Below are positions 1 to 64,000 of a stretch of 64,000 bases of DNA, piece after piece (within the stretch, counting starts at the first letter, position 1; every line of letters starts with the position of its first letter). Below the pieces are notes generated by a model. That model saw nothing but the letters and a program-made list of their open reading frames with translations. It searched no databases and was not told where the DNA came from. Source of the stretch: Gracilimonas sediminicola (GTDB lineage: Bacteria > Bacteroidota > Rhodothermia > Balneolales > Balneolaceae). The stretch covers positions 1,494,001 to 1,558,000 of the forward strand of contig NZ_JANDBC010000001.1 in NCBI RefSeq assembly GCF_024320785.1, given 5' to 3'. Both the position numbers and the translations under genes were made by a program.

Positions 1-281
1 CAAACCTGAGAGACAATATCTATGCAGCAGAGCAAGGTGTTGTTGTAAAAGCAGGAAATGGCCGGGGATATGGAAAAATGGTCCGCATAAAACATTCGGG
101 CGGATTTGAAACCGTATATGCTCACATGAGCAAGATTAAGGTTAAGGAAGGTGACCGCGTTAAAAAAGGCCAGGTTGTTGGCAAGGCCGGAAATACGGGA
201 ACCTCCAGCGGAGTGCATCTGCATTTTGAAATCATCAAAGACGGCAAGCCAGTTAATCCTCAATCCTATATTCGTTTTTGA
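1..281 (+). CDS. M23-family zinc metallopeptidase, C-terminal part (5' truncated by window edge)
   Basis: Reading from base 3 the frame is open to the TGA at 279-281, so this is the tail of a gene that starts before the window. The visible residues show the LytM/M23 fold: an IYAAEQGVVV strand, GYGKMVRIKH, VYAHMSKI, a KKGQVVGKAGNTG turn and the HLHFEI motif. In HxH the two histidines act in zinc binding and catalysis, and the YAHM histidine is the other catalytic one. Family members are periplasmic or outer-membrane-anchored peptidoglycan endopeptidases or regulators such as NlpD/EnvC. The N-terminus (LysM, coiled coil or transmembrane) is not visible, so an amidase activator cannot be told from an endopeptidase. 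Confidence 0.9.
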   Translation, partial: NLRDNIYAAEQGVVVKAGNGRGYGKMVRIKHSGGFETVYAHMSKIKVKEGDRVKKGQVVGKAGNTGTSSGVHLHFEIIKDGKPVNPQSYIRF

Positions 282-326
282 TTTCAGAGTTTTTACTATC
301 CAGCAATTCACAAAAAAATAGACGCT

Positions 327-749
327 ATGAAGAATGTTGCCCTTATCCTCCTTTTTATATTGCTTTCTCTTCCTCTTTTAGCCCAGGAGCCCGACTCCAC
401 GGCTCAACCCGAAACCTTTGTGTATGAGTGGTCGGGAGAAAAAATGACCATGCAGAAATATTTTATCGTTTTTCTGAAATCGGGCCCGGAACGGAGCCAG
501 TCTGAAGAAGAGGCGATGAAACTTCAGCGCGAACATCTGGCTTACCTGGGTGGACTGTATGAAGAAGGCATCATTAACCTGAACGGACCCACAGATGGAA
601 CAGGAGATATCCGTGGTTTTTCAGTTTACAATGTAGCTACCATCGAACAGGCCCGGGAGTATGCGGAAAATGACCCGATGGTAAAAGCCGGCCGCTTGGT
701 TGTGGAAGTTCACCCCTGGTGGTTGGCAAAAGGTTCGGGAGTGAAGTAA
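327..749 (+). CDS. secreted YciI-like protein
   Basis: 140 residues. An N-terminal signal peptide (MKNVALILLFILLSLPLLA, cleavage near AQE) is followed by a YciI/YCII-related domain from about residue 47: YFIVFLKSGP, then LQREHLAYLGGLYEEG, NLNGP, and the AREYAENDPMVKAG segment typical of the family. YciI proteins have a ferredoxin-like alpha/beta fold with a conserved His/Asp pair; here a His is kept in REHL and an Asp in ENDPM. The substrate is unknown for most members. Export is unusual because most YciI proteins are cytoplasmic. It lies 33 bases before the nitroreductase gene, so the two may be co-transcribed. Confidence 0.75.
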   Translation: MKNVALILLFILLSLPLLAQEPDSTAQPETFVYEWSGEKMTMQKYFIVFLKSGPERSQSEEEAMKLQREHLAYLGGLYEEGIINLNGPTDGTGDIRGFSVYNVATIEQAREYAENDPMVKAGRLVVEVHPWWLAKGSGVK

Positions 750-782
750 CTTCCGGTATAATCCAAAGAACAAAAGACCATA

Positions 783-1451
783 ATGCGTGAAGCCATCTTC
801 GTACCCCTCGAATCTTACAAGGAACTCCCACAGGATGAAATGAAACAAAAGGCCTCGGAGTTCTACGAACTGGTGAAGCGCCGGCGCACTGTTCGTGAAT
901 TCAGTTCCAGAGCCGTGCCCAAAGAGGTTATCGAGAACTGTTTATTAGCCGCAGGCACCGCCCCGAATGGAGCGAACAAACAACCCTGGCATTTTGTGGC
1001 CGTCAGCGATCCGGAGGTGAAGAAAAAGATTCGGGTTGAGGCAGAAAAAGAGGAGCATGAGTTTTATAACCGCCGGGCCCCGGAAGACTGGCTTGATGAC
1101 CTTCGCCCGCTTGGAACCGATGAGCACAAACCCTTTCTGGAAGAGGCCCCCTACCTGATCGGTATTTTTGCCCAAAGTTATAACCTGGATAAGGAGGGCG
1201 AGAAAGAAAAGCATTATTACGTTAAAGAGTCCGTCGGCATTGCCACCGGAATTTTGATTACCGCTTTACACAATGCGGGTTTAGCCACATTAACTCACAC
1301 TCCAAGCCCCATGGGTTTTTTGAATGAGATTATGGGTCGGCCTTCACACGAAAAACCATTTCTTTTGTTGGTGGTTGGATATCCCGCTGAGGGAGTTACG
1401 GTTCCGGACATCACCAAAAAATCACTCGATGAAATTTCAACCTTCATCTGA
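783..1451 (+). CDS. nitroreductase-family flavoprotein, iodotyrosine deiodinase-like
   Basis: 222 residues, FMN-dependent nitroreductase fold. [14 protein letters not shown] (33-46) and [15 protein letters not shown] (57-71) are FMN-binding segments, and [17 protein letters not shown] is near the C-terminus. It follows vertebrate iodotyrosine deiodinase (IYD) closely through the active-site lid. The residues that grip the zwitterion of halotyrosine in IYD (Glu, Tyr, Lys with spacing 4 and 21) are present as Glu91, Tyr95 and Lys116. Bacterial IYD homologues that dehalogenate tyrosines are known, so reductive dehalogenation of a halotyrosine-like substrate is the best guess; a generic nitroreductase is the alternative. 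No signal peptide, so probably cytoplasmic. Confidence 0.85.
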
Positions 1452-1507
1452 CCACCTTGTTGTTACTACAAGCTCTTTTAATTCTTAAATCCTTCTGATC
1501 TTGTGAC

Positions 1508-2164
1508 ATGAATGAAAAAGAGCAAAAACCGAAAAAGACATCCTCCTTTAAAAAAGAACTCCTGCAATGGGGAGCTATATTTCTGATCGGAGCTATTTTA
1601 TACGGCACCGGGTATCACACAGAAGTAATCGGAAAGCTTCAAAGCGTGATTTTATACACCGGCCTCTTTCAGCCCGATGTTGAAGAGTCTGTTGTACATG
1701 GAAATAGTGCTGACTATAACATGCAGCTGCTTACCCTTGATGGCACCCCTGTTTCTTTTTCGGACTTCAAGGGCAAAACCATCTTCCTTAATTTTTGGGC
1801 GACCTGGTGTCCGCCTTGCATCGCCGAGATGCCGAACATCCAGCGGTTGCATGATGACATTCAGAGTAATGAGATCGTTTTTGTGATGGCTTCACTGGAC
1901 CGGGACCCACAGAAAGCCCGGGATTTTATAGAACGGAAGGAGTTTAGCTTTCCGGTGTATTCTGTACGAAGCAAACCCCGCGTTTATGACGCATCCATTG
2001 TGCCTACTACCTACGTTATCTCCCCAACCGGTGAAATTGTGCTAAAACATCAGGGCATGGCCAACTATAACACGGATCGCTTTAAGAATTTCTTGAGTGC
2101 CGTCTCTTCCCTGCAGCCTGCTGAATGGAATGCGGCTGATACTGATTCTGCCGAAAGTCGCTGA
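1508..2164 (+). CDS. membrane-anchored TlpA/ResA-type thiol-disulfide oxidoreductase
   Basis: 218 residues. A lysine-rich N-terminus and one hydrophobic segment (about 20-38) anchor the protein, with a periplasmic thioredoxin-like domain from about residue 70. The motif FLNFWATWCPPC contains the CPPC redox pair, followed by IAEMPNIQRL. A cis-proline segment (SIVPTTYVI) and the ISPTGEIV strand complete the AhpC/TSA-like TlpA fold. Members reduce periplasmic disulfides, for example during cytochrome c maturation, or answer thiol stress. No cytochrome c genes are adjacent, so the partner is unknown. It lies 57 bases after the nitroreductase gene. Confidence 0.88.
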   Translation: MNEKEQKPKKTSSFKKELLQWGAIFLIGAILYGTGYHTEVIGKLQSVILYTGLFQPDVEESVVHGNSADYNMQLLTLDGTPVSFSDFKGKTIFLNFWATWCPPCIAEMPNIQRLHDDIQSNEIVFVMASLDRDPQKARDFIERKEFSFPVYSVRSKPRVYDASIVPTTYVISPTGEIVLKHQGMANYNTDRFKNFLSAVSSLQPAEWNAADTDSAESR

Positions 2165-2242
2165 TCTTCTTTTTTTGTGACATCGAAATCAAAAAAACGT
2201 ACCTTGGCGCCCTCTAACCTTCATCCATTTCACACTAATTTT

Positions 2243-3304
2243 ATGGAAAAAGTAATTTCAGGTATTCAGCAAATTGGAATCGGTATTCCGGATGTCCACA
2301 AAGCCACGGATTGGTATCGCCGTCATTTTGGTATGGACATCAAAGTGTTTGAAGACTCTGCCACAGCTGAACTGATGACACCATACACCGGCGGCGAAGC
2401 TCATGACCGAACGGCCGTGCTGGCTCTGAATATGAAAGGTGGGGGTGGATTTGAAATCTGGCAATACACCAGCCGCACTCCTCAACCCGCTGACTTTGAC
2501 TTAATGATGGGTGATTTGGGAATCAACGTGGGCAAGATCAAGTCCATTAACGTGCCCGGAACCTATGATGAAATGGAAGCTGCAGGTTTGGACATTCTCA
2601 CTCCCCTTGAGAAAAACCCCGCAGGTGATTATAACTTTTTTGTGAAGGATTTGTACGGCAACATCTGGCAGGTGGTTAAAGGGCTAGATTTCTTTAAAAC
2701 CAAAACACCGGCATCTACCGGCGGAGTTGTTGGGGCCATCATCGGCTCCACGGATATCGAAAAAGCCCGTAAGCTTTATTCCGATGTTTTGGGTTATGAT
2801 GAAGTGGTGTATGATAAAACCGCTGCATTTGATGACTTCAAAGGATTGCCCGGTGGTGAAGACCGGTACCGCCGTGTTTTACTGCGCCATTCCCAGTCCC
2901 GTCAGGGTGGCTTCAGCCAAATGTTTGGTCCTACTGAAATAGAACTCATCGAAGTTCAGGAGCGCGAACCTCGTAAACTTTTTAAAGACCGATATTGGGG
3001 AGATCTGGGTTTTATCCATCTCTGTTTTGATGTACAGGGAATGGATGCCCTGAAAGAAGAGCTGGAATCCAATGGGTTTCCGTTCACCGTAGATTCTGCC
3101 AACAGCTTTGATATGGGCGAAGCCGCCGGGCGTTTTACCTATGTGGAAGATCCCGATGGCACCCTCATAGAGTTTGTGGAAACGCACAAGGTCCCAATCA
3201 TCAAAAAGATTGGTTGGTACATTGATATGACCAAGCGAGATCCCAAAAAGAATCTTCCCAACTGGATGATCTCAGCCCTTCGGTTTAGCCGAATGAAGGA
3301 TTAA
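2243..3304 (+). CDS. two-domain VOC (glyoxalase/dioxygenase superfamily) protein
   Basis: 353 residues from the ATG at 2243. A longer frame from a GTG at 2177 gives a leader with no domain features, so it was not chosen. Two vicinal-oxygen-chelate domains are visible. The first (about 4-150) runs from IQQIGIGIPDVHKATDWYRR to DLYGNIWQVV, and the second (about 160-320) from IIGSTDIEKARKLYSDVLGY to YVEDPDGTLIEFVETH. Metal-ligand-like His and Glu occur in the second domain (GFIHLCFD and LIEFVE). The duplicated layout resembles extradiol dioxygenases and 4-hydroxyphenylpyruvate dioxygenase-like proteins, but the substrate cannot be assigned. It closes the plus-strand block that starts at the window edge. 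Confidence 0.75.
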   Translation: MEKVISGIQQIGIGIPDVHKATDWYRRHFGMDIKVFEDSATAELMTPYTGGEAHDRTAVLALNMKGGGGFEIWQYTSRTPQPADFDLMMGDLGINVGKIKSINVPGTYDEMEAAGLDILTPLEKNPAGDYNFFVKDLYGNIWQVVKGLDFFKTKTPASTGGVVGAIIGSTDIEKARKLYSDVLGYDEVVYDKTAAFDDFKGLPGGEDRYRRVLLRHSQSRQGGFSQMFGPTEIELIEVQEREPRKLFKDRYWGDLGFIHLCFDVQGMDALKEELESNGFPFTVDSANSFDMGEAAGRFTYVEDPDGTLIEFVETHKVPIIKKIGWYIDMTKRDPKKNLPNWMISALRFSRMKD

Positions 3305-3331
3305 TCAAACACCTTTTTAAATAATTGCCAA

Positions 3332-3844
3332 CTATTGTTGGCGAGTGCTCTCCCCTGGATTCAGGGGTTTTCCGCCTTCCAGTACATCCATTTCACCGGG
3401 AAGAATTTCTTGTATATAAGATGCATTTCGCTCGGTATCGTACTGAACCCTGTACTTCTTATTTTCTTGATACAAATCAAGCATACCGGTTAGCCGGCCA
3501 TCTCGTAACAATAGTGTGGCAAGGCCTTTTTCTTTGTTCCCAATATTTGCTGAAATGGAAGTAATTCCGGGTATGGTTTCCTGAACACGCCGCACATCTA
3601 ATGTTAAGGCCATTTGCCCCTCTTTTGTTTTGACCTCAAAAGTGTCTCCCTTTTTCAATACGCTTAGAGCCTCTATATCCGCTTCTAAATAATATTTTTC
3701 AGCTGATACAGTATCTGACGGTTCGCTCTGATTTGGTTTCACCTCTTTCATTACACTTGCTTCTTTTTCCTGCTCCTTGTTTGAACAGGAGAACAGAGAA
3801 AGCACGGACACCAATGCGACGAATATGGGGATTGTATTCTTCAT
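3332..3844 (-). CDS. lipoprotein resembling the metzincin prodomain (putative protease partner/inhibitor)
   Basis: 170 residues with a lipoprotein signal peptide ending LFSC (Cys20), then a Ser/Glu/Lys-rich linker to about residue 50. Residues about 52-145 align in order with residues about 49-138 of the metalloprotease just upstream. LKKGDTFEV pairs with FKKGADFFF, IPGITSISA with LPGYISIIA, RDGRLTGM with HQGRLNGI, and YRVQYDTERNASYI with LSLRYDEDSAQNYM. It lacks the CGV segment that follows the prodomain in the protease. Its start is one base past the protease stop, so translation is probably coupled. Inference: a membrane-held free prodomain that could chaperone or inhibit the protease. No database family was recognised. 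Confidence 0.7.
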   Translation of the reverse strand: MKNTIPIFVALVSVLSLFSCSNKEQEKEASVMKEVKPNQSEPSDTVSAEKYYLEADIEALSVLKKGDTFEVKTKEGQMALTLDVRRVQETIPGITSISANIGNKEKGLATLLLRDGRLTGMLDLYQENKKYRVQYDTERNASYIQEILPGEMDVLEGGKPLNPGESTRQQ

Positions 3845-3845
3845 A

Positions 3846-6503
3846 CTACTTTAATAACACCATTTTGCGGGTTAGCAGTTGTGATCCTGTCTGTAGGCGA
3901 TATATATAAACACCGCTCGATAATCTATCCGCATTGAATATGACTTCGTGTTCGCCCCGGTTCTTTTTTTGGTTTAGCAATGTTGCCACTTTTTGACCTT
4001 GCATATTATAAACCGTCAACTTCACATTCCCTGGCTCCGATACATTAAACCGGATTGCAGTAGATGGATTAAAAGGATTGGGATAATTCTGATGCAGGTT
4101 AACCTGCTCTGGTATTTCCCCAGGCTCGTTAGATACCATTTCATTCACCGTCAAGGTAACCGGTATTTCAAACTCTGGGTTTTCTGGGTCATTGGTCGTT
4201 ACTTTCAGGAGAGTTTCGTAAGTGCCGGAATCAATTCCTTCTGTGTTGAATGTTAGCTCAAGCTGACTCGCTCTTCCCTCCAGTGACACGCCACTCATTG
4301 ATGGAACGGAGAGCCATTCATAGGGTGCTCCGCTCTGCTTTATTTCAATATTGTCAATATCCATATACGTCCCTGAAACTTGATTTCGATGCAGCACTTG
4401 TATTAAGCCGGGTGTGAAACCTTCAAGAAAACTGTTCTGAGAAATCAGGTTGCCATTGTAATAGTAGTCGATAGTTTCGTTGGAGTTGTTATACACGATT
4501 CTCAGCTCTCCATATACATTTGGTGAAACACTGGCGCCGGTACCAAAAAAGGATACTTGTCCGGATTCATTCTCATCTGCTGCAAACATAGTTTGATTGG
4601 CTATAATCACCCCACTCGAAAAGCCCCCGGTTTTCCCATCAAAAATGTAAAAATCATAGGTCTCGCTTGTGTTTGAAACCAAGAATCTGATAGAAATTTC
4701 ATATTCCCCAAAAAGCTGATACCCAAAAAATGGAGAGGCTATAAATTGAGTATTACCACTTCCGTCATATTCCAGTCTCAAATGTTGGGTTCCGGTATTA
4801 GGGTTCTCACCTGATATCTTAAACTCGGAATCGGAAAGAGCCCTCCACCCGGCACGCCCCTTATAGCTGCCGGAAGAAAAACCCTCATTACTTTCAAAAG
4901 AAGTATTGTAAATAACTTCTTCAGCAAGAGCAGTTTTCAGAGGATTCATAAAACCCGAATAATTCGCAGGGTTTTGCAACGGACTCTCAAGAAAAACGGG
5001 CTTTATTTCCTCTCCTTCCCGTTGGGTCTGTTTCTCAACGGTTTGAGAAGTAAAATCAAAATCTGCGCTCCACATCAAGGCACTGTTTCCTGAATTGGAA
5101 ATATCTATTGTGGCAGTGAATTCGTCTTCCCGGTTCATTTCTACTTCTATTTCGTTTGCAGAAACCGCAGCTACGGGGGCATCAACCACCGATAGCCGGT
5201 AAGAGGCTACGCTCCATTTGATCTCTTTCATGCTTCTCGCATTGTCTTCCGGTGTTTGAACATTATTCGTTCCCGTTGGCACACCCTGCCATGTTAAATC
5301 CGGGCTGGAAAAAATCGGCGCCTCGCTCAGTCCGTCTGCATAGGCCATAACAGTATGAAAGTCACTGCTTTGGTTCTGATATCCCACTGAATAGTGATAT
5401 AAACCTCCGGCATCTGTCGCTGAAGAGCTGTTTTGCGTTCGCGAATGCGCATTTCCCATGTTGTGCCCTATTTCATGAATGAGTGTATAGCCGTTTGCAA
5501 TTTGTTGTACACGGTTCAGGTTAAATGCATAGGCTTCCTCTCCGCCGGAACTACCCAGTCGCCAACCCAATCCACCGGTATCATCTATTTTAGCGATAAG
5601 TGATACTACGTCTGCACCGTATTGATTCCGCAAGTCGTGGACATCTTCCATGTAACCGTCATACTCTGCCTCAAACTGTGGGTTATCCGGGTTTTGAGAT
5701 AATCTCCGAAGCCGGTCTTCAGACTCTACTCCATCATTTTCTTCGTCATAGTTGGTTTTGTAGGTATGAACCAGTCGCAAATTGATTCCTGCCTTACTGT
5801 TATCGAGGGCTGTTTGGGAGAGAGTCATTGCCTGAGCCATAGTAGCATTTATATCTCCACTCGAAGAAGTGGCCGCCCAGGTTTCAGCAGCGTTTGTATA
5901 AACAAGCATTACATCAATAGTGACACTGTCATCTGCCGAGCCATATAAAAGAGTGGGTTCGCTACCTTTTCGTGCTTTTGTATAGTTTGCTTTGTCGGAA
6001 CCAAATTTTCGTGGTGGGGTTATTAGTGACCTTTTACTCTCATGTACTCCACAGGCCAATAACTCACCGGCAGACTTCTTTTTCTTTGACATGTAATTTT
6101 GCGCTGAATCCTCATCGTAACGCAAGCTCAAGGCCGAGTCATGCGACTTGTGGTATATTCCGTTTAAGCGTCCCTGATGATATGTAAAAGATAAAACCCG
6201 TTCTGTTTCCCCTTTCTCTGCCGCTATTATTGAAATATAGCCCGGCAGGTATTCCATTCTCCGGGTTACCGTAAATTCACGGCTGCCTTCCCCCGTTTCA
6301 AAAAAGAAGTCAGCTCCTTTTTTGAATTCCGGATTACTGAAAACTTCATTGTTCAGTGAATAGAACGTTCTGTTTGGGTTTTCAGGATTTACTTTAGCAA
6401 AAGAAGGGAGTACTTCATTAAGTAAAAACTTCTTTTGAGCTGTTGCACTTGTTGAGGCAAGGCAAATTCCAACAAGCGATAACACAATGATTTTAATTTT
6501 CAT
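3846..6503 (-). CDS. secreted reprolysin-like zinc metalloprotease (metzincin) with C-terminal sorting domain
   Basis: 885 residues. Signal peptide 1-22. Prodomain about 30-150, ending in LLACGVHES, where C151-G152-V153 resembles the cysteine switch of metzincins. Catalytic domain about 190-440 with HEIGHNMGNAH (343-353), a full HExxHxxGxxH zinc motif, and a Met-turn TVMAY near 386. Then comes a beta-sandwich (about 445-490), a LamG/concanavalin-like region (about 530-730), a second Ig-like stretch, and an 80-residue C-terminal sorting domain from residue 806 (NYPNPFNPST, ending RKMVLLK), used by type IX or related export. It is probably secreted or surface-attached and degrades extracellular protein. 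Its own prodomain is echoed by the lipoprotein gene that follows one base later. Confidence 0.88.
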   Translation of the reverse strand: MKIKIIVLSLVGICLASTSATAQKKFLLNEVLPSFAKVNPENPNRTFYSLNNEVFSNPEFKKGADFFFETGEGSREFTVTRRMEYLPGYISIIAAEKGETERVLSFTYHQGRLNGIYHKSHDSALSLRYDEDSAQNYMSKKKKSAGELLACGVHESKRSLITPPRKFGSDKANYTKARKGSEPTLLYGSADDSVTIDVMLVYTNAAETWAATSSSGDINATMAQAMTLSQTALDNSKAGINLRLVHTYKTNYDEENDGVESEDRLRRLSQNPDNPQFEAEYDGYMEDVHDLRNQYGADVVSLIAKIDDTGGLGWRLGSSGGEEAYAFNLNRVQQIANGYTLIHEIGHNMGNAHSRTQNSSSATDAGGLYHYSVGYQNQSSDFHTVMAYADGLSEAPIFSSPDLTWQGVPTGTNNVQTPEDNARSMKEIKWSVASYRLSVVDAPVAAVSANEIEVEMNREDEFTATIDISNSGNSALMWSADFDFTSQTVEKQTQREGEEIKPVFLESPLQNPANYSGFMNPLKTALAEEVIYNTSFESNEGFSSGSYKGRAGWRALSDSEFKISGENPNTGTQHLRLEYDGSGNTQFIASPFFGYQLFGEYEISIRFLVSNTSETYDFYIFDGKTGGFSSGVIIANQTMFAADENESGQVSFFGTGASVSPNVYGELRIVYNNSNETIDYYYNGNLISQNSFLEGFTPGLIQVLHRNQVSGTYMDIDNIEIKQSGAPYEWLSVPSMSGVSLEGRASQLELTFNTEGIDSGTYETLLKVTTNDPENPEFEIPVTLTVNEMVSNEPGEIPEQVNLHQNYPNPFNPSTAIRFNVSEPGNVKLTVYNMQGQKVATLLNQKKNRGEHEVIFNADRLSSGVYIYRLQTGSQLLTRKMVLLK

Positions 6504-6563
6504 AGAGGGTTTTTAGCTGGATCTTTGAACTAATATCACAAATCTATCTGAATAAAACCGATT

Positions 6564-7697
6564 TTAAGCAAAACGGTCTGCCAGGCGATTTATTAAATAT
6601 CCGCTTTCGTTAAGTGCTTGGGTCGCAAACTTTCCAAAGAAATCGGTTACCCCTTCGAACTCTTTGATGAATCCTTCCCGGTCATTTTTTTCTACCATTT
6701 GCACCAGTTTTTTGTGATGATCAAAGAACTTTAGCAATAAGTCCCGGCGCTCTTTATTCGCAAATACAATATCGGCATACAGCTCGGCATCCTGTGCAAA
6801 AATCCGCCCGGTCATCATCAATTCTGCCCGATAAATGGGGGAGGAGTAATCGAGCATGTCAGTCGGTTTTAAATCATACTCTTCCATAAACGAGCCGTGC
6901 AGCAGCGCCACAAAGTGACGAAGCCCCTGAACCAGGTGCATCACATGATCGTGTTTTTCGGGATCTGCATGTATAACCCGCATTCCCCAAAGCTCACATT
7001 GGTCCTGGAACCACTTTGCCTGCTCTCCATCGCGGGCATCGCAAAAAACCATCAGCTGCTTGGATAAGTTCTGAACATCCGGGCCGTGCATAGGGTGCAA
7101 TCCAACAACCGGTCCCTCATGCGCCTGTAGCATAGCCTGAATAGGGTTTGATTTGTTACTGGTGAAGTCGGCAAGAATGGTGTCTTTCTTCAGACGTCCA
7201 CCCAGCCTCTCAATCACACTTTCCGTTACGTTGATTGGAACGGTAACAATAACCATATCCAGCTTTGGCGACATTTCTTCCAGCTCATGCCAGTTCTTTT
7301 TGTCTATAGAATAGGTTATGTGCCCGGTTTGATCGGCCATGCGCTTATACAGCTTACCCATTCCGCCTTCACCGCCTATAAATAGAATATGCTTGGGCTC
7401 TTCGGTAGCAATAGGAAAGGTTTCCTGCGATTGCGTTGCCCGCGAGGCCGTCATAATCATCCTCAGAAAATCCTCAGCCCATTCCGGGTCAATCCCTTTG
7501 TTTTGGGCAAGCTCTTTGAAAGCTTTCGACTTTTCCTCTTCCCTGGCCGGCACAAAAACAGGTAGCTGGTTTTCTACTTTTCGTTTGATGACATCCCGAA
7601 CAATTTCACCCCGCTCCGAGAGTAAGTCCAGAATTTGTTCGTCAATTTCATCAATTCGCTTTCGGGGCGATTCTAAATCTTTATGTCGATGGGACAT
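6564..7697 (-). CDS. tyrA: bifunctional chorismate mutase/prephenate dehydrogenase (T-protein)
   Basis: 377 residues from the ATG at 7697; a GTG 39 bases upstream adds residues outside the family and crosses a dispersed repeat. The N-terminal AroQ-type chorismate mutase domain (about 8-90) has RKRIDEIDEQILDLLSERG and the later R-E-EEK segment. The NAD-binding dehydrogenase domain follows, with ILFIGGEGGMGKLY (glycine motif 108-114), VTVPINVTE, LADFTSNK, and GLHPMHGP carrying the catalytic His. It makes 4-hydroxyphenylpyruvate from chorismate for tyrosine synthesis. The CM-first order matches enterobacterial TyrA and some Bacteroidota. It stands alone on the minus strand. Confidence 0.9.
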   Translation of the reverse strand: MSHRHKDLESPRKRIDEIDEQILDLLSERGEIVRDVIKRKVENQLPVFVPAREEEKSKAFKELAQNKGIDPEWAEDFLRMIMTASRATQSQETFPIATEEPKHILFIGGEGGMGKLYKRMADQTGHITYSIDKKNWHELEEMSPKLDMVIVTVPINVTESVIERLGGRLKKDTILADFTSNKSNPIQAMLQAHEGPVVGLHPMHGPDVQNLSKQLMVFCDARDGEQAKWFQDQCELWGMRVIHADPEKHDHVMHLVQGLRHFVALLHGSFMEEYDLKPTDMLDYSSPIYRAELMMTGRIFAQDAELYADIVFANKERRDLLLKFFDHHKKLVQMVEKNDREGFIKEFEGVTDFFGKFATQALNESGYLINRLADRFA

Positions 7698-7715
7698 TTG
7701 CGTCGTTTTGTTGGC

Positions 7716-7739
7716 CACGAAAGCTCTAAAACACAAAAA
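7716..7739. repeat. 24-bp dispersed repeat, copy 1 (upstream of tyrA)
   Basis: A 24-base sequence beginning CACGAA and ending ACACAAAAA, 19 bases upstream of the tyrA start. A second copy at 41557-41580 differs at one base and sits upstream of purM in the same orientation relative to the gene. Both lie in the 5' leader of minus-strand genes. The function is unknown; it could be a shared promoter or leader element, or a small dispersed repeat. Confidence 0.7.
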
Positions 7740-7890
7740 TTGTTTTTGATTTGCAGATTTTGCTTTATCGGGCTCGTTTACCCAATGGAATTTTAAAACC
7801 CGATTCGTGCTTTAGTGATTTGGTGGCATTAATTTTTCACAGTTCTTGTTTCCTAAGTTACGTTACAGTTTGTACCTTTAAAAGCTAATT

Positions 7891-9942
7891 ATGGCTCAAT
7901 TTAAACTTCACTCACCTTACAAACCCGCAGGCGACCAGCCCACTGCCATTGCCGAACTTACGGAAGGCATCAATGCGGGCGACAAATTCCAGACCTTACT
8001 TGGGATTACCGGCTCCGGAAAAACACGAACCGTTGCCAATGTTATTGAAAATGTGGAGAAACCAACCCTGGTGATGAGCCACAACAAAACGTTGGCTGCA
8101 CAGCTTTACCGGGAGCTCAGTGACTTCTTTCCCGAGAACCGTGTTGAGTTTTTTATATCCTATTACGATTACTACCAGCCGGAAGCCTATATCTCTACGC
8201 AGGATAAATACATCGAAAAAGATTTGTCCATCAATGAGGAGATTCAGCGACTGAGGCTGCGGGCAACCAGTTCCTTGCTTTCAGGGCGGCGGGATGTGAT
8301 CATTGTTTCCTCGGTAAGTTGTATTTTTGGTATCGGCTCTCCTTCAGAATATGAAAAGCTGATTCTTACTCTGAAAAAAGGGCAGGAAATTCCCCGAAAT
8401 ACCATTCTATATGATTTAGTAGATCTGCATTATAACCGAAATGACCTGGATTTTAAACGCGGTACTTTTCGGGTGCGGGGTGATGTCATTGATGTGTACC
8501 CGGCTTATTCGGATGAAGGATTGCGCATCACTCAATGGGGAGATGAAATTGAATCCCTCCAGCTTTTTGATGTAAATGACGGTACGGTCCATGATTCGGT
8601 TGATGAATTTCGGGTTTACCCGGCTTCCCATTATGTAACGTCCAAGTCCCGTCTTGAGCAGTCTATAGAACAAATCAGGGAAGAACTTGAATGGCGCCGG
8701 CAGGTCTTAATTGATGAAGAAAAATTTCTGGAAGCCAAGCGCATTGAACAGCGCACCCTGTTTGATATTGAAATGATTCAGGAGATTGGCTATTGCTCAG
8801 GTATCGAGAACTATTCCCGCTATTTGAGTGCCCGAAAACCCGGCGAGCGCCCATACTGCCTGCTCGATTATTTCCCCGATGATTTTCTTGTGGTGGTGGA
8901 TGAAAGCCACCAGACCATCCCTCAAATTTCCGCTATGTATGGGGGTGACCGATCCCGTAAAGTAGAGCTGGTTGAACATGGATTTCGCCTTCCCTCTGCG
9001 CTTGATAACCGGCCTCTTACTTTTGACGAGTGGGAAGGACTGATCAATCAGGCTATTTTTGTAAGTGCTACCCCCAGCGATTATGAACTGGAGAAATCCG
9101 GAGGGGTTTACACCGAACAAATCATTCGTCCAACCGGACTTATGGAACCTGAAATCGAAATTAGGCCTCTGGGTAATCAGGTGGATGATCTGCTGGCTGA
9201 AATTCAGGAGAAGGTTGAGAAAAAAGAGCGTGTACTTGTAATCACGCTTACTAAACGATTAAGTGAAGAGCTCAGTGAGTATCTGAAAAACCTGGGCATC
9301 AGTGCGGCTTATATGCACAGTGAGTTAAATGCTCTTGAAAGAATCGAAGTTTTATATAAATTCCGCCGCGGAGATTTTGATGTTCTTGTGGGCATTAACC
9401 TGCTTCGGGAGGGAATTGATATTCCTGAACTGAGTCTGGTGGCTATTATGGATGCAGATAAAGAAGGATTCCTGAGATCGGAAACTTCGTTGTTCCAGAT
9501 AGTTGGCCGCGCAGCACGTAATGTCGGTGGGAAAGCTATTCTGTATGCAGATAAAATCACAAACAGCATTCAGAAAGTAGTGGATGAAACCAGGCGGCGG
9601 CGCAAACTGCAGGAAGAGTACAATGAGAAGCATGGAATTACCCCCGAAACCATTAAGAAGGAACTGAAACCATTGGTTGATCCGGCGTTGATTTCAAATC
9701 AAAGCTTTGACTTTGCCGGCAAAGACGAGGAAGCGGATGAAGACGCTCTCGAGGTGGTGAAGGTTGCTGAGGATGGCATTCAGTATAAAGCCAGCCCGGC
9801 AATGAAGGAAGTAACCTTCGAAAGTAAGGACAAGCTTATTGAACATCTTCGCGAAACCATGGTTCACGCAGCCAAGAACATGGAGTTCGAGGAAGCGGCT
9901 CGTATTCGGGATCAAATTGCACAATTAGAACAAGAATTATAG
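7891..9942 (+). CDS. uvrB: UvrABC excinuclease subunit B
   Basis: 683 residues, full length for UvrB. Walker A GITGSGKT (38-45); the YYDYYQPEAY beta-hairpin used for damage verification; DEEKFLEAKRIEQRT; DESH Walker B; helicase motifs V and VI (LREGIDIPELSL and QIVGRAARN); and a C-terminal UVR motif (MEFEEAARIRDQIAQLEQEL) that contacts UvrC. It receives lesions from UvrA and positions UvrC for dual incision in nucleotide excision repair. No uvrA or uvrC is in the window. A methyltransferase gene follows after 6 bases and is probably co-transcribed. Confidence 0.98.
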   Translation: MAQFKLHSPYKPAGDQPTAIAELTEGINAGDKFQTLLGITGSGKTRTVANVIENVEKPTLVMSHNKTLAAQLYRELSDFFPENRVEFFISYYDYYQPEAYISTQDKYIEKDLSINEEIQRLRLRATSSLLSGRRDVIIVSSVSCIFGIGSPSEYEKLILTLKKGQEIPRNTILYDLVDLHYNRNDLDFKRGTFRVRGDVIDVYPAYSDEGLRITQWGDEIESLQLFDVNDGTVHDSVDEFRVYPASHYVTSKSRLEQSIEQIREELEWRRQVLIDEEKFLEAKRIEQRTLFDIEMIQEIGYCSGIENYSRYLSARKPGERPYCLLDYFPDDFLVVVDESHQTIPQISAMYGGDRSRKVELVEHGFRLPSALDNRPLTFDEWEGLINQAIFVSATPSDYELEKSGGVYTEQIIRPTGLMEPEIEIRPLGNQVDDLLAEIQEKVEKKERVLVITLTKRLSEELSEYLKNLGISAAYMHSELNALERIEVLYKFRRGDFDVLVGINLLREGIDIPELSLVAIMDADKEGFLRSETSLFQIVGRAARNVGGKAILYADKITNSIQKVVDETRRRRKLQEEYNEKHGITPETIKKELKPLVDPALISNQSFDFAGKDEEADEDALEVVKVAEDGIQYKASPAMKEVTFESKDKLIEHLRETMVHAAKNMEFEEAARIRDQIAQLEQEL

Positions 9943-9948
9943 TTACCA

Positions 9949-10503
9949 ATGAAGAACACGCTTACGTTTTTGAAATCATTTGCAACGGATAAAGACGTTG
10001 CTTCTATAACTCCTTCTTCCAAATACTGTGTGCGAAAACTATGTGAGCATATCGACTTCACCACTACAAAAACTATTGTAGAATATGGTGGCGGAACCGG
10101 TGTTTTCACCAAGCATTTCCTCAAACAAATGAGCCCCGATGCCCGCCTTTTTGTATTCGAAACCAACGATAACTTCTACAAGAAGCTGAGTGAAATTCAG
10201 GATGAACGCATCACCGTTTTTCACGAAAGCGTGGAAGAGATCATGAACCTGCTTCCTGAACAAGTAGTTGGTGCTGTTGACCATGTGGTTTCCGGGATTC
10301 CCTTTTCCTTTTTTGATTGGGAGATGAAAATCGACATACTTGGGAAAACTCAACAAATTTTGAGAAATGAAGGCTCTTTTCTGGCTTACCAAACTTCGGG
10401 TCACCTGAAAAAACCCCTTACCGAAGTCTTTGATAACTATACCACCGATTTCTGCTGGAAGAACATCCCGCCTTATTTCATTTATGAGTCGGTGAAGGAC
10501 TAA
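9949..10503 (+). CDS. class I SAM-dependent methyltransferase, PmtA-like
   Basis: 184 residues. Motif I is IVEYGGGTGVFTKHFL (acidic residue plus GGGTG, 43-58), followed by the post-I segment LFVFETNDNFYKKL and the SGIPFSFFDWE motif-IV region. The N-terminal LKSFATDKDVASITPSSK resembles the start of phospholipid N-methyltransferase PmtA and of KsgA-like rRNA dimethylases, where the substrate amine is gripped. A lipid target such as phosphatidylethanolamine is plausible, but sequence alone cannot separate it from other small methyltransferases. It starts 6 bases after uvrB, so it is probably in the same transcript, though a shared function is not evident. Confidence 0.75.
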   Translation: MKNTLTFLKSFATDKDVASITPSSKYCVRKLCEHIDFTTTKTIVEYGGGTGVFTKHFLKQMSPDARLFVFETNDNFYKKLSEIQDERITVFHESVEEIMNLLPEQVVGAVDHVVSGIPFSFFDWEMKIDILGKTQQILRNEGSFLAYQTSGHLKKPLTEVFDNYTTDFCWKNIPPYFIYESVKD

Positions 10504-10551
10504 TCTGTTGGGTTACAGATCACCGTAAAGAATTGTTATTAAAAAAAGTCC

Positions 10552-11001
10552 CTATTCCGGTTTTTGGCCCAGCTTTTTACAGATGCCGGCCAGCTGTTCT
10601 TTTTCTTTAATGCTGAGACAGCTAAACTCTTCTTTGATTTTATCCAGATGCTGGGGAAAGAATTCTTCAATAAAAGAACGCCCCTTTTTGGTTAAGCTGA
10701 TGATCACTGCCCGGCGATCATTAGGGTCTGTTTTCTTTTCAACCAGGCCATTCTTTTGGAGGTTGTCTATTACCAGCGTAATGTTGCCCCCGCTTTTTAA
10801 CAGCTTTTGGCCAAGTTCTCTTTGGTTCAACGGGCCGAGGTGTAGCAGGGCTTCGAGGGTTCCGAACTGACTGACGGTTAGATTGGCATCTGATAAGTGG
10901 CGGGAAAGTCGGCCGTTCAAGCTTTCTGAGGCTCGCATCAATTTGATAAACGCGTTAAGCGTCGACTTTTCTTCGTCCGTACCGTCGTAATGTGTTCCCA
11001 T
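10552..11001 (-). CDS. MarR-family transcriptional regulator
   Basis: 149 residues with a winged helix-turn-helix: LTVSQFGTLEALLHLGPLNQRELGQKLLKSGGNITLVIDNL, then the wing GLVEKKTDPNDRRAVIISLTKKG, where DRR is the MarR signature. Helices at both ends form the dimer. MarR proteins repress nearby or own genes and are released by small phenolics, oxidants or drugs. The ligand is not predictable here. It lies 54 bases downstream of the exonuclease III gene on the same strand, possibly as the last gene of that operon. Nothing in the intergenic DNA stood out as an operator. Confidence 0.92.
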   Translation of the reverse strand: MGTHYDGTDEEKSTLNAFIKLMRASESLNGRLSRHLSDANLTVSQFGTLEALLHLGPLNQRELGQKLLKSGGNITLVIDNLQKNGLVEKKTDPNDRRAVIISLTKKGRSFIEEFFPQHLDKIKEEFSCLSIKEKEQLAGICKKLGQKPE

Positions 11002-11055
11002 AATGTCTCACCTGTTTCGTGAAGTCAAAACTTTATGCCGGGTGGCATCGTTCGC

Positions 11056-11823
11056 TCATACATCATATACAACACTGACGGGAGCATGATCCGAAATATC
11101 CCACTTTTTTTCTATTTCAGCCACCTTTGCTTTTTCTGCTAATTCATTGGTCGCCAGATGATAATCAATTCTCCAGCCTTTATTTCTTTCCTTGGAAGCA
11201 GCGCGATAACTCCACCAGCTATATAGATCTTTTTTCCCGGGATGAAGCTCTCTGAATACATCATTGTAACCGACCTCGAGAAAATCCGTTACCCATGCCC
11301 GTTCTTCCGGTAAAAACCCGGACGTTTTATGTTGTTTATCCGGGTTATGAATATCTATTTCGGTGTGGCAAATATTGAAATCCCCACAAAAAACGGAGGG
11401 CTTTTCATCTTCAATAAACTTCTTTCCGAAACGGATAAAGTTGTCCAGAAAATCCATTTTCATATCCTGCCGAATATCGCCCGTGGTTCCACTGGGGGCA
11501 TAAATGCTGAATACTCTGAAGCCATCATACTCCGCCATAATCACACGGCCTTCACTGTCAATCCAGTCAACCCCTATTCCTTCTTCAATTTTCTTCGGCT
11601 TTTCCTTGGAATAAATAGCTACACCCGAATACCCCTTTTTCTCAGCTACATGATAATATTCGTGATATCCCAGCTCTTTTACTTCTTCGGGAACCTGATT
11701 CTCCAACGCACGAAGTTCCTGTATACAGATGATATCCGGGTCGCTTTCTCCTACCCAGTCAACAAAACCTTTTCGGTGAGCGGCTCTTATTCCGTTTACA
11801 TTGTATGAACTGATTTTTGTCAA
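11056..11823 (-). CDS. xth: exodeoxyribonuclease III / AP endonuclease
   Basis: 255 residues. The exonuclease-endonuclease-phosphatase fold has its catalytic residues in place: SYNVNGIRA (Asn10), IQELRA (Glu36), IYAPSG, FCGDFNICHTEID (Asp148, Asn150) and the terminal ISDHAPV (Asp245, His246). GWRIDYHLAT matches the ExoIII/ExoA group. It cleaves 5' to abasic sites and trims 3' ends in base-excision repair. It lies 6 bases downstream of tyrS on the same strand, so it belongs to the yqeY-cvpA-tyrS transcription unit. Confidence 0.95.
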   Translation of the reverse strand: MTKISSYNVNGIRAAHRKGFVDWVGESDPDIICIQELRALENQVPEEVKELGYHEYYHVAEKKGYSGVAIYSKEKPKKIEEGIGVDWIDSEGRVIMAEYDGFRVFSIYAPSGTTGDIRQDMKMDFLDNFIRFGKKFIEDEKPSVFCGDFNICHTEIDIHNPDKQHKTSGFLPEERAWVTDFLEVGYNDVFRELHPGKKDLYSWWSYRAASKERNKGWRIDYHLATNELAEKAKVAEIEKKWDISDHAPVSVVYDV

Positions 11824-11829
11824 ACCGAT

Positions 11830-13044
11830 TTATTTCGCCTTTAAGATTCCGAAATTTCTTTTTCCAACCTTCAGGGCAAACTCATCCCCTTCTGAGAACG
11901 TGATGGAATGGTTTTTGTCGGTGACTTTCTTGTCATCGATGCTGATACCACCCTGTTTAATCATGCGCTTGGTTTCGCCATTACTTGGGGAGAATCCTGT
12001 TTCTGCAACAATGTCCAGAAGACGGATTTCCTTCCCGGTTTCAAAGAAAAATTCGGGAGCATCGTCCGGAACTTCCTTGTTAATCACCGTTTGCTCAAAA
12101 TGTGTTTTTGCGCCTTTTGCCGCGTCCTCTCCGTGGTACATGCGTACGATGGTGAACGCCAGGTCGTGCTTCGCATTCCGCGGATCCTTCTCAATTTTCT
12201 CTTTAATAGAGGGAAGTTGTGAGGTTTCCACATCGGTAACCAACTCATAGTAGGTGTAAATCAGATTGTCCGGAATAGACAGCGCTTTACCGTACATATC
12301 ATTCGGCTCTTCATTTATGCCGATGTAGTTATCGTAGGATTTGGACATTTTTGCTGAACCGTCGGTACCCACAAGCAAAGGCATCATCAGACAAACTTGC
12401 GGTTCCTGTCCATCTTCTTTCTGAAGCTGACGGCCAACGAGAAGATTAAATTTCTGATCTGTTCCGCCTAACTCAACATCAGATTTCAGGTGCACCGAAT
12501 CCTGCCCCTGAGCCAATGGATACAGGAATTCATGCAATGAAATCGGCTCATTCTTTTCAAACCGTTTTGAGAAATCATCCCGCTCAATCATGCGTGCAAC
12601 CGTCAGTTTTGACGATAGCTTGATGACATCCATAAAATCCATCTCACCCAGCCAGTCGTAATTGTTGGTAAGGGTGAGTTTGCTTTCATCTAATATGCTG
12701 TTTGCCTGCTCAATATAGGTTTGGGCATTTTCTTTAACCTCTTTCATCGTAAGAGGCGGCCGGGTTTTATTCTGCCCGGTTGGGTCGCCGATCATGGCGG
12801 TAAAGCCACCAATAATCAGTATAACTTCATGCCCTAAATCCTGGAACTGCCTCATTTTTCTGAGGATAACAGAATGACCTAAGTGTAAGTCGGGCCGGGT
12901 TGGATCTACCCCCAGCTTTATTTTCAGGGGCCTGTTTTCTTTTCTGGATTTTTTAAGCTTTTCAATGAGTTCTTCTTCAGGAACAATTTCTACCGTTCCG
13001 CGGCGGATGATTTCAAGTTGTTCCTCAACAGGTAAAAATGACAT
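11830..13044 (-). CDS. tyrS: tyrosyl-tRNA synthetase
   Basis: 404 residues. A class I synthetase with HIGH-type motif HLGH (54-57) in [14 protein letters not shown] and KMSKS (232-236) in [13 protein letters not shown]. The specificity region [24 protein letters not shown] identifies tyrosine. An S4 RNA-binding domain closes the protein ([17 protein letters not shown]). This is the shorter TyrZ-like bacterial subtype. The start codon directly abuts the stop of cvpA (13045-13047), so the two are probably translationally coupled. Gene order yqeY, cvpA, tyrS, xth reads along the minus strand. Confidence 0.97.
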
Positions 13045-13614
13045 TTAGTTATCTGTATTATCGTTTAAAAATGGGATGTTTTCTAAGGGATTGTGATCGC
13101 TGATGTTGGCCTTCAGCGTTTCGGTATAATTTTCGGCACCCGGGTAAACCAGGGCTACACCATTGTAGGTTAAGGGAGCAAGGTAAATTACATAAGGGTA
13201 TAAATAGGATTCATTTCTGGCTTGTTCGCCCGGCACATTAAAACCGGCTAAAAGCAGCAGTATGGCGCTTACCACAAGTCCGCTTTTCAGAGCTCCAAAG
13301 GTAGCTCCCAAAATACGATTTACCATGCTTAGTTTAACTGCTTTCAAAAGTTCTTTTGTACCGTACGCGATTAAAGCAACAATACCGATGGTGCCTATAA
13401 ACAGGATAGCGCCGGATACAAAAGGCACATACGAAGCCCCTTCTTCAAACAGCGGCGCGATGATACCGGTAAAGGCATCCAGGTAGTTAAAAGTCAGGAA
13501 AACCGCGAGTATAATCGCTACAATATTAAGTACTTCTTTTACCAATCCATTTACAGCCCCTTTGTAGCCAAAGTAAAGTATGGGCGTGGCAATAATCAGG
13601 TCAAGGATCAGCAT
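13045..13614 (-). CDS. CvpA-family membrane protein
   Basis: 189 residues with about four transmembrane helices and the CvpA/colicin V production family pattern: an N-terminal LDLIIATPILYFGYKGAVNGLVKEVLNI helix pair, then a Gly-rich third helix and a periplasmic tail. E. coli CvpA is an inner-membrane protein needed for colicin V production and envelope stress tolerance; the biochemical role is unknown. The gene sits 3 bases after yqeY and touches tyrS, a tight housekeeping operon. Confidence 0.85.
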   Translation of the reverse strand: MLILDLIIATPILYFGYKGAVNGLVKEVLNIVAIILAVFLTFNYLDAFTGIIAPLFEEGASYVPFVSGAILFIGTIGIVALIAYGTKELLKAVKLSMVNRILGATFGALKSGLVVSAILLLLAGFNVPGEQARNESYLYPYVIYLAPLTYNGVALVYPGAENYTETLKANISDHNPLENIPFLNDNTDN

Positions 13615-13617
13615 TCA

Positions 13618-14076
13618 TTATCCCCCAAGTTCTTCTTTCACTATGCGGCTAACCAATGATCCATCGGCTTTACCTTTTAGTTGACCCATAAGCGGGCCCA
13701 TCACTTTGCCCATGTCTTGCATGCCGGAAGCTCCAAGGGCTTCTATCTTCTCCTTTACTATGCTGCGGACTTCATCTTCGTCCATCATTTCAGGGAGATA
13801 AGCCTCAATAATTTTCAGCTCTTTTTTCTCATTCTCGGCCAGGTCTTCTCTGTCACCGTCTTCAAACTGCTCAATGGATTCTTTCCGTTGCTTGGCAGCT
13901 TTCATCAGTACTTCAACAGCCTGCTCATCGGTGAGGTTAGCTTCCCCGTCTTTTCGCTCGCTGATTTCTTTTTCCATCAGTTTGGCTTTTAAAGAGCGTA
14001 AAACCCGCAGCTTATCCTGCTGTTTGGCTTTCATCGCATCCTTGATGTCTGAAATAATCTGTTCTTTAATTGTCAT
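13618..14076 (-). CDS. GatB/YqeY domain protein
   Basis: 152 residues from the ATG at 14076, chosen because a strong Shine-Dalgarno (GGAGGAA on the minus strand, 14083-14089) lies just upstream. A longer frame starting at 14124 would place that site inside the gene. The YqeY fold shows in LRSLKAKLMEKEI, VLMKAAKQRKESIEQFEDGDR, EAYLPEMMDEDEV and MGKVMGPLMGQLKGKADGSL, the tail being the GatB-like tRNA-interacting module. Stand-alone YqeY proteins are widespread, often beside rpsU or dnaG, and their function is uncertain. It leads the yqeY-cvpA-tyrS-xth unit. Confidence 0.92.
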   Translation of the reverse strand: MTIKEQIISDIKDAMKAKQQDKLRVLRSLKAKLMEKEISERKDGEANLTDEQAVEVLMKAAKQRKESIEQFEDGDREDLAENEKKELKIIEAYLPEMMDEDEVRSIVKEKIEALGASGMQDMGKVMGPLMGQLKGKADGSLVSRIVKEELGG

Positions 14077-14169
14077 AGTAAATTCCTCCGAGGCTGAAAA
14101 TAACCAAAAAAAAAGGTTACACAATCATAATTGCGTAACCTTATATATTCATTATGAATGTAGTATCTA

Positions 14170-14340
14170 TCAGGCTTTATTTTGCTGAATAAATTCTTTC
14201 ACATTTTCCTGGTCGATCATCACTTCCTTGTAGGCAAATTTGCCTTTATCGTTCTTGGTAGAAATGATAACCTTTGCCATTTTGCGGTGAGCCGCTTTCG
14301 CTTGTAATGCTTCTTGTCCAAATGATTGCTTCTTAGCCAT
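14170..14340 (-). CDS. DUF4295 family small protein
   Basis: 56 residues, read directly from the sequence: it starts MAKKQSFGQEALQAKAAH and ends EFIQQNKA, basic at the N-terminus. This is the DUF4295 family, found mainly in the Bacteroidota/Chlorobiota group next to the L28 and L33 ribosomal protein genes, exactly as here. The size, charge and position suggest a ribosome-associated protein, but no function is established that I know of. It lies 8 bases downstream of rpmG. Confidence 0.88.
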   Translation of the reverse strand: MAKKQSFGQEALQAKAAHRKMAKVIISTKNDKGKFAYKEVMIDQENVKEFIQQNKA

Positions 14341-14348
14341 AACTCTGG

Positions 14349-14513
14349 TTATTTAATTTCTTTGTGAACGGTGTGTTTACGAAGAACCGGGTTGTATTTT
14401 TTTAGTTCAAGTCGATCCGTGGTTGTTCTTCGGTTTTTAGTCGTAACATAACGAGATGAACCGGGTTTTTCGGTACACTCTAAAATCACCTGAACTCTGT
14501 TTCCTTTTGCCAT
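14349..14513 (-). CDS. rpmG: 50S ribosomal protein L33
   Basis: 54 residues, read directly from the sequence: [20 protein letters not shown], then the [11 protein letters not shown] signature, LELKKYNP and a VHKEIK end. It lacks the two CxxC pairs, so it is the zinc-free C-minus type. It lies between rpmB (4 bases upstream) and the DUF4295 gene. It is a component of the large subunit near the E site. Confidence 0.97.
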
Positions 14514-14517
14514 TTTT

Positions 14518-14763
14518 CTACACTTCTTTTATAAGAGTTCCTTTTTTCCGCGCTTCTTTCAATACCGCAGAAATTCCTTTCTTGTTAATTGTTCTGACAG
14601 TTTTCGCAGAAACTTTAAGGGTTACCCACTTATCCTCTTCCGGAACGTAAAAACGTCGCTTTTGCAAGTTCAATTGAAAGCGATGTTTTGTCTTATTATT
14701 TGACTTGGAAGAACGGTACCCGTTCAAAGCTCCTTTACCTGTAATATCGTCTTTTCGCGACAT
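14518..14763 (-). CDS. rpmB: 50S ribosomal protein L28
   Basis: 81 residues. It starts [19 protein letters not shown] with the [19 protein letters not shown] segment and [15 protein letters not shown], typical of L28. It is the first gene of rpmB-rpmG-DUF4295, the conserved order in Bacteroidota-like genomes. The promoter must lie in the 270-base gap shared with the divergent gyrB gene. Confidence 0.97.
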
Positions 14764-16971
<2,208 letters not shown>

Positions 16972-17016
16972 TCTAACTAATCTGAATACAGACTAACCTT
17001 TTTTATTACCTGATTT

Positions 17017-19482
17017 ATGGCCAGAGAAAAAATTATACCTATTACTATAGAAGACGAAATGCAGTCGTCCTACATCGATTATTCGATGTCGGTGATTGTG
17101 TCCAGGGCGCTTCCTGATGTTCGGGATGGATTGAAACCCGTTCACAGAAGAGTTCTTTACGGGATGAATGATCTCGGAATGCTTCACAACCGTAATTATA
17201 AGAAGAGCGCCCGTATTGTGGGTGAGGTGCTTGGTAAGTATCACCCCCATGGTGACTCAGCCGTTTATGATTCTATCGTTCGGATGGTGCAGGACTTTTC
17301 ACTTAGATATCCGCTCGTAGATGGACAGGGCAACTTTGGGTCCATTGACGGTGACAGTGCGGCGGCCATGCGTTATACAGAGGTTCGCATGGATCGGCTT
17401 TCGGAAGAATTGCTTTCCGACATTAACAAGGAAACCGTTGACTACTCTCCCAACTTTGATGACACTCTTGAAGAGCCCACGGTTCTTCCAAGTATGCTTC
17501 CCAACCTTTTATTGAATGGTGCTTCCGGTATTGCCGTAGGTATGGCTACCAACATGGCACCTCATAATATGACGGAAGTTATTGATGGAGTCACCGAGTA
17601 TATCGACAATCCCGATATTGAGATTAAGGAGTTGATGCAACACATCAAGGCTCCTGACTTTCCAACAGCCGGTATCATCTATGGTTATGAAGGAGTTAAA
17701 GAGGCTTACGAAACCGGACGGGGAAAAATCACCCTCCGTGCCCGCGCTAATACTGAAGAGCTGCGCGGCAACCGTGAGCAGATTGTAATTACAGAGATCC
17801 CATACCAGGTTAACAAGAGCACGCTAATTCAAAAGATTGCATCTCTTGTTAATGATGAGAAAATCACTGAAATATCTGAAGTTAGAGATGAATCTGACCG
17901 TGAGGGTATTCGCATTGTTATCATTTTAAAACGTTCTGCTAACGCCGGCGTTGTACTCAATCAGTTATACAAGTACACGCAAATGCAGACCACCTTTGGT
18001 GTGATTAACCTGGCTCTTGTTAAAGGCCGTCCTAAGGTGATGGACCTTAAAGAGCTTATTTATCACTTTGTTGAGCATCGTGTTGATATTATAATTCGTC
18101 GCACCATGTATGATCTCGATCAGGCGGAAGCCAGAGCTCATATCCTGGAAGGACTTAAGATCGCCCTTGATAACCTGGATGAAGTAATCAAGACCATCCG
18201 GGCTTCTAACAGTCCTCAAGAAGCGAATATTGAGTTGCGCAAGAAGTTTGCTCTCACCGACATTCAGGCCAAAGCCATTCTGGACATGCGTCTTCAGAAG
18301 CTTACCGGACTGGAGCGCGAAAAAATTGATGGTGAGTACAGAGAGATTATCGACAAGATTTCTGATTACCGCGAAATTCTAACCAATCGTGATAAGCAAA
18401 CAACAATCATAAAACAAGAGCTTGCAGATCTGAAGAAACGCTATGGTGATGAGCGAAGAACACAAGTTGTTCACTCCGCCGACGACTTCAGCATCGAAGA
18501 CATGATTGCTGATGAAGATGTAGTTGTAACCATTTCCAATAAAGGCTTTATCAAACGGATGCCGGTAAGCGGCTATCGCAGACAGCGCCGTGGCGGTAAA
18601 GGAATGAAGGGAACAACCACGCGAGATGAGGAATATGTAGAACATTTATTTGTAGCCACAACCCATAATTACATTCTGTTCTTCACAGAGAAAGGAATGT
18701 GTTACTGGCTGAAGGTCTATGAAATTCCGGAGGGTGGCCGACTTGCAAGGGGACGCGCTATTGTTAATCTCATTGAGCTTGACAAAGACGACTCCATCAA
18801 AGCCTTTGTTCCGGTTAAAACCCTTGATGAAGAAGAGTACATTAATAATCACTCTATTATCATGGCGACCAAAGACGGGCTTGTTAAGAAAACAACCCTC
18901 GAGGCCTACAGCCGTCCTCGACGTGATGGTATAATTGCCATCAATATTAAAGAAGGCGACAGCTTACTTGCTGCCGAACTTACCGATGGCGATAGCCAAA
19001 TTATTCTTGCCAACAAAAACGGCCGAGCCATCAGGTTCCACGAAGAGGACGTTCGGGAAATGGGCCGAAACACTTCCGGTGTGAAAGGAATGAGCCTCGG
19101 CAAAAATGGTGAGATCGTTGATATGGTTGTGATCCGAAACGCTCACGAAGCCACCGTGCTCGCCATGTCTGAGAATGGATATGGCAAACGTTCTCTTGTT
19201 GATGATTACAGGGAACAATCCAGAGGTGGTAAAGGCGTGATTACACTCAAGATAACTCCGAAGACCGGAGACCTGATTGCGCTTAAAGAAGTTACCGATC
19301 AGGATGATCTTATGATTATCACGGAGCGAGGTAAAGTTATCCGAATGAATTGCGGGGGCATCAGAACCATGGGTAGAAATACTCAGGGAGTTCGCATCAT
19401 GCGTCTGGATTCTGATGGCGCCATTGCAGCCGTAACGCGAGTGGTTAATGAAGAGGAAGGAGACGAAGAAGATGAAGATTAA
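17017..19482 (+). CDS. gyrA: DNA gyrase subunit A
   Basis: 821 residues. The N-terminal breakage-reunion domain has [16 protein letters not shown] and MRYTEVRM with the catalytic Tyr120. The quinolone-contact positions equivalent to E. coli Ser83 and Asp87 are Ser81 and Asp85, the usual sensitive form. The C-terminal pinwheel carries the GyrA-box-like RRQRRGGKG plus later repeats ([20 protein letters not shown]). It ends in an acidic tail rich in Glu and Asp. Adjacent gyrB-gyrA implies one operon, closed by the terminator at 19515-19543. Confidence 0.98.
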
Positions 19483-19514
19483 TTCTTAATCCTCTCTCAA
19501 AATAATTAAAAAGA

Positions 19515-19543
19515 AAAGGGCTTCAATTTTGAAGCCCTTTTTT
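19515..19543. terminator. rho-independent terminator, probably bidirectional
   Basis: 10-bp perfect stem AAAGGGCTTC / GAAGCCCTTT (19515-19524 and 19531-19540) with a 6-base AATTTT loop and a T-run on the plus strand. The A-rich flank on the left gives a T-rich tail on the minus strand too. It lies between the convergent gyrA and WYL-regulator genes. Confidence 0.9.
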
Positions 19544-19565
19544 ATTATCTGAATTTTTTGGCCGG

Positions 19566-20504
19566 TTAGTTGTCCAGCATTTCCCGGAGTAACTTCTTTC
19601 TTTTTTCGATGAGTTCTTTGGGCTCTTCAATTTTTACTTTTTTCCCAAACTGAAGAAGCCATTCGTTTATAAAGTCCAAATTATCGAATTTAAAACTCAC
19701 CTTAATAAATTCAGAATTTACCTGAGTTTTCTTAATTATTTTAGCCGGTAAATTCGCCTCCAGACGCGACATCTCTTCTTTTTTGACCTGTAGTATTATT
19801 GATTGAGAACTCTTCTCAGATCGAAAGATAAGGCCCTCTATGTCCAAATCGTTGTTAAGGTGGTAGTTTTCGTCTAAGATTTTTACTTCTTCCACCTTTT
19901 CGAGAATAAAATTTCTGATTTCACCCCGAAGATGGGATTTTCCAATTACGTTCCAATGATCTTGGTAAAAAACCAAAATGTAGGGATCGATTTTTCGAAT
20001 TCCCGAATCCCCTGATTTTGTGGTGTACTCAAATTGCAATCTTTTTTGCTGAGCGATGGCGCTGCTTATGAGATACCAACTCCCTCCTTTCTTTTTTTCT
20101 CCACCAAACCTCAAATAGGGATCGACGATTGTTCTTCCTTCTAATGAAGTCATGAATTCTTTTAATTCATCCGGAAGTACATTTTTGATTTTCACCTCCA
20201 CCCCCTTAGCATCTTCCACCAAGCCTTGGTCAACCTGAGACTTCACAAAATTCAGCCCAACCATGATGGTTGCAAGCTCTTTGGAAGTGAACATGAGCGG
20301 CGGCACCTTATAGCCCTCGATTAATCCATAGCCTGAATATCGATCCCAGGTTACCGGCACGTTAATTTCCTGAAGCGCATTAAAATCACGGAAAATCGTT
20401 CTTCGACTTACATCAAACCGCTCCGCCAATTCATCTACCGTTAAGCGTTTACCCGGCTGCTGAAGCAAAAGCATCAGCTTCAGCCTTCTTTCTGAACTAT
20501 TCAT
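19566..20504 (-). CDS. WYL-domain transcriptional regulator (YafY/DeoR-like HTH)
   Basis: 312 residues. The N-terminal winged HTH shows LTVDELAERFDVSRRTIFRDFNAL, then a linker, a WYL domain (about 140-230) with a degenerate WYL core at SWYLISSAIAQQKRLQFEY and DPYILVFYQDHWNVIG, and a C-terminal WCX-like extension. WYL domains sense nucleic acids or nucleotides in several DNA-damage and phage-defence regulators. Its start overlaps the rsmG stop by 4 bases, so it is translated with mnmG-rsmG. In many genomes parA-parB follow rsmG; here this regulator does. The ligand and targets are unknown. Confidence 0.87.
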   Translation of the reverse strand: MNSSERRLKLMLLLQQPGKRLTVDELAERFDVSRRTIFRDFNALQEINVPVTWDRYSGYGLIEGYKVPPLMFTSKELATIMVGLNFVKSQVDQGLVEDAKGVEVKIKNVLPDELKEFMTSLEGRTIVDPYLRFGGEKKKGGSWYLISSAIAQQKRLQFEYTTKSGDSGIRKIDPYILVFYQDHWNVIGKSHLRGEIRNFILEKVEEVKILDENYHLNNDLDIEGLIFRSEKSSQSIILQVKKEEMSRLEANLPAKIIKKTQVNSEFIKVSFKFDNLDFINEWLLQFGKKVKIEEPKELIEKRKKLLREMLDN

Positions 20505-21151
20505 GACTGGCTTATTCTTGAGATTTCTACCATAGCCTTTCCTTTATAAAACTCTTCATCAAACCCGGGCATCAGGTCAATGATGTTAACCTTCAGGGGC
20601 TCTTTTGCTTTTTCAAGCTCGGACTCAATTTCATCCCCTCCTTTTAGCAGGATAATATTTCCCCACGGCTTTGATTCAAGCATTCGTAGCAAATCCCCTA
20701 TCTTAAAGGCATGCTTTGAAACCAAGAGCTCATCCCCAGCAAATCCAACCTTTTCTATAGAACAGGAACTTGTTGATATATTCTTCAGGCTCAGAGCGGA
20801 AGCAATGTTTCTACATGCCATCACCTTTTTTGTTACCACATCATTCAGATGAATCTGCTTCTCTCTATAACAGATAGCCAGTGGCATTCCCGGCAAACCA
20901 CCGCCGGTGCCCGAATCTATAACTTTCGCAGTCTTTTCAAACAGTTCAGACTGAGTTAGAACTAATGAGTGCTCTACGTGGTCTTTTATAGTTTCACGTG
21001 AAACATCCCGGCTCACAAGATTAATCTTTTTGTTCCACCAAAGCAGACGGCTTATATATTCTTCTAATTCTTTTTCGTGACGATCAAATAAAACCCGAAT
21101 ATTCTCAGCTTTTTCGTAGGCTAATGGAGTATATAAAATCTGATGTTCCAC
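20501..21151 (-). CDS. rsmG: 16S rRNA (guanine-N7) methyltransferase
   Basis: 216 residues. RsmG/GidB pattern: LLWWNKKINLVSRD, then the SAM site VIDSGTGGGLPGMPLAI, HLNDVVTKKVMACRNIAS, and ARELASK-equivalent variations around VSKHAFKIG. It methylates G527 of 16S rRNA in the 530 loop. The start is a GTG at 21151 that lies inside a parS-like palindrome; a second such site is internal. It starts 11 bases after mnmG ends and overlaps the WYL regulator by 4 bases. The C-terminal half is less conserved than usual. Confidence 0.88.
   Translation of the reverse strand: MEHQILYTPLAYEKAENIRVLFDRHEKELEEYISRLLWWNKKINLVSRDVSRETIKDHVEHSLVLTQSELFEKTAKVIDSGTGGGLPGMPLAICYREKQIHLNDVVTKKVMACRNIASALSLKNISTSSCSIEKVGFAGDELLVSKHAFKIGDLLRMLESKPWGNIILLKGGDEIESELEKAKEPLKVNIIDLMPGFDEEFYKGKAMVEISRISQS
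20990..21005. promoter_or_regulatory. parS-like centromere site 1 (inside rsmG)
   Basis: The 16-mer AGTTTCACGTGAAACA matches the bacterial parS consensus TGTTTCACGTGAAACA at 15 of 16 positions, with a perfect 14-bp palindromic core. ParB binds such sites to organise the origin region for segregation. parA and parB are not in this window. Confidence 0.8.
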
Positions 21152-21159
21152 GTGAAACA
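21144..21159. promoter_or_regulatory. parS-like centromere site 2 (overlaps rsmG start codon)
   Basis: The 16-mer TGTTCCACGTGAAACA matches the parS consensus at 15 of 16 positions, and the same single-base variant is used as a parS site in Bacillus subtilis. The GTG start codon of rsmG (21149-21151, minus strand) is part of its CACGTG core. It lies 154 bases from site 1. Confidence 0.82.
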
Positions 21160-21162
21160 GTC

Positions 21163-23049
21163 CTAATTTTTCAGATAAACCATAAGCACGGAGAGGTCGC
21201 TTGCTGAAACCCCACTTATTCTGCTTGCCTGACCTATTGTTTCCGGGCGAATTTTAGAAAGCTTTTGCGCTCCTTCTGTGGAAAGGCTTTTGATGCTTGA
21301 ATACTCTACCTGCTCAGGGATAGACATATTCTCCTGCTTCTCCATCTCCTTCACCATCTCGAACTCTTTTTCGATGTAGCCCGCGTATTTTATTTGAATC
21401 TCTATCTGCTCTAACACCTCCTTGTTGTCGCTGATATCTTTTACCTGTTGGGCAAAGTCTTCGTCATAATCCATCATATCACGTAAAGAAACCTCAGGGC
21501 GAAGTAGAATTCTCTCGGCTTTCATGGGTTGACTCATGGTCGAGCTTTCCTTACTCTCGAGCATGGGGTCCATCTTCTCAGGATAAACCGTATAGTCTTT
21601 AATTAGATCGTCGAGCTTATTTATAGCTTCTTTCTTTTTTTCAACTCGTTGCATTCGTTCATCAGAAGCCAGGCCTATACGATTTCCGATCTCAGTCAGG
21701 CGAAGATCGGCATTGTCTTGGCGGAGCAAAATTCTGTGTTCTGCTCGTGATGTAAACATTCGGTAAGGCTCTTCTGTGCCTTTATTAATAAGGTCATCGA
21801 TCAAAACGCCGATGTAAGCCTCCGATCGCTGAAGGACTAAAGGTTCTTTTTCCTGTACATGAAGAGCCGCATTGATACCGGCCATCAATCCCTGGCAAGC
21901 AGCCTCTTCGTAACCGGTAGTCCCGTTAATTTGTCCGGCAAAGAATAACCCTTTTACTGATTTAGTTTCTAACGAACGCCTTATTTGGTGTGGGGGGAAA
22001 TAATCGTATTCGATGGCATAACCAGGGCGAATCATAATTACGTCTTCAAATCCGGGAATAGTTCGTAACGCTTTGTACTGAACATCTTCCGGAAGGGAGG
22101 TCGAAAATCCATTCAAATACATCTCATAGGTATTCCACCCTTCAGGCTCCAGGAATAATTGATGTCTGTCCTTATCTGCAAAGCGATTAATCTTATCCTC
22201 AATGCTTGGGCAGTACCGGGGGCCAATGGATTTAATGCGTCCATTAAACATCGGGCTTCGATCGAATCCTTCCTTTAAAACTTCGTGTACTTCTTCATTG
22301 GTATAACCAATCCAGCAAGACATCTGCTCTTCCAAAGAAGGCAGGTTCTCCGTCAGAAAAGAAAAGGCTGTTGGGTTCTCATCCCCAAACTGCTCCTCCA
22401 GTTGAGAATAGTCCACGGTTCTTCCATCTACCCGGGGAGGTGTTCCGGTCTTTAACCTGCCAACTTCAAAGCCAAGCTTTTCAAGAGCAGCGGAGATACC
22501 GATGGAAGCTCGCTCTCCGGACCTACCCCCTCCATAATTACTTTCACCAATATGAATAAGTCCGTTTCCAAAAGTACCGGTCGTTAAAATAACTGACTTG
22601 GCAAAAAACTTTTGTCCGGTCTGGGTAACTACCCCCTTAATCTCATTATCATTTTCTGATATTAAATCGACTACATTATCCTGGCGGAAAAACAAGTGAT
22701 CTTTATCCTCGAGCTTTTCCCTCATTTTTTGAGCATATAACATACGATCGCTTTGGCAACGCGGGCTCCACATAGCGGGACCTTTGCTCATATTGAGCAT
22801 CCTGAATTGAACGCCGGACTCATCGCTGACTATTCCGGACAGCCCGCCCAGGGCATCAATCTCTCTTACCAACTGGCCTTTTGCTACCCCACCCATAGCC
22901 GGGTTACAAGACATCTTAGCGATAGCTTCCAGGTTCATGGTAATCAGCAGGGTTTTTGCTCCCATTTGAGCTGCGGCTCCGGCGGCCTCACTTCCGGCAT
23001 GGCCTCCACCAACTACGATTACATCATATGTAGGATCTAAAACGGACAT
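21163..23049 (-). CDS. mnmG: tRNA uridine 5-carboxymethylaminomethyl modification enzyme MnmG (GidA)
   Basis: 628 residues, full length. The FAD-binding N-terminus is DVIVVGGGHAGSEAA, followed by NPAMGGVAKGQLVREIDALGG, RGPA-like MSKGPAMWSPRCQSDR, LKTGTPPRVD, the GYEEAA site and a C-terminal helical domain (IPEQVEYSSIKSLSTEG) that contacts MnmE and tRNA. With MnmE it makes the cmnm5 modification at wobble U34. It starts the mnmG-rsmG-WYL operon. mnmG and rsmG commonly lie near replication origins. Confidence 0.97.
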   Translation of the reverse strand: MSVLDPTYDVIVVGGGHAGSEAAGAAAQMGAKTLLITMNLEAIAKMSCNPAMGGVAKGQLVREIDALGGLSGIVSDESGVQFRMLNMSKGPAMWSPRCQSDRMLYAQKMREKLEDKDHLFFRQDNVVDLISENDNEIKGVVTQTGQKFFAKSVILTTGTFGNGLIHIGESNYGGGRSGERASIGISAALEKLGFEVGRLKTGTPPRVDGRTVDYSQLEEQFGDENPTAFSFLTENLPSLEEQMSCWIGYTNEEVHEVLKEGFDRSPMFNGRIKSIGPRYCPSIEDKINRFADKDRHQLFLEPEGWNTYEMYLNGFSTSLPEDVQYKALRTIPGFEDVIMIRPGYAIEYDYFPPHQIRRSLETKSVKGLFFAGQINGTTGYEEAACQGLMAGINAALHVQEKEPLVLQRSEAYIGVLIDDLINKGTEEPYRMFTSRAEHRILLRQDNADLRLTEIGNRIGLASDERMQRVEKKKEAINKLDDLIKDYTVYPEKMDPMLESKESSTMSQPMKAERILLRPEVSLRDMMDYDEDFAQQVKDISDNKEVLEQIEIQIKYAGYIEKEFEMVKEMEKQENMSIPEQVEYSSIKSLSTEGAQKLSKIRPETIGQASRISGVSASDLSVLMVYLKN

Positions 23050-23201
23050 TACTCTCTGTTTTTTATGTATTTATAAAAACTAATTAATCCTTAGCTATAA
23101 TAAAGATAAGAAATTGTAGCCCGCTGAACTATAACCTGCATTGGGTTGATTTGCCGAAGATTCGCGAATACGGGAAATCACATTTACATAGTGGCTACAA
23201 A

Positions 23202-23232
23202 CAAAAAAAGCTTCCAACTATGTGGAAGCTTT
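23202..23232 (-). terminator. rho-independent terminator after tRNA-Asp
   Basis: 10-bp perfect stem AAAGCTTCCA / TGGAAGCTTT (23207-23216 and 23223-23232) with a 6-base loop. Read on the minus strand it is followed by a run of seven T, starting 5 bases after the tRNA 3' end. Confidence 0.9.
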
Positions 23233-23236
23233 ATTG

Positions 23237-23310
23237 CGATCCGGAAGGGACTCGAACCCTCGACCTCCTGCGTGACAGGCAGGCGTTCTAACCAACTGAA
23301 CTACCGGACC
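23237..23310 (-). tRNA. tRNA-Asp (anticodon GTC)
   Basis: 74 bases on the minus strand. Acceptor stem GGTCCGG pairs with CCGGATC (one G-U). The D-arm is AGTTCAGTTGGTTAGAAC. The anticodon stem-loop CCTGC-CTGTCAC-GCAGG has anticodon GTC. The T-arm is GAGGGTTCGAGTCCCTT. CCA is not encoded, since CAA follows the discriminator G; this fits with a CCA-adding enzyme gene in the window at 52859. A terminator follows directly, so it is probably transcribed alone. Confidence 0.97.
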
Positions 23311-23380
23311 TTTTTGAGAGCATCAAATATACAGACCATATCGATTGGAAGTCAAGCCTTTTTCCGAAAAAGATTAATTA

Positions 23381-23416
23381 AAAAAAATGAGGATCACGAA
23401 CTCAATCGTGATCCTC
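23381..23416 (-). terminator. rho-independent terminator of the glutathione peroxidase gene
   Basis: 11-bp perfect stem GAGGATCACGA / TCGTGATCCTC (23389-23399 and 23406-23416) with a 6-base loop. On the minus strand it is followed by a long T-run, 28 bases after the peroxidase stop. Confidence 0.9.
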
Positions 23417-23444
23417 TTATCGGGATGGTGATGGGATAAAGTTC

Positions 23445-23993
23445 TTAACGATTCAATTCCTTTTCAATAGCAGCAACAAGGGTTTCACTCTGTGGTTCTA
23501 CGCCACTCCTGAATCTTCTCTTTAGTAAACCATTTTTATCGATCAAAAATTTCTCAAAATTCCATTTAACCTCACCATCAAAGTCATCATTCGGTACTGA
23601 GGTCAAATATGAAAACAAGGAAGCCTGATCTTCACCCTTAACGGATACCTTCGAGAACATCGGAAATTCCACTCCATACTCAAGCGTACAAAATTGTTTT
23701 ATTTCCTGATCTGTTCCCGGCTCCTGCCCATTAAAGTTATTAGCTGGAAACCCCAATATCACAAACCCATCATCTTTATAGGTTTCGTAAATCTTTTGAA
23801 GTCCTTTGTACTGAGGGGTGTATCCGCATTTTGAGGCCACGTTGACCACTAAAACAACTTGTCCTCTATATTGTTCCAGGGAAATCTCCTCACCGTCAAT
23901 ATCCTGAACGGTAAAATCGTATAATGATGTTTGGTCTGATATTCCCATAGTGGCTGTGAGTGATAGAAGCAGAGCTGTAAATAAAATTTTCAT
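23445..23993 (-). CDS. secreted glutathione/thioredoxin peroxidase
   Basis: 182 residues. Signal-like N-terminus (1-18), then a GPx fold: VVLVVNVASKCGYTPQY with peroxidatic Cys56, GFPANNFNGQEPG with active-site Gln90, resolving Cys102 in FCTLEYGVEFP, and VKWNFEKFL with the catalytic Trp/Asn. The extra Cys suggests thioredoxin rather than glutathione as reductant. It reduces hydrogen and organic peroxides, probably in the periplasm. The gene is single, between its own terminator and the divergent barrel gene at 24056. Confidence 0.92.
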   Translation of the reverse strand: MKILFTALLLSLTATMGISDQTSLYDFTVQDIDGEEISLEQYRGQVVLVVNVASKCGYTPQYKGLQKIYETYKDDGFVILGFPANNFNGQEPGTDQEIKQFCTLEYGVEFPMFSKVSVKGEDQASLFSYLTSVPNDDFDGEVKWNFEKFLIDKNGLLKRRFRSGVEPQSETLVAAIEKELNR

Positions 23994-24055
23994 TGAAATA
24001 TTTTTTTCTTCGGTCGTTAGTCTTTAAACTGATTCACTTAATAAAATCATTCCCC

Positions 24056-24784
24056 ATGATACAATCTCTTTTTAAGCGGTTTCTGTTATTGGTTCTTATT
24101 GCCTCCCCTGCCTTCTGTTATGCTCAAATGTTTTCCGTAGGTGATGAGGTGGAACAACGATCTAACCCTTTTGCCCCATACATCCGGGTTGGCATTCAGC
24201 CTATCGACTTTAGTTATACCGGGAATCCGGCCGCCCTCAACTCGCATCAATCATTGGCATTTACCGGGACGGCTGCTCACATCTCTTTTGAATCGGGTGG
24301 ATTTAATATTGGTGCAAGCCTGGGTAACGACATGACCGGCTTGGACAACAGAAATTACTTTGACCTGAACATCAACTTTACTAATCCTTTCTATTTTGTG
24401 AGAAGACCTAACTTTGGTCTCGGTGTGCCCATTCAATTGGGTTCGAAGATAACCAGCGTTCGGAGTGATGATATAAGTGAAGAGTTTTCTCAAACCAATC
24501 TGCATGCCGGAGCAGGAGGAATAGCACAACTCTACTTTCCTGATAAGCTTGGTGTAACGGCTCAATTTATACCCAGCTTTGGGTTCAGTACTGCGAGTGG
24601 TGGTTTAATTGGAGGTAACGTTTTTTCCATGAGGGGGAAAGCAAGGGTGAATTTCTACAACCTGATTTTTGGAAGAAACATAAGTTTGGGCTATGATTAC
24701 ATATTCGACTCCTACGATATTGACGGTGACGAATTTGATTACGATTATTCAGGACATATACTAACACTCGGAATTTCCCTTTGA
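24056..24784 (+). CDS. uncharacterised exported, probably outer-membrane beta-barrel protein
   Basis: 242 residues from the ATG at 24056, which gives a clean signal peptide (MIQSLFKRFLLLVLIASPAF, cleavage near YAQ). An upstream start at 23993 would add a non-signal leader. The mature part is rich in alternating hydrophobic and glycine/aromatic strands ending in IGxSL (LTLGISL), typical of outer-membrane barrels of this group. No family was recognised. Its stop overlaps the next gene start by 4 bases (TTGA), so the three genes 24056-25838 are probably one operon. Confidence 0.65.
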   Translation: MIQSLFKRFLLLVLIASPAFCYAQMFSVGDEVEQRSNPFAPYIRVGIQPIDFSYTGNPAALNSHQSLAFTGTAAHISFESGGFNIGASLGNDMTGLDNRNYFDLNINFTNPFYFVRRPNFGLGVPIQLGSKITSVRSDDISEEFSQTNLHAGAGGIAQLYFPDKLGVTAQFIPSFGFSTASGGLIGGNVFSMRGKARVNFYNLIFGRNISLGYDYIFDSYDIDGDEFDYDYSGHILTLGISL

Positions 24785-25080
24785 AGCCAGAAAAATTTCT
24801 TCTCGAACTTGAACAAATCCTTGAACAGGCGGGCTACACCCTCCGCAAAGAGCGGGGTTCGTTTCGTGGGGATGAGTGTATAATTGAAGGACAGAAGCTG
24901 GTGATGGTAAATAAGAACAAGCCGGTAGCTTCGCAGCTTGGAACTATGGGGCGGGTGCTTGGCCAAATTGATTTGGCAGGCGTGTACATTAAACCCGCCG
25001 TCCGAAAAAAACTGGAAGAACTTTGGGATCAATTGGCGGTAACCCCTGAAGAAACTTCTGAGGATTTTGAGTTAGAATGA
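24781..25080 (+). CDS. uncharacterised small protein, 99 residues
   Basis: Starts with TTG at 24781 overlapping the previous stop, and ends overlapping the next ATG by 4 bases. Such a double overlap argues for a real gene. The protein is soluble, charged and helical at both ends (FLLELEQILEQAGYTLRKERG, KKLEELWDQL), with a central strand pair (ECIIEGQKLVMVNKNKP). No cysteine motif or membrane segment. I do not recognise a family. The coupling to a metallo-hydrolase suggests a shared pathway, which cannot be named. Confidence 0.75.
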   Translation: MKPEKFLLELEQILEQAGYTLRKERGSFRGDECIIEGQKLVMVNKNKPVASQLGTMGRVLGQIDLAGVYIKPAVRKKLEELWDQLAVTPEETSEDFELE

Positions 25081-25838
25081 AAATTACTTTTCTGGGTACG
25101 GGTACGTCTATGGGAGTTCCTGTTGCGGGAGGCTTTAGGCGCGAAGAACTTTCACATGATCCAAGAAATGAACGCACTCGCTGTTCCGTCTGGATTCAGG
25201 TTCACGGAAAATCGATCCTGATTGATGCCGGACCCGAATTCAGAATACAAAGCATTCGCTCGCGCATCAAAAAGATTGACCATTTTCTCATTACCCACGA
25301 ACACATGGATCATGTTTCCGGGATCGATGATCTCAGAGTTTACTCTTATATAAATAAAGCCCCCATTCCAGCTTACACTTCCGGGCAATGCATTGAATCT
25401 ATCCACAAGCGCTTTGATTATATGTTTGGGGAAAACAAATACCCCGGATCTACTTCTCTAGACCTGAACGAAGTAACCTCTTCTTTTAAATTAGATGAAG
25501 AAATCGAGGTTACTCCTTTACCGGTACAACACGGCGATTTGGATATTCTGGGATTTCGGGTAAATGACTTCTCGTACCTGACGGATGTAAAACATATCCC
25601 TGACGATACACTTGAGCTCATAAAAGGCTCTAAAGTGATTGCACTGAGTGCGCTGCGGTGGGAGCCGGAGCACCCTACCCATTTAACAATCCCCGAAGCG
25701 GTTGATGTGTTAGAAAACCTGGATGTCCCCGAAGCCTACCTCATTCATATGAATAGTTATGTGGATCACCAGCCAACCAATAAAAAGCTGCCGGATCATA
25801 TCAAGTTAGCGTATGATCAGCTTTCCATTAAGATCTAA
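25077..25838 (+). CDS. metallo-beta-lactamase-fold hydrolase, PhnP-like
   Basis: 253 residues. The N-terminal MKITFLGTGTSMGVPVAGG is the start of the PhnP/RNase Z-like subgroup. The zinc motif is THEHMDHVSGIDDLRVY (HxHxDH), followed by PVQHGD, the YLTDVKHIPD aspartate ligand and a late IHMNSYVDHQ. Members include the cyclic phosphodiesterase PhnP and related hydrolases widely annotated as MBL-fold metal-dependent hydrolases; no phn genes are nearby. A cyclic phosphate or phosphodiester substrate is plausible. Overlaps the previous gene by 4 bases (ATGA). Confidence 0.88.
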   Translation: MKITFLGTGTSMGVPVAGGFRREELSHDPRNERTRCSVWIQVHGKSILIDAGPEFRIQSIRSRIKKIDHFLITHEHMDHVSGIDDLRVYSYINKAPIPAYTSGQCIESIHKRFDYMFGENKYPGSTSLDLNEVTSSFKLDEEIEVTPLPVQHGDLDILGFRVNDFSYLTDVKHIPDDTLELIKGSKVIALSALRWEPEHPTHLTIPEAVDVLENLDVPEAYLIHMNSYVDHQPTNKKLPDHIKLAYDQLSIKI

Positions 25839-26924
25839 TCACAGAAATTTTTGCAGGTCTTCTGCCGCCTTGAGCTGTTCTACAATTTGCTTAACACCCT
25901 GAGCAGAATTCAGGTCACATACCAAAATAGCGTCATCTGTTTCAACAACGGCAACGTTTTCAATGCCAACAAGTGAAATCATTTTTTCTGCATTAGAGAA
26001 GACCAGATTATTTTCAGATCCGGCAAAGGTTGCAAACGTGGTCTGAACAGCATTTCCAAGCTTGTCTTTATCTGCCAAATCATAAACAGCTGACCAGCTC
26101 CCTACATCATTCCAGCCAAATTCGCCCGGTACAACAAACACCGATTCAGAATTTTCCATAATACCGTAATCTATGGAGATTGATTCACAGGCATGATAGA
26201 AATCATTAACCGCAGCTTCGTGCATATTAGTATACAATTCGGGAGTGGCTGCTTTGACTTCTTCGTACATTGATGGAAGGTGACGTTCAATTTCTTTCAA
26301 TACCGTCTCTGCTTTCCAGACAAACATACCGCTGTTCCAGTAATAATCACCTGAATCCAGAAATTTCTCGGCCGTAGGTAAGTCCGGTTTTTCGGTAAAT
26401 GCTATAACAGGGTGAACTTTATTCTCTTTTAGTTCTTCCAGAGAGCCATTATCTGAATGAATATACCCGAAGCCTGTCTCCGGACGGTCAGGTTTGATAC
26501 CAATGGTGACCAAATGTTCTCCGGATTTTGCTTTTGCAATAGCGCTTTCTAAGTACTGATTAAAAGCACCCGGATCTGTTATATGGTGATCTGCAGGAAG
26601 TACTACCATAACCGCCTCAGGATCCTTTTTATAGAGCATTTCTGCTGCTATAGCCACACACGGAGCTGTGTTCTTGGCAACCGGTTCTCCAACAATATTC
26701 TCTTCAGGTACTTTAGGGAGCTGTTCTTTTACAATGTCCACATAACTATCGTTTGTGACCACCATTATCCGCTCTTGTGGAATGAGGCCTTCAATCCGTT
26801 TGGCGGTATTTTGAATCATAGTTCCTTCACCAAAAAGAGAAAGAAATTGTTTGGGAAGCTTCTTTGTGCTTTTTGGCCAGAACCGTGTACCTGACCCGCC
26901 GGCCATTATTACTGCATATACCAT
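25839..26924 (-). CDS. manC: mannose-1-phosphate guanylyltransferase
   Basis: 361 residues, a single nucleotidyltransferase domain without the C-terminal isomerase found in longer ManC/AlgA. The signature MAGGSGTRFWPKSTKKLPKQ is at the start. Also seen are VVLPADHHI, FTEKP, YYWNSGMFVW and the terminal DLADKDKLGN and VVETDDAILVCDL segments. It makes GDP-mannose from mannose-1-phosphate and GTP for glycans or exopolysaccharide. It converges with the preceding plus gene with no gap. Confidence 0.93.
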   Translation of the reverse strand: MVYAVIMAGGSGTRFWPKSTKKLPKQFLSLFGEGTMIQNTAKRIEGLIPQERIMVVTNDSYVDIVKEQLPKVPEENIVGEPVAKNTAPCVAIAAEMLYKKDPEAVMVVLPADHHITDPGAFNQYLESAIAKAKSGEHLVTIGIKPDRPETGFGYIHSDNGSLEELKENKVHPVIAFTEKPDLPTAEKFLDSGDYYWNSGMFVWKAETVLKEIERHLPSMYEEVKAATPELYTNMHEAAVNDFYHACESISIDYGIMENSESVFVVPGEFGWNDVGSWSAVYDLADKDKLGNAVQTTFATFAGSENNLVFSNAEKMISLVGIENVAVVETDDAILVCDLNSAQGVKQIVEQLKAAEDLQKFL

Positions 26925-26978
26925 AAATATTATACTTGTGTCACTGTTGGTTTGGGAAGGAAAGTACGATTTATATAA

Positions 26979-28061
26979 TCAAACCTGAACCGGATCCAAG
27001 CGACGAAGGCTGATGGTGAAGGTTGAGCCTTTGTTAGGTTTACTTTCAATGTTGAACTTTTCTCCGTGGGCTTCCATAATATGCTTAACAATGGCCAGGC
27101 CGAGCCCTGTTCCGCCCCGTTCTCGGGATCGGGATTTATCAACCCGGAAAAACCGCTCCGTTACCCTTGGGATATCTTTTTCATCAATACCAATGCCGGT
27201 ATCTTTAACCGAAACAAAAACACGCTCCGGTTGTTTGGGCTTCGTGAACACATTTACTTCTACCTTTCCATTAGGCACATTGTATTTAATCCCATTTTCC
27301 ACCAGGTTAATCAATACCTGCTTCACCTGATTTTTATCCGCCTTCACCTTAATGTTCTTGTCAAAGTCGTGCACAATCAGCTTTATATTCTCTTTCTCGG
27401 CTTTGTAATTCAGGCTTTCGATAATGTCGTGCAGTACTTCATAAAGGTAAATTTCCTCTATCTCTGACTTCAGCTCACCGGTTTCAAGCTTGGAGATTTC
27501 CATCAGGTCTTTGGTGAGGTAAATGAGCCGGTTCACATTCCTCATCGCTTTTTTCAGAAAATCCCGGTTTACCTCTTCATCCTCTAACGCTCCGTTTAAT
27601 AACGTTTCTATAAACCCCTGGATGGCAAAAATGGGCGTTTTCAACTCGTGAGAAATATCGCCGATAAATTCTTTACGATAGTTCTCTATACGGTTTAGTC
27701 GTTGAATTTCCCGCTCAATGGTTCGGCTCGACTTGATCCCCTGCTTCACCAGGTAGTCAACTTCATCATTGTGGGTAGAGGTTACGTTTTCGTATTCCAT
27801 GAACCGCTTGCGCGCCATGTTCTTAAACAAGCGTTCGATAGTATCAATTCTCTGGTGAGAAACGAAGTAAATGACGGCATAGGATGTCAGGAATATTACA
27901 CCGCCCACAAGAGCAGAAACAGACCCAGCGTCTTTTGGGGTGAAATTATACCCCAACCACATCAGCAGAAAGATAAGCGCCGCTGAAATTAGTGAAATGT
28001 AGATGGCTGCACGAAGGCCAAAGCGAAAAACGCCTCGCTTCTTCTTTTTAGATTTACTCAT
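26979..28061 (-). CDS. PhoR-type sensor histidine kinase
   Basis: 360 residues. A Lys-rich N-terminus is followed by two transmembrane helices (about 17-38 and 48-68) with almost no periplasmic loop, so sensing is likely intramembrane or through a partner. There is a short HAMP-like linker, then HisKA with ISHELKTPIFAIQGF (His138), the N-box NLVENGIKYNVPNGK, G1 DTGIGI and G2 GGTGLGLAIVKHI. It phosphorylates the adjacent PhoB-type regulator, which it overlaps by 4 bases. A phosphate-type role is likely by family but not certain. Confidence 0.9.
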   Translation of the reverse strand: MSKSKKKKRGVFRFGLRAAIYISLISAALIFLLMWLGYNFTPKDAGSVSALVGGVIFLTSYAVIYFVSHQRIDTIERLFKNMARKRFMEYENVTSTHNDEVDYLVKQGIKSSRTIEREIQRLNRIENYRKEFIGDISHELKTPIFAIQGFIETLLNGALEDEEVNRDFLKKAMRNVNRLIYLTKDLMEISKLETGELKSEIEEIYLYEVLHDIIESLNYKAEKENIKLIVHDFDKNIKVKADKNQVKQVLINLVENGIKYNVPNGKVEVNVFTKPKQPERVFVSVKDTGIGIDEKDIPRVTERFFRVDKSRSRERGGTGLGLAIVKHIMEAHGEKFNIESKPNKGSTFTISLRRLDPVQV

Positions 28062-28735
28062 TCTTTAAATCTGTAGCCCACTCCTTTTACTGTTTCGATG
28101 TAGTGATCTCCCAGTTTCTCCCTGATTTTTCTCACGTGTACATCAACGGTACGATCTACCACATAAATATTATCGCCCCATACTTTGTTGAGCAGGGTTT
28201 GGCGATCTCTGACTTTTCCCTTGCGGCTGGCCAGGTAGTATAAAAGCTCAAACTCTTTGCGGGGAAGCTGAAATTCATCGTCGCCACGTGTTACAATGTA
28301 TCGATCTTTGTCAATGGAAAGATCATGAACATCCAGCCGGTCAACATCTTCCGTGGTTTCATCAAACCTGCGCATCACGGCTTTAATCCTGGAAATCAAT
28401 TTTGTGGTACTGATGGGCTTGGTTATATAATCATCGCCGCCTTTATCGAGACCTTCCACTTCTGTTTTTTCATCACTGCGGGCGGTCAGGAAAATAATGG
28501 GGATTGATTTCAGGTCTTCATCGGCGCGCATGGTCTCCACGGCTTCCATCCCATCCATTTTCGGCATCATGATATCCATCAAAACCAAATCGGGCTTATG
28601 CTCTTTGGCTATTTTGATTCCCTCTTCCCCATTTTCAGCCTTCAAAACGGCAAAGCCTTCTTTTTTGAGATTATATTCGATCAGGTCGAGCAGATCTTTT
28701 TCATCATCTACTACAAGTATGGTTTGTTTAGCCAC
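28058..28735 (-). CDS. PhoB/OmpR-type response regulator
   Basis: 225 residues. The receiver domain has the acidic pair VVDDEKD, phospho-acceptor Asp54 in LVLMDIMMPKMDG, Thr in FLTARSD and Lys in YITKPI. An OmpR/PhoB winged helix follows (LPRKEFELLYYLASRKGKVRDRQTLLNKVWG, DRTVDVHVRKIREKLG, IETVKGVGYRF). The kinase gene is directly downstream with a 4-base overlap. A short ggtac-taat-gtacc palindrome lies in the 5' gap near 28773, but a role there is unproven. Confidence 0.94.
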   Translation of the reverse strand: MAKQTILVVDDEKDLLDLIEYNLKKEGFAVLKAENGEEGIKIAKEHKPDLVLMDIMMPKMDGMEAVETMRADEDLKSIPIIFLTARSDEKTEVEGLDKGGDDYITKPISTTKLISRIKAVMRRFDETTEDVDRLDVHDLSIDKDRYIVTRGDDEFQLPRKEFELLYYLASRKGKVRDRQTLLNKVWGDNIYVVDRTVDVHVRKIREKLGDHYIETVKGVGYRFKE

Positions 28736-28874
28736 GGCATCAGGATTTTGTGAAGATTTTCAGATAAACAATGGTACTAATGTACCAAGTTAATAGAAAA
28801 TGAATGGGGATTAAGAAATTGTTACCCGATTCTCTTTAAAATAAGTAGTTTTTAGCGTTTTTCTCTTTCTTTGC

Positions 28875-29510
28875 TCATCGCAGCAAATAACCGACATTAG
28901 CCGGTTGATGTAATAGCCATCCCGTTAAACTGTAACGGGGCACATTTGTGGTTAACACCTCATGCTCAATGGTATCACTTTTAAAAAGTAACAGACGTTT
29001 GGAAAGGGGCTCAACCATTATCTCCTCTCCATCTTTGTAAATAATAAGTTCCCCGCCATCTCCCTTTTTCCAGTCTTTGTTGAGATATATAAGAACGGTT
29101 ATCTGTCGGTTGGCACGTTCATTAAACTGATCCAGGTGCCGGTGATAATGAGTGCCGGCCGGGTACTTGGCTATATGAAATTCCGACCCCGATAAACTCA
29201 GGTAGCAATATCGTCTCAGGCTTTGAACCAACTCCTCTTTTAAATCAAAGAAAAAGGAAAGCTCCTCATCTCTTTCTTCATCCAGCCAGTAAATGAAATC
29301 TCCACGGACTTCAGCTTTTAACTGGAAGTCCTTTTTTGCCCCGACTCCGGCTTTCTTCAGTTTATCACTTTCCTCCGCTTCAGTGAAAAAAGCCATTATC
29401 CTATCGTAGAACTCATCAGAAATGAAATCATCCACAATAACATAATCTTGTTCGGCCAGCCGGTCCATCCAGCTAACCCATGTTTCTTCTGTAAAAGTCA
29501 TACTATTCAA
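28875..29510 (-). CDS. 2-oxoglutarate/Fe(II)-dependent dioxygenase (prolyl 4-hydroxylase-like)
   Basis: 211 residues. The double-stranded beta-helix has the iron triad His125-x-Asp127 (HRHLDQF) and His183 (IEHEV), and the 2OG-binding Arg192 (PRYSLTGW). VIYLN-like ITVLIYLNKDWKKGDGGEL matches the P4Hc/2OG-FeII_Oxy_3 family. Substrate unknown: a protein prolyl or a small molecule hydroxylase are both possible. The gene is alone between the phoB-like gene and a serine hydrolase gene with moderate gaps on either side. Confidence 0.88.
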   Translation of the reverse strand: MNSMTFTEETWVSWMDRLAEQDYVIVDDFISDEFYDRIMAFFTEAEESDKLKKAGVGAKKDFQLKAEVRGDFIYWLDEERDEELSFFFDLKEELVQSLRRYCYLSLSGSEFHIAKYPAGTHYHRHLDQFNERANRQITVLIYLNKDWKKGDGGELIIYKDGEEIMVEPLSKRLLLFKSDTIEHEVLTTNVPRYSLTGWLLHQPANVGYLLR

Positions 29511-29599
29511 TAAATTAGATAAGCTTGTTCTCTCTTCAGATAATGAAATTACCCTTTATTTCAGAATAAAAGAATAGGCAGAATCACTGGGTGTATTAT

Positions 29600-30667
29600 T
29601 TAATTTTGAGATGCAAAAATCAAAGAAATAATTTCATACAAACGCTCTTGCTCGAACTCATTTTCACCTTCGGTATCAACCCGGTGAACCATTACCAGCT
29701 TTGAGCCAGGATAAACCCCCAACATGTGAACCCCTGCTCCGGTATGATAGAACGATTTCGTTTTGCGTTGCTCATTGGGAATCAAAACACTCCACAACAT
29801 ACCATATCCAATATTTACATACTTGTTGGTAAGCGAGTAAGAAGTGGTGCTGGCTTCAACCCAACTTTTGGGCACAATCTGCTTTCCATTCCAGCGACCG
29901 TCATTCAGATATAAGACACCATATTTCGCCAAATCATGAGCCGACATTCTGAAGTGATACGCCGGATATTTTGATTTACTTTTTTCGTACTGATACACAC
30001 CATCTGTATCCGGAAGCTTAGCCTTTTCATCTTCTCCATCCAGTTCTGCAAACCTCCCCTGGTAGTGGAGCATACCCAATGGAAGGGCAATTTCTTCATA
30101 AAAAAGATCGTATATGGATTCTCCTGTTTTCATTTCGAGAATATAGCCAAGAGTGTTGAAATCCCAGTTGTTATAGTAAAAATGCTCATTCGGTTTGAAC
30201 GATCCCCGCTCCGGTTTTCCAGCCAACATACCACGGGAAACAGCAGCAGCATTATGGTACACCCCCGATCTGGATTTTAACAAGTCTGCAACTGTGGCCT
30301 GCTTTTCCCTCGGGGTTAAGGAGGGCTCAATATCATCAATGCCCAAATCTGCTAATGTAGCACTGGTATCTATCACCCCCTTCTCCACGAAAATTCCGTA
30401 CAAAGAACTCAACAACGCCTTTCGTATGGAATGTATAACATGTTTTTGGTCCGTTTTGCCCCAATCAAAAAATACCTGCCCGTCATACACCAGCAAAAGT
30501 GCCGAAGAGCCTGAGCTTTCCAGATAATGTTCCAGTTTTTTAAGAGAGTCAGTATTAAAGCCCGCTTGTTCTGCCGACATCTCAGAAAGTCGGGTTTTGG
30601 GAACTTGCGTGAACGCAACCGAATTGAGTACAAAAAGAACAACTAAAAATACCGATGAAAACTTCAT
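29600..30667 (-). CDS. secreted serine hydrolase, beta-lactamase/PBP4* family
   Basis: 355 residues with a signal peptide (1-20). Class C beta-lactamase/esterase motifs are SIRK (Ser80-x-x-Lys83) and the tyrosine motif YYNNW (Tyr165-x-Asn), and a late HTGAG in place of KTG. DLLKSRSGVYHNA is the usual family loop. These enzymes are esterases, D-amino-acid peptidases or lipid A/peptidoglycan modifiers; true beta-lactamase action is not implied. Periplasmic location expected. Stands alone, facing away from the K+ channel gene. Confidence 0.87.
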   Translation of the reverse strand: MKFSSVFLVVLFVLNSVAFTQVPKTRLSEMSAEQAGFNTDSLKKLEHYLESSGSSALLLVYDGQVFFDWGKTDQKHVIHSIRKALLSSLYGIFVEKGVIDTSATLADLGIDDIEPSLTPREKQATVADLLKSRSGVYHNAAAVSRGMLAGKPERGSFKPNEHFYYNNWDFNTLGYILEMKTGESIYDLFYEEIALPLGMLHYQGRFAELDGEDEKAKLPDTDGVYQYEKSKSKYPAYHFRMSAHDLAKYGVLYLNDGRWNGKQIVPKSWVEASTTSYSLTNKYVNIGYGMLWSVLIPNEQRKTKSFYHTGAGVHMLGVYPGSKLVMVHRVDTEGENEFEQERLYEIISLIFASQN

Positions 30668-30782
30668 TAACTTTTGCTGGTTATCTGTGACCGTAATAAG
30701 ACTTAATTTTCAGAAGAAAGTTACGACCGGCTCAAATAAACAACATCCTTTCTTTTAACTTCTCTTTGATTAATATTGCTGC

Positions 30783-32480
30783 ATGAAATTTTTCACTTCC
30801 CAGATCAGCTACTTCGTTTCTAACCGAAATACCCGCACCAACATCCGGCGGCTTATCCGCTTTATGCTCATTTTATTGGGGATGATTATCTTATACGGGG
30901 TACTTTTTCATGAAATCATGGAGATGGAGGGGCAAAAGCATTCATGGATGACCGGTTTTTACTGGACCCTCACCACCATGACCACCCTCGGTTTTGGCGA
31001 CATCACATTTACTTCTGATTTAGGCCGGGCCTTCTCCATTCTTGTGTTGATTTCCGGGGTGATTTCCCTGCTCATTATGCTTCCCTTTACCTTTATTGAG
31101 TTTTTCTACGCCCCCTGGATGGAAGCTCAGCACCGTGCACGAGCCCCCCGTGAGCTTCCCAAAGGCACCAAAGATCATGTTATCATTACCAGCTTCGATG
31201 CCGTAACCAAAGCCCTGATCGAAAAGCTGGACCAATACGGACATGAGTATGTGCTTCTGGTGGATGAACTGCAGCAAGCCCTTGATTTATATGATCAGGG
31301 ATACCGGGTGATGCTTGGTGATGCCGATGACCCGGAAACCTACCGTAAAATGAATGTGAAAGATGCAGCCCTGGTAGTTAGTGGCGGCACCGATATGTTT
31401 AATACCAATGTGGCCCATACTATCCGGGAATTCAGCGATGATGTTAAAATCATCTCTACGGCCAACTCATATGATTCCATTGATATCCTGAAATTAGCGG
31501 GGAGCAATCATGTGCTTCATATGGGGAATATTCTGGGGCGAGCCCTCTCCCGGCGAACATTAGGGCAGGATGCCCGGGTGCACCCGGTGGGCAGATTTGG
31601 TCGGCTTGTAATTGCAGAAGCCACCACCTATAACACTCCGCTTGTTGGCAAAACACTACGGGAAAGCAGGTTGCGGGAAGACCTCGGTATTAATGTGGTT
31701 GGTATTTGGGAACGCGGTACTTTTGTGGGCTCCCATCCCGAAGTGGAAATAAAAAGTCACAGTGTGTTAGTATTGGCTGGTTCCGTTCAGCAATTACGTA
31801 AGTATGACGAGTTATTCGGTATTTACAGCATCAGCGATGACCCGGTTGTAATTATAGGTGCCGGACGTGTAGGCAGGGCAGCCGCCTATCACCTGAAGAG
31901 AAGAAACATCAAGTTTAAAATTGTTGATAAGAATCCGGATCGCATTCGTAATTCTAAAAACTTTATCCTTGGTGATGCCGCCGATCTGGATACCCTAAAG
32001 AAAGCCGGTATCGAAACCGCCCCAAGCGTTATCATCACTTCTCACCTGGATGATGTAAACATTTACCTCACCATTTACTGCCGCAGCCTTCGCCCCAATA
32101 TCCATATTATTTCCCGTTCTACTTTGGAGAGAAATGTGAATACGCTGCACCGCGCCGGAGCAGATTTTGTGATGAGTTATGCCTCGATGGGTGCAAATGC
32201 CATCTTTAATATTTTTGAAGAGAATGACATTGTTATGATCGCTGAAGGGCTCAACGTATTCAGCCTTAAAACTCCCTCTAAAATTCAGGGTAAATCGCTT
32301 ATTGAATGCGATATCCGAAATAAAACCGGATGTAACGTGATAGCCTACCAAAAAGACGGAAAGCAGGTTATTAATCCGGATCCCAAAGAACCCATCCCGC
32401 CTGAAAGTGAAATTATACTCATCGGGCAGGCAGATGATGAGCAACGATTCATTAGTCATTACAAAAAACAGGACGATTAA
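30783..32480 (+). CDS. potassium channel protein with two RCK (TrkA) units
   Basis: 565 residues. The two-helix pore domain (about 25-105) carries the filter TLGFGD (68-73). It is followed by two TrkA_N/TrkA_C units in tandem, as in large RCK-gated channels. The second N-domain has the nucleotide glycine motif GAGRVG (359-364); the first has VIITSFDAVTKAL in its place and so lacks it. One C-terminal half thus likely binds ligand while the other is structural. Gating ions or nucleotides cannot be inferred further. Its 3' end overlaps the convergent cstA by 4 bases. Confidence 0.92.
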   Translation: MKFFTSQISYFVSNRNTRTNIRRLIRFMLILLGMIILYGVLFHEIMEMEGQKHSWMTGFYWTLTTMTTLGFGDITFTSDLGRAFSILVLISGVISLLIMLPFTFIEFFYAPWMEAQHRARAPRELPKGTKDHVIITSFDAVTKALIEKLDQYGHEYVLLVDELQQALDLYDQGYRVMLGDADDPETYRKMNVKDAALVVSGGTDMFNTNVAHTIREFSDDVKIISTANSYDSIDILKLAGSNHVLHMGNILGRALSRRTLGQDARVHPVGRFGRLVIAEATTYNTPLVGKTLRESRLREDLGINVVGIWERGTFVGSHPEVEIKSHSVLVLAGSVQQLRKYDELFGIYSISDDPVVIIGAGRVGRAAAYHLKRRNIKFKIVDKNPDRIRNSKNFILGDAADLDTLKKAGIETAPSVIITSHLDDVNIYLTIYCRSLRPNIHIISRSTLERNVNTLHRAGADFVMSYASMGANAIFNIFEENDIVMIAEGLNVFSLKTPSKIQGKSLIECDIRNKTGCNVIAYQKDGKQVINPDPKEPIPPESEIILIGQADDEQRFISHYKKQDD

Positions 32481-34213
32481 TCGGTCGGTTCTTCCTTACT
32501 CATTCTGCGCGCAAGGGCGATGGCTTCGAGTATAATCCAAATCGTGAACCCGAGGATGACAGCTCCGAAAATAAAAAGCAGCATGTTTCCTTCCGTATTT
32601 CCGTAGCCTGACCAGTCAAAAATTACCTGTTTACTCATGGCCCAAAGCGTCATGATTAACAAGAAAATCATGGGTACCAGGGTGTACACAATGCTTCGTC
32701 CATTTCTTTTCAGCCAGATGCTTACCAGCAGCAAGCTAATTCCCGCCAACAACTGATTTGATGTTCCAAACAACGGCCACAGTAAGTATCCGCCGGAACC
32801 CAGGCCTCGTGGTCCTTCGGGGAGCAAAACCAGTGCTGCACTGGCACCAACGGCAATCAGCGTAGAGGTGTGAAGTTTGGTAAGGGACTGTACTTTATAC
32901 TCTTCTCCCAACTCGTTAATGATATATCGCATCAGTCGAACGGATGTGTCCAGCGTGGTAGCCGCGAAGCTGATCACAATAACTGCAATGATCGTCTTTG
33001 CGACTTCAAGCGGAATGAGTAGTGCTGTTGCCAGTTGGGCGGCTCCTTCCACAAAAATAGTTAACCCAACGGCTCCCGCCTCCGAAAAGGAATGATAGAC
33101 ATCCGTAAATTCGCCGGTGGTGTTGAAATAGGTTACAATTGCCACAATGGTGATAAGCGCCAGTGAACCTTCCCCTATTGCCCCGATGTACCCAACAAAG
33201 CGCGCATCGGTTTCATTATCAAGCTGTTTGGCGGTTGTACCTGAAGAAACCAATCCATGAAATCCGGAAATAGCACCGCAGGCAATGGTTATAAATAGAA
33301 GTGGAAACCAGCTCACATCCGAAGTTTCGGGATTGGTTGCCGGTGCGGTGATTTCCGGGCTGCTCACAAATAATCCGAGATATAAAATGCCCAAACCCAA
33401 TACCAGCTGATAAGCATTAATTAAATCGCGCGGTTGTAATAATAACCACACAGGTAAAGTTGAAGCGAAGTACACATAGATCATCAAAATGACAATCCAA
33501 ACAAAAAAAGCCATTTCAATGCCGCTCAAACCAAATAATACAACGTTTTCCGCTCCACCAAAATATTGTATCAAGTCAATTTGCAGCACCGGCACATAAC
33601 TGGCGATAATGGCTGTGAAGTACATCACAAAAAGCACAAGGATGGTAGGAATGATCATGCCCCCGGTTTTTTTGAACGACCGATAACCAATCCATATAGC
33701 CAGGGGAATCTGAATAAAAATGGTCAGCACCGTTGCCGGGAAGCTGATAAAGAGATTGGAAATCACCCACGCAAACACGGCATTTACCATCAGCACCAAA
33801 ATCAGGATAATAAAGAGGAACAGAAGTTTTGCACGTGAACCGATTAGTTTATCAGCAAGGGTTCCTACGGATTGTCCTTTATGGCGAACGGATAAAACCA
33901 TGGTCCCGAAATCATGGACTCCGGCCGCAAATATGGTTCCTAAGACCACCCAAAGCATAGCCGGGAGCCAGCCCCAGTATACCGCAATAGCCGGGCCTAC
34001 AATGGGCGCAGCCCCTGCAATAGAAGTAAAGTGATGACCAAGCAACACCCATTTATTAGTGGGCACAAAGTCCACCTCATCGCTGAACTCATGAGCCGGC
34101 GTCATAAAATCAGGGTTGAGCCGGTAGATTTTCTCCGCCAGGAATTTGGAGTAATACCGATAGCCTATAAAAAACAACAGTAACGATGCCGCTGCGACCC
34201 AACTTGCCTGCAT
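32477..34213 (-). CDS. cstA: carbon starvation protein A-type peptide/pyruvate transporter
   Basis: 578 residues with about 16 predicted transmembrane helices. CstA pattern: NKWVLLGHHFTSIAGAAPIVGPAIA near the N-terminus, ALWVVLG, AGVHDFGTMVLSVRHKGQS, and a C-terminal LFGTSNQLLAGISLLLVS. CstA and relatives carry peptides or pyruvate and are induced on carbon starvation. The protein is shorter than E. coli CstA, as in the BtsT-like shorter group. The regulatory YbdD-like partner was not seen next to it. Confidence 0.92.
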   Translation of the reverse strand: MQASWVAAASLLLFFIGYRYYSKFLAEKIYRLNPDFMTPAHEFSDEVDFVPTNKWVLLGHHFTSIAGAAPIVGPAIAVYWGWLPAMLWVVLGTIFAAGVHDFGTMVLSVRHKGQSVGTLADKLIGSRAKLLFLFIILILVLMVNAVFAWVISNLFISFPATVLTIFIQIPLAIWIGYRSFKKTGGMIIPTILVLFVMYFTAIIASYVPVLQIDLIQYFGGAENVVLFGLSGIEMAFFVWIVILMIYVYFASTLPVWLLLQPRDLINAYQLVLGLGILYLGLFVSSPEITAPATNPETSDVSWFPLLFITIACGAISGFHGLVSSGTTAKQLDNETDARFVGYIGAIGEGSLALITIVAIVTYFNTTGEFTDVYHSFSEAGAVGLTIFVEGAAQLATALLIPLEVAKTIIAVIVISFAATTLDTSVRLMRYIINELGEEYKVQSLTKLHTSTLIAVGASAALVLLPEGPRGLGSGGYLLWPLFGTSNQLLAGISLLLVSIWLKRNGRSIVYTLVPMIFLLIMTLWAMSKQVIFDWSGYGNTEGNMLLFIFGAVILGFTIWIILEAIALARRMSKEEPTD

Positions 34214-34301
34214 AATTGATTCGGTTTAATTATTAAGTACCAACAATCTGCGACTTAATTACTATTTTTCATTTTGTGATGCAAGCCAACCCGAAACACC
34301 A

Positions 34302-34523
34302 ATGTACCAGCGAGATTTTCTTATAAAACTTGTGCAGGCCCGAATGCCTTTCGGGCAATACAAGGATCGGTATATCACGCAGCTTCCCGTTCACTACCTG
34401 GAGTGGTTTTCTCGCCAGGGCTGGCCCAGCGGTCAGCTTGGGCAATATCTCGCCACCATGTTTGAGATTAAAACAAACGGGCTCGATGAGGTACTAAAAC
34501 CCATCATCCGCCAGCATCGATAA
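34302..34523 (+). CDS. DUF3820 family protein
   Basis: 73 residues. The family signature is ARMPFGQYKDRYITQLPVHYLEWFSRQGWP, with the MPFGxYKG-like start and the Leu/Pro/Tyr-Leu-x-W middle. The DUF3820 domain is found alone and attached to exonucleases (putative quorum-sensing-regulated protein in Vibrio/Pseudoalteromonas annotations), so a nucleic-acid link is possible but untested. Starts in a short gap after cstA, on the opposite strand. Confidence 0.85.
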   Translation: MYQRDFLIKLVQARMPFGQYKDRYITQLPVHYLEWFSRQGWPSGQLGQYLATMFEIKTNGLDEVLKPIIRQHR

Positions 34524-34599
34524 AAAATTTAATTTTGTGTGTAACATATTTTTTACACCACGTAAAGAACTTTTGACATCTAACTAACACAATTTCATT

Positions 34600-35046
34600 A
34601 TGTCAAAACAAGAAATTTTATCGTGGACCTCTATCGGATTCTCTCTCTCCGTTGTATTCTTTTATGTAATGTTCGTTTTTGGCTGGCCTGACACGATTCC
34701 TGATTATTCCGACCGGTTCGTAAAGATCTTCTTTAATGTATTCTGGGTTGCTGTGATTGTGGAGTTCATTATTGAATTGACAGAGAACAAGAACCAGATC
34801 AACAAAGATGAGCGGGATGAAAAGATAGAAGCCATTGGCCATAAGCGGGCTTATTCATTCCTTATTTTTGCGATTGTGGCCATTCTTTTTCAGGTGCTGC
34901 TTTCCAATTTTATAGGTGTGGCCAATAATGATTACCTGTTACTTGGGCAGCCTAACATGATCTTCCATGCTTTATTCCTGGTTCTGTTTACAGCCAGCAT
35001 TGTGAAGAGAGCTTCCATGCTTTATTACTACCGAAAGAGCTATTGA
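34600..35046 (+). CDS. membrane protein paired with an HTH regulator
   Basis: 148 residues with about four transmembrane helices (near 10-28, 45-62, 85-105, 118-135) and a cytosolic loop with KDERDEKIEAIGHKRAY. The DERD-E-I-x-x-x motif between helices 2 and 3 is typical of DUF2178-like proteins that are encoded with small Cro/C1-type regulators. The HTH gene starts one base after this stop, so the pair is translationally coupled. Function unknown; possibly a signal or drug-response pair. Confidence 0.75.
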   Translation: MSKQEILSWTSIGFSLSVVFFYVMFVFGWPDTIPDYSDRFVKIFFNVFWVAVIVEFIIELTENKNQINKDERDEKIEAIGHKRAYSFLIFAIVAILFQVLLSNFIGVANNDYLLLGQPNMIFHALFLVLFTASIVKRASMLYYYRKSY

Positions 35047-35047
35047 T

Positions 35048-35260
35048 ATGGAAGACGGACAAATTGTAAATCAGATTCGAAAGCTTCGGTTTATGCATGG
35101 TGAAATGACCCAGGCTGAACTGGCGGAGAAAGTCGGGGTTACGCGCCAGACCATTATTGCCATTGAAGCCGCTAAATACTCTCCTTCTTTAGAGCTGGCT
35201 TTTAAAATTGCGGCCGTATTTGATAAGCCTTTGGAAGAAGTGTTCAAATATAAAATGTAG
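35048..35260 (+). CDS. XRE-family HTH regulator (YgzD-like)
   Basis: 70 residues, a single helix-turn-helix: MTQAELAEKVGVTRQTIIAIEAAKYSPSLELAFKIAAVF, followed by a short LEEVFKYK tail. This short class is found next to small membrane proteins, as here. It probably regulates its own operon. No operator was identified in the 5' region. Confidence 0.9.
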   Translation: MEDGQIVNQIRKLRFMHGEMTQAELAEKVGVTRQTIIAIEAAKYSPSLELAFKIAAVFDKPLEEVFKYKM

Positions 35261-35606
35261 GCTTTACCGGAGCTGGAGTTGAAGATTCAATTCCTTTCCT
35301 ATTCTCGCACAAGCGCCCTTAGAGATTGATCACTTTTCTGTACAAAACGTCGCCCTCCTATTTCTTCGGGTAGTATTCTATCTATTCTCAATTCTATTCA
35401 ACTTTTTTATTAGTAACACCTTACCCAATATTAAGCTCTCAGACAGTAGAAGCTCATTTTTTGGCCTTTCTTTATTAAGTAAAAAATCCGGCCTGTCGAT
35501 AACCACGGTAACTATGGAGTAATAAACCCCATACCAAATGAACACAGATTTTGATGTGGATAAGTCGAAAGAAGAGTTCACAACAATAAACATAAATTAA
35601 TTCATC
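35261..35606. other. 346-base non-coding gap with an exact DnaA-box 9-mer
   Basis: No convincing gene: a 71-codon minus-strand frame at 35378-35593 has no start signal or family. The exact 9-mer TGTGGATAA (35555-35563, reverse complement of TTATCCACA) lies about 45 bases upstream of the porin-like gene. The rest holds the porin promoter, which I could not pinpoint. Confidence 0.4.
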
Positions 35607-36785
35607 ATGTTAAAAATGAAAATTTCAGCTTTAACCACACTTTTTGTGTTAGTAATAGGTATAGAGAGTGCTTATACGCAAGGCTTTTGGGAGCCGGTTA
35701 CCAATGTCACAGGATATATTTCCACAGAGTTTAATTATTTCGATGACCTTGATGGTTACGAAGTAAATTACGGTGCAGCCGTATCTGAAGCAGGCATGTT
35801 AGTAACATACCGACCTACTTCAAATTTCAGTATTAAAAGTGTATTTGTTTACCGTCCGGGATATGACTTCGACCCTATGCTCAACGAAGCGTTTGGTGAA
35901 CTCAATACCTCAGATGCTTTAAAAATTAAAGTAGGACGTTTCCTGACTCCATTAAGTCCGATGAACACCTACTACTATGCACCGGTAAATACCAGTGCAA
36001 CTCTGCCAATCATTATTACCAATAATGAAAACTTTCCCCTGAACATAGATGGTATTTCTCTGAATGGTTCACTTGGTGAATCATTTAAATTGAAATACGA
36101 TGTTTTCGGAGGCGGATATACCAACTCAACCTGGAAACCTTCCGGAGCCATTAGCTTTTTTGGACAGGAAGTTCCTTACTACAAAGCTCAGATCAATTCC
36201 CAGTTTACCATTGGTGAATCTTATAATGGATCTTACAATGTAGGCGTTGGCGGTAAAGTCAGTGTAGCTTATGAAAGCTATGTTGAAGTAGGTGCCGGCT
36301 TCTTTAATCCTAAAAAAGAAACCATGCCTATTGCTATAACCTTGCCCCCAAATGCATTAGGTGCAGGCTCACCGGCTATGAATATTACCTCACCTACAGG
36401 CATTAAACGACCTACATGGGGTTATAATGCAAAACTTAAATACGGAAATACCGAAGTTAATGCAGAGTATTGGACCGGTGATATACAACTGGATGCCATT
36501 GCTTATGACTTTACCGGAGGAGCAGGAAGCCCAACAGTGCTTCAGGCAGAGAGTGAAGTTGAATTAGAAGGACGTTTTATCCAGTTAAGTCACCGCATAG
36601 ATAAATTCATTCCTTATGCCCGGTATGAGTTTCAACATACATCTGACGCCAAGTACAAAAGATATTCTGCAGGGATTAACTACAAGCCCAGCTTTACCCG
36701 TACTGTAAAATTAGAGTATGTGCATTACGAACATAAGTCCGGCAATATCAATGGACTTGTTGCTGCCTTAATCTATTCATTCTAA
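35607..36785 (+). CDS. porin-like outer-membrane protein
   Basis: 392 residues (389 if translation begins at the second ATG, 35616). Signal peptide about 1-24, ending YTQ. The mature protein consists of alternating beta strands with aromatic girdles and a final LVAALIYSF, which ends in the Phe typical of outer-membrane barrels. SFKTVFVYRPGYDF-like strands and the PLSPMNTYYYAPVN loop are like substrate-specific porins. It is in an operon with a mini phosphate-binding protein (10 bases downstream with a clear ribosome site), so oxyanion uptake is plausible. The ligand is an inference. Confidence 0.78.
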   Translation: MLKMKISALTTLFVLVIGIESAYTQGFWEPVTNVTGYISTEFNYFDDLDGYEVNYGAAVSEAGMLVTYRPTSNFSIKSVFVYRPGYDFDPMLNEAFGELNTSDALKIKVGRFLTPLSPMNTYYYAPVNTSATLPIIITNNENFPLNIDGISLNGSLGESFKLKYDVFGGGYTNSTWKPSGAISFFGQEVPYYKAQINSQFTIGESYNGSYNVGVGGKVSVAYESYVEVGAGFFNPKKETMPIAITLPPNALGAGSPAMNITSPTGIKRPTWGYNAKLKYGNTEVNAEYWTGDIQLDAIAYDFTGGAGSPTVLQAESEVELEGRFIQLSHRIDKFIPYARYEFQHTSDAKYKRYSAGINYKPSFTRTVKLEYVHYEHKSGNINGLVAALIYSF

Positions 36786-36795
36786 AGGAGTAAAA

Positions 36796-37227
36796 ATGAA
36801 CACCATGAAAAAAATATTTATCACAGCTGTCCTCCTCCTTGTTTTTGGAATGAGTGAACTGGCTGCACAATCTTTTAAAGTGATTGTGAACGAAGCGAAT
36901 GCTACCGAAAGCATTTCCAAAAAAGACCTCTCAGATATTTTTCTGAAGAAGAAAACCAAATGGAATAGTGGTTCTGATATTACACCTGTTGATCAGGGTA
37001 TCCGTTCTACAACACGTGCTGCTTTTTCTTTGGAAGTGCACGGACAGAGTATCGGTTCCATCCGAAGTTACTGGCAGCAAGCGGCCTTTTCAGGTGCCGG
37101 AACTGCACCTTTGGAAAGATCAAGCGATGCTGATGTAATTGCTTTTGTGAAGTCGTACCCGGATGCGGTTGGTTATGTATCTGAAGCTGCGGATGTATCC
37201 GGAGTTAAGGTTCTAACCATCGAATAA
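36796..37227 (+). CDS. short phosphate-ABC substrate-binding-like protein
   Basis: 143 residues; the start at 36796 has AAAGGAG at 36784-36790. Signal peptide to about residue 26 (LAAQSF). The mature part is a single PstS-like lobe: VIVNEANATESISKKDLSDIFLKKKTKW, PVDQG, then SYWQQAAFSGAGTAPLE and AVGYVSEA. Full PstS has two lobes; these short forms are common near porins and regulators in aquatic bacteria. It probably binds phosphate or a similar oxyanion in the periplasm. The pair is closed by a terminator. Confidence 0.87.
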   Translation: MNTMKKIFITAVLLLVFGMSELAAQSFKVIVNEANATESISKKDLSDIFLKKKTKWNSGSDITPVDQGIRSTTRAAFSLEVHGQSIGSIRSYWQQAAFSGAGTAPLERSSDADVIAFVKSYPDAVGYVSEAADVSGVKVLTIE

Positions 37228-37272
37228 TCCTGATAAAAATAGAGTAGTACAATCTGATCTTTTACGATTAGG

Positions 37273-37304
37273 AAAAAGCCGGTTATTAAATTAACCGGCT
37301 TTTT
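37273..37304. terminator. rho-independent terminator, bidirectional
   Basis: 13-bp perfect stem AAAAAGCCGGTTA / TAACCGGCTTTTT (37273-37285 and 37292-37304) with a 6-base loop, followed by more T. It lies between the convergent porin operon and DUF2914 gene. Confidence 0.92.
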
Positions 37305-37317
37305 TTATATCCAAAAC

Positions 37318-38409
37318 TCAAAAAGTTCGACTGGATAAACGGTAAGGCTGGGCAGTTGAATCAATATCTATTTCAAAACTTATGATTCCCAATACCAGTC
37401 CTTCTTTGGTGATTACATCCACCTCCCACTCTCCTTCCATCATTTTATTCTTGTAGGTATATCCCCGAAATCCCTCATCCCTGCCGCCGGTTATTTCGAA
37501 ACCTATTTCGTCTATTACTTCCCAATTATTGGTATGTGGACTATACCATTTCCACCGGTGCAATACATCTTTTCTGAAATCAGAAGGAGCAAAAATAGAT
37601 GTAAACACATACACATCAGATCCCGGTTCATATTCAAACTGGTGCCGGTTATCCTTCCAGATTTTGTACCAGGGCTCGCGCTCATAGGTCACAACATACG
37701 TGTCATCGCTGCGCTCAACATGATGGGCAACCAAGCCTTCATCCAGCGCAAGAGGAACCGGAGGAATTAAGTTGAAGAAGTAAAACGTATGGATAAGCAG
37801 GTATATTCCAAAAATGAACCCCAGCATCTTACCAAAACTTATTTCTTCTCGGGTTGATGGGCTGGCGTTGTAGATATAAATAATCAGCCCAAGCGTGATC
37901 CCTAAACTAATGGCACCCGACAGCATAAAAATGAACTGGTTCATGGTTCCAACCACCATCGGTACAAAGAACGTGAAGAAGGTAAAGTTCACAAAAAAGT
38001 ACGCGCTGAACTGAAGGTACTTGTTAGAGATCCGTTTCTTGAGCAACTCGTTTGCAAATAACAACGCCACAAGAAGGATGAAGAAAATGACCGTTTTGGA
38101 AAAGGATACACTTCGGGAAAAGTAAATAACGTATGCACTGCACAATCCTCCCAGAAAAAACTGAATAGCTAACGGCAGATAATCCTGATACTTCTCAAAA
38201 AAGGTGTCTTCCCATTTTCCATCATCAGCAAGATTGAATAGGTACAGACAAACGGTAAGTGAGCTGAGGTACGTGCATAAAATAATGCGATCATATAAGC
38301 GATCAATTCGTCCAAGAGTCAGCGAATCCCAAACAAAACCGGCCATAAAAAAGACCACCGGTAAATACCGCTGGTTAGCACGCACAAAAGCCCGGAACCT
38401 GTTGATCAT
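37318..38409 (-). CDS. DUF2914 domain membrane protein
   Basis: 363 residues. About seven transmembrane helices fill the first 220 residues (for example VFFMAGFVWDSLTLGRIDRLYDR, a loop after helix 1). A C-terminal soluble DUF2914 domain (about 225-345) follows: DVYVFTSIFAP, VLHRWKWYS, WEVIDEIGFEITGGRDEGFRGYT and GEWEVDVITKEGLVLG. The DUF2914 fold is an Ig-like beta-domain on the outer side of the inner membrane. Function unknown. Reads toward the terminator at 37273-37304. Confidence 0.82.
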   Translation of the reverse strand: MINRFRAFVRANQRYLPVVFFMAGFVWDSLTLGRIDRLYDRIILCTYLSSLTVCLYLFNLADDGKWEDTFFEKYQDYLPLAIQFFLGGLCSAYVIYFSRSVSFSKTVIFFILLVALLFANELLKKRISNKYLQFSAYFFVNFTFFTFFVPMVVGTMNQFIFMLSGAISLGITLGLIIYIYNASPSTREEISFGKMLGFIFGIYLLIHTFYFFNLIPPVPLALDEGLVAHHVERSDDTYVVTYEREPWYKIWKDNRHQFEYEPGSDVYVFTSIFAPSDFRKDVLHRWKWYSPHTNNWEVIDEIGFEITGGRDEGFRGYTYKNKMMEGEWEVDVITKEGLVLGIISFEIDIDSTAQPYRLSSRTF

Positions 38410-38513
38410 GAAAGAAACATTAATACTTCATTTGAAATTGACATCCAAGATAGGGCGGAAGGATGTTTTTATCAGAAAATATGTGAAGGAGCTCAGGTAT
38501 AACTATAAATATA

Positions 38514-38600
38514 TTGAACCATGATTTATAGGATAAAAGGATTGTCACGATTATGAGGTTAAATCAAGGTAATCATACAATCTTTCAAATCATGGTTCAA
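38514..38600. repeat. 14-bp perfect inverted repeat with 59-base spacer
   Basis: TTGAACCATGATTT (38514-38527) is exactly repeated in inverse at 38587-38600, in the 215-base gap between the DUF2914 start and the 3' end of the sorting-domain gene. No T-run follows, so it is not a standard terminator. It may be a transcript hairpin or the ends of a tiny mobile remnant. Confidence 0.55.
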
Positions 38601-38624
38601 AAATGTTCCGGCTATACATCCCTT

Positions 38625-39899
38625 TCATTTAATCAGCATCATCTTTTTTCGTTCTGCAAAAGAGGATGTTTTCAACTCGTAAAAGTAGATACCGCCGGAA
38701 AGTTGGGAAGCATCGAAGGTGATGGTGTGATTTCCTGTCGATTTAAGTCCGTTATACAATTGATCCACTTTTCTGCCCAGAATATTATAGACAGAAACCA
38801 CAACATTGGAGGGTTGTGATAGCGTAAACCGAATATTTGTGGTAGGATTAAAAGGATTGGGATAGTTCTGTTCTAAACTAATACCATAAGCTTGGGTTGG
38901 GTGTTTATCTTCAGAAGAAGTAATCACTCTGAATCGGTTGTTTCTGTAAATCCGTTGATTGGTAACCAGGTACCCTGTTTTATTTTTTGTGAAAAGGACA
39001 TCATTAATCTGCGTGTCGGGGTCAATAACCGTTTTGGACCAACTGTTAAATCCATTTGTTGTTTCCAGCAACACGCCCTTATCCCCGGAAATAAATACCG
39101 TATCCGTACTGACTCCATTGATGGATATATAATCATTAAGAGGGAGCTCAATAACCTGCCAGGTATTTCCTAAATCGTGAGACTTAAAAAGCTTTTTAGG
39201 ATATCCGCGGGAATTTGACAGAACATACACTGAATTTCCCTCTACATAAGAATCCACAAAATAATGGGAGAGTATATTTTTCTCTTTTATCGGAAGGGGA
39301 AGCGGATTCAAATTCTCGCCGTCATCCGAAGTTCTGTACACAAAATAATTCGTTATAAACAGATTCCTCTGTCCGCCCCCCAATTTAAAATCGATAAGTG
39401 TTTCACGCTCATACATGGTTTCTCCATGGTTACCAAACAATGTGCTGTAATCGGCTATGGTTTCCCACGATTCTCCACCATTGGTCGATCTCAGTAATTT
39501 TCTGCCACCCACATAAATGGTATCCCGGCCAATGGTGAACATAGACTCCAGATATAACGGCTCGTCCACCCCAAGCAGGTCTACCGACCATGATTGTCCC
39601 CCATCTTTGGTTCTATGCAGATTGTCTTCCGGGCCTAAAGCCAGTCCGTTTAACGAATCATAAAAAGTGAATTCTTCAATGCTATATACTTCCGGTATTT
39701 GAAGAAATTCGCTTGTCTCAAAGCCATCATTTGTTTTGTAGAAATGATCGTACCCGTTGTAAAGGGCAAAACCCAGTTCATCATCAAAAAAATAGAGTCC
39801 GCCAAAAACGTACGAATCGGTTCTGTACACCTCTTCCCATTGAGCAAAGGCCGTGCTTGTACTGAAAAGACATAAAAAGAAAAGCAGTAATTTTTTCAT
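38625..39899 (-). CDS. secreted BNR/YCF48-like repeat protein with C-terminal sorting domain
   Basis: 424 residues. Signal peptide 1-19 (TAFAQW). The middle is a beta-propeller-like series of BNR/YCF48 units: SLNGLALGPEDNLHRTKDGGQSW, RSTNGGESW, RTSDDGENL, KSHDLGNTWQ, LLETTNGFNSW. The last 80 residues (from 345) form a sorting domain, NYPNPFNPTT to RKKMMLIK, similar to that of the metzincin at 3846. It is probably exported by a type IX-like route. Its role is unknown; YCF48-like proteins include assembly factors and adhesins. Confidence 0.85.
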   Translation of the reverse strand: MKKLLLFFLCLFSTSTAFAQWEEVYRTDSYVFGGLYFFDDELGFALYNGYDHFYKTNDGFETSEFLQIPEVYSIEEFTFYDSLNGLALGPEDNLHRTKDGGQSWSVDLLGVDEPLYLESMFTIGRDTIYVGGRKLLRSTNGGESWETIADYSTLFGNHGETMYERETLIDFKLGGGQRNLFITNYFVYRTSDDGENLNPLPLPIKEKNILSHYFVDSYVEGNSVYVLSNSRGYPKKLFKSHDLGNTWQVIELPLNDYISINGVSTDTVFISGDKGVLLETTNGFNSWSKTVIDPDTQINDVLFTKNKTGYLVTNQRIYRNNRFRVITSSEDKHPTQAYGISLEQNYPNPFNPTTNIRFTLSQPSNVVVSVYNILGRKVDQLYNGLKSTGNHTITFDASQLSGGIYFYELKTSSFAERKKMMLIK

Positions 39900-39988
39900 A
39901 CAGGCTGAATTATTTATCGGCTTCTTTTAATAACAGCACATTCAGCCAAATAGTTTAACAGCCTGAGATAAGAGATATAAGTGGTTTT

Positions 39989-40474
39989 TTAAGGCAGATC
40001 CACCTCTGCTTCAAAATTTCCCTTTATGGAAATCTCGTCACCCGGTTCATGACTGCTAAAAGAACGCTCTACAACCACTCTAAAATTAAAACTTCCCCTG
40101 ATTTTATTAGATGAAGCATTGTAATTGGTAACCGTGACGGAGGGAACCACACTATCATAGTCAAGGCCGGCATAGGTTCCGATAGCATCACCACCGGTAA
40201 CATGATAATACGAAGGATTTCTAACCTGGTATTTACCTAAGCTTCCATCAAAATCAACAATAGAAAACTCAAGGTTTTCTGAATTTTCCCATTCTCCTTT
40301 TCTGCCAATGATAACAATGTCTGCATTCCCCACATCATTCTGATAGGCAAGAGCCTCAGCTGAAAAGGATTTAGATCCTATATTCGCTTCAAAACTTTTA
40401 CCATCTGAATCGGCATTAAATATGGAACACCCGCTAATGAGTACAACAGTAAATAGTAAAAGCAGTTTTTTCAT
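39989..40474 (-). CDS. uncharacterised lipoprotein
   Basis: 161 residues. Lipoprotein signal with lipobox LISGC (Cys16) and a beta-rich domain: EANIGSKSFSAEA, then NADIVIIGRKGE, LGKYQVRNPSYYHVTG and a final strand GNFEAEVDLP. The pattern resembles the many DUF6252-like small lipoproteins of this phylum (a calycin-like beta fold that is found alone), but I do not claim a family. Co-oriented with purM (about 50 bases away). Confidence 0.7.
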   Translation of the reverse strand: MKKLLLLFTVVLISGCSIFNADSDGKSFEANIGSKSFSAEALAYQNDVGNADIVIIGRKGEWENSENLEFSIVDFDGSLGKYQVRNPSYYHVTGGDAIGTYAGLDYDSVVPSVTVTNYNASSNKIRGSFNFRVVVERSFSSHEPGDEISIKGNFEAEVDLP

Positions 40475-40526
40475 GAGGTTGGTAATTATAGTTCGTTTTA
40501 AGTTAAACTAATCATTAACCGATTTA

Positions 40527-41534
40527 TTATCTCACAGTTCCAATCTTAAAAACTTCTTCTCCCAAATCTTCCGCTCTTTTAGTAACAGCACCTACCTGAT
40601 CTTCAGAAACCACGACAATCAGTCCAATTCCTAAATTGAAGGTAGCTTGCATATCCTCTTCCGGTACGTTCCCGATTTCCTGGATAAGGTTATAAACCGG
40701 AGGACGTTCCCAGCTGTCCCAGTTAATATCCAGTTTGAGTCCTTCCGGGAGAATACGCTTGGTATTCCCTACAATTCCGCCGCCGGTGATATGGGAAAAA
40801 CCGTTTACCCCGTTCATTTCTTTCAGCTCAGTAATCAATGGCAGGTAGGACTTGTGAACTTTTAGTAATTCATCCCCCACAGTACTTCCCAATTCTTCTA
40901 CATAGTTCTCTACTTTATACTTACTGAAAAGCACTTTTCGGGCAAGAGAATATCCATTGGTGTGCAGCCCGGTGCTTTTGAAGCCTAACAGTACATCTCC
41001 CTTTTTGATGTCGGATCCATTGATCACTTTCTCTTCATCTACGATACCTACGATAGTGCCGGCCAGGTCAAATTCTCCGGCATCATAAATATCCGGCATT
41101 TCGGCTGTTTCACCTCCAATCAGGGCTACACCATTTTCCTTGCAGGCTTTGGCAAATCCTTTTACCACATCCACACCTACATGCTGCTCCAGCTTTCCGG
41201 TCGAAAAATAATCCAGAAAGAATAATGGCTTGGCTCCGCAAACAGCAATATCGTTTACACAGTGATTTACTAAATCCTGCCCAACGGTATCATATTTTCC
41301 CGCCTTAAAAGCCACAATGAGTTTAGTCCCTACACCATCAACAGAACTTACAAAAACCGGTTTCTTGTAAGAGCCTAAATCCGGTTTAAAAAAACCTCCA
41401 AATCCACCAATGTTAGAAAGAACTTCCGGTCCGTGAGTATCTTTAACCACGCCTTTAATGGACTCTACCATTTCTTCCCCGGCTTTGATATCTACTCCGG
41501 AATCTTTGTATGTAATTTGTTTCTTGTCACTCAT
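40527..41534 (-). CDS. purM: phosphoribosylformylglycinamidine cyclo-ligase (AIR synthetase)
   Basis: 335 residues. PurM pattern: VFVSSVDGVGTKLIVAF, GQDLVNHCVNDIAVCGAKPLFFLDYF, ALIGGETAEMPDIY, LLGFKSTGLHTNGYSLAR, and GFSHITGGGIVGNTKRIL near the end. It closes the imidazole ring with ATP in purine synthesis. No other pur genes lie beside it. One copy of the dispersed 24-bp repeat lies 23 bases upstream of the start. Confidence 0.97.
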   Translation of the reverse strand: MSDKKQITYKDSGVDIKAGEEMVESIKGVVKDTHGPEVLSNIGGFGGFFKPDLGSYKKPVFVSSVDGVGTKLIVAFKAGKYDTVGQDLVNHCVNDIAVCGAKPLFFLDYFSTGKLEQHVGVDVVKGFAKACKENGVALIGGETAEMPDIYDAGEFDLAGTIVGIVDEEKVINGSDIKKGDVLLGFKSTGLHTNGYSLARKVLFSKYKVENYVEELGSTVGDELLKVHKSYLPLITELKEMNGVNGFSHITGGGIVGNTKRILPEGLKLDINWDSWERPPVYNLIQEIGNVPEEDMQATFNLGIGLIVVVSEDQVGAVTKRAEDLGEEVFKIGTVR

Positions 41535-41556
41535 GTAATCGTTGATTTGAATTTGT

Positions 41557-41580
41557 CACGAAGGCTCTAAAACACAAAAA
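41557..41580. repeat. 24-bp dispersed repeat, copy 2 (upstream of purM)
   Basis: 23 of 24 bases match the copy at 7716-7739 (one A/G difference), in the same orientation relative to the downstream minus-strand gene and at a similar distance from its start codon (23 versus 19 bases). Confidence 0.7.
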
Positions 41581-41592
41581 GTTAAGTATTAC

Positions 41593-42114
41593 TCATTCCT
41601 CACTTTGGGTAACCAATCGAATATGGGCTAAATGATGATTGGAATGCCAGGCATAGTGATAAGCAGATCTTGCCAGCGTAAATGTTTCTCCGGATTCTGG
41701 GTTCGTATAGGTTCGCTCCCATTGGTTTTCATTCAGGCTTTGATAAATACGAACTATCATTTCATGGGTATTTTCAAGCATATCCAGTGTGAGTTCCAAT
41801 GGTATTTCGAACTGAAAATCTACATGGGCCCATCCATCCTGTTTATAAGGTCGAATAGTGGGGTTATCTTCTGTTAGGGCTGTTTTTAAACGAACTATGG
41901 TGTTTAAATGACTATCAAGCAAATGACTGATTACCTGCCTGACTGTCCAGCCATTTTCCCGATACGGAGTAAGTAATACATCATCTGAACATCCATCAAT
42001 CTCTTCTCGGATACGCTCTGGCAATAAAGCAATATCATCAAGCCATTGATCCAGATCTTCCTGAGTGTAGTCCTCAGAAAAAGAAGGTTTACCTATGGGA
42101 AATTGGTTATTCAT
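41593..42114 (-). CDS. DinB/YfiT-like putative metal-dependent transferase
   Basis: 173 residues. Typical four-helix DinB-fold pattern: WTVRQVISHLLDSHLNTIVRLK with the first metal histidine, RPYKQDGWAHVDF, and the C-terminal YHYAWHSNHHLAHI with the remaining histidines. YfiT/BstA enzymes use a metal to transfer bacillithiol or similar thiols; many relatives are uncharacterised. The gene begins just beside the candidate origin region and reads away from it. Confidence 0.87.
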   Translation of the reverse strand: MNNQFPIGKPSFSEDYTQEDLDQWLDDIALLPERIREEIDGCSDDVLLTPYRENGWTVRQVISHLLDSHLNTIVRLKTALTEDNPTIRPYKQDGWAHVDFQFEIPLELTLDMLENTHEMIVRIYQSLNENQWERTYTNPESGETFTLARSAYHYAWHSNHHLAHIRLVTQSEE

Positions 42115-42555
42115 TTTGGAAGAATATATTGCTTAAAGAACAATCTAAATATAGAATCTTTAAGAGAGTGTTTTAAGAACTTTTTGGCTTTCTTTTCCAC
42201 AGCATAATACAATAAGTATGAGATTTATAGTTTTTGTAGTAGTAGTAGAGACTGTGGATAAGTGGATAACTTTTTTATCCTGAATTTTACCGGCCACCTT
42301 AAAAACATGTGGATATTTTTGTGGGAAACCTGCTGATAAAAATCAATAAGTTAAACCCGTTCTGAAATTGTTGTTCACATACACATATATTTTTTACATA
42401 AAACCGTGTTTACAACCATCAACATTAAAAGTTGTTCTTTTTGAATGTTGATTATCCGGTTTGATTGTGGAAACTTGTTTACAACTTTGGGGCATTTTAG
42501 TTATCCAACTTTTGTTAATGAGTAATCCACATAGTAATCCACATATCCACAGTTT
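42115..42555. other. candidate replication origin (DnaA-box-like cluster in a divergent 441-base gap)
   Basis: No gene. The gap is AT-rich and holds one exact consensus DnaA box TGTGGATAA (42253-42261) and one-mismatch versions at 42193-42201, 42261-42269, 42308-42316, 42371-42379, 42523-42531, 42535-42543 and 42543-42551. Weaker matches occur at 42320, 42466 and 42501. The last three boxes form a tandem array ending just before the dtd start. Genes on both sides read away from it (five genes minus on the left, ten plus on the right). Two parS-like sites lie about 21 kb away. It would be confirmed by GC-skew inversion. Confidence 0.62.
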
Positions 42556-42996
42556 ATGAAAGCAGTTATTCAGCGCGTGAAATCATCATCCGTTATGGTC
42601 GATAATGAAATAACCGGGGCCATCGATCAGGGACTTTTAGTATTACTTGGAATCCACGAAGACGACACCGATGAACAACTGGAGTGGATGTGTAACAAAA
42701 TTGCCAAGCTACGAATTTTTGAGGATGAAGAAGGAAAAATGAATCTTTCGGTACAAGATGTGGGTGGTGGCATTCTGGTGGTATCTCAATTCACTTTATA
42801 CGCCAATGCTGACAAGGGCACGCGGCCAAGCTTTATAGAAGCAGCGCGACCCGAAAAAGCCGAGCCGATGTATGAGGATATGATTGAATGGTTTACAAAC
42901 CATACAGACCTGGACATCCAAACCGGAGAATTCGGAGCCATGATGAATGTGAAGCTGGAAAATGACGGACCGGTAACCATCATCCTGGAGAAATAA
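42556..42996 (+). CDS. dtd: D-aminoacyl-tRNA deacylase
   Basis: 146 residues. DTD motifs: MKAVIQRV start, LLVLLGI, SQFTLYA with the active-site cross-subunit motif, KGTRPSF, and the Gly-cis-Pro NDGPVTI near the end. It frees D-amino acids or glycine mischarged onto tRNA, a proofreading task. Its start is only a few bases beyond the tandem DnaA-box-like array. The next gene begins at the base after this stop. Confidence 0.96.
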   Translation: MKAVIQRVKSSSVMVDNEITGAIDQGLLVLLGIHEDDTDEQLEWMCNKIAKLRIFEDEEGKMNLSVQDVGGGILVVSQFTLYANADKGTRPSFIEAARPEKAEPMYEDMIEWFTNHTDLDIQTGEFGAMMNVKLENDGPVTIILEK

Positions 42997-43887
42997 ATGG
43001 CGGTTATATTCATATTTATAGATGGCGTTGGGCTTGGCGAGAAAGATTCCTCTAATCCATTTGCCAAAAACAGGTATGAGTCGTTTGAGATTCTTACAGA
43101 TGGCTATTTCAACAAAGATGCGAAGCCGGTTCAGCAGAAAGATCATCTTTATAAAGCGATAGACGCCAATTTAGGAGTAGAAGGATTACCCCAAAGCGGA
43201 ACCGGGCAAACGGCTCTTTTTACCGGACGAAATGCTGCCAAAGAAATAGGAAAGCATTTTGGTCCTTTCCCTCACTCCGGAATCAAGCCTTTCTTAAAGA
43301 AAGAGAGTGTTTTTCATGGGGTGAAGGAGATGGGCAAGAAACCGTACTTCATGAATGCTTACCCACCCATCTTTTTTGAGCACGCCCAAAAGAGGAACCG
43401 CTGGAGTTGTACAACGTTAATGACCAAAAGCGCGGACCTGAAGCTGAATTCCACCGAAGATGTTCTGAATGAAAGCGCACTTACAGCCGAAATAGTGCAA
43501 AATGCCTGGCGGGAGAAACTGGGCATTGATATCCCGAAAATCACCCCAACGGAGGCTGCAAATCGCCTGCTGAATGTAGTACCAGATTATGACTTGGTGC
43601 TCTATGAATATTACCTTACCGATAAAGCCGGCCACAACCAAAGCCCGGAAGAAGCCGAACGGGTGCTGAAACCGCTGGATGAGTTTCTTCTGCAAATCAT
43701 TAAAGAAAAGCGCAGCTCAGATACCCTGGTTATCACCAGTGATCATGGAAACCTGGAAGACCTCTCCACAAAAACACATACACGAAATAAAGTGCCCTTG
43801 TTTATATTGGGTGAAAATGGGGAAAAGTTCGGGGAAATAGCGAGCCTTACGGGTGTAAAAGAGGCAATAATTTCGTTAATTGAGTAG
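42997..43887 (+). CDS. alkaline-phosphatase-superfamily metalloenzyme, uncharacterised
   Basis: 296 residues. Metal ligands of the superfamily are visible in order: FIDGVGLGEKD, the nucleophile region PQSGTGQTALFTGRN, YYLTDKAGHNQ, ITSDHGNLED and THTRNKVP. The pattern resembles cofactor-independent phosphoglycerate mutase and phosphopentomutase, but the protein is about 100 residues shorter and lacks their cap. Active phosphatase or phosphomutase chemistry is therefore expected; the substrate is unknown. It is placed at the first base after dtd, so it is co-translated. Confidence 0.78.
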   Translation: MAVIFIFIDGVGLGEKDSSNPFAKNRYESFEILTDGYFNKDAKPVQQKDHLYKAIDANLGVEGLPQSGTGQTALFTGRNAAKEIGKHFGPFPHSGIKPFLKKESVFHGVKEMGKKPYFMNAYPPIFFEHAQKRNRWSCTTLMTKSADLKLNSTEDVLNESALTAEIVQNAWREKLGIDIPKITPTEAANRLLNVVPDYDLVLYEYYLTDKAGHNQSPEEAERVLKPLDEFLLQIIKEKRSSDTLVITSDHGNLEDLSTKTHTRNKVPLFILGENGEKFGEIASLTGVKEAIISLIE

Positions 43888-43902
43888 CAAACTCATCGAA
43901 TT

Positions 43903-44190
43903 ATGATTACGAAAGAACAAGAAAATATCATCATAGAAAAAACCAGGCCTTTTAAACCGGAAAGGATTGGAATATTTGGATCCTATGCCCGAAATGAACA
44001 AACCAAAGAAAGTGATTTAGATATTCTGGTGAATTTCAGAGAAAGGATTAATCTGCTTGACATCGTTGGCCTTGAGCAGGAGCTGAGTGATTTGCTTGGA
44101 ATGAAAGTCGATTTGATAACAGAGAAGTCAGTAGATAAGAAACTGAGAAGTTACATTCGGAAAGATTTAAAATTGATACTGGATGACTAA
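43903..44190 (+). CDS. mntA: MntA-like minimal nucleotidyltransferase antitoxin
   Basis: 95 residues with the Pol-beta-type motif [18 protein letters not shown]: Gly26-Ser27, then ten residues, then Asp38-x-Asp40. MntA proteins neutralise HepT by adding AMP groups to a tyrosine beside its active site. The frame overlaps hepT by 8 bases. The upstream gap to the metalloenzyme is 15 bases, so the module is embedded in the dtd transcription unit. Confidence 0.93.
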
Positions 44191-44524
44191 AGACCCAATC
44201 GTTTATATAAAACATATGCTTGAGTGTATTAAGAAAGTTGAAAATTACACGAAGGGCATTAACGAAGAAGAGTTTTTAGATAATGATCTGGTTCAGGATG
44301 CAGTAATCAGAAACTTCGAGATTATAGGAGAGGCAACAAAACAATTACCAAAACACTTCAGAGAAAAGCACCCATCTATAGAATGGAGAAAAATTGCAGG
44401 TATGAGAGACAAACTCATCCATGATTATATAGGCGTAGATATAGAAGCGGTTTGGGGCGTAGTTGAAGAAATACTTCCGGACTTTAAAAAAGAACTGAAT
44501 TCCATATTAGAGGATGTCGATTAA
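44183..44524 (+). CDS. hepT: HepT-like HEPN ribonuclease toxin (DUF86)
   Basis: 113 residues, all-helical HEPN fold. The catalytic motif is RDKLIHDY: Arg75, His80 and Tyr82, matching R-x4-H-x-Y, where Tyr is the AMPylation target of Mnt[13 protein letters not shown] and [11 protein letters not shown] are further DUF86 marks. It cleaves RNA, tRNA in studied cases, until silenced by MntA. The stop lies 11 bases past the start of the patatin gene, so the three genes are joined. Confidence 0.92.
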
Positions 44525-45392
44525 GAAAGTCCATTTAGTTTTAGGAAGTGGTGGTGCACGCGGGATTGCTCATATTGCCGTTATCGAGGAACTGGAAAAA
44601 CAAGGATATGAAATCATCGAAGTAATCGGTTGTTCGATGGGCGCTGTAGTTGGAGGAATTTACGCTGCCGGACAGCTTTCCGAATACAAAAAATGGCTGA
44701 CCGGCCTATCCCGGCGGGATGTATTTGAACTGCTGGACTTTACCTTCACCAAGCAGGGATTTATAAAAGGAGAAAAGCTTTTTGCTAAGCACCTGGAGGT
44801 AACCGGTAAATTCAATATTGAAGAATTTAATATCCCTTTTACGGCTGTTGCTACCGACATGAAAAAAAACGAGGAAGTCCATTTCAAGTCGGGAGATTTA
44901 TATAAGGCACTGAGAGCCTCCGTTTCCATTCCCGGATTTTTTGTTCCTGTTGTAGATAATGGCCGGGTTTTGGTAGATGGCGGCGTGCTCAACCCCCTTC
45001 CTATAAATCTTGTGAAAAAACAGGACGATGCTATTATTATTGCGGTAAACCTGAACGGTAGATATAACCCGGCCTATGACAGAAAACCCGGCCCGGATCG
45101 TATTCAGGAAGTGCAACAATGGTTCGAAAACCTGCTGCCTGACGTGGTGAGAGAAAAGCGGAAAAAGAAGCAAAAATCAGAGCCGGAAGAAGACTCTTTT
45201 TCGCTGATTGAGCTCATGGACAGCACCTTCAGTTTTACGCAGGACCGGCTCACCGAACTGATGATCGACATCCATAAACCGGACAAGCTGATTGAAATAC
45301 CCCGAAATGCCAGCGGCATGTTCGATTTTGATCACGCCAAAGAAATATTGGAAGTTGGCAGAGAATCGTATAATAAAGTCATGAATGAGTAA
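44514..45392 (+). CDS. patatin-like phospholipase
   Basis: 292 residues. Patatin fold: oxyanion [20 protein letters not shown], nucleophile Ser41 in [13 protein letters not shown], catalytic Asp155 in [12 protein letters not shown], and a short C-terminal tail. RssA-like members of this size are cytosolic or membrane-associated acyl hydrolases. It overlaps hepT by 11 bases, which is unusual and joins it to the toxin-antitoxin unit. Patatin phospholipases are effectors in some defence systems (CBASS), but no cyclase or sensor is here, so this is likely a housekeeping lipase. Confidence 0.9.
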
Positions 45393-45406
45393 ATGAGGCG
45401 AATAAA

Positions 45407-45943
45407 ATGAACTATTCTTCACTGATCCTGTGGGTTGTGTCTGCCCTGCTTCTTTTAAGCTGCGAACAAGAAGTGTCCGAAACGGAGTATTTGCCCAGCG
45501 AAAACTACAACTACACCAAAGTAGATTTTGATGTTCTGGAAAAACGACAGAAAATCTATGTGCCTATTTATTCGGACATTTACGTTTTTTCGGGAAGCAA
45601 GCGGTTTCCTCTTACCGCCACGCTGAGCATCCGCAATACCAGCTTCACGGATACCATGTATGTAGGAAAGGTTGATTATTACGATTCCGAGGGAAACATG
45701 ACCAAAGCATACCTGGATGAACCTATTTATATGAGTCCGCTTACATCGGTAGAATTTGTGGTGCGCTCCAATGAGAATATTGGAGGAGCCGGCGCTAATT
45801 TTATTGTTGACTGGGGAGCAAAAAGCCGGACCAAAAACCCGGTCATACAGGCGGTGATGATCGGGGAAAGTAACCAGCAGGGAATTTCGTTTGTGACCAA
45901 CGGTATTGTAATCGAAGAGCATAATAATGGAAGTGGCGAATGA
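45407..45943 (+). CDS. DUF3124 family lipoprotein
   Basis: 178 residues. Lipoprotein signal with lipobox LLLSC (Cys19). A DUF3124 domain follows: KIYVPIYSDIYVFSGSKRFPLTATLSIRN, VDYYDSEG, PIYMSPLTSVEFVV, NFIVDWGA and EGNQQGISFV-like end. This family is found in Bacteroidota and cyanobacteria and is uncharacterised. Overlaps glpD by 4 bases (ATGA), an unusual coupling of a lipoprotein and a dehydrogenase. Confidence 0.88.
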   Translation: MNYSSLILWVVSALLLLSCEQEVSETEYLPSENYNYTKVDFDVLEKRQKIYVPIYSDIYVFSGSKRFPLTATLSIRNTSFTDTMYVGKVDYYDSEGNMTKAYLDEPIYMSPLTSVEFVVRSNENIGGAGANFIVDWGAKSRTKNPVIQAVMIGESNQQGISFVTNGIVIEEHNNGSGE

Positions 45944-47502
45944 ACAGAGCAGATTTCCTTGATGAGATAAAAAACTACAACGACTTTTGGGATATAGTGG
46001 TGATCGGTGGCGGGGCTACCGGATTGGGATGTGCCGTTGATGCGGCTTCCCGTGGGTATAAAACGCTGCTTCTTGAAATGCATGACTTTGCAAAAGGCAC
46101 ATCCAGCCGCAGCACCAAGCTGGTACATGGCGGCGTGCGTTATTTGCAACAAGGAGATGTTTCGCTGGTAATTGAAGCCCTGCACGAACGCGGATTGCTC
46201 ATTCAGAATGCCCCGCACCTGGTTAGTCATCAGTCGTTTATCGTGCCGAGTTATGAATGGTGGAACGGCCCGTTTTATGGAGTTGGGTTGAAAGTATATG
46301 ATGCGCTGGCAGGAAAGCTTGGGATCAAGAAATCTGAAAACCTTTCCAAAGAAAAAACCCTGGAAAAAATCCCCACGCTGGAGCCTAAAGATTTGCGCGG
46401 AGGGGTGATGTATTATGACGGCCAGTTTGATGACTCCCGCCTTTCCATAAATCTCGCTCAAACCATAGCCGATGAAGGAGGCTATCCACTGAACTACATG
46501 AAAGTGACGGGACTAAAGAAAAATGGGAAAGGTTTTATAGAAGGACTCCAGGCCCGGGATATGCTGAATGGGGAAGATCATGAAATTAATGCCCGGGTGG
46601 TGATCAATGCTACGGGCATTTTCTCCGATCATATTATGAAAATGGATGATCAGAACCATGAAAACATAATCCAGTGTGCCCAGGGAATTCATCTGGTGCT
46701 GGATAAAGATTTTCTGCCGGGCGAGTCGGCCATTATGGTTCCCCATACCGATGACGGACGTGTACTTTTTGCCGTTCCGTGGCATAATAAAGTGATCGTA
46801 GGAACTACCGACACCCCAATTAAAAAACCCTCGCTGGAACCGGTGGCACTCGAAGAGGAAATTGAATTTATATTACGACATGCTGCCCAGTATCTCACCA
46901 AAAACCCTTCCCGTAAAGATGTGAAAAGTGTGTTTGCAGGTTTGCGTCCACTGGTAAAACCACCGGATGTGAAAAAGACCTCTGAAATATCCAGAAGCCA
47001 TCACCTGCAGGTATCTGAATCGGGCCTGGTAACTATAGCAGGTGGAAAGTGGACGACCTATCGCAAGATGGCGGAGGACACCATCGACCGGGCAGCGTTG
47101 GTAGCCGGATTGGAGGTAAAAGAGTGCCCAACTAAAGACCTTCGAATTCACGGCTGGCTGAAGAATGTGGATCGCAAGGATCATCTGTTTGTATATGGAT
47201 CGGATAAGGTAGCCTTGCAAAAACTGATAGACGAAAATGAGGAACTGGGTGAACAACTTCACCCCGATCTCCCCTACATAAAAGCAGAGGTGATTTGGGC
47301 GGTGCGGAACGAGCTGGCCCAAACCATCGAAGATGTACTTTCACGACGGACAAGAGCTCTGCTGCTGGATGCCAAAGCCAGTGTGGAAATGTCCCCTGAA
47401 GTAGGCCGGCTGTTGGCGCAGGAATTCGGCAAAGATAAAAGCTGGGTGGAACAGGAAGTGAAGGAATACAAACAGGTGGCGAAAAATTATATCTTGGAAT
47501 GA
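45940..47502 (+). CDS. glpD: glycerol-3-phosphate dehydrogenase (FAD, GlpD-type)
   Basis: 520 residues. The FAD-binding N-terminus is WDIVVIGGGATGLGCAVDAASRG, then TSSRSTKLVHGGVRYLQQG, the substrate-domain VVGTTDTP-like VIVGTTDTPI, the GLRPLV block, and a C-terminal GlpD cap (LADELPYIKAEVIWAVR-like). It oxidises glycerol-3-phosphate to DHAP and feeds quinones at the inner membrane. No glpK or glpF is adjacent. Coupled by 4-base overlap to the DUF3124 lipoprotein. Confidence 0.95.
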   Translation: MNRADFLDEIKNYNDFWDIVVIGGGATGLGCAVDAASRGYKTLLLEMHDFAKGTSSRSTKLVHGGVRYLQQGDVSLVIEALHERGLLIQNAPHLVSHQSFIVPSYEWWNGPFYGVGLKVYDALAGKLGIKKSENLSKEKTLEKIPTLEPKDLRGGVMYYDGQFDDSRLSINLAQTIADEGGYPLNYMKVTGLKKNGKGFIEGLQARDMLNGEDHEINARVVINATGIFSDHIMKMDDQNHENIIQCAQGIHLVLDKDFLPGESAIMVPHTDDGRVLFAVPWHNKVIVGTTDTPIKKPSLEPVALEEEIEFILRHAAQYLTKNPSRKDVKSVFAGLRPLVKPPDVKKTSEISRSHHLQVSESGLVTIAGGKWTTYRKMAEDTIDRAALVAGLEVKECPTKDLRIHGWLKNVDRKDHLFVYGSDKVALQKLIDENEELGEQLHPDLPYIKAEVIWAVRNELAQTIEDVLSRRTRALLLDAKASVEMSPEVGRLLAQEFGKDKSWVEQEVKEYKQVAKNYILE

Positions 47503-47523
47503 TTGTAAAATGAACAAGCAGTA

Positions 47524-48174
47524 ATGAATACGGAAGAAGCCATACAAAAACGCCGGACCCTGAAATTGAGGGTAAATCCGGATGAACCTTTGCCGGTGAC
47601 TAAAGGGGAAGAATTTAACAAAACCATCGAGCGGCTGATTGAGCTGGCCGGGCAGGCGCCCTTTCATTATCAAAGTGCGGAAAGTCATCAAAAGAAGAAG
47701 CTGACCGGCGCGGAACCGTGGCGGTTTCACGTTTTGGATGGGGAAAGTTGTCGGCAATTGCTGAAAAGCCTGAAGAAGGAGGAGCCCATGAAAGCCAGCG
47801 ATGGAATCAAACAAATGCTGGCCGCGGCTGATGCCCTGATTTTAGCAACCTGGCTTCCCGAGCGCTCAAGATCTCTGTCCAGAAAATTTCATCCCAACGT
47901 GAAAAATATGGAACACATTGCAGCCACCGGAGCGGCCATTCAAAACCTGCTGCTGGCAGCCACGGCTAAAGGGGTTATCAATTATTGGTCGTCGGGAGGA
48001 TGCTTGCGAAAACCCAAAGTGTTGGAGTTTTTAGGAATCCCCAGGCAGGAAATTCTGCTGGGCGCCGTCTTTCTATTTCCGGACGAATACCCCGATTCCG
48101 TTCAAACCAAACCCGGCAAAAACGCAGAAGCCAGAGGAAACCTGACAGACTATATGGAGTGGGTTGAGCTGTAG
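47524..48174 (+). CDS. nitroreductase-family protein (diverged)
   Basis: 216 residues. Nitroreductase fold: RRTLKLRVNPDEPL (N-terminal Arg motif), a loop GQAPFHYQSAES, EPWRFHVLDG, ATGAAIQNLLLAATAKGVINYWSSGG and a C-terminal FLGIPRQEILLGAVFLF. It differs from the IYD-like protein at 783, lacking the Glu/Tyr/Lys lid. Substrate unknown. Its stop codon lies at the start of a palindromic repeat cluster (48174-48223). Confidence 0.8.
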   Translation: MNTEEAIQKRRTLKLRVNPDEPLPVTKGEEFNKTIERLIELAGQAPFHYQSAESHQKKKLTGAEPWRFHVLDGESCRQLLKSLKKEEPMKASDGIKQMLAAADALILATWLPERSRSLSRKFHPNVKNMEHIAATGAAIQNLLLAATAKGVINYWSSGGCLRKPKVLEFLGIPRQEILLGAVFLFPDEYPDSVQTKPGKNAEARGNLTDYMEWVEL

Positions 48175-48223
48175 AATATCGAACATTGAATATCGAACAT
48201 TGAATATTCAATGTTCGATATTC
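48174..48223. repeat. tandem 14-mer plus 36-bp perfect palindrome
   Basis: A 14-base unit GAATATCGAACATT occurs twice in tandem (48174-48187 and 48188-48201) and the second copy opens a perfect 36-bp palindrome (48188-48223) centred at 48205/48206. A near copy of its right arm (22 bases, two differences) is at 48966-48987 just after the GIY-YIG gene. In RNA it would form a long AU-rich hairpin. The first G overlaps the nitroreductase stop. Confidence 0.85.
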
Positions 48224-48224
48224 T

Positions 48225-48290
48225 TTACTCTTCCTTAATCAAGGCCAGTAGGTCATCATTTTCCGATCCAGCGCAGAGTGAGTTTCTAAC
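48225..48290 (-). pseudogene. remnant of the 3' end of a GIY-YIG gene (duplicated gene end)
   Basis: Minus-strand 21 codons plus a stop (TAA at 48225-48227) read RNSLCAGSENDDLLALIKEE, matching the end of the intact GIY-YIG protein (RSELINQDEIDDLLTLMKEG) at 48989 in pattern, with the same one-base spacing to the GATATTC repeat. Roughly 80 percent of bases match by eye over the last 60. The homology fades at about 48290, where the DUF4160 leader begins. It is a decayed duplicate, not a gene. Confidence 0.75.
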
Positions 48291-48310
48291 TTTTTTTGTA
48301 ATATAAGGGT

Positions 48311-48550
48311 ATGCCAACGGTTTTAAGAATAGACGGATACAGGTTCTTTTTCTTTAGCAACGAAGGAAATGAACCCGTTCATGTTCATATTGAGAGTGGT
48401 GATGGATACTGTAAGTTTTGGATTAACCCTGTTTCCATTGCATATTCTACTGGTTATCACTCTGCTGAGTTAAATAAGATCAGGAAACTTGTTGAGGAAC
48501 ATAGAGAACATCTCGAGGAGGCATGGAATGAATACTTTAGTAAAAAATAA
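48311..48550 (+). CDS. DUF4160 family protein
   Basis: 79 residues. DUF4160 pattern: PTVLRIDGYRFFFFSNEGNEPVHVHIESGDG, then CKFWINPVSIAYSTGYHSAELNKIRKLVEEHREHL and a short C-tail. This small family is encoded with DUF2442 in most genomes and is often near toxin-antitoxin or other mobile genes; no function is established. It overlaps the DUF2442 gene by 23 bases. The pair lies between two copies of a gene end. Confidence 0.92.
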   Translation: MPTVLRIDGYRFFFFSNEGNEPVHVHIESGDGYCKFWINPVSIAYSTGYHSAELNKIRKLVEEHREHLEEAWNEYFSKK

Positions 48551-48764
48551 ACCTACCAGGGCAACGGAAATTTGGTTCGATGATAGCAAGCTGTATGCGC
48601 TTCTTGAAGATGGAAGAGAGATTGCCGTGCCCTTAGAATGGTATCCAAAATTAAGAGATGCGAAAAAAGAGGATCTGAATGAATGGCGTTTTATAGGCGG
48701 CGGGGTTGGCATCCATTGGGAAGAGCTTGACGAGGATTTATCAATTGAAGGTTTTCTGCATTAA
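48528..48764 (+). CDS. DUF2442 family protein
   Basis: 78 residues from the ATG at 48528, which has a GAGGAGG ribosome site upstream. Pattern: TEIWFDDSKLYALLEDGREIAVPLEWYPKLRDA and the IHWEELDEDLSIEGFL end, which define DUF2442. It is the usual partner of DUF4160. The two proteins are thought to be a toxin-antitoxin-like pair by context only. The overlap with DUF4160 implies coupled translation. Confidence 0.9.
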   Translation: MNTLVKNKPTRATEIWFDDSKLYALLEDGREIAVPLEWYPKLRDAKKEDLNEWRFIGGGVGIHWEELDEDLSIEGFLH

Positions 48765-48965
48765 AAAGCCAAAATACAGAATTCGCTCCGATGCAGAGCG
48801 TCAGATCGAGGTTTTGAGTGAGGCAACGATGGCCTAAATTCATCAAAAACTCCTAACCCCCCCGCTCTTGTTCTTGTTCCCATCGATCCGCGGTGGAACA
48901 TATAACTAATACCACTGAGCCCTAATACACAGGAAGAAGCAACTCCACCCCCTCACTTCAACAGT

Positions 48966-48987
48966 GAATGTTCAATATTCGATATTC
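48966..48987. repeat. right-arm copy of the 48188-48223 palindrome
   Basis: GAATGTTCAATATTCGATATTC, 20 of 22 matching bases with 48202-48223. It is located one base before the stop of the GIY-YIG gene, the same spacing as the repeat beside the decayed copy of that gene's end. Confidence 0.75.
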
Positions 48988-48988
48988 C

Positions 48989-49825
48989 TTACCCTTCTTT
49001 CATAAGTGTCAGCAGGTCATCAATTTCATCCTGGTTGATAAGCTCTGAACGCAGACCAAGTTCGTTCTTCATCCGGTAATTCCGTTGCGGACCCAGGGTG
49101 AAAAACATCCGAAGCAGTTCCAGTTCGTTGTCAAAGTAGGTTGAGGTGAACCGGTCTTTGAACGTCAGGTTCATGATATGCTCTTCAAAATGATCGGCCA
49201 GCAGGCTGGAAGACCCTTTCAGAAACTGATCCACTAAAAATCCGGATTCCTCATCCAGCCGAAGCTGAAATTTTTGAGGGGTGATCCGGTTTAGTAGCTG
49301 GCTGGGTAGATAATGGGCGCTGGTGATGCTCGTTTCCTGCACAAAAAGCAGCTTCAGCAGTGCGCCGAGTCCTTTTCGCGTTTTAAGGTGACCTTTAAAG
49401 CAGCCATACACTTCCGGATAATCATCCAGCACCCGCATGGATAAGCGGAACTCCTTCTTGTTGCCCCGGCGCGCCGTGGAAATATAATAATAGGTCTCCG
49501 GTTTTTTGTTGGCATGATTGAAAGGCGGACGTAATGAACGAATAAGCAGGTTCTCAAGCAGAATGGCATCCGTTTCCGTATTACACACTTCGTAGCTTAT
49601 ACGCTCCAGGTGGGCAATCATTCGCTGCACCTTTTTTGACTTGGAATACCGATAAGAGGTAATGCGCTGCTGCAGGTCTTTTCCCTTGCCCACATATAAT
49701 ACCTGGTCGTGCTTGTCGTACATGGTATAAACGCCCGGCTCATGGGGAGGAAGCTCCTCTCCCATGGCTTTGTTCACCCGTTCTTTTTGGGTGATGGCAG
49801 TGGGTTCAAACAGGTCTAAAGTCAC
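48989..49825 (-). CDS. GIY-YIG nuclease, UvrC N-domain/Cho-like
   Basis: 278 residues. The N-terminal GIY-YIG domain has GVYTMYD (31-33 GVY), VLYVGKGKDLQQRI (44-46 YVG, Arg54), ILLENLLIRS (Glu91) and PFNH (Asn103), a complete catalytic set. The rest (about 120-278) is a helical domain without UVR motif, HhH or RNase H fold, so it is shorter than UvrC and nearer to the alternative incision nuclease Cho. It may act as a 3' incision nuclease in excision repair. The gene's 3' end is duplicated at 48225. Confidence 0.88.
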   Translation of the reverse strand: MTLDLFEPTAITQKERVNKAMGEELPPHEPGVYTMYDKHDQVLYVGKGKDLQQRITSYRYSKSKKVQRMIAHLERISYEVCNTETDAILLENLLIRSLRPPFNHANKKPETYYYISTARRGNKKEFRLSMRVLDDYPEVYGCFKGHLKTRKGLGALLKLLFVQETSITSAHYLPSQLLNRITPQKFQLRLDEESGFLVDQFLKGSSSLLADHFEEHIMNLTFKDRFTSTYFDNELELLRMFFTLGPQRNYRMKNELGLRSELINQDEIDDLLTLMKEG

Positions 49826-50080
49826 GAATGGAAATTTATTTGATTGCTAACAACGAAAGCTAAAATAGAAGAATAGCGACTAAAAGTGGAATGGGATTTT
49901 TTGGGAAATATATCGGTGGAATAAACCATCATTTGTTCGTCCGGTTTATAACAACTTATTAATTGGTTAAACTCTATTCTGCCCGGTACTCCCTGATAAA
50001 CAATTGTTTAATAAATCAGAATAAAGTAGCTTCGTTGGTATAGTTATATGTTATACCACATGAATCAATAAGGAGGTCAT
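49826..50080. other. 255-base AT-rich gap
   Basis: No gene. It holds the attC-like left repeat at 50049-50060 and a good ribosome site AGGAGG at 50071-50076 ahead of the small lipoprotein gene. Nothing else stood out. Confidence 0.4.
50049..50060. repeat. left copy of 12-bp inverted repeat flanking a small gene (cassette-like)
   Basis: TGTTATACCACA is the exact reverse complement of TGTGGTATAACA at 50465-50476. It contains GTTATAC, near the integron core-site form GTTRRRY with one mismatch. The small gene 50081-50455 lies between them. Confidence 0.6.
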
Positions 50081-50455
50081 ATGAGAACATTCAGTTTTAT
50101 TCTTCTATTTACTTTTTACATTGGTTGTTCTGATAATCAATCTGTAAACCTATCTGATGAAATTGAGTTTGGAGCTGGATACAGTATTATTACGACTTCA
50201 GATTTACCAAACATTAATAATGATACTTTAGATACTAAAGTATCATACAGTGGTTGCAGTGATGGTCACGAGTTTGAACTAAAGAATCGTACGGCAAATT
50301 CTACAGCTGAGCTTTGGTTATTTAAAAAAACCGACGATCAGCCTTGTGATGCATATTTTGAGGAAGAAAAAACTTATAATCTTTCGGAAAGTATTCTTAG
50401 CGCTGAAAACATTGTTTTAATTACTCCAACTGAAGATAGAATAACCCTTAAGTAA
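50081..50455 (+). CDS. small AT-rich lipoprotein of unknown function
   Basis: 124 residues with AGGAGG upstream. Lipoprotein signal with lipobox FYIGC (Cys16), then a small beta-rich domain containing SYSGCSDGHEFELKN and DQPCDAYF, two more cysteines likely bonded. No family recognised. The gene looks clearly AT-richer than its neighbours. It is flanked by a perfect 12-bp inverted repeat, and an attC-like half-site follows, so it may be a former integron cassette. Confidence 0.72.
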   Translation: MRTFSFILLFTFYIGCSDNQSVNLSDEIEFGAGYSIITTSDLPNINNDTLDTKVSYSGCSDGHEFELKNRTANSTAELWLFKKTDDQPCDAYFEEEKTYNLSESILSAENIVLITPTEDRITLK

Positions 50456-50464
50456 ACATCGCTC

Positions 50465-50494
50465 TGTGGTATAACAAGCAAATTAAGCGGACGC
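50465..50494. repeat. right copy of the inverted repeat and attC-like half-site
   Basis: TGTGGTATAACA (50465-50476) contains GTATAAC, near the core-site form RYYYAAC with one mismatch. AAGCA and then AATTAAGCGGACGC follow at the spacing and with the sequence style of the left half of integron attC sites (core, five bases, then a TTCAAGCCGACG-like box). No matching right half was found in the next 90 bases, so it appears incomplete. Confidence 0.5.
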
Positions 50495-50566
50495 GGACGG
50501 AGTTTGACTACCATTTTTATACTATTCATTGCCAATCTTTCTTGAAAGTGATACTTTAGTGTTACT

Positions 50567-50824
50567 ATGAAAACCGAATTAGTCACAACGCTTAAACGTC
50601 AAGCAACTAAACTTCTCAAAGAGTTACGAGAGGAAAAAGAACCTGTGCTAATTACTGAGCATGGAAAACCTTCAGCATATCTTGTGGATGTGGATCATTT
50701 TGAACACATTCAAAAAAAATTATCTCTTCTTGAAGGATTGGCTCGCGGTGAGAAAGCAATTCTTGAGGGCCGTATTGTTCCCCATGCCGAGGCGAAAAAG
50801 CGCATGGCAAGATGGCTCGAATAA
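50567..50824 (+). CDS. Phd/YefM-type antitoxin
   Basis: 85 residues. Phd/YefM N-terminal DNA-binding fold: MKTELVTTLKRQATKLLKELREEKEPVLITEHGKPSAYLVDVDHFE, then a helical toxin-binding C-terminus ending in KKRMARWLE. It binds and neutralises the RelE-type toxin encoded in the overlapping next gene (13 bases), and should repress the operon promoter. The overlap with the toxin is a typical arrangement. Confidence 0.93.
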   Translation: MKTELVTTLKRQATKLLKELREEKEPVLITEHGKPSAYLVDVDHFEHIQKKLSLLEGLARGEKAILEGRIVPHAEAKKRMARWLE

Positions 50825-51114
50825 TTTGGACTGAACCGGCTCTCAATGAGTTAGACGAAATAGCTGACTACATTTCTTTAGATAATCCAGCAGCAGCAAA
50901 GAAGTTAGTTCGATCTGCATTCGAAAAAATAGAGCGCCTGGCTCCTCATCCTAAAAGTGGTAAGCTTGTTGAAGATATTGATAACTCTATATATAGAGAA
51001 GTAGTATTATCTCCTTGCCGAATATTTTATCGGGAGGAGAATGAGATTGTATATATAGTTCATGTAATCCGTGAAGAACAATTTCTGCATATAGATCTAC
51101 TTAAATCGCGGTAG
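50812..51114 (+). CDS. RelE/ParE-type toxin
   Basis: 100 residues. ARIIWTEPALNELDEIADYISLDNPAAAKKLVRSAFEKIERL is the RelE/ParE N-terminal half; SIYREVVLSPCRIFYREENEIVYIVHVIRE forms the central sheet. ParE types poison gyrase; RelE types cut mRNA at the ribosome. The sequence looks more ParE-like by the NPxAAxKLV helix, but the catalytic set does not settle it. Frame overlaps the antitoxin by 13 bases. Confidence 0.92.
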   Translation: MARIIWTEPALNELDEIADYISLDNPAAAKKLVRSAFEKIERLAPHPKSGKLVEDIDNSIYREVVLSPCRIFYREENEIVYIVHVIREEQFLHIDLLKSR

Positions 51115-51232
51115 AATAATTAGCTTAAAAGGGTTTTTAAATTGAACGCGTATAAGGTGCGATGGAAACTTGTTTGCAAGAAATTAATTTCACTACTTCA
51201 AGTCGAAATACCATTCACAATTAAAGTAAAAC

Positions 51233-51742
51233 ATGATCATTCGAGACATACAGCCTGAAGAATTTGAAGCCCTTGGTAACATTATGGTTGATGTTTATTC
51301 CAGGCTCGGCGGTTTCCCGAGCCCTGAAGAACAGCCCAAATATTATGAGATGCTGCAAAACATTGGTCAACTCACGAAAAAACCAGATACCAGGGTGCTT
51401 GTCGCCTTATCAGAAGAGGATGAAATTTTAGGTGGTGTGGTCTATTTCTCTGATATGAAACAATATGGATCAGGTGGAACGGCTACCAAAGAACAAGGAG
51501 CTTCCGGCATCCGGTTATTAGCGGTTAGCCCTGATGCCAGAAAACAAGGCATTGGCAAAGCCTTAACGTTCCATTGTATTGACCTCGCTCAACAATCAAA
51601 TAATAATCAGATCATTTTACATACAACCAAGTCTATGCAGGTTGCCTGGAAAATGTATGAAAAATTAGGGTTTGAACGGTCTGAAGATCTTGATTTCAAA
51701 CAAGCCGACCTGCCGGTTTATGGGTTCAGGTTATATCTCTGA
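51233..51742 (+). CDS. GNAT-family N-acetyltransferase
   Basis: 169 residues. GNAT acetyl-CoA site: ASGIRLLAVSPDARKQGIGKALTFHCIDLA (motif A, R/Q-x-x-G-x-G/A), with IILHTTKSMQVAWKMYEKLGFER as motif B. The N-terminal part has the acceptor-side IIRDIQPEEFEALGNIMVDVY. Substrate not predictable. A 118-base gap follows the toxin gene. GNAT genes often sit beside TA cassettes in mobile arrays, but no recombination site is seen around this one. Confidence 0.9.
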   Translation: MIIRDIQPEEFEALGNIMVDVYSRLGGFPSPEEQPKYYEMLQNIGQLTKKPDTRVLVALSEEDEILGGVVYFSDMKQYGSGGTATKEQGASGIRLLAVSPDARKQGIGKALTFHCIDLAQQSNNNQIILHTTKSMQVAWKMYEKLGFERSEDLDFKQADLPVYGFRLYL

Positions 51743-51871
51743 GCCACTAAATGGTTTTTGTTGTCAACAAAAAATTCTGCTTTTTTAAACTCGTTCCGCC
51801 GCTCTACTCCGGAATGCTTACACGAGGCTCTGCCTCAAACTAAACTGACCTTTTACTCACCAACCCAACAC

Positions 51872-52273
51872 CTACTTTATCAGCGTAACCCCGCCGGATA
51901 TATGCTCAATGATATAATTACTGATTCCGCCCGGGCCTTCATCGTTAATATCCCACTTAAAATCGGCCCCGCCTATAAAAAGGTGATCGGCTTTCAGCTT
52001 ATTCATTTGCTCAACAATCACTTTCCCCGGTTCGCCTGTTTCCACAAAGGGAGTCAGCGGGCCTTCCTTTCCAGCGATGTCTTCGAAGGTGTATTTAGCC
52101 ATTTCCAGAATAGCCTTCGCCTCGGTTAGTGAATCATCATCGATGGCAACTACCAGAATATAGACTTCCGGTTCGGTTCGTAAATCCCGAAAAAGCTCAG
52201 CTGCATATTTAACCGCTGCACTGGCGTATTTTGTACCGTTGGTAGCTATTACCCACTTTTTTGCATTTCCCAT
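51872..52273 (-). CDS. universal stress protein family
   Basis: 133 residues. UspA fold: KKWVIATNGTKYASAAVKYAAELF, EVYILVVAIDDDSL, then a C-terminal ADHLFIGG strand. The ATP-binding signature G-x2-G-x9-G-S/T is altered to GGADFKWDINDEGPGGIS, so nucleotide binding is uncertain. Reads toward the GNAT gene (convergent). Confidence 0.8.
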   Translation of the reverse strand: MGNAKKWVIATNGTKYASAAVKYAAELFRDLRTEPEVYILVVAIDDDSLTEAKAILEMAKYTFEDIAGKEGPLTPFVETGEPGKVIVEQMNKLKADHLFIGGADFKWDINDEGPGGISNYIIEHISGGVTLIK

Positions 52274-52307
52274 AATTCAAATATTAAGTCAAAATTATCT
52301 ATATAGG

Positions 52308-52754
52308 TTAATTCCGGCGGGTTACTATGGTTATCGCCATCAAAACATTAACCGGTTTGTCGTTGTGTTCTCCGGGAACAAACTCAATTCTCTCAAAAGT
52401 TTGAAGGATCAGTTGTTCACAAAATGAATTAAGTTTACTCCGTGGGTGTAACCCTACTATTTTTCCCTCTTTTCCTATTACATATTGAAGTGTAAGGCTG
52501 GAAGGGCCATCACTACATGGTTGTTCTTTACGGTATGTATCTCCTAATGCAGAAGTAAAGAACTTACTTCCCCTAACCGGATAAGGTAAGTAATCCGGAG
52601 TAGTGTAAACGGTATCCTTATGACCATATTCCGATGCTTTGTCCCATGTCATTCCGCGTTCTATGCCCGGAGGAAGAGGGGGAGCAGCCCTTCTGTTAGA
52701 TTCACAAGAAAGGATAAACAAGGAAAGAAATAAAAAAAGGTATTGAAATCTCAT
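52308..52754 (-). CDS. uncharacterised lipoprotein, possibly TonB-C-like
   Basis: 148 residues. Lipobox ILSC (Cys17), then a proline-rich stretch PPLPPGIERG and a domain with SLTLQYVIGKEGKIVGLHPRS and CEQLILQTFERIEFVPGEHNDKPVNV, reminiscent of the TonB C-terminal fold (a strand-helix-strand unit with a VxxD/E-G-x-V pattern) but weak. Cysteines at about 89 and 121 may bond. No assigned function. Monocistronic by appearance. Confidence 0.6.
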   Translation of the reverse strand: MRFQYLFLFLSLFILSCESNRRAAPPLPPGIERGMTWDKASEYGHKDTVYTTPDYLPYPVRGSKFFTSALGDTYRKEQPCSDGPSSLTLQYVIGKEGKIVGLHPRSKLNSFCEQLILQTFERIEFVPGEHNDKPVNVLMAITIVTRRN

Positions 52755-52858
52755 GTTATTGAAGAAACTACTTTTGGGAAAAATGATCAGACAAAATATC
52801 TTAGTTCTCCTCTGAAAGCAATCGCTAACATTCCTATCTTTGGCATGCTTTGAAACAT

Positions 52859-54268
52859 ATGGAAAATATACCGCCCGAACATCAGAAAGTATTTAATATC
52901 ATCAGCCAAGCCGCACAGGAATTGGACTGCCCGGTGTATGTGATTGGCGGCTACGTCAGAGATTATTATCTCAACCGCTCTAAACAAGGAGAGATAGATC
53001 TTGACTTTGTTACAGTTGGATCCGGGATTAAGCTGGCTCGCAAAGTTTCTGAAAAGATTGAAGGCTCCTCGTTGGCTGTATATAAGCAATTTGGAACCGC
53101 ACAGGTTAAAACCGGAGAGCTGGAGCTGGAGTTTGTGGGCGCCCGAAAAGAAAGCTACCGAAAGAACTCCCGCAAACCCATTGTGGAAGACGGAACCCTG
53201 GAAGACGATCAGCTCCGGCGCGATTTAACCATCAATGCCCTGTCGTGGTCGCTGAACAAAGAGAACTTTGGAGAGTTGAACGATCCTTTTGGCGGGATGG
53301 ATGACCTGGAGCGGGCGCTCATCCGCACCCCCATCGACCCGAAAAAAACCTTTGATGACGATCCCCTGCGCATGATGCGGGCCATTCGTTTTGCCTCTCA
53401 GCTGGATTTCCGGATTGAGGAAAAAACCTTTGATGCCATTTCTGAAATGTCGGAGCGCATCAACATTATTTCCAAAGAGCGGATCATCGAAGAGCTGAAT
53501 AAAATTATCCTGAGTGATTATCCCTCGCTGGGTTTAACCATGCTTTTTAAAACGGGATTGCTGAAAGAGTTCTTCCCAGAAATGCACAACCTGCACGGGG
53601 TGAAGGAAGTGAAGGGCGTTCGCCATAAAGATAATTTCTGGCACACCCTTAAGGTGCTGGACAATGTGATTAAAATGGATGCAGACCTGTGGCTGCGATG
53701 GTCGGCCATCATGCACGATATCGCCAAGCCTCCCACTCAGCGTTTTCAGGAAGGAGTTGGGTGGACGTTCCATGGCCATGACGCCCTGGGAGCCAAGTGG
53801 ACCAAAAGAATATTCCGACGGTTGGGTCTTCCGCTGGATGAACGGATGCGTTATGTGAGGAAGCTGGTGCGATTGCATCTGCGTCCCATTGCCCTGGTTT
53901 CAGATGAAGTTTCGGATAGTGCGATACGTCGGTTAATTTATGAGGCCGGTGATGACATCGATGACCTGATGAAACTGTGCCGGGCTGACGTGACTACAAA
54001 GAACGACTACAAGCAAGAGCGCTACCAAAAGAACTTTGATTATGTGGAGCGACGCATTAAAGAAGTAGAAGAAAAAGACCGCATCCGCAACTGGAAGAAC
54101 CCGCTTTCCGGGGAGGAAATCATGGAGGCGCTCGATATTGAACCGAGCCGGACTGTAGGTGATGTAAAAGATGCGGTGAAGGAAGCGATCCTGAATGGCG
54201 ACATTCCTAACGATCACGATGCCGCTTTTGAGTATATGATGAAACACAAAGAAGATTTTTTGAACTGA
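52859..54268 (+). CDS. cca: CCA-adding tRNA nucleotidyltransferase (HD type)
   Basis: 469 residues from the ATG at 52859; a TTG three codons upstream is less likely. Class II head: YVIGGYVRDYYL (29-38), GEIDLDFVT (DxD), then TINALSWSLN, DDPLRMMRAIRFASQLDF, the neck, and an HD domain (MHDIAKPP). It adds CCA to tRNA 3' ends. The need is direct here because the tRNA-Asp gene lacks an encoded CCA. It overlaps ispE by one base (TGATG). Confidence 0.95.
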   Translation: MENIPPEHQKVFNIISQAAQELDCPVYVIGGYVRDYYLNRSKQGEIDLDFVTVGSGIKLARKVSEKIEGSSLAVYKQFGTAQVKTGELELEFVGARKESYRKNSRKPIVEDGTLEDDQLRRDLTINALSWSLNKENFGELNDPFGGMDDLERALIRTPIDPKKTFDDDPLRMMRAIRFASQLDFRIEEKTFDAISEMSERINIISKERIIEELNKIILSDYPSLGLTMLFKTGLLKEFFPEMHNLHGVKEVKGVRHKDNFWHTLKVLDNVIKMDADLWLRWSAIMHDIAKPPTQRFQEGVGWTFHGHDALGAKWTKRIFRRLGLPLDERMRYVRKLVRLHLRPIALVSDEVSDSAIRRLIYEAGDDIDDLMKLCRADVTTKNDYKQERYQKNFDYVERRIKEVEEKDRIRNWKNPLSGEEIMEALDIEPSRTVGDVKDAVKEAILNGDIPNDHDAAFEYMMKHKEDFLN

Positions 54269-55143
54269 TGGCAGAACTTTGGATTTCAAATTCACACGCA
54301 AAAATTAACCTGGGGTTGAATGTACTCGAGCGACTGGACAATGGATACCACACCATTGAAACCGGATTTTGTTTTATAGAATGGAACGACCGTTTTGAAG
54401 TAAAACACGCTCCCCGGATGGAGCTGGTGATGAGTGATGAAAAAATTCCGGTAGATGACTCCAACCTGATTGTAAAAGCCATCAAGCTGCTTCAACAAGA
54501 AGCGGGACTTAAAGATGAGTTCTATATAGAAGTGGAAAAGAACATTCCGGCCGGAGCCGGTTTAGGGGGCGGAAGCAGTAATGCGGCTACTACCCTTCGA
54601 ATGATGAACAAGATTGCAAATCTCGGCCTGAACGAACATGACTTAATGGAGCTCGGGAGAAAGCTGGGCGCTGATGTTCCCTTTTTCATCAAAGGGAAGC
54701 CGGGTTTTGCTACGGGAATTGGCGAAGAAATTGAAGAGCTGGACATTCAGCCCGATGCGTGGGTTGTAACCGTTTTCCCGGATATTGAAAGCAGCACGGC
54801 GGAAGCCTATCAATTTTGTGAACCCAACCCGGAGCCCGAATTCTCTCTTAAAAACGTGCTTCTCGATGAAGAGCCGGAAGAATGGCGTTACCTGCTGATG
54901 AATCAGCTGGAGCCTGCGGTTTTTCCCCGACATCACCTCGTAGGGAACCTGAAAGATCAACTGTATGAATTTGGCGCCGACTATGCCAGTATGAGCGGAA
55001 GCGGTTCCAGTGTTTTTGGCGTTTTTCAGCAGGATTTTGTTGCAATTAACGCCTATGAGTCGTTTCATAAGCTCGGATTTCCGGCAAATCTCACCCGGCC
55101 AAAGTTTGAGCCTGATACCGGCATTTATGTAAAGGAAGAGTGA
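54268..55143 (+). CDS. ispE: 4-diphosphocytidyl-2-C-methyl-D-erythritol kinase
   Basis: 291 residues. GHMP kinase: NSHAKINLGLNVLERLDNGYH, PAGAGLGGGSSNAATTL (ATP site) and the terminal MSGSGSSVFGVF. In the MEP pathway it phosphorylates CDP-methylerythritol for isopentenyl diphosphate synthesis. Overlaps the cca stop by one base, so the two are translated in sequence. Confidence 0.94.
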   Translation: MAELWISNSHAKINLGLNVLERLDNGYHTIETGFCFIEWNDRFEVKHAPRMELVMSDEKIPVDDSNLIVKAIKLLQQEAGLKDEFYIEVEKNIPAGAGLGGGSSNAATTLRMMNKIANLGLNEHDLMELGRKLGADVPFFIKGKPGFATGIGEEIEELDIQPDAWVVTVFPDIESSTAEAYQFCEPNPEPEFSLKNVLLDEEPEEWRYLLMNQLEPAVFPRHHLVGNLKDQLYEFGADYASMSGSGSSVFGVFQQDFVAINAYESFHKLGFPANLTRPKFEPDTGIYVKEE

Positions 55144-55273
55144 GAGTGATAAGTGACGAGTGATGAAGTATCCATACTATGAAAGCGATACATTATTACG
55201 GATTAAAACTTTATCACTTCATTACTCCTAACCTTCAAAAAGATTTAAGATTATTTATTAAGGAACAGCATTT

Positions 55274-57751
55274 ATGAGTACCAAAAAAACAAATGGAGTG
55301 AATATCAGGTCCGGGATGGATAAGGATTCGCTTCGCGAAGATATTAAACTGCACCTGCGCCATACCCTGGCTAAAGATGAGTTTTCAACCACCAGCTGGG
55401 ATAAGTACAGAAGCGTGGCGCTTACCATTATGGATCGCCTGAACGACCGGATGCTGAAAACCCAACAGCATTTCTACAAAACCAATGCCAAGCGGGTGTA
55501 CTATCTTTCCATGGAGTACCTGATAGGTCGCCTTCTGGATAACATGTTGGTAAACCTGGACGTGCGCGACCTGGTAGCCGAGGCACTCGACGACCTGGAT
55601 CTTTCCTATGAAGAAATTCGTGATCAGGAATGGGATGCCGGACTTGGAAACGGAGGCCTTGGAAGGCTTGCAGCCTGCTTCCTCGATTCGATGGCAACAT
55701 TGGGGATTCCGGCAATAGGTCATGGCATACGCTACGATTACGGAATTTTTTATCAAAAAATTAAGGATGGTTACCAGATTGAGCGGCCTGATTTATGGCT
55801 AAAATATGGGAACCCCTGGGATACGGTTCGACCTAAAGTACAGTACCCGGTTGAGTTTTATGGAAATCAGACCACCCTTCAATCCAGCAATGGAAATACC
55901 CACTACACCTGGGAAAATACGCACCGGGTCAAAGCAGTGGCTTATGATACGCCCATCCCGGGATACGACAATGGCATTGTTAACTACCTGAGATTATGGA
56001 AAGCGGAATCATCGGCAGGGATTGACCTAAAGAGTTTTAACCAGGGCCAATACATTGATGCGGTTCGTGATAACCAGCTGGAGCAAAATATTTCGCGAGT
56101 ACTCTACCCGAACGACAAGGTGTTTGTAGGGCAGGAACTTCGGCTGAAACAGGAATATTTCCTGGTGTCGGCATCCATGCAGGATATCATCCGACGCTTT
56201 AAGAAGCAGTCGAGTGATTTCACCAAGTTTCCTGAAAAAGTATCCATTCAGTGTAATGATACCCACCCGAATCTGGCGATTCCGGAACTGATGCGTTATC
56301 TGCTGGATGAAGAGCACATGGATTGGGAGAAAGCATGGGATATCACAGTAGATACCATGGCGTACACCAACCACACGTTGCTCCCGGAGGCGCTCGAAAA
56401 ATGGCCGGTTTCCTTAGTAAGGAACCTATTGCCACGCCACCTGAATATTATTTATGAAATTAACCGTCGCTTCCTCGACGATGTTAAGATTAAGCTGGGT
56501 GATGATAAAAGCCGTCAGAGTCGCATGAGTATTGTGGGCGAAGGCGAACACCCGGTGGTTCATATGGCGCACCTGGGAATTGTAGGATCTCACAAAGTGA
56601 ACGGTGTTGCGGCGATGCACTCCCGCTTGCTGAAAGAATCCATGTTTCGTGATTTTGATGAGATGTATCCGGATAAATTCACCAACAAGACCAACGGGAT
56701 TACACCCCGCCGCTGGCTGAAACAATGCAACCCGGACCTGTCTGACCTCATTTCGGACAAAATCGGGGACGAATGGATTACGGCACTCGATGAGTTGAAA
56801 AAAATCAACAAGTTTGCCGACGACAAGAAATTCAGGAATAAGTTTGCAGAGATTAAGCTGGAGAACAAGAAGCACCTGGCTGAATACATTAAAGAGCATA
56901 ATGGCCTGGATGTAGATCCTGAGTCGATGTTCGATATTCAGATTAAGCGGATTCACGAGTACAAACGTCAGCTGATGGCGGCGCTGCATGTGATTACGCT
57001 GTACAATCGCCTGAAAGAAAATCCGGACCTGGATATGACTCCCCGCACCGTGATATTTGCCGGGAAAGCGGCTCCGGGCTACACCATGGCCAAACTTCAC
57101 ATAAAGCTGATTAACAGCATTGCCGAAGTGGTGAATAACGACCCGGAAGTGAATCAAAAACTGAAGTGTGTATTCCTGCAGAACTACAGCGTAACGCTGG
57201 CAGAAAAACTGATTCCTGCGGCCAACCTCTCCGAGCAAATTTCAACAGCGGGAATGGAAGCTTCCGGAACGGGGAACATGAAGTTTGCCCTGAACGGTGC
57301 CCTTACCATCGGTACGCTGGACGGCGCCAATGTGGAAATTAAAGAAGAAGTGGGCGATGAGAACATCTTCATCTTTGGGCTGGAAGAAGAGGATATCGAC
57401 CAGCTTCGCCGCGAGGGATACAACCCTTGGGATTACTACAACGCCAACGAAGAATTGAAGCAGGCGCTGGATCAAATCCGCGATGGCTTCTTCAGTAATG
57501 GCGATAAAGAACTTTTTCAGCCGATCATTAATGCGCTGCTGCATGAGGGTGATTACTTCATGGTGCTTGCTGATTACGAAGCCTATGTGAATAAGCAGAA
57601 AGAGGTTTCGGCTTTATTCAAAGATAAGGACGAATGGAACCGCAAGGCCATCCTGAATACGGCGAATATCGGGAAGTTTTCGAGCGACCGAACCATCAAC
57701 GATTACAACGATGAAATTTGGAAGGCTCCAAAAGCAAGCCTCGACAAATAA
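55274..57751 (+). CDS. glgP: glycogen/alpha-glucan phosphorylase
   Basis: 825 residues, full length. MEYLIGRLL and GNGGLGRLAACFLDSMATL at the N-terminal domain, NDTHPNLAIPELMRYL, FDIQIKRIHEYKRQLM, FAGKAAPGY and the PLP lysine region EASGTGNMKFALNGALTIGTLDGAN. The usual allosteric N-terminal segment of animal forms is not obvious. It releases glucose-1-phosphate from glycogen. A 130-base gap upstream holds only an imperfect inverted repeat. Confidence 0.97.
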   Translation: MSTKKTNGVNIRSGMDKDSLREDIKLHLRHTLAKDEFSTTSWDKYRSVALTIMDRLNDRMLKTQQHFYKTNAKRVYYLSMEYLIGRLLDNMLVNLDVRDLVAEALDDLDLSYEEIRDQEWDAGLGNGGLGRLAACFLDSMATLGIPAIGHGIRYDYGIFYQKIKDGYQIERPDLWLKYGNPWDTVRPKVQYPVEFYGNQTTLQSSNGNTHYTWENTHRVKAVAYDTPIPGYDNGIVNYLRLWKAESSAGIDLKSFNQGQYIDAVRDNQLEQNISRVLYPNDKVFVGQELRLKQEYFLVSASMQDIIRRFKKQSSDFTKFPEKVSIQCNDTHPNLAIPELMRYLLDEEHMDWEKAWDITVDTMAYTNHTLLPEALEKWPVSLVRNLLPRHLNIIYEINRRFLDDVKIKLGDDKSRQSRMSIVGEGEHPVVHMAHLGIVGSHKVNGVAAMHSRLLKESMFRDFDEMYPDKFTNKTNGITPRRWLKQCNPDLSDLISDKIGDEWITALDELKKINKFADDKKFRNKFAEIKLENKKHLAEYIKEHNGLDVDPESMFDIQIKRIHEYKRQLMAALHVITLYNRLKENPDLDMTPRTVIFAGKAAPGYTMAKLHIKLINSIAEVVNNDPEVNQKLKCVFLQNYSVTLAEKLIPAANLSEQISTAGMEASGTGNMKFALNGALTIGTLDGANVEIKEEVGDENIFIFGLEEEDIDQLRREGYNPWDYYNANEELKQALDQIRDGFFSNGDKELFQPIINALLHEGDYFMVLADYEAYVNKQKEVSALFKDKDEWNRKAILNTANIGKFSSDRTINDYNDEIWKAPKASLDK

Positions 57752-57851
57752 GTAAAAAAGAAAGCCGGGTTATGGCATACATGGCCCGGCCTTCGATTAC
57801 GCTTAGAAAATACTTGTGGGTTTTTTGTTTCAATCCATTACATTTGGCTCT

Positions 57852-58880
57852 ATGAATCAACTACCAACAACAGCACCTTCTCAAATCGATTCTCTTGCTC
57901 CCGACAGCGGGCTTATCCGGGCAGACTCAGTAGATATCCCCAATCCTACGGATTATTCTCTGTCTGAATTCTTTATCTATATCTGGGATTTGCTTCAGGT
58001 TCAGTTATTCTCCATTCAGAATACACCGGTTACCTTCTTGAAGCTGATAGTTTTCATTCTGCTTCTGGTGGGCTTTTCATTCCTGGCGTCTTTCACAAAG
58101 AGAATGCTGAACCGCAAAATATTGCCCCGCTTCGTTAAAGATGGCGGACTTCGCTATACCCTGTCGAGGATGTCTCAGTATGTGGTGGTAGTTATCGGGG
58201 TGTTTATATCCTTCCAGTTTTTGGGGATAAACATGACGGGGCTGGCGGTAATTTTTGGTTTCCTGTCGGTTGGTATTGGTTTTGGATTACAGAACATCAC
58301 TTCAAATTTCATTTCGGGTTTGATTGTGCTTTTTGAACGCCCGATTTCAGTAGGTGATCGCGTGATGGTTAATAATATTGAAGGGGATATAGAGGAAATA
58401 AATATCCGCTCTACCAAAGTAAAAACGCTGGATAACATCTCCATCATCGTTCCGAATTCAGAGTTTGTGTCCAAAGATGTGATTAACTTTTCCCATGGTG
58501 ATCCCACCTATCGGTTAGGCATCAATGTAGGCGTGTCTTATTCCTCAGATCTTGATAATGTGTTGAAGGCTCTCAATGAGGTAGCCGAAGAGAGCGATGA
58601 TGTGCTTAAAACCCCCAATCATGAAGTGCAGCTTCGCAGTTTTGGAGATTCCTCCTGGGACATGAAATTACTGGCCTGGATTCCGGATGTGAAGAAAAGG
58701 TATCAGGTTCAAAATGCACTGAACCAGGCGATCGTCAGAAAGTTTGCTGAATACGATATCGAGATCCCCTTCCCGCAAAGAGATTTACATGTACGCTCGG
58801 GACTGAATTTTGATAAGGATGAAGTTAAACACGGCTCCGAAGACTCTAAAACTTCGAAGAAAGACTCACGGGAAGATTAG
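57852..58880 (+). CDS. small-conductance mechanosensitive channel (MscS-like)
   Basis: 342 residues from the ATG at 57852 (a GTG 36 bases earlier opens the frame but lacks a ribosome site). About three transmembrane helices, then the TM3 pore GVISFQFL-like helix and the MscS beta-domain motif GIGFGLQNITSNFISGLIVLFERPISVGDRV. VQVGVSYSSDLDNVL and ISEPFPQRDLHV make up the C-terminal cage. It opens under membrane tension in osmotic downshock. Overlaps the convergent lipoprotein by 15 bases. Confidence 0.92.
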   Translation: MNQLPTTAPSQIDSLAPDSGLIRADSVDIPNPTDYSLSEFFIYIWDLLQVQLFSIQNTPVTFLKLIVFILLLVGFSFLASFTKRMLNRKILPRFVKDGGLRYTLSRMSQYVVVVIGVFISFQFLGINMTGLAVIFGFLSVGIGFGLQNITSNFISGLIVLFERPISVGDRVMVNNIEGDIEEINIRSTKVKTLDNISIIVPNSEFVSKDVINFSHGDPTYRLGINVGVSYSSDLDNVLKALNEVAEESDDVLKTPNHEVQLRSFGDSSWDMKLLAWIPDVKKRYQVQNALNQAIVRKFAEYDIEIPFPQRDLHVRSGLNFDKDEVKHGSEDSKTSKKDSRED

Positions 58881-59249
58881 GTTGAATTGGTGGTGAACAC
58901 TGTCCCGGTGAGTAAAAGAGAAGTTGTAAGTTCCGGCCGTTTTCACATCAATCTTAATCTCTTTTTCGAGTAAGCCACATACAGCCAGGCAGGGATTTCC
59001 ACTTCTTTCTGCTACTAACTTAACAGAGTACTCATCTCCACTTTTCTTAACTTCTGGTTTAATGTTCTTCCAACAACCGGATGAGCAGGTATTAACAAAG
59101 TTAAAAGTAACCGAACGATCACTCTTCTCTTGAAGGGTAACTTCATTTGGCGTGATGGACAAAGTATCAGAATCTCCTGTTCCAATAATCTGATCACAGC
59201 TAAGAAAAAGAGATAAAGCTATAACTGGGAGAATAATTCTTGATTTCAT
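58866..59249 (-). CDS. uncharacterised lipoprotein
   Basis: 127 residues. Lipobox LFLSC (Cys18). A compact beta domain has two CxxxC-like pairs: NTCSSGCWKNIKP and NPCLAVCGLLEKE, which could form two disulfides. It starts 17 bases after the TonB gene end on the same strand, so it is probably the last gene of the envelope operon. Function unknown; overlaps the MscS gene end by 15 bases on the other strand. Confidence 0.72.
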   Translation of the reverse strand: MKSRIILPVIALSLFLSCDQIIGTGDSDTLSITPNEVTLQEKSDRSVTFNFVNTCSSGCWKNIKPEVKKSGDEYSVKLVAERSGNPCLAVCGLLEKEIKIDVKTAGTYNFSFTHRDSVHHQFNLIFP

Positions 59250-59266
59250 GGCCTTGCGATTAAATG

Positions 59267-60079
59267 TTAATCAAACACAAAACGAAAAGTTATAGTACCC
59301 CACTGGGTTTGCTGTGGTACACCGCCCGGTAGTCGTGAAAAGCGCCAGGTACGGAGCGTACTCATCACTTCTCTCTCTAATTCCGGGTTCATCTTTTTGA
59401 TGGGGATAATGCGCCCGACAGTACCATCGGGACGAACTTCAAACCGGACGGTGATTACGCCCTCAGTATTGGAGGTGTTTTCAGGAAGAGGCTGAACCAT
59501 CGGTGAGCGGTCAATTTCTCCCTCCCACTTCAGTTCATAAGGAGAAGTTTTCTCTTCATCATTACCAATTCCCTGGTCAGAATTCATATCGCCTCGGGCA
59601 CCGTCCACATCACCGCTTACTTTTGCACCATCGGTAGATGTCTCATTCTCTTTGGCTACAGGCGGCACTTCTACCTCTTCTTCCTCAGGTTTGTTTTCTT
59701 CCTGATTCGGATCAATCTTTTCTGTTTCCGGGGTTGAAACCGGATCTTCCTGAACATCTTCAACCTGGTCAGACAGGTCAACGGCCTTAGTCTGTTCTTC
59801 GGTTGTTTCCTGTGGGGTTACTTCCGGTTCCGGCAATTCTTCAACCGGCTCTTCCGGCTCTGTTTCGGAGGGATTAGGACGCTGTGCAACCTGCTCATTC
59901 TTTACTTCTGAGTACTCGGCAAGCTGGCCGGTTTTAAACTCTCCGAATTCCACTTCAATGTAAGACGGGCGTGCATTTCGGTTCATATCTAAGGTGAACC
60001 AAAGGGAGAACAGCAATAAAGCGGCATTTAACCCGAAGGTTACATACAATGCTAAGCGATCGTCTTCCGTGAATTTCAT
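59267..60079 (-). CDS. TonB-family energy transducer
   Basis: 270 residues. One N-terminal transmembrane helix (about 10-28) and a proline/glutamate-rich periplasmic spacer (about 60-150). The C-terminal TonB domain has TEGVITVRFEVRPDGTVGRIIPIKKMNPELEREVMSTLRTWRF and a WGTITFRFVFD end. It delivers energy from the ExbB/ExbD motor to outer-membrane receptors, or acts like TolA. The spacer is unusually long and acidic, with many EEP repeats. Follows exbD by 7 bases. Confidence 0.9.
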   Translation of the reverse strand: MKFTEDDRLALYVTFGLNAALLLFSLWFTLDMNRNARPSYIEVEFGEFKTGQLAEYSEVKNEQVAQRPNPSETEPEEPVEELPEPEVTPQETTEEQTKAVDLSDQVEDVQEDPVSTPETEKIDPNQEENKPEEEEVEVPPVAKENETSTDGAKVSGDVDGARGDMNSDQGIGNDEEKTSPYELKWEGEIDRSPMVQPLPENTSNTEGVITVRFEVRPDGTVGRIIPIKKMNPELEREVMSTLRTWRFSRLPGGVPQQTQWGTITFRFVFD

Positions 60080-60086
60080 GGTGTGA

Positions 60087-60500
60087 TTATGAGCCTTGTT
60101 CGGTGGCCATTATAATTTTAAGATTCAAAGCCTTGCTTACATTCATAACGCGAACGGCATCATCAACTTTGGCATCTTTGTCGGCTCTCAATACAACGGT
60201 TCCCTGGGGCTTATTATTTCGGGCGTTTCGGATGGCCGTAGCAAGTGATCCGCGGGCGGTTAAATCACCGTCCACATAAAACTCACCGTCTTTAGTAACG
60301 GCTACCGATATGAACTGAGCCTCTGTTGCCGCACTGCTTTCTGCCTTGGGTACCTCTACTCGAATACCGAAATTGGTAACGAAAGAAGAAGTCAACAGGA
60401 AGAAAATAAGCAGTAACAGTACAATATCCGTCAGCGACGACTGTGAGAACAGCGACAGCGGCGGCAGCTTTTTATCTCCACGTCTGAAATCGCGCGACAT
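60087..60500 (-). CDS. ExbD/TolR-family biopolymer transport protein
   Basis: 137 residues. A short cytosolic start, then the transmembrane SSLTDIVLLLLIFFLLTSSF with the proton-carrying Asp in TDIVLLLLIFF, and a periplasmic domain with VPKAESS. In ExbD/TolR this Asp is essential for use of the proton gradient. Lies 2 bases after the ExbB/TolQ gene stop, with strict operon packing. Confidence 0.95.
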   Translation of the reverse strand: MSRDFRRGDKKLPPLSLFSQSSLTDIVLLLLIFFLLTSSFVTNFGIRVEVPKAESSAATEAQFISVAVTKDGEFYVDGDLTARGSLATAIRNARNNKPQGTVVLRADKDAKVDDAVRVMNVSKALNLKIIMATEQGS

Positions 60501-60502
60501 AA

Positions 60503-61210
60503 TTAGTTATTCTCTTTTTTGGCAGGTGATTGAAGCAGATCAAGGAAATCAGCCGAAGCATTTTCCAACTCAAAGATAGAACGGTTGATTTTACCCAGCA
60601 GAAAGTTATAGAAGCCGTATGCAATCAAACCGACAATCAGTCCGGCTGCGGTGGTGATCAGTGCCTCCCAGATACCTCCGGCAAGCACGCTCGGGTTTAC
60701 ATTTCCCTGAAGCGACTGAATATCCATAAAGGCTTCAATCATACCGGTTACGGTTCCGGTGAATCCCAGCAGCGGAGCCACACCGGCGACGGTAGCCAGC
60801 CAGTTCATGCGTTTTTCCAGGAAGAAAATCTCTTTCTTTCCGGCATTGTCAATGGCATCCTCAATATCACGAATGGGCCTTCCCAGCCGCTTAATACCCG
60901 CTTTAATAATTCGGGCAATGGGTTTGTCAAAATCGTCACAATAATCCATGGCATTCGCAGCTCCGCCCTTTCCGGATTTAAGCATACTCTCAATGGTGGA
61001 AAGAAACTTTTCCGGCTGTACATGAGACCGGGTTACGGCGCTCCAGCGTTCAACGATTACATAAACCGAGATGGCGAACAGAAGAAAGATGGGAATCATT
61101 AAAACGCCACCCTCGATCAATAGGTCGAAAAAGGTGACGGTCTCTTCCTGCATGGCCATCAGTGAATCAACCGAGGCCGTGTCTTGCAAAAAAATCAGCA
61201 ATAAGTGCAT
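60503..61210 (-). CDS. ExbB/TolQ/MotA-type proton channel protein
   Basis: 235 residues. Three transmembrane helices; the first is LLIEGGVLMIPIFLLFAISVYVIVERW, and the second and third with the large loop around LATVAGVAPLLGFTGTVTGMIEAF and the GIWEALITTAAGLIVGLIAYGFYNFL segment contain the usual Pro, Thr and Gly pore residues. With ExbD it forms the motor that drives TonB or Tol. Follows the SPOR gene by 15 bases. Confidence 0.94.
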   Translation of the reverse strand: MHLLLIFLQDTASVDSLMAMQEETVTFFDLLIEGGVLMIPIFLLFAISVYVIVERWSAVTRSHVQPEKFLSTIESMLKSGKGGAANAMDYCDDFDKPIARIIKAGIKRLGRPIRDIEDAIDNAGKKEIFFLEKRMNWLATVAGVAPLLGFTGTVTGMIEAFMDIQSLQGNVNPSVLAGGIWEALITTAAGLIVGLIAYGFYNFLLGKINRSIFELENASADFLDLLQSPAKKENN

Positions 61211-61225
61211 GTAGATGATATTCGT

Positions 61226-62917
61226 TTAGTTAATTTTGGTTATGAAATAATTTTCTGAAAGGGGCGAATCAAGGGTTTCCGCAGCAATGGCAGCATTACG
61301 CATCGATTCAAACTGCCCTAAACTTACGCGCCAAAGCTGTCCATATTGTTGTGAAGGTATGGTGGCTAAAAGCACACGATAACCATCATCACTTAACTCT
61401 TTTTCTATGGACTTGGCATTGCGTTCGCTGCTTAATGAGTAAACCACGATGGTATAGCCGTCATTAGCATTCGGATTTACGACACCATTCAGCCCGTACA
61501 TAGGTTGTCCTGCAGGAACCGCTTCACTTTGTGATACCTGATTATCAGTTGCTTGTTCCTGAGGTGGATTTTGAGCGGATTGCTGGGCGGGCTCAACATC
61601 AGACGATGTTTCAGAATCATCCTGCCCCTGGTTGGTTTGATTGTTTTGTTGAGCGGGCTGAGTCGGGGTTTCATCAACAGGAGGAAGTGGAACCGGGTCA
61701 GGTTGAGTTGCGGAAGCCTGTTGAGGTGCTTGTGGGGTGATTCCCGGAATGTTTACCACTCCGAAATATCCCAGCCCATAAGTTCCTCCGGCCAGCAGAA
61801 CGATAATTAACAACACCCAAAGCAGTACCGGCGCTCCCTGAGAGTCCCTCGATGTAGACGGGCGCTTCGGTCTCTTGGAGGATTCGTCTTCTTTTTCAGC
61901 CGTCTCCTCTTCTTTTTGATCGGGCTGCTCTTTTTCCTGTTCAGCGCGTTTCTTTTTGGTTTCTTCAGAGGCGAGGTTGGTAATAACCGGGATGATTTCA
62001 TCCTGATCCTCTTCTATAACATCTGAATCTATAAGCTCGTCAGGGGTTTCTTCGGGTTCCTCTTCTTCATCTCCGGCAAGGGCAGCGAAAGGATCGTCTT
62101 CACCGCCACTCTCGTCATCCAGTTCTTCTTCTACATCCGCATCCCCGAACAGAGCATCCAGAGAATCGTCTTCATCGTCTCCTTCAGACAGTTGCTTGTT
62201 CAATTCAGCCGCCAGGTCAGAATCATCGGTTTCTGAGGATTCTTCTGCTTTCTCATCATCTTTATCTCCTAACAAGCCGGAGAAAGTGCGCTCTGCCGAA
62301 TCATCTTTGTAAGTATCAATACCCCACTTATCGGGACCCGGTTTGGGTTCTTCGGCATCCGAAATTTCTTCTTCCGTGTCTTCCTCAAGGTCTTCATCAG
62401 CAAAATCGAAAGGCGCCTCTTCCTCATCATCGGCAAACTCCTCAACGTCCTCGGAAGTGTCTTCATCAATTGGTTCATCTTCGCTGTCATCAAGCTCAAA
62501 AGAAGGGGTTTCTTCGTCCTCCTTGTCTTCATCTTCAAGGAGTCCGCCAAAAGGATCATCATCCTCACCGGCATCAGCCACAACCTCATCCGATTTTTCA
62601 GAGGCATCTTCATCTTCCTTTTCTTCTGATTGAGGCGCTTCCTCGGTGGTTTCCGGAGCCGCGTCATCCATCTCTATCGGCTCCATGCCCACGTACTTAT
62701 AATTTATTTCGGTGGCAAAATCATCCGAAGGGATAAAGAGAATATTATTTCCTATTCCGCTAAACACCCCCAGCCCGGATACTTCGTAAGCATCGCCTTC
62801 GGCAATGGCTTCTTTAATTTCTTCAACGAGTTCTTCGAGCTGACTTTCAACCTTCTCTTTTTCAATTCCCGAAGTTTCGGTGAGCAGCTCTACCAGTTTT
62901 TGATGATCTATATGCAT
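61226..62917 (-). CDS. HU-like/SPOR membrane protein with acidic motif-bearing tail
   Basis: 563 residues. An N-terminal HU-like domain (about 1-83; KLVELLTETSGIEKEKV, AYEVSGLGVFSGIGNN) is followed by a very acidic cytosolic region (about 84-345), one transmembrane helix (363-384), a Gln/Pro-rich periplasmic linker and a SPOR domain (about 488-563; GYTIVVYSLSSERNAKSIEK, LWRVSLGQFE). SPOR domains bind denuded peptidoglycan at division septa. The acidic region holds four short related motifs: DPFGGLLE (121), TFSGLLGD (211), SLDALFGD (252), DPFAALAGD (275). In this phylum HU-like units on SPOR proteins are known; the operon context suggests a link of nucleoid, motor and septum. Confidence 0.87.
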   Translation of the reverse strand: MHIDHQKLVELLTETSGIEKEKVESQLEELVEEIKEAIAEGDAYEVSGLGVFSGIGNNILFIPSDDFATEINYKYVGMEPIEMDDAAPETTEEAPQSEEKEDEDASEKSDEVVADAGEDDDPFGGLLEDEDKEDEETPSFELDDSEDEPIDEDTSEDVEEFADDEEEAPFDFADEDLEEDTEEEISDAEEPKPGPDKWGIDTYKDDSAERTFSGLLGDKDDEKAEESSETDDSDLAAELNKQLSEGDDEDDSLDALFGDADVEEELDDESGGEDDPFAALAGDEEEEPEETPDELIDSDVIEEDQDEIIPVITNLASEETKKKRAEQEKEQPDQKEEETAEKEDESSKRPKRPSTSRDSQGAPVLLWVLLIIVLLAGGTYGLGYFGVVNIPGITPQAPQQASATQPDPVPLPPVDETPTQPAQQNNQTNQGQDDSETSSDVEPAQQSAQNPPQEQATDNQVSQSEAVPAGQPMYGLNGVVNPNANDGYTIVVYSLSSERNAKSIEKELSDDGYRVLLATIPSQQYGQLWRVSLGQFESMRNAAIAAETLDSPLSENYFITKIN

Positions 62918-62920
62918 GAC

Positions 62921-63118
62921 TTACCCCTTATTTTCTGCTGTAAATTCAACGGTGTCTTTTGGGGGGATCATCACATTGGTACCGTCGGCCTGTTTTTCTT
63001 GTTTTTGATTGTGATGAACGGCTTTAAATGTACCCAAGCCTTTTATTTCTACGGAATTCTTCATGATGATTTGATCACGAATCACAATTCCCAACGCTTC
63101 TAAAAACTCGTTTGTCAT
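62921..63118 (-). CDS. small HU/IHF-like protein
   Basis: 65 residues. HU core: ALGIVIRDQIIMKNSVEIKGLGTFKAVHHN, with the VEIKGLGTF turn, a Lys/Gln-rich arm and a final strand VEFTAEN. It is shorter than HU (about 90), ending just after the beta arm. The start of the next gene is 3 bases away and that protein begins with a second HU-like domain, so the two may form a heteromer. DNA binding is unproven; such domains in this phylum sometimes act as protein-binding modules. Confidence 0.78.
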   Translation of the reverse strand: MTNEFLEALGIVIRDQIIMKNSVEIKGLGTFKAVHHNQKQEKQADGTNVMIPPKDTVEFTAENKG

Positions 63119-63122
63119 GTTA

Positions 63123-64000
63123 TTAGAATTTTATGGTTAAACCTCCGAAAACCTGGAATGGTCGTTCCTGATATCCATTCCAAATTTCATATTCCTGTCC
63201 CAAAAGATTTAATAGTTTGGCATAAACGCCAAAGGTATCATTAATTTGATATTCAACTCCGGCATTAAGCAGTACGTAAGCACTTAAATCTGAGTTTGCC
63301 GCCGGTGCTTCCCGTGAGCCAATATATTCTGCCCAACCGTTAATTGTAAGTTCTTTTATCACTTTATATGAAATAGCTCCTTCCACCCCAAGCTTCTCTT
63401 CATAAGGTATAAATCCACCCCCGCTTAACTTTGGGCTGCGAACATATACTTTACCGTCAAACCAGAATTTCTCAGGAAGTAATTGCTGGCTGGCTCCGGC
63501 GTAGAGTTCAAAAATGTTAGCGTCTGCATAGTTAACATTATAAAAGCCTGCAGTATTGGATGGCTGGAGTGTCTGACGCCGGTAATATGCATAATCTTTA
63601 ACGTGACGATAATTAACTCCTCCAAAAATACGGTTGCCATCAAACAGCTGGAAATTGACTTCGCCGGTAGTCCCAAGGTGATAAGCATGACGAAGTTGAT
63701 TCTGAACATTCAGGAATCGATTGTACTGGTGGTGTGATTGCTGAGTCTGCATTTCAGGTTTAGCAAAGGCGGTTCCTGAAATAGAGAGAGCGTTGCTAAA
63801 GTTATGTTTAATTCGGATTTCAGGAGTAAAATAGACCTTGCTGGTTGTGGGATCTGAGATATACTCAATTCCTCCTTTTCCACTTATTCTGGTACTGAAG
63901 TTTAACAATCGCTCATACTCAAAAGAAGCCCCGGCATCTACCCAGCTTTGATCGGATGATACGGGGTTTGAATAGTTTCCGGCTTCAAGAGAGGCGCTTA
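63123..64000 (-). CDS. outer-membrane TonB-dependent-receptor-like barrel, C-terminal part (5' beyond window)
   Basis: The frame is open to base 64000 without a stop, so this is the 3' end of a longer gene. About 292 residues are visible: amphipathic strands, YRRQTLQPSNTAGFYNVNYADANIFELYAG and the end VYAKLLNLLGQEYEIWNGYQERPFQVFGGLTIKF, which has the terminal aromatic residue of outer-membrane barrels. Style matches TonB-dependent receptors. The plug domain and ligand clues lie outside. It ends 4 bases before the HU-like gene and so heads the TonB/ExbBD/SPOR operon. Confidence 0.8.
   Translation of the reverse strand, partial: SASLEAGNYSNPVSSDQSWVDAGASFEYERLLNFSTRISGKGGIEYISDPTTSKVYFTPEIRIKHNFSNALSISGTAFAKPEMQTQQSHHQYNRFLNVQNQLRHAYHLGTTGEVNFQLFDGNRIFGGVNYRHVKDYAYYRRQTLQPSNTAGFYNVNYADANIFELYAGASQQLLPEKFWFDGKVYVRSPKLSGGGFIPYEEKLGVEGAISYKVIKELTINGWAEYIGSREAPAANSDLSAYVLLNAGVEYQINDTFGVYAKLLNLLGQEYEIWNGYQERPFQVFGGLTIKF

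Follow-up and report, generated by a model that had tools for sequence, protein, structure and literature searches.

The window, which is the whole stretch of 64,000 nucleotides analyzed from Gracilimonas sediminicola, carries a metzincin protease gene followed on the same strand by a small gene for a predicted lipoprotein. Both open reading frames (ORFs) were located on the minus strand where an earlier sequence-only reading had placed them, and the gap of one base between them was confirmed. The features of the locus are as follows:

3846-6503, minus strand: metzincin protease gene, 885 aa (ORF)
6075-6434, minus strand: cis prodomain of the protease, about residues 24-143 (alignment to the lipoprotein and predicted model)
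6045-6053, minus strand: CGV, cysteine-switch-like element, residues 151-153 of the protease, the Cys being residue 151
5274-5921, minus strand: catalytic domain, reprolysin-type, about residues 195-410 of the protease
5445-5477, minus strand: HEIGHNMGNAH of the catalytic domain, residues 343-353 of the protease
3858-4085, minus strand: T9SS C-terminal sorting domain, residues 807-882 of the protease
3845, minus strand: single base separating the protease stop from the lipoprotein start (ORFs)
3332-3844, minus strand: lipoprotein gene, 170 aa, free prodomain copy (ORF and homology)
3785-3796, minus strand: lipobox-like LFSC, predicted lipidated Cys at residue 20 of the lipoprotein (sequence)
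3377-3709, minus strand: prodomain-like domain of the lipoprotein, about residues 46-156 (alignment and predicted model)

The protease comprises a signal peptide, a prodomain, a reprolysin-type catalytic domain, a long middle region, and a T9SS type A sorting tail. Domain searches identified Reprolysin_5 (E 3.8e-12) and Por_Secre_tail (E 5.9e-12), and residues 195-448 matched the Mep72 model with an E of 3.5e-33, a match below the curated cut-off of that model. The Pfam search returned no family covering the cis prodomain. The position of CGV relative to the zinc was modeled with low confidence (pLDDT <50) in the predicted model of the protease. A PorU-type sortase is encoded in the same genome (1098 bits). 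The protease and lipoprotein genes look like one operon; within positions 3200-6700, promoter and terminator patterns occurred no more often than in shuffled sequence.

As the sequence-only reading had claimed, the lipoprotein lacks CGV, with nothing in it that corresponds to protease Cys151, and it has a lipobox-like LFSC (Cys20). Its prodomain-like domain was predicted to contain one strand, a short helix, and seven more strands. Three Pfam and NCBIfam assignments of the lipoprotein, UFD1_N2 (0.013, residues 36-88), BSAP5b (4.6e-4), and PG1828 (0.0011, over the signal peptide), were far under the cut-off and were discounted.

Relationship of the lipoprotein to the protease prodomain

The proposed alignment of the lipoprotein with the protease's own prodomain was borne out. 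The mature lipoprotein and the prodomain gave a local BLOSUM62 score of 78, whereas 2000 shuffles yielded a mean of 29.5 and a maximum of 52, with none reaching 78; blastp gave an E of 5e-7 with composition statistics off. The motif pairs KKGD/KKGA, IPGITSISA/LPGYISIIA, and DGRLTGM/QGRLNGI fall inside this alignment. When the genome was searched with the lipoprotein, the N-terminal part of the protease ranked second after the lipoprotein itself (E 7.2e-5). Profile-profile comparison of the free lipoproteins with the prodomains gave an E of 1.5e-23. A hidden Markov model (HMM) of cis prodomains, built from 27 sequences (29 minus two near-duplicates), picked out every one of the 27 free genes from a set of 967 ORFs (E 2.6e-22 to 2.0e-9), and an HMM of the free proteins, built from 25 sequences (27 minus two near-duplicates), recovered the window protease at an E of 6.6e-8. 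A chance alignment was rejected on the basis of the shuffles and of profiles with column-shuffled controls. These sequence comparisons indicate that the lipoprotein is homologous to the prodomain of the adjoining protease, and they support its description as a free, putatively envelope-held homologue of that prodomain.

An element-by-element comparison showed that the predicted models of the lipoprotein and the prodomain agree in the kind and order of their secondary structure. Since 34 of the 35 rows in the input alignment of the lipoprotein AlphaFold model were prodomains, the predicted fold is partly tied to the homology that it is taken to support. Foldseek placed CpaB chains at ranks 1-6 for this model (prob 1.00, best E 5.8e-3, TM about 0.5), with no match at E <=0.001, and VIA-align matched the model to CpaB with a Z of 11.0 (107/129 residues, rmsd 3.8). 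The next VIA-align rows were five ADAM17 entries (8snl, 8snm, 9o54, 9o58, and 9q7y) with Z 7.0-7.9, a range also reached by common arrangements, the first unrelated row having a Z of 6.9; their Foldseek prob was 0.57-0.72. The model of the pro- and catalytic parts of the protease matched the ADAM17 zymogen with a Z of 19.0 over 308 residues. Direct sequence searches of solved structures returned nothing for the lipoprotein, its profiles, or the BamI-like proteins discussed below, and no curated Pfam prodomain family was among the matches, at E <=1, of 35 (A3), 24 (A6), and 12 (A5) sequences.

Conservation of the gene pair in the family

We identified 27 free prodomain genes, spread over 26 of the 92 genomes of the family. 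The sequence-only reading had proposed that relatives keep the two genes as neighbors, which proved to be so: 17 of the free genes lie directly downstream of a protease, 6 lie upstream, and 1 lies between two proteases, the remaining 3 occupying protease-free loci. For the 23 genes placed downstream or upstream, no more than 30 bases separate the pair in 21, and the other two have over-long frames. Within the genus, stop and start are 1-2 bases apart in seven of eight intact pairs; the eighth (L042) has an over-long frame. No free partner was found next door to L210, which is the other Mep72-type protease encoded in the window's genome, or to the relatives L061, L064, L065, L067, and L068, suggesting that such proteases can generally do without one.

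A switch-like Cys occurs in each of the 27 cis prodomains examined and is missing from 23 of the 25 free copies. The two Cys-bearing free copies have no lipobox, and their neighboring proteases have no prodomain. In the window pair, the cis prodomain has the Cys and the lipoprotein does not. Since the lipid-anchored copies have no Cys to place at the zinc, any inhibition by them would have to be steric or act through another ligand.

Three genomes (G028, G069, and G073; completeness 96, 94, and 71%), searched with one model, retain the lipoprotein, with no intact Mep72-type protease found. In G028 the lipoprotein is intact and the catalytic domain of the protease has been lost, apparently recently, whereas in G069 and G073 no Mep72-type protease was found. 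The orphan copies of the latter two occupy the same chromosomal site and differ by a dN of 0.42 versus a dS of 2.3, which, being >2, is saturated. That the lipoprotein is kept in the absence of the protease is more in keeping with a protective role than with one in folding.

Comparison with known protease partners

The sequence-only reading had not recognized a two-gene protease/prodomain system as described. The view that none is described was not supported, since Mep72/BamI and CpaA/CpaB are described pairs of adjoining genes for a metzincin related to the window protease and an anchored partner; profiles link BamI, and the predicted fold links CpaB, to the present lipoprotein. BamI and Mep72 (PA2782/PA2783 of Pseudomonas aeruginosa) are described as a membrane-anchored protein from an adjoining gene and a T2SS substrate, respectively; BamI binds Mep72 and relieves its toxicity in E. 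coli (PMC4334185). The window lipoprotein resembles BamI in being a small, putative envelope protein whose gene is directly beside that of a Mep72-type metzincin on the same strand, the window protease being under the Mep72 cut-off. In contrast to the window gene, which lies downstream, encodes a lipobox-like LFSC, and adjoins a protease with its own prodomain and a T9SS tail, BamI-like genes lie upstream, encode an N-terminal hydrophobic stretch and no lipobox, and accompany a protease without a prodomain. The Mep72 search gave 30 loci, and in 25 of them a BamI-like gene precedes the protease. In 22 of those 25 the protease frame is too short to accommodate a prodomain, and in the other 3 (L154, L155, and L171) an over-long protease frame overlaps the BamI-like gene. 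Three of the five loci without an upstream BamI-like gene have a cis prodomain, one (L168) has it in a separate overlapping frame, and one has none. This distribution favors the view that a prodomain in trans can stand in for one in cis.

Profile comparison of the BamI-like proteins with prodomains outside the window's family gave a prob of 96.8 (E 2.2e-10) and, in the reverse direction, 92.9 (3.7e-7), with a score of 69.76 versus a control maximum of 13.2. The free lipoproteins matched the same outside prodomains with a prob of 99.1 (E 9.9e-19), the column-shuffle controls being far lower. The direct match of BamI to the free lipoproteins depended on direction, with a prob of 85.9 (E 5.2e-6, score 45.4 versus <=17.8 in 50 controls) one way and 35.0 (E 4e-4) in reverse. 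Among 744 ORFs, the free-protein HMM detected 7 of the 25 BamI-like genes at E <=0.05 and nothing else, and the cis-prodomain HMM of the window's family found no BamI-like gene. By these profiles, BamI groups with the prodomain kin of the lipoprotein, mainly via prodomains outside the family.

CpaB of Acinetobacter is described as required for the secretion of CpaA, and the gene beside Mep72 is listed as a putative chaperone (PMC4713064). The C-terminal tail of CpaB is reported to block the CpaA active site, "similar to zymogens," and anchor-less CpaB to be secreted along with CpaA (PMC7542363). CpaB is the best fold match of the lipoprotein model (6o38), and its partner is a related metzincin, profile A4 matching 6o38_A at 1.5e-5. 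Unlike the window lipoprotein, CpaB has a transmembrane anchor and a T2SS substrate as partner; the window protease has a T9SS tail. Three profiles, run with E limits of 5, 5, and 10, gave no sequence match to the CpaB chains of 6o38, and the suggested kinship of the lipoprotein with CpaB is one of predicted fold. The ADAM17 prodomain is a weaker and tentative fold match, and the CGV of the window cis prodomain is cysteine-switch-like; unlike the lipoprotein, the ADAM17 prodomain is eukaryotic and part of the protease itself.

The KLIKK proteases are exported by T9SS, and Spi resembles the SpeB propeptide. The potempins of Tannerella forsythia, which we liken to the window lipoprotein by description only, are reported as small lipoproteins adjoining KLIKK proteases and specifically inhibiting the neighbor; their genes, unlike the window lipoprotein gene, lie upstream, and the passages on them mention no likeness to a prodomain (PMC7296668). 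In Spi/SpeB and Bti/Btp, an inhibitor gene is coupled to a protease gene, two Bti proteins are predicted lipoproteins, and Bti proteins are termed staphostatin-like (PMC3462683); unlike the window enzyme, these are cysteine proteases. Searches of a largely open-access literature listed no useful account of a metzincin prodomain that is encoded apart from its protease.

Possible roles of the lipoprotein

From its sequence, the lipoprotein is predicted to be a prodomain acting in trans, held by a lipid anchor and devoid of the switch, whose partner is a T9SS-type protease with a prodomain of its own. Its likeliest role would be that of an envelope-held inhibitor or immunity protein, the chief rival being a secretion chaperone. 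We lean, by a little more than even confidence, toward a detached prodomain of the ADAM/Mep72/CpaA type that acts as an envelope-held inhibitor. The second gene would carry the detached prodomain, and the lipid would hold it at the cell envelope, where it may dock on the neighbor's catalytic domain in the manner of a cis prodomain and keep prematurely matured or returning enzyme inactive. The exported protease would leave without the lipoprotein because the lipid holds the latter back; the anchor would be a simple means of retaining an inhibitor while the enzyme exits via T9SS. Protection was rated above folding because a prodomain within the protease is already available to serve folding and latency.

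A broader and doubtful proposal is that BamI, CpaB (supposed SRPBCC/Aha1 kin), and the lipoproteins form one family of detached ADAM-type prodomains, freed more than once, in which the window lineage has a second, switch-less, lipid-anchored copy as immunity against neighbors' protease that outlasts the cell's own enzyme. Reading BamI and CpaB as detached ADAM-type prodomains may be new. It would join three separately described things, namely the inhibitor BamI, the secretion chaperone CpaB, and the ADAM-type zymogen prodomain. If it is true, BamI's unexplained working and the CpaB tail in the active site follow from trans prodomain biochemistry, and genomes offer ready pairs of metzincins and candidate specific inhibitors.

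It is possible, but rather unlikely, that the lipoprotein fills the role of CpaB for T9SS, as a secretion or folding chaperone that holds the protease export-competent in the periplasm and passes it to the secretion machine. The tight spacing of the genus pairs and the requirement of CpaB, the best structural match, for CpaA secretion (PMC4713064) favor such a role, whereas the cis prodomain of the protease, the cis-prodomain relatives (including the genome's second protease) with no partner found next door, and the lipoproteins retained where no intact protease was found argue against it. The description of CpaB as a secretion chaperone counts against the inhibitor reading, as do the missing switch Cys of the lipid-anchored copies and the proteases for which no free partner was found next door.

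An independent envelope function, in which a prodomain descendant now binds other metzincins or a surface partner and adjacency merely reflects history, appears improbable. The orphans at one chromosomal site in G069 and G073 are consistent with it, as is a quick tree (no bootstrap) in which the lipoproteins of different genera group together, apart from their neighbors' prodomains, as a lineage of their own; adjacency is nevertheless conserved in both gene orders. The same tree separates cis and free copies and does not support a recent duplication of the neighbor's own prodomain. A functionless recent tandem duplicate would explain why the lipoprotein copies a domain of the adjoining gene, but we consider it very improbable, given this separation, a single origin of 23 free copies (L056 and L062 left out) that was not rejected (p-AU 0.296), and a dN/dS between the window and G028 lipoproteins of about 0.18 (NG86) to 0.28 (YN00).

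Homology of the lipoprotein to the protease prodomain

The analysis concerned two adjacent genes:

3846-6503, minus strand, metzincin gene, 885 aa
3332-3844, minus strand, lipoprotein gene, 170 aa, starting one base past the protease stop

The protease begins with a signal peptide (by eye) and a prodomain that received no Pfam name; its catalytic domain is of the reprolysin type (HEIGHNMGNAH; Reprolysin_5, 3.8e-12), and it carries a T9SS sorting tail. A PorU-type T9SS sortase is encoded in the same genome (1098 bits, over the cut-off). The top NCBIfam match of the catalytic domain was Mep72 (3.5e-33, below its cut-off), the profile of which starts at the catalytic domain. The genome also encodes a second Mep72-type protease of 1217 aa (locus L210, 3349-7002; G000:C1) with a cis prodomain, within the polypeptide, carrying ACGV; no free prodomain gene was found next door to it.

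The sequence-only reading had noted that the lipoprotein looks like the prodomain, and three comparisons confirmed the likeness. The mature lipoprotein scored 78 against the prodomain, compared with a mean of 29.5 and a maximum of 52 in 2000 shuffles. Searched against 967 ORFs, a profile of 27 cis prodomains recovered 27/27 free genes, with E values from 2.6e-22 to 2.0e-9; the only other matches at E <=1 were proteases and one protease remnant. The free-gene profile in turn matched the window protease at 6.6e-8. Profile-profile comparison of cis and free sequences yielded a probability of 99.6 (E 1.5e-23, score 156; <=17.6 in 50 column-shuffled controls).

The predicted structures, the earlier reading's proposed check, agreed when compared by element order rather than superposition. 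The lipoprotein model comprised a strand, a short helix, and seven strands (pLDDT 81, pTM 0.69), and the prodomain in the protease model comprised identical elements in identical order (pLDDT 77, pTM 0.82); the weight of this match is limited by the 34 prodomains in the lipoprotein model's alignment. Residues 121-166 of the protease model, the Cys among them, had pLDDT <50. In a Foldseek search of the PDB, CpaB chains of 6o38 filled the top six rows for the lipoprotein (E 5.8e-3 to 4.3e-2), and no row fell under E 0.001. VIA-align placed CpaB first (Z 11.0, 107 residues, 3.8 A), followed by five ADAM17 entries (Z 7.0-7.9), the first unrelated row being at 6.9. The protease model, prodomain plus catalytic domain, aligned with the ADAM17 zymogen (Z 19.0, 308 residues); it also matched CpaA (Z 18.0) and, at Z up to 17.4, pro-fragilysin. 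According to two reports, CpaB is anchored by an N-terminal helix and needed for CpaA secretion, its tail occupies the active site, and it is secreted with CpaA once the anchor is removed (PMC4713064, PMC7542363).

Distribution of the pair and the cysteine pattern

Within the Balneolaceae, the lipoprotein query matched 31 of 92 genomes, cis prodomains counted in. Inspection of 33 fetched loci and the window identified 27 free genes, spread over 26 genomes. In 17 cases the free gene immediately follows a protease gene, in six it lies upstream of one, in one it sits between two, and in three the locus has no intact protease. Adjacency of the two genes is conserved in related genomes. In the genus itself, 9/10 genomes have the free gene, and in 8/10 it adjoins a protease whose frame is open and includes the zinc motif. 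In 25/27 copies, inspection by eye showed the signal sequence ending with a cysteine. The strict lipobox pattern matched 15 of the 24 copies run; the nine failures were L056 and L062, which have no lipobox by eye, and seven copies whose sites are looser or whose frame is over-long.

Free genes also occur outside the family. One further family of the order has a free lipoprotein gene downstream (L203; free-HMM 3e-9), and a single genome from a different family in the phylum has a free gene of 201 aa (L202; free-HMM 8e-27), in which no lipobox is visible by eye and a Cys lies close to the end; its contig stops before any protease appears. A genome in the class of Shewanella has a lipoprotein upstream of a protease keeping its own prodomain (L139; 2.2e-11). 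Among 345 genomes sampled evenly across the phylum, 24 matched, and 14/15 matches in frames <300 aa fell within the window's family; these counts are a lower bound because the L203 gene sits in a drawn genome and went unreported by the scan. Loci L055 (G037) and L057 (G072) are clusters of one free lipoprotein with two proteases that have cis prodomains; a single inhibitor may serve both enzymes.

In 27/27 cis prodomains examined, a Cys occupied the position of the cysteine switch of ADAMs and MMPs. By contrast, 23/25 free copies (two near-duplicates dropped) had no Cys beyond the signal sequence, in line with the earlier observation that the lipoprotein lacks the CGV element. In intermediate sequences read by eye, free copies show DVLEGG- or DVLPGS-like segments where cis prodomains show DVISCG-like motifs. 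The two copies with the Cys, L056 and L062, stand upstream of proteases whose signal peptide runs directly into the catalytic domain, an arrangement resembling a naturally split zymogen within the same family. In a quick tree, the neighbours of these two were cis prodomains from other phyla, the majority of them Bacteroidota (SH-aLRT 90); a single clade of the remaining 23 was not rejected (p-AU 0.296), and the entire free set needed three changes. The cysteine switch is not universal among cis prodomains: outside the family, a Cys past residue 100 was present in 18/40, not all at the switch place. None of 15 BamI-like proteins had such a Cys. The split-type protease of L062 (G055, 2498-6034) has a region matching leucine-rich-repeat effector models between its catalytic domain and T9SS tail.

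BamI and other partners of related proteases

The Mep72-model search covered the family of G256, an RsmY-carrying genome (presumably Pseudomonadaceae), and matched 29/398 genomes at E <=1e-10, 19 of the 29 over the cut-off. A BamI-like gene lay upstream in 25/30 fetched loci and was absent in five; 15 of the 25 were used to build the BamI-like profile. The protease frame was too short to hold a prodomain in 22/25 loci, and in the other three (L154, L155, L171) an over-long frame overlapped the BamI-like gene. Among the five loci without the gene, three had a cis prodomain and L169 had none. In L168 (2031-2762 and 808-2091), a Mep72-related protease has its prodomain in a frame of its own, immediately upstream and overlapping, reflecting either a frameshift or another split.

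A profile of cis prodomains from outside the window's family, which contains no BamI, detected 19/25 BamI-like neighbours and these four prodomains among 744 ORFs (E <=0.05), and nothing else. On the same ORFs, the free-lipoprotein profile detected 7/25 BamI-like genes and nothing else, and the window-family cis-prodomain profile 0/25. In profile-profile comparison, BamI-like proteins matched outside-family cis prodomains (probability 96.8, E 2.2e-10, score 69.8, controls <=13.2; other direction, 92.9, 3.7e-7) and free lipoproteins (85.9, E 5.2e-6; other direction, 35.0, 4e-4), and weakly the window-family cis prodomains (24.2, E 8e-4; second comparison, 13.0, 0.0022). On these profile matches, we interpret BamI as a prodomain detached from its protease. 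The BamI report describes co-transcription of the two genes, relief of toxicity in E. coli by BamI, and a complex formed in vitro; by word search, its text contains 'propeptide' twice and neither 'prodomain' nor 'lipoprotein' (PMC4334185).

An envelope-anchored partner encoded beside a Mep72- or CpaA-type metzincin is a known kind, and the two-gene system that the sequence-only reading did not recognise as described has precedents in BamI and CpaB. The literature searched, in which subscription papers were incompletely covered, did not contain the lipoprotein form, coexistence with a cis prodomain, such a cysteine pattern, or BamI and CpaB as kin of ADAM-type prodomains; this kinship may partly be in print already.

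Five loci (L085, L087, L089, L090, L097; four Bacteroidales-labelled genomes and one labelled Chitinophaga) have a different small lipoprotein-like protein of 104-183 aa, 4-9 bases downstream of a related protease, the frame of which is broken in L090. The prodomain profiles did not match these proteins, which may be a second kind of inhibitor occupying this position. In L086, a 254-aa frame (2683-3447) immediately precedes a full-length protease and comprises a signal peptide, a prodomain, and only the start of a catalytic domain; this truncated duplicate could act as a free prodomain.

Proposed protection and possible chaperoning

The observed homology, pairing, fold match, anchor motif, and missing Cys lead us to interpret the lipoprotein as a tethered trans prodomain. 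It would dock on the catalytic domain and thereby inhibit the protease, and its lipid would hold it back while T9SS exports the enzyme. We put such protection, which we moderately favour, above chaperoning, an unlikelier role, because the protease already has its own prodomain, because some relatives have no partner that could be found next door (L061, L064, L065, L067, L068, and the second protease, L210), and because three genomes (G028, G069, and G073; completeness 96, 94, and 71%) keep the lipoprotein with no intact protease found. The locus in G028 contains the following:

3929-5170 of L036, protease remnant lying between the lipoprotein, which is intact, and the gene that follows

This remnant still matches stretches within the N-terminal 106 residues as well as residues 605-885, and the catalytic domain is gone. 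Besides it, the Mep72 model had zero matches in G028, and the same search found no Mep72-type protease in G069 or G073. The orphans L050 (G069) and L052 (G073) differ by a dN of 0.42 versus a dS of 2.3 (saturated); if the protease loss predates their split, selection has kept the orphan protein.
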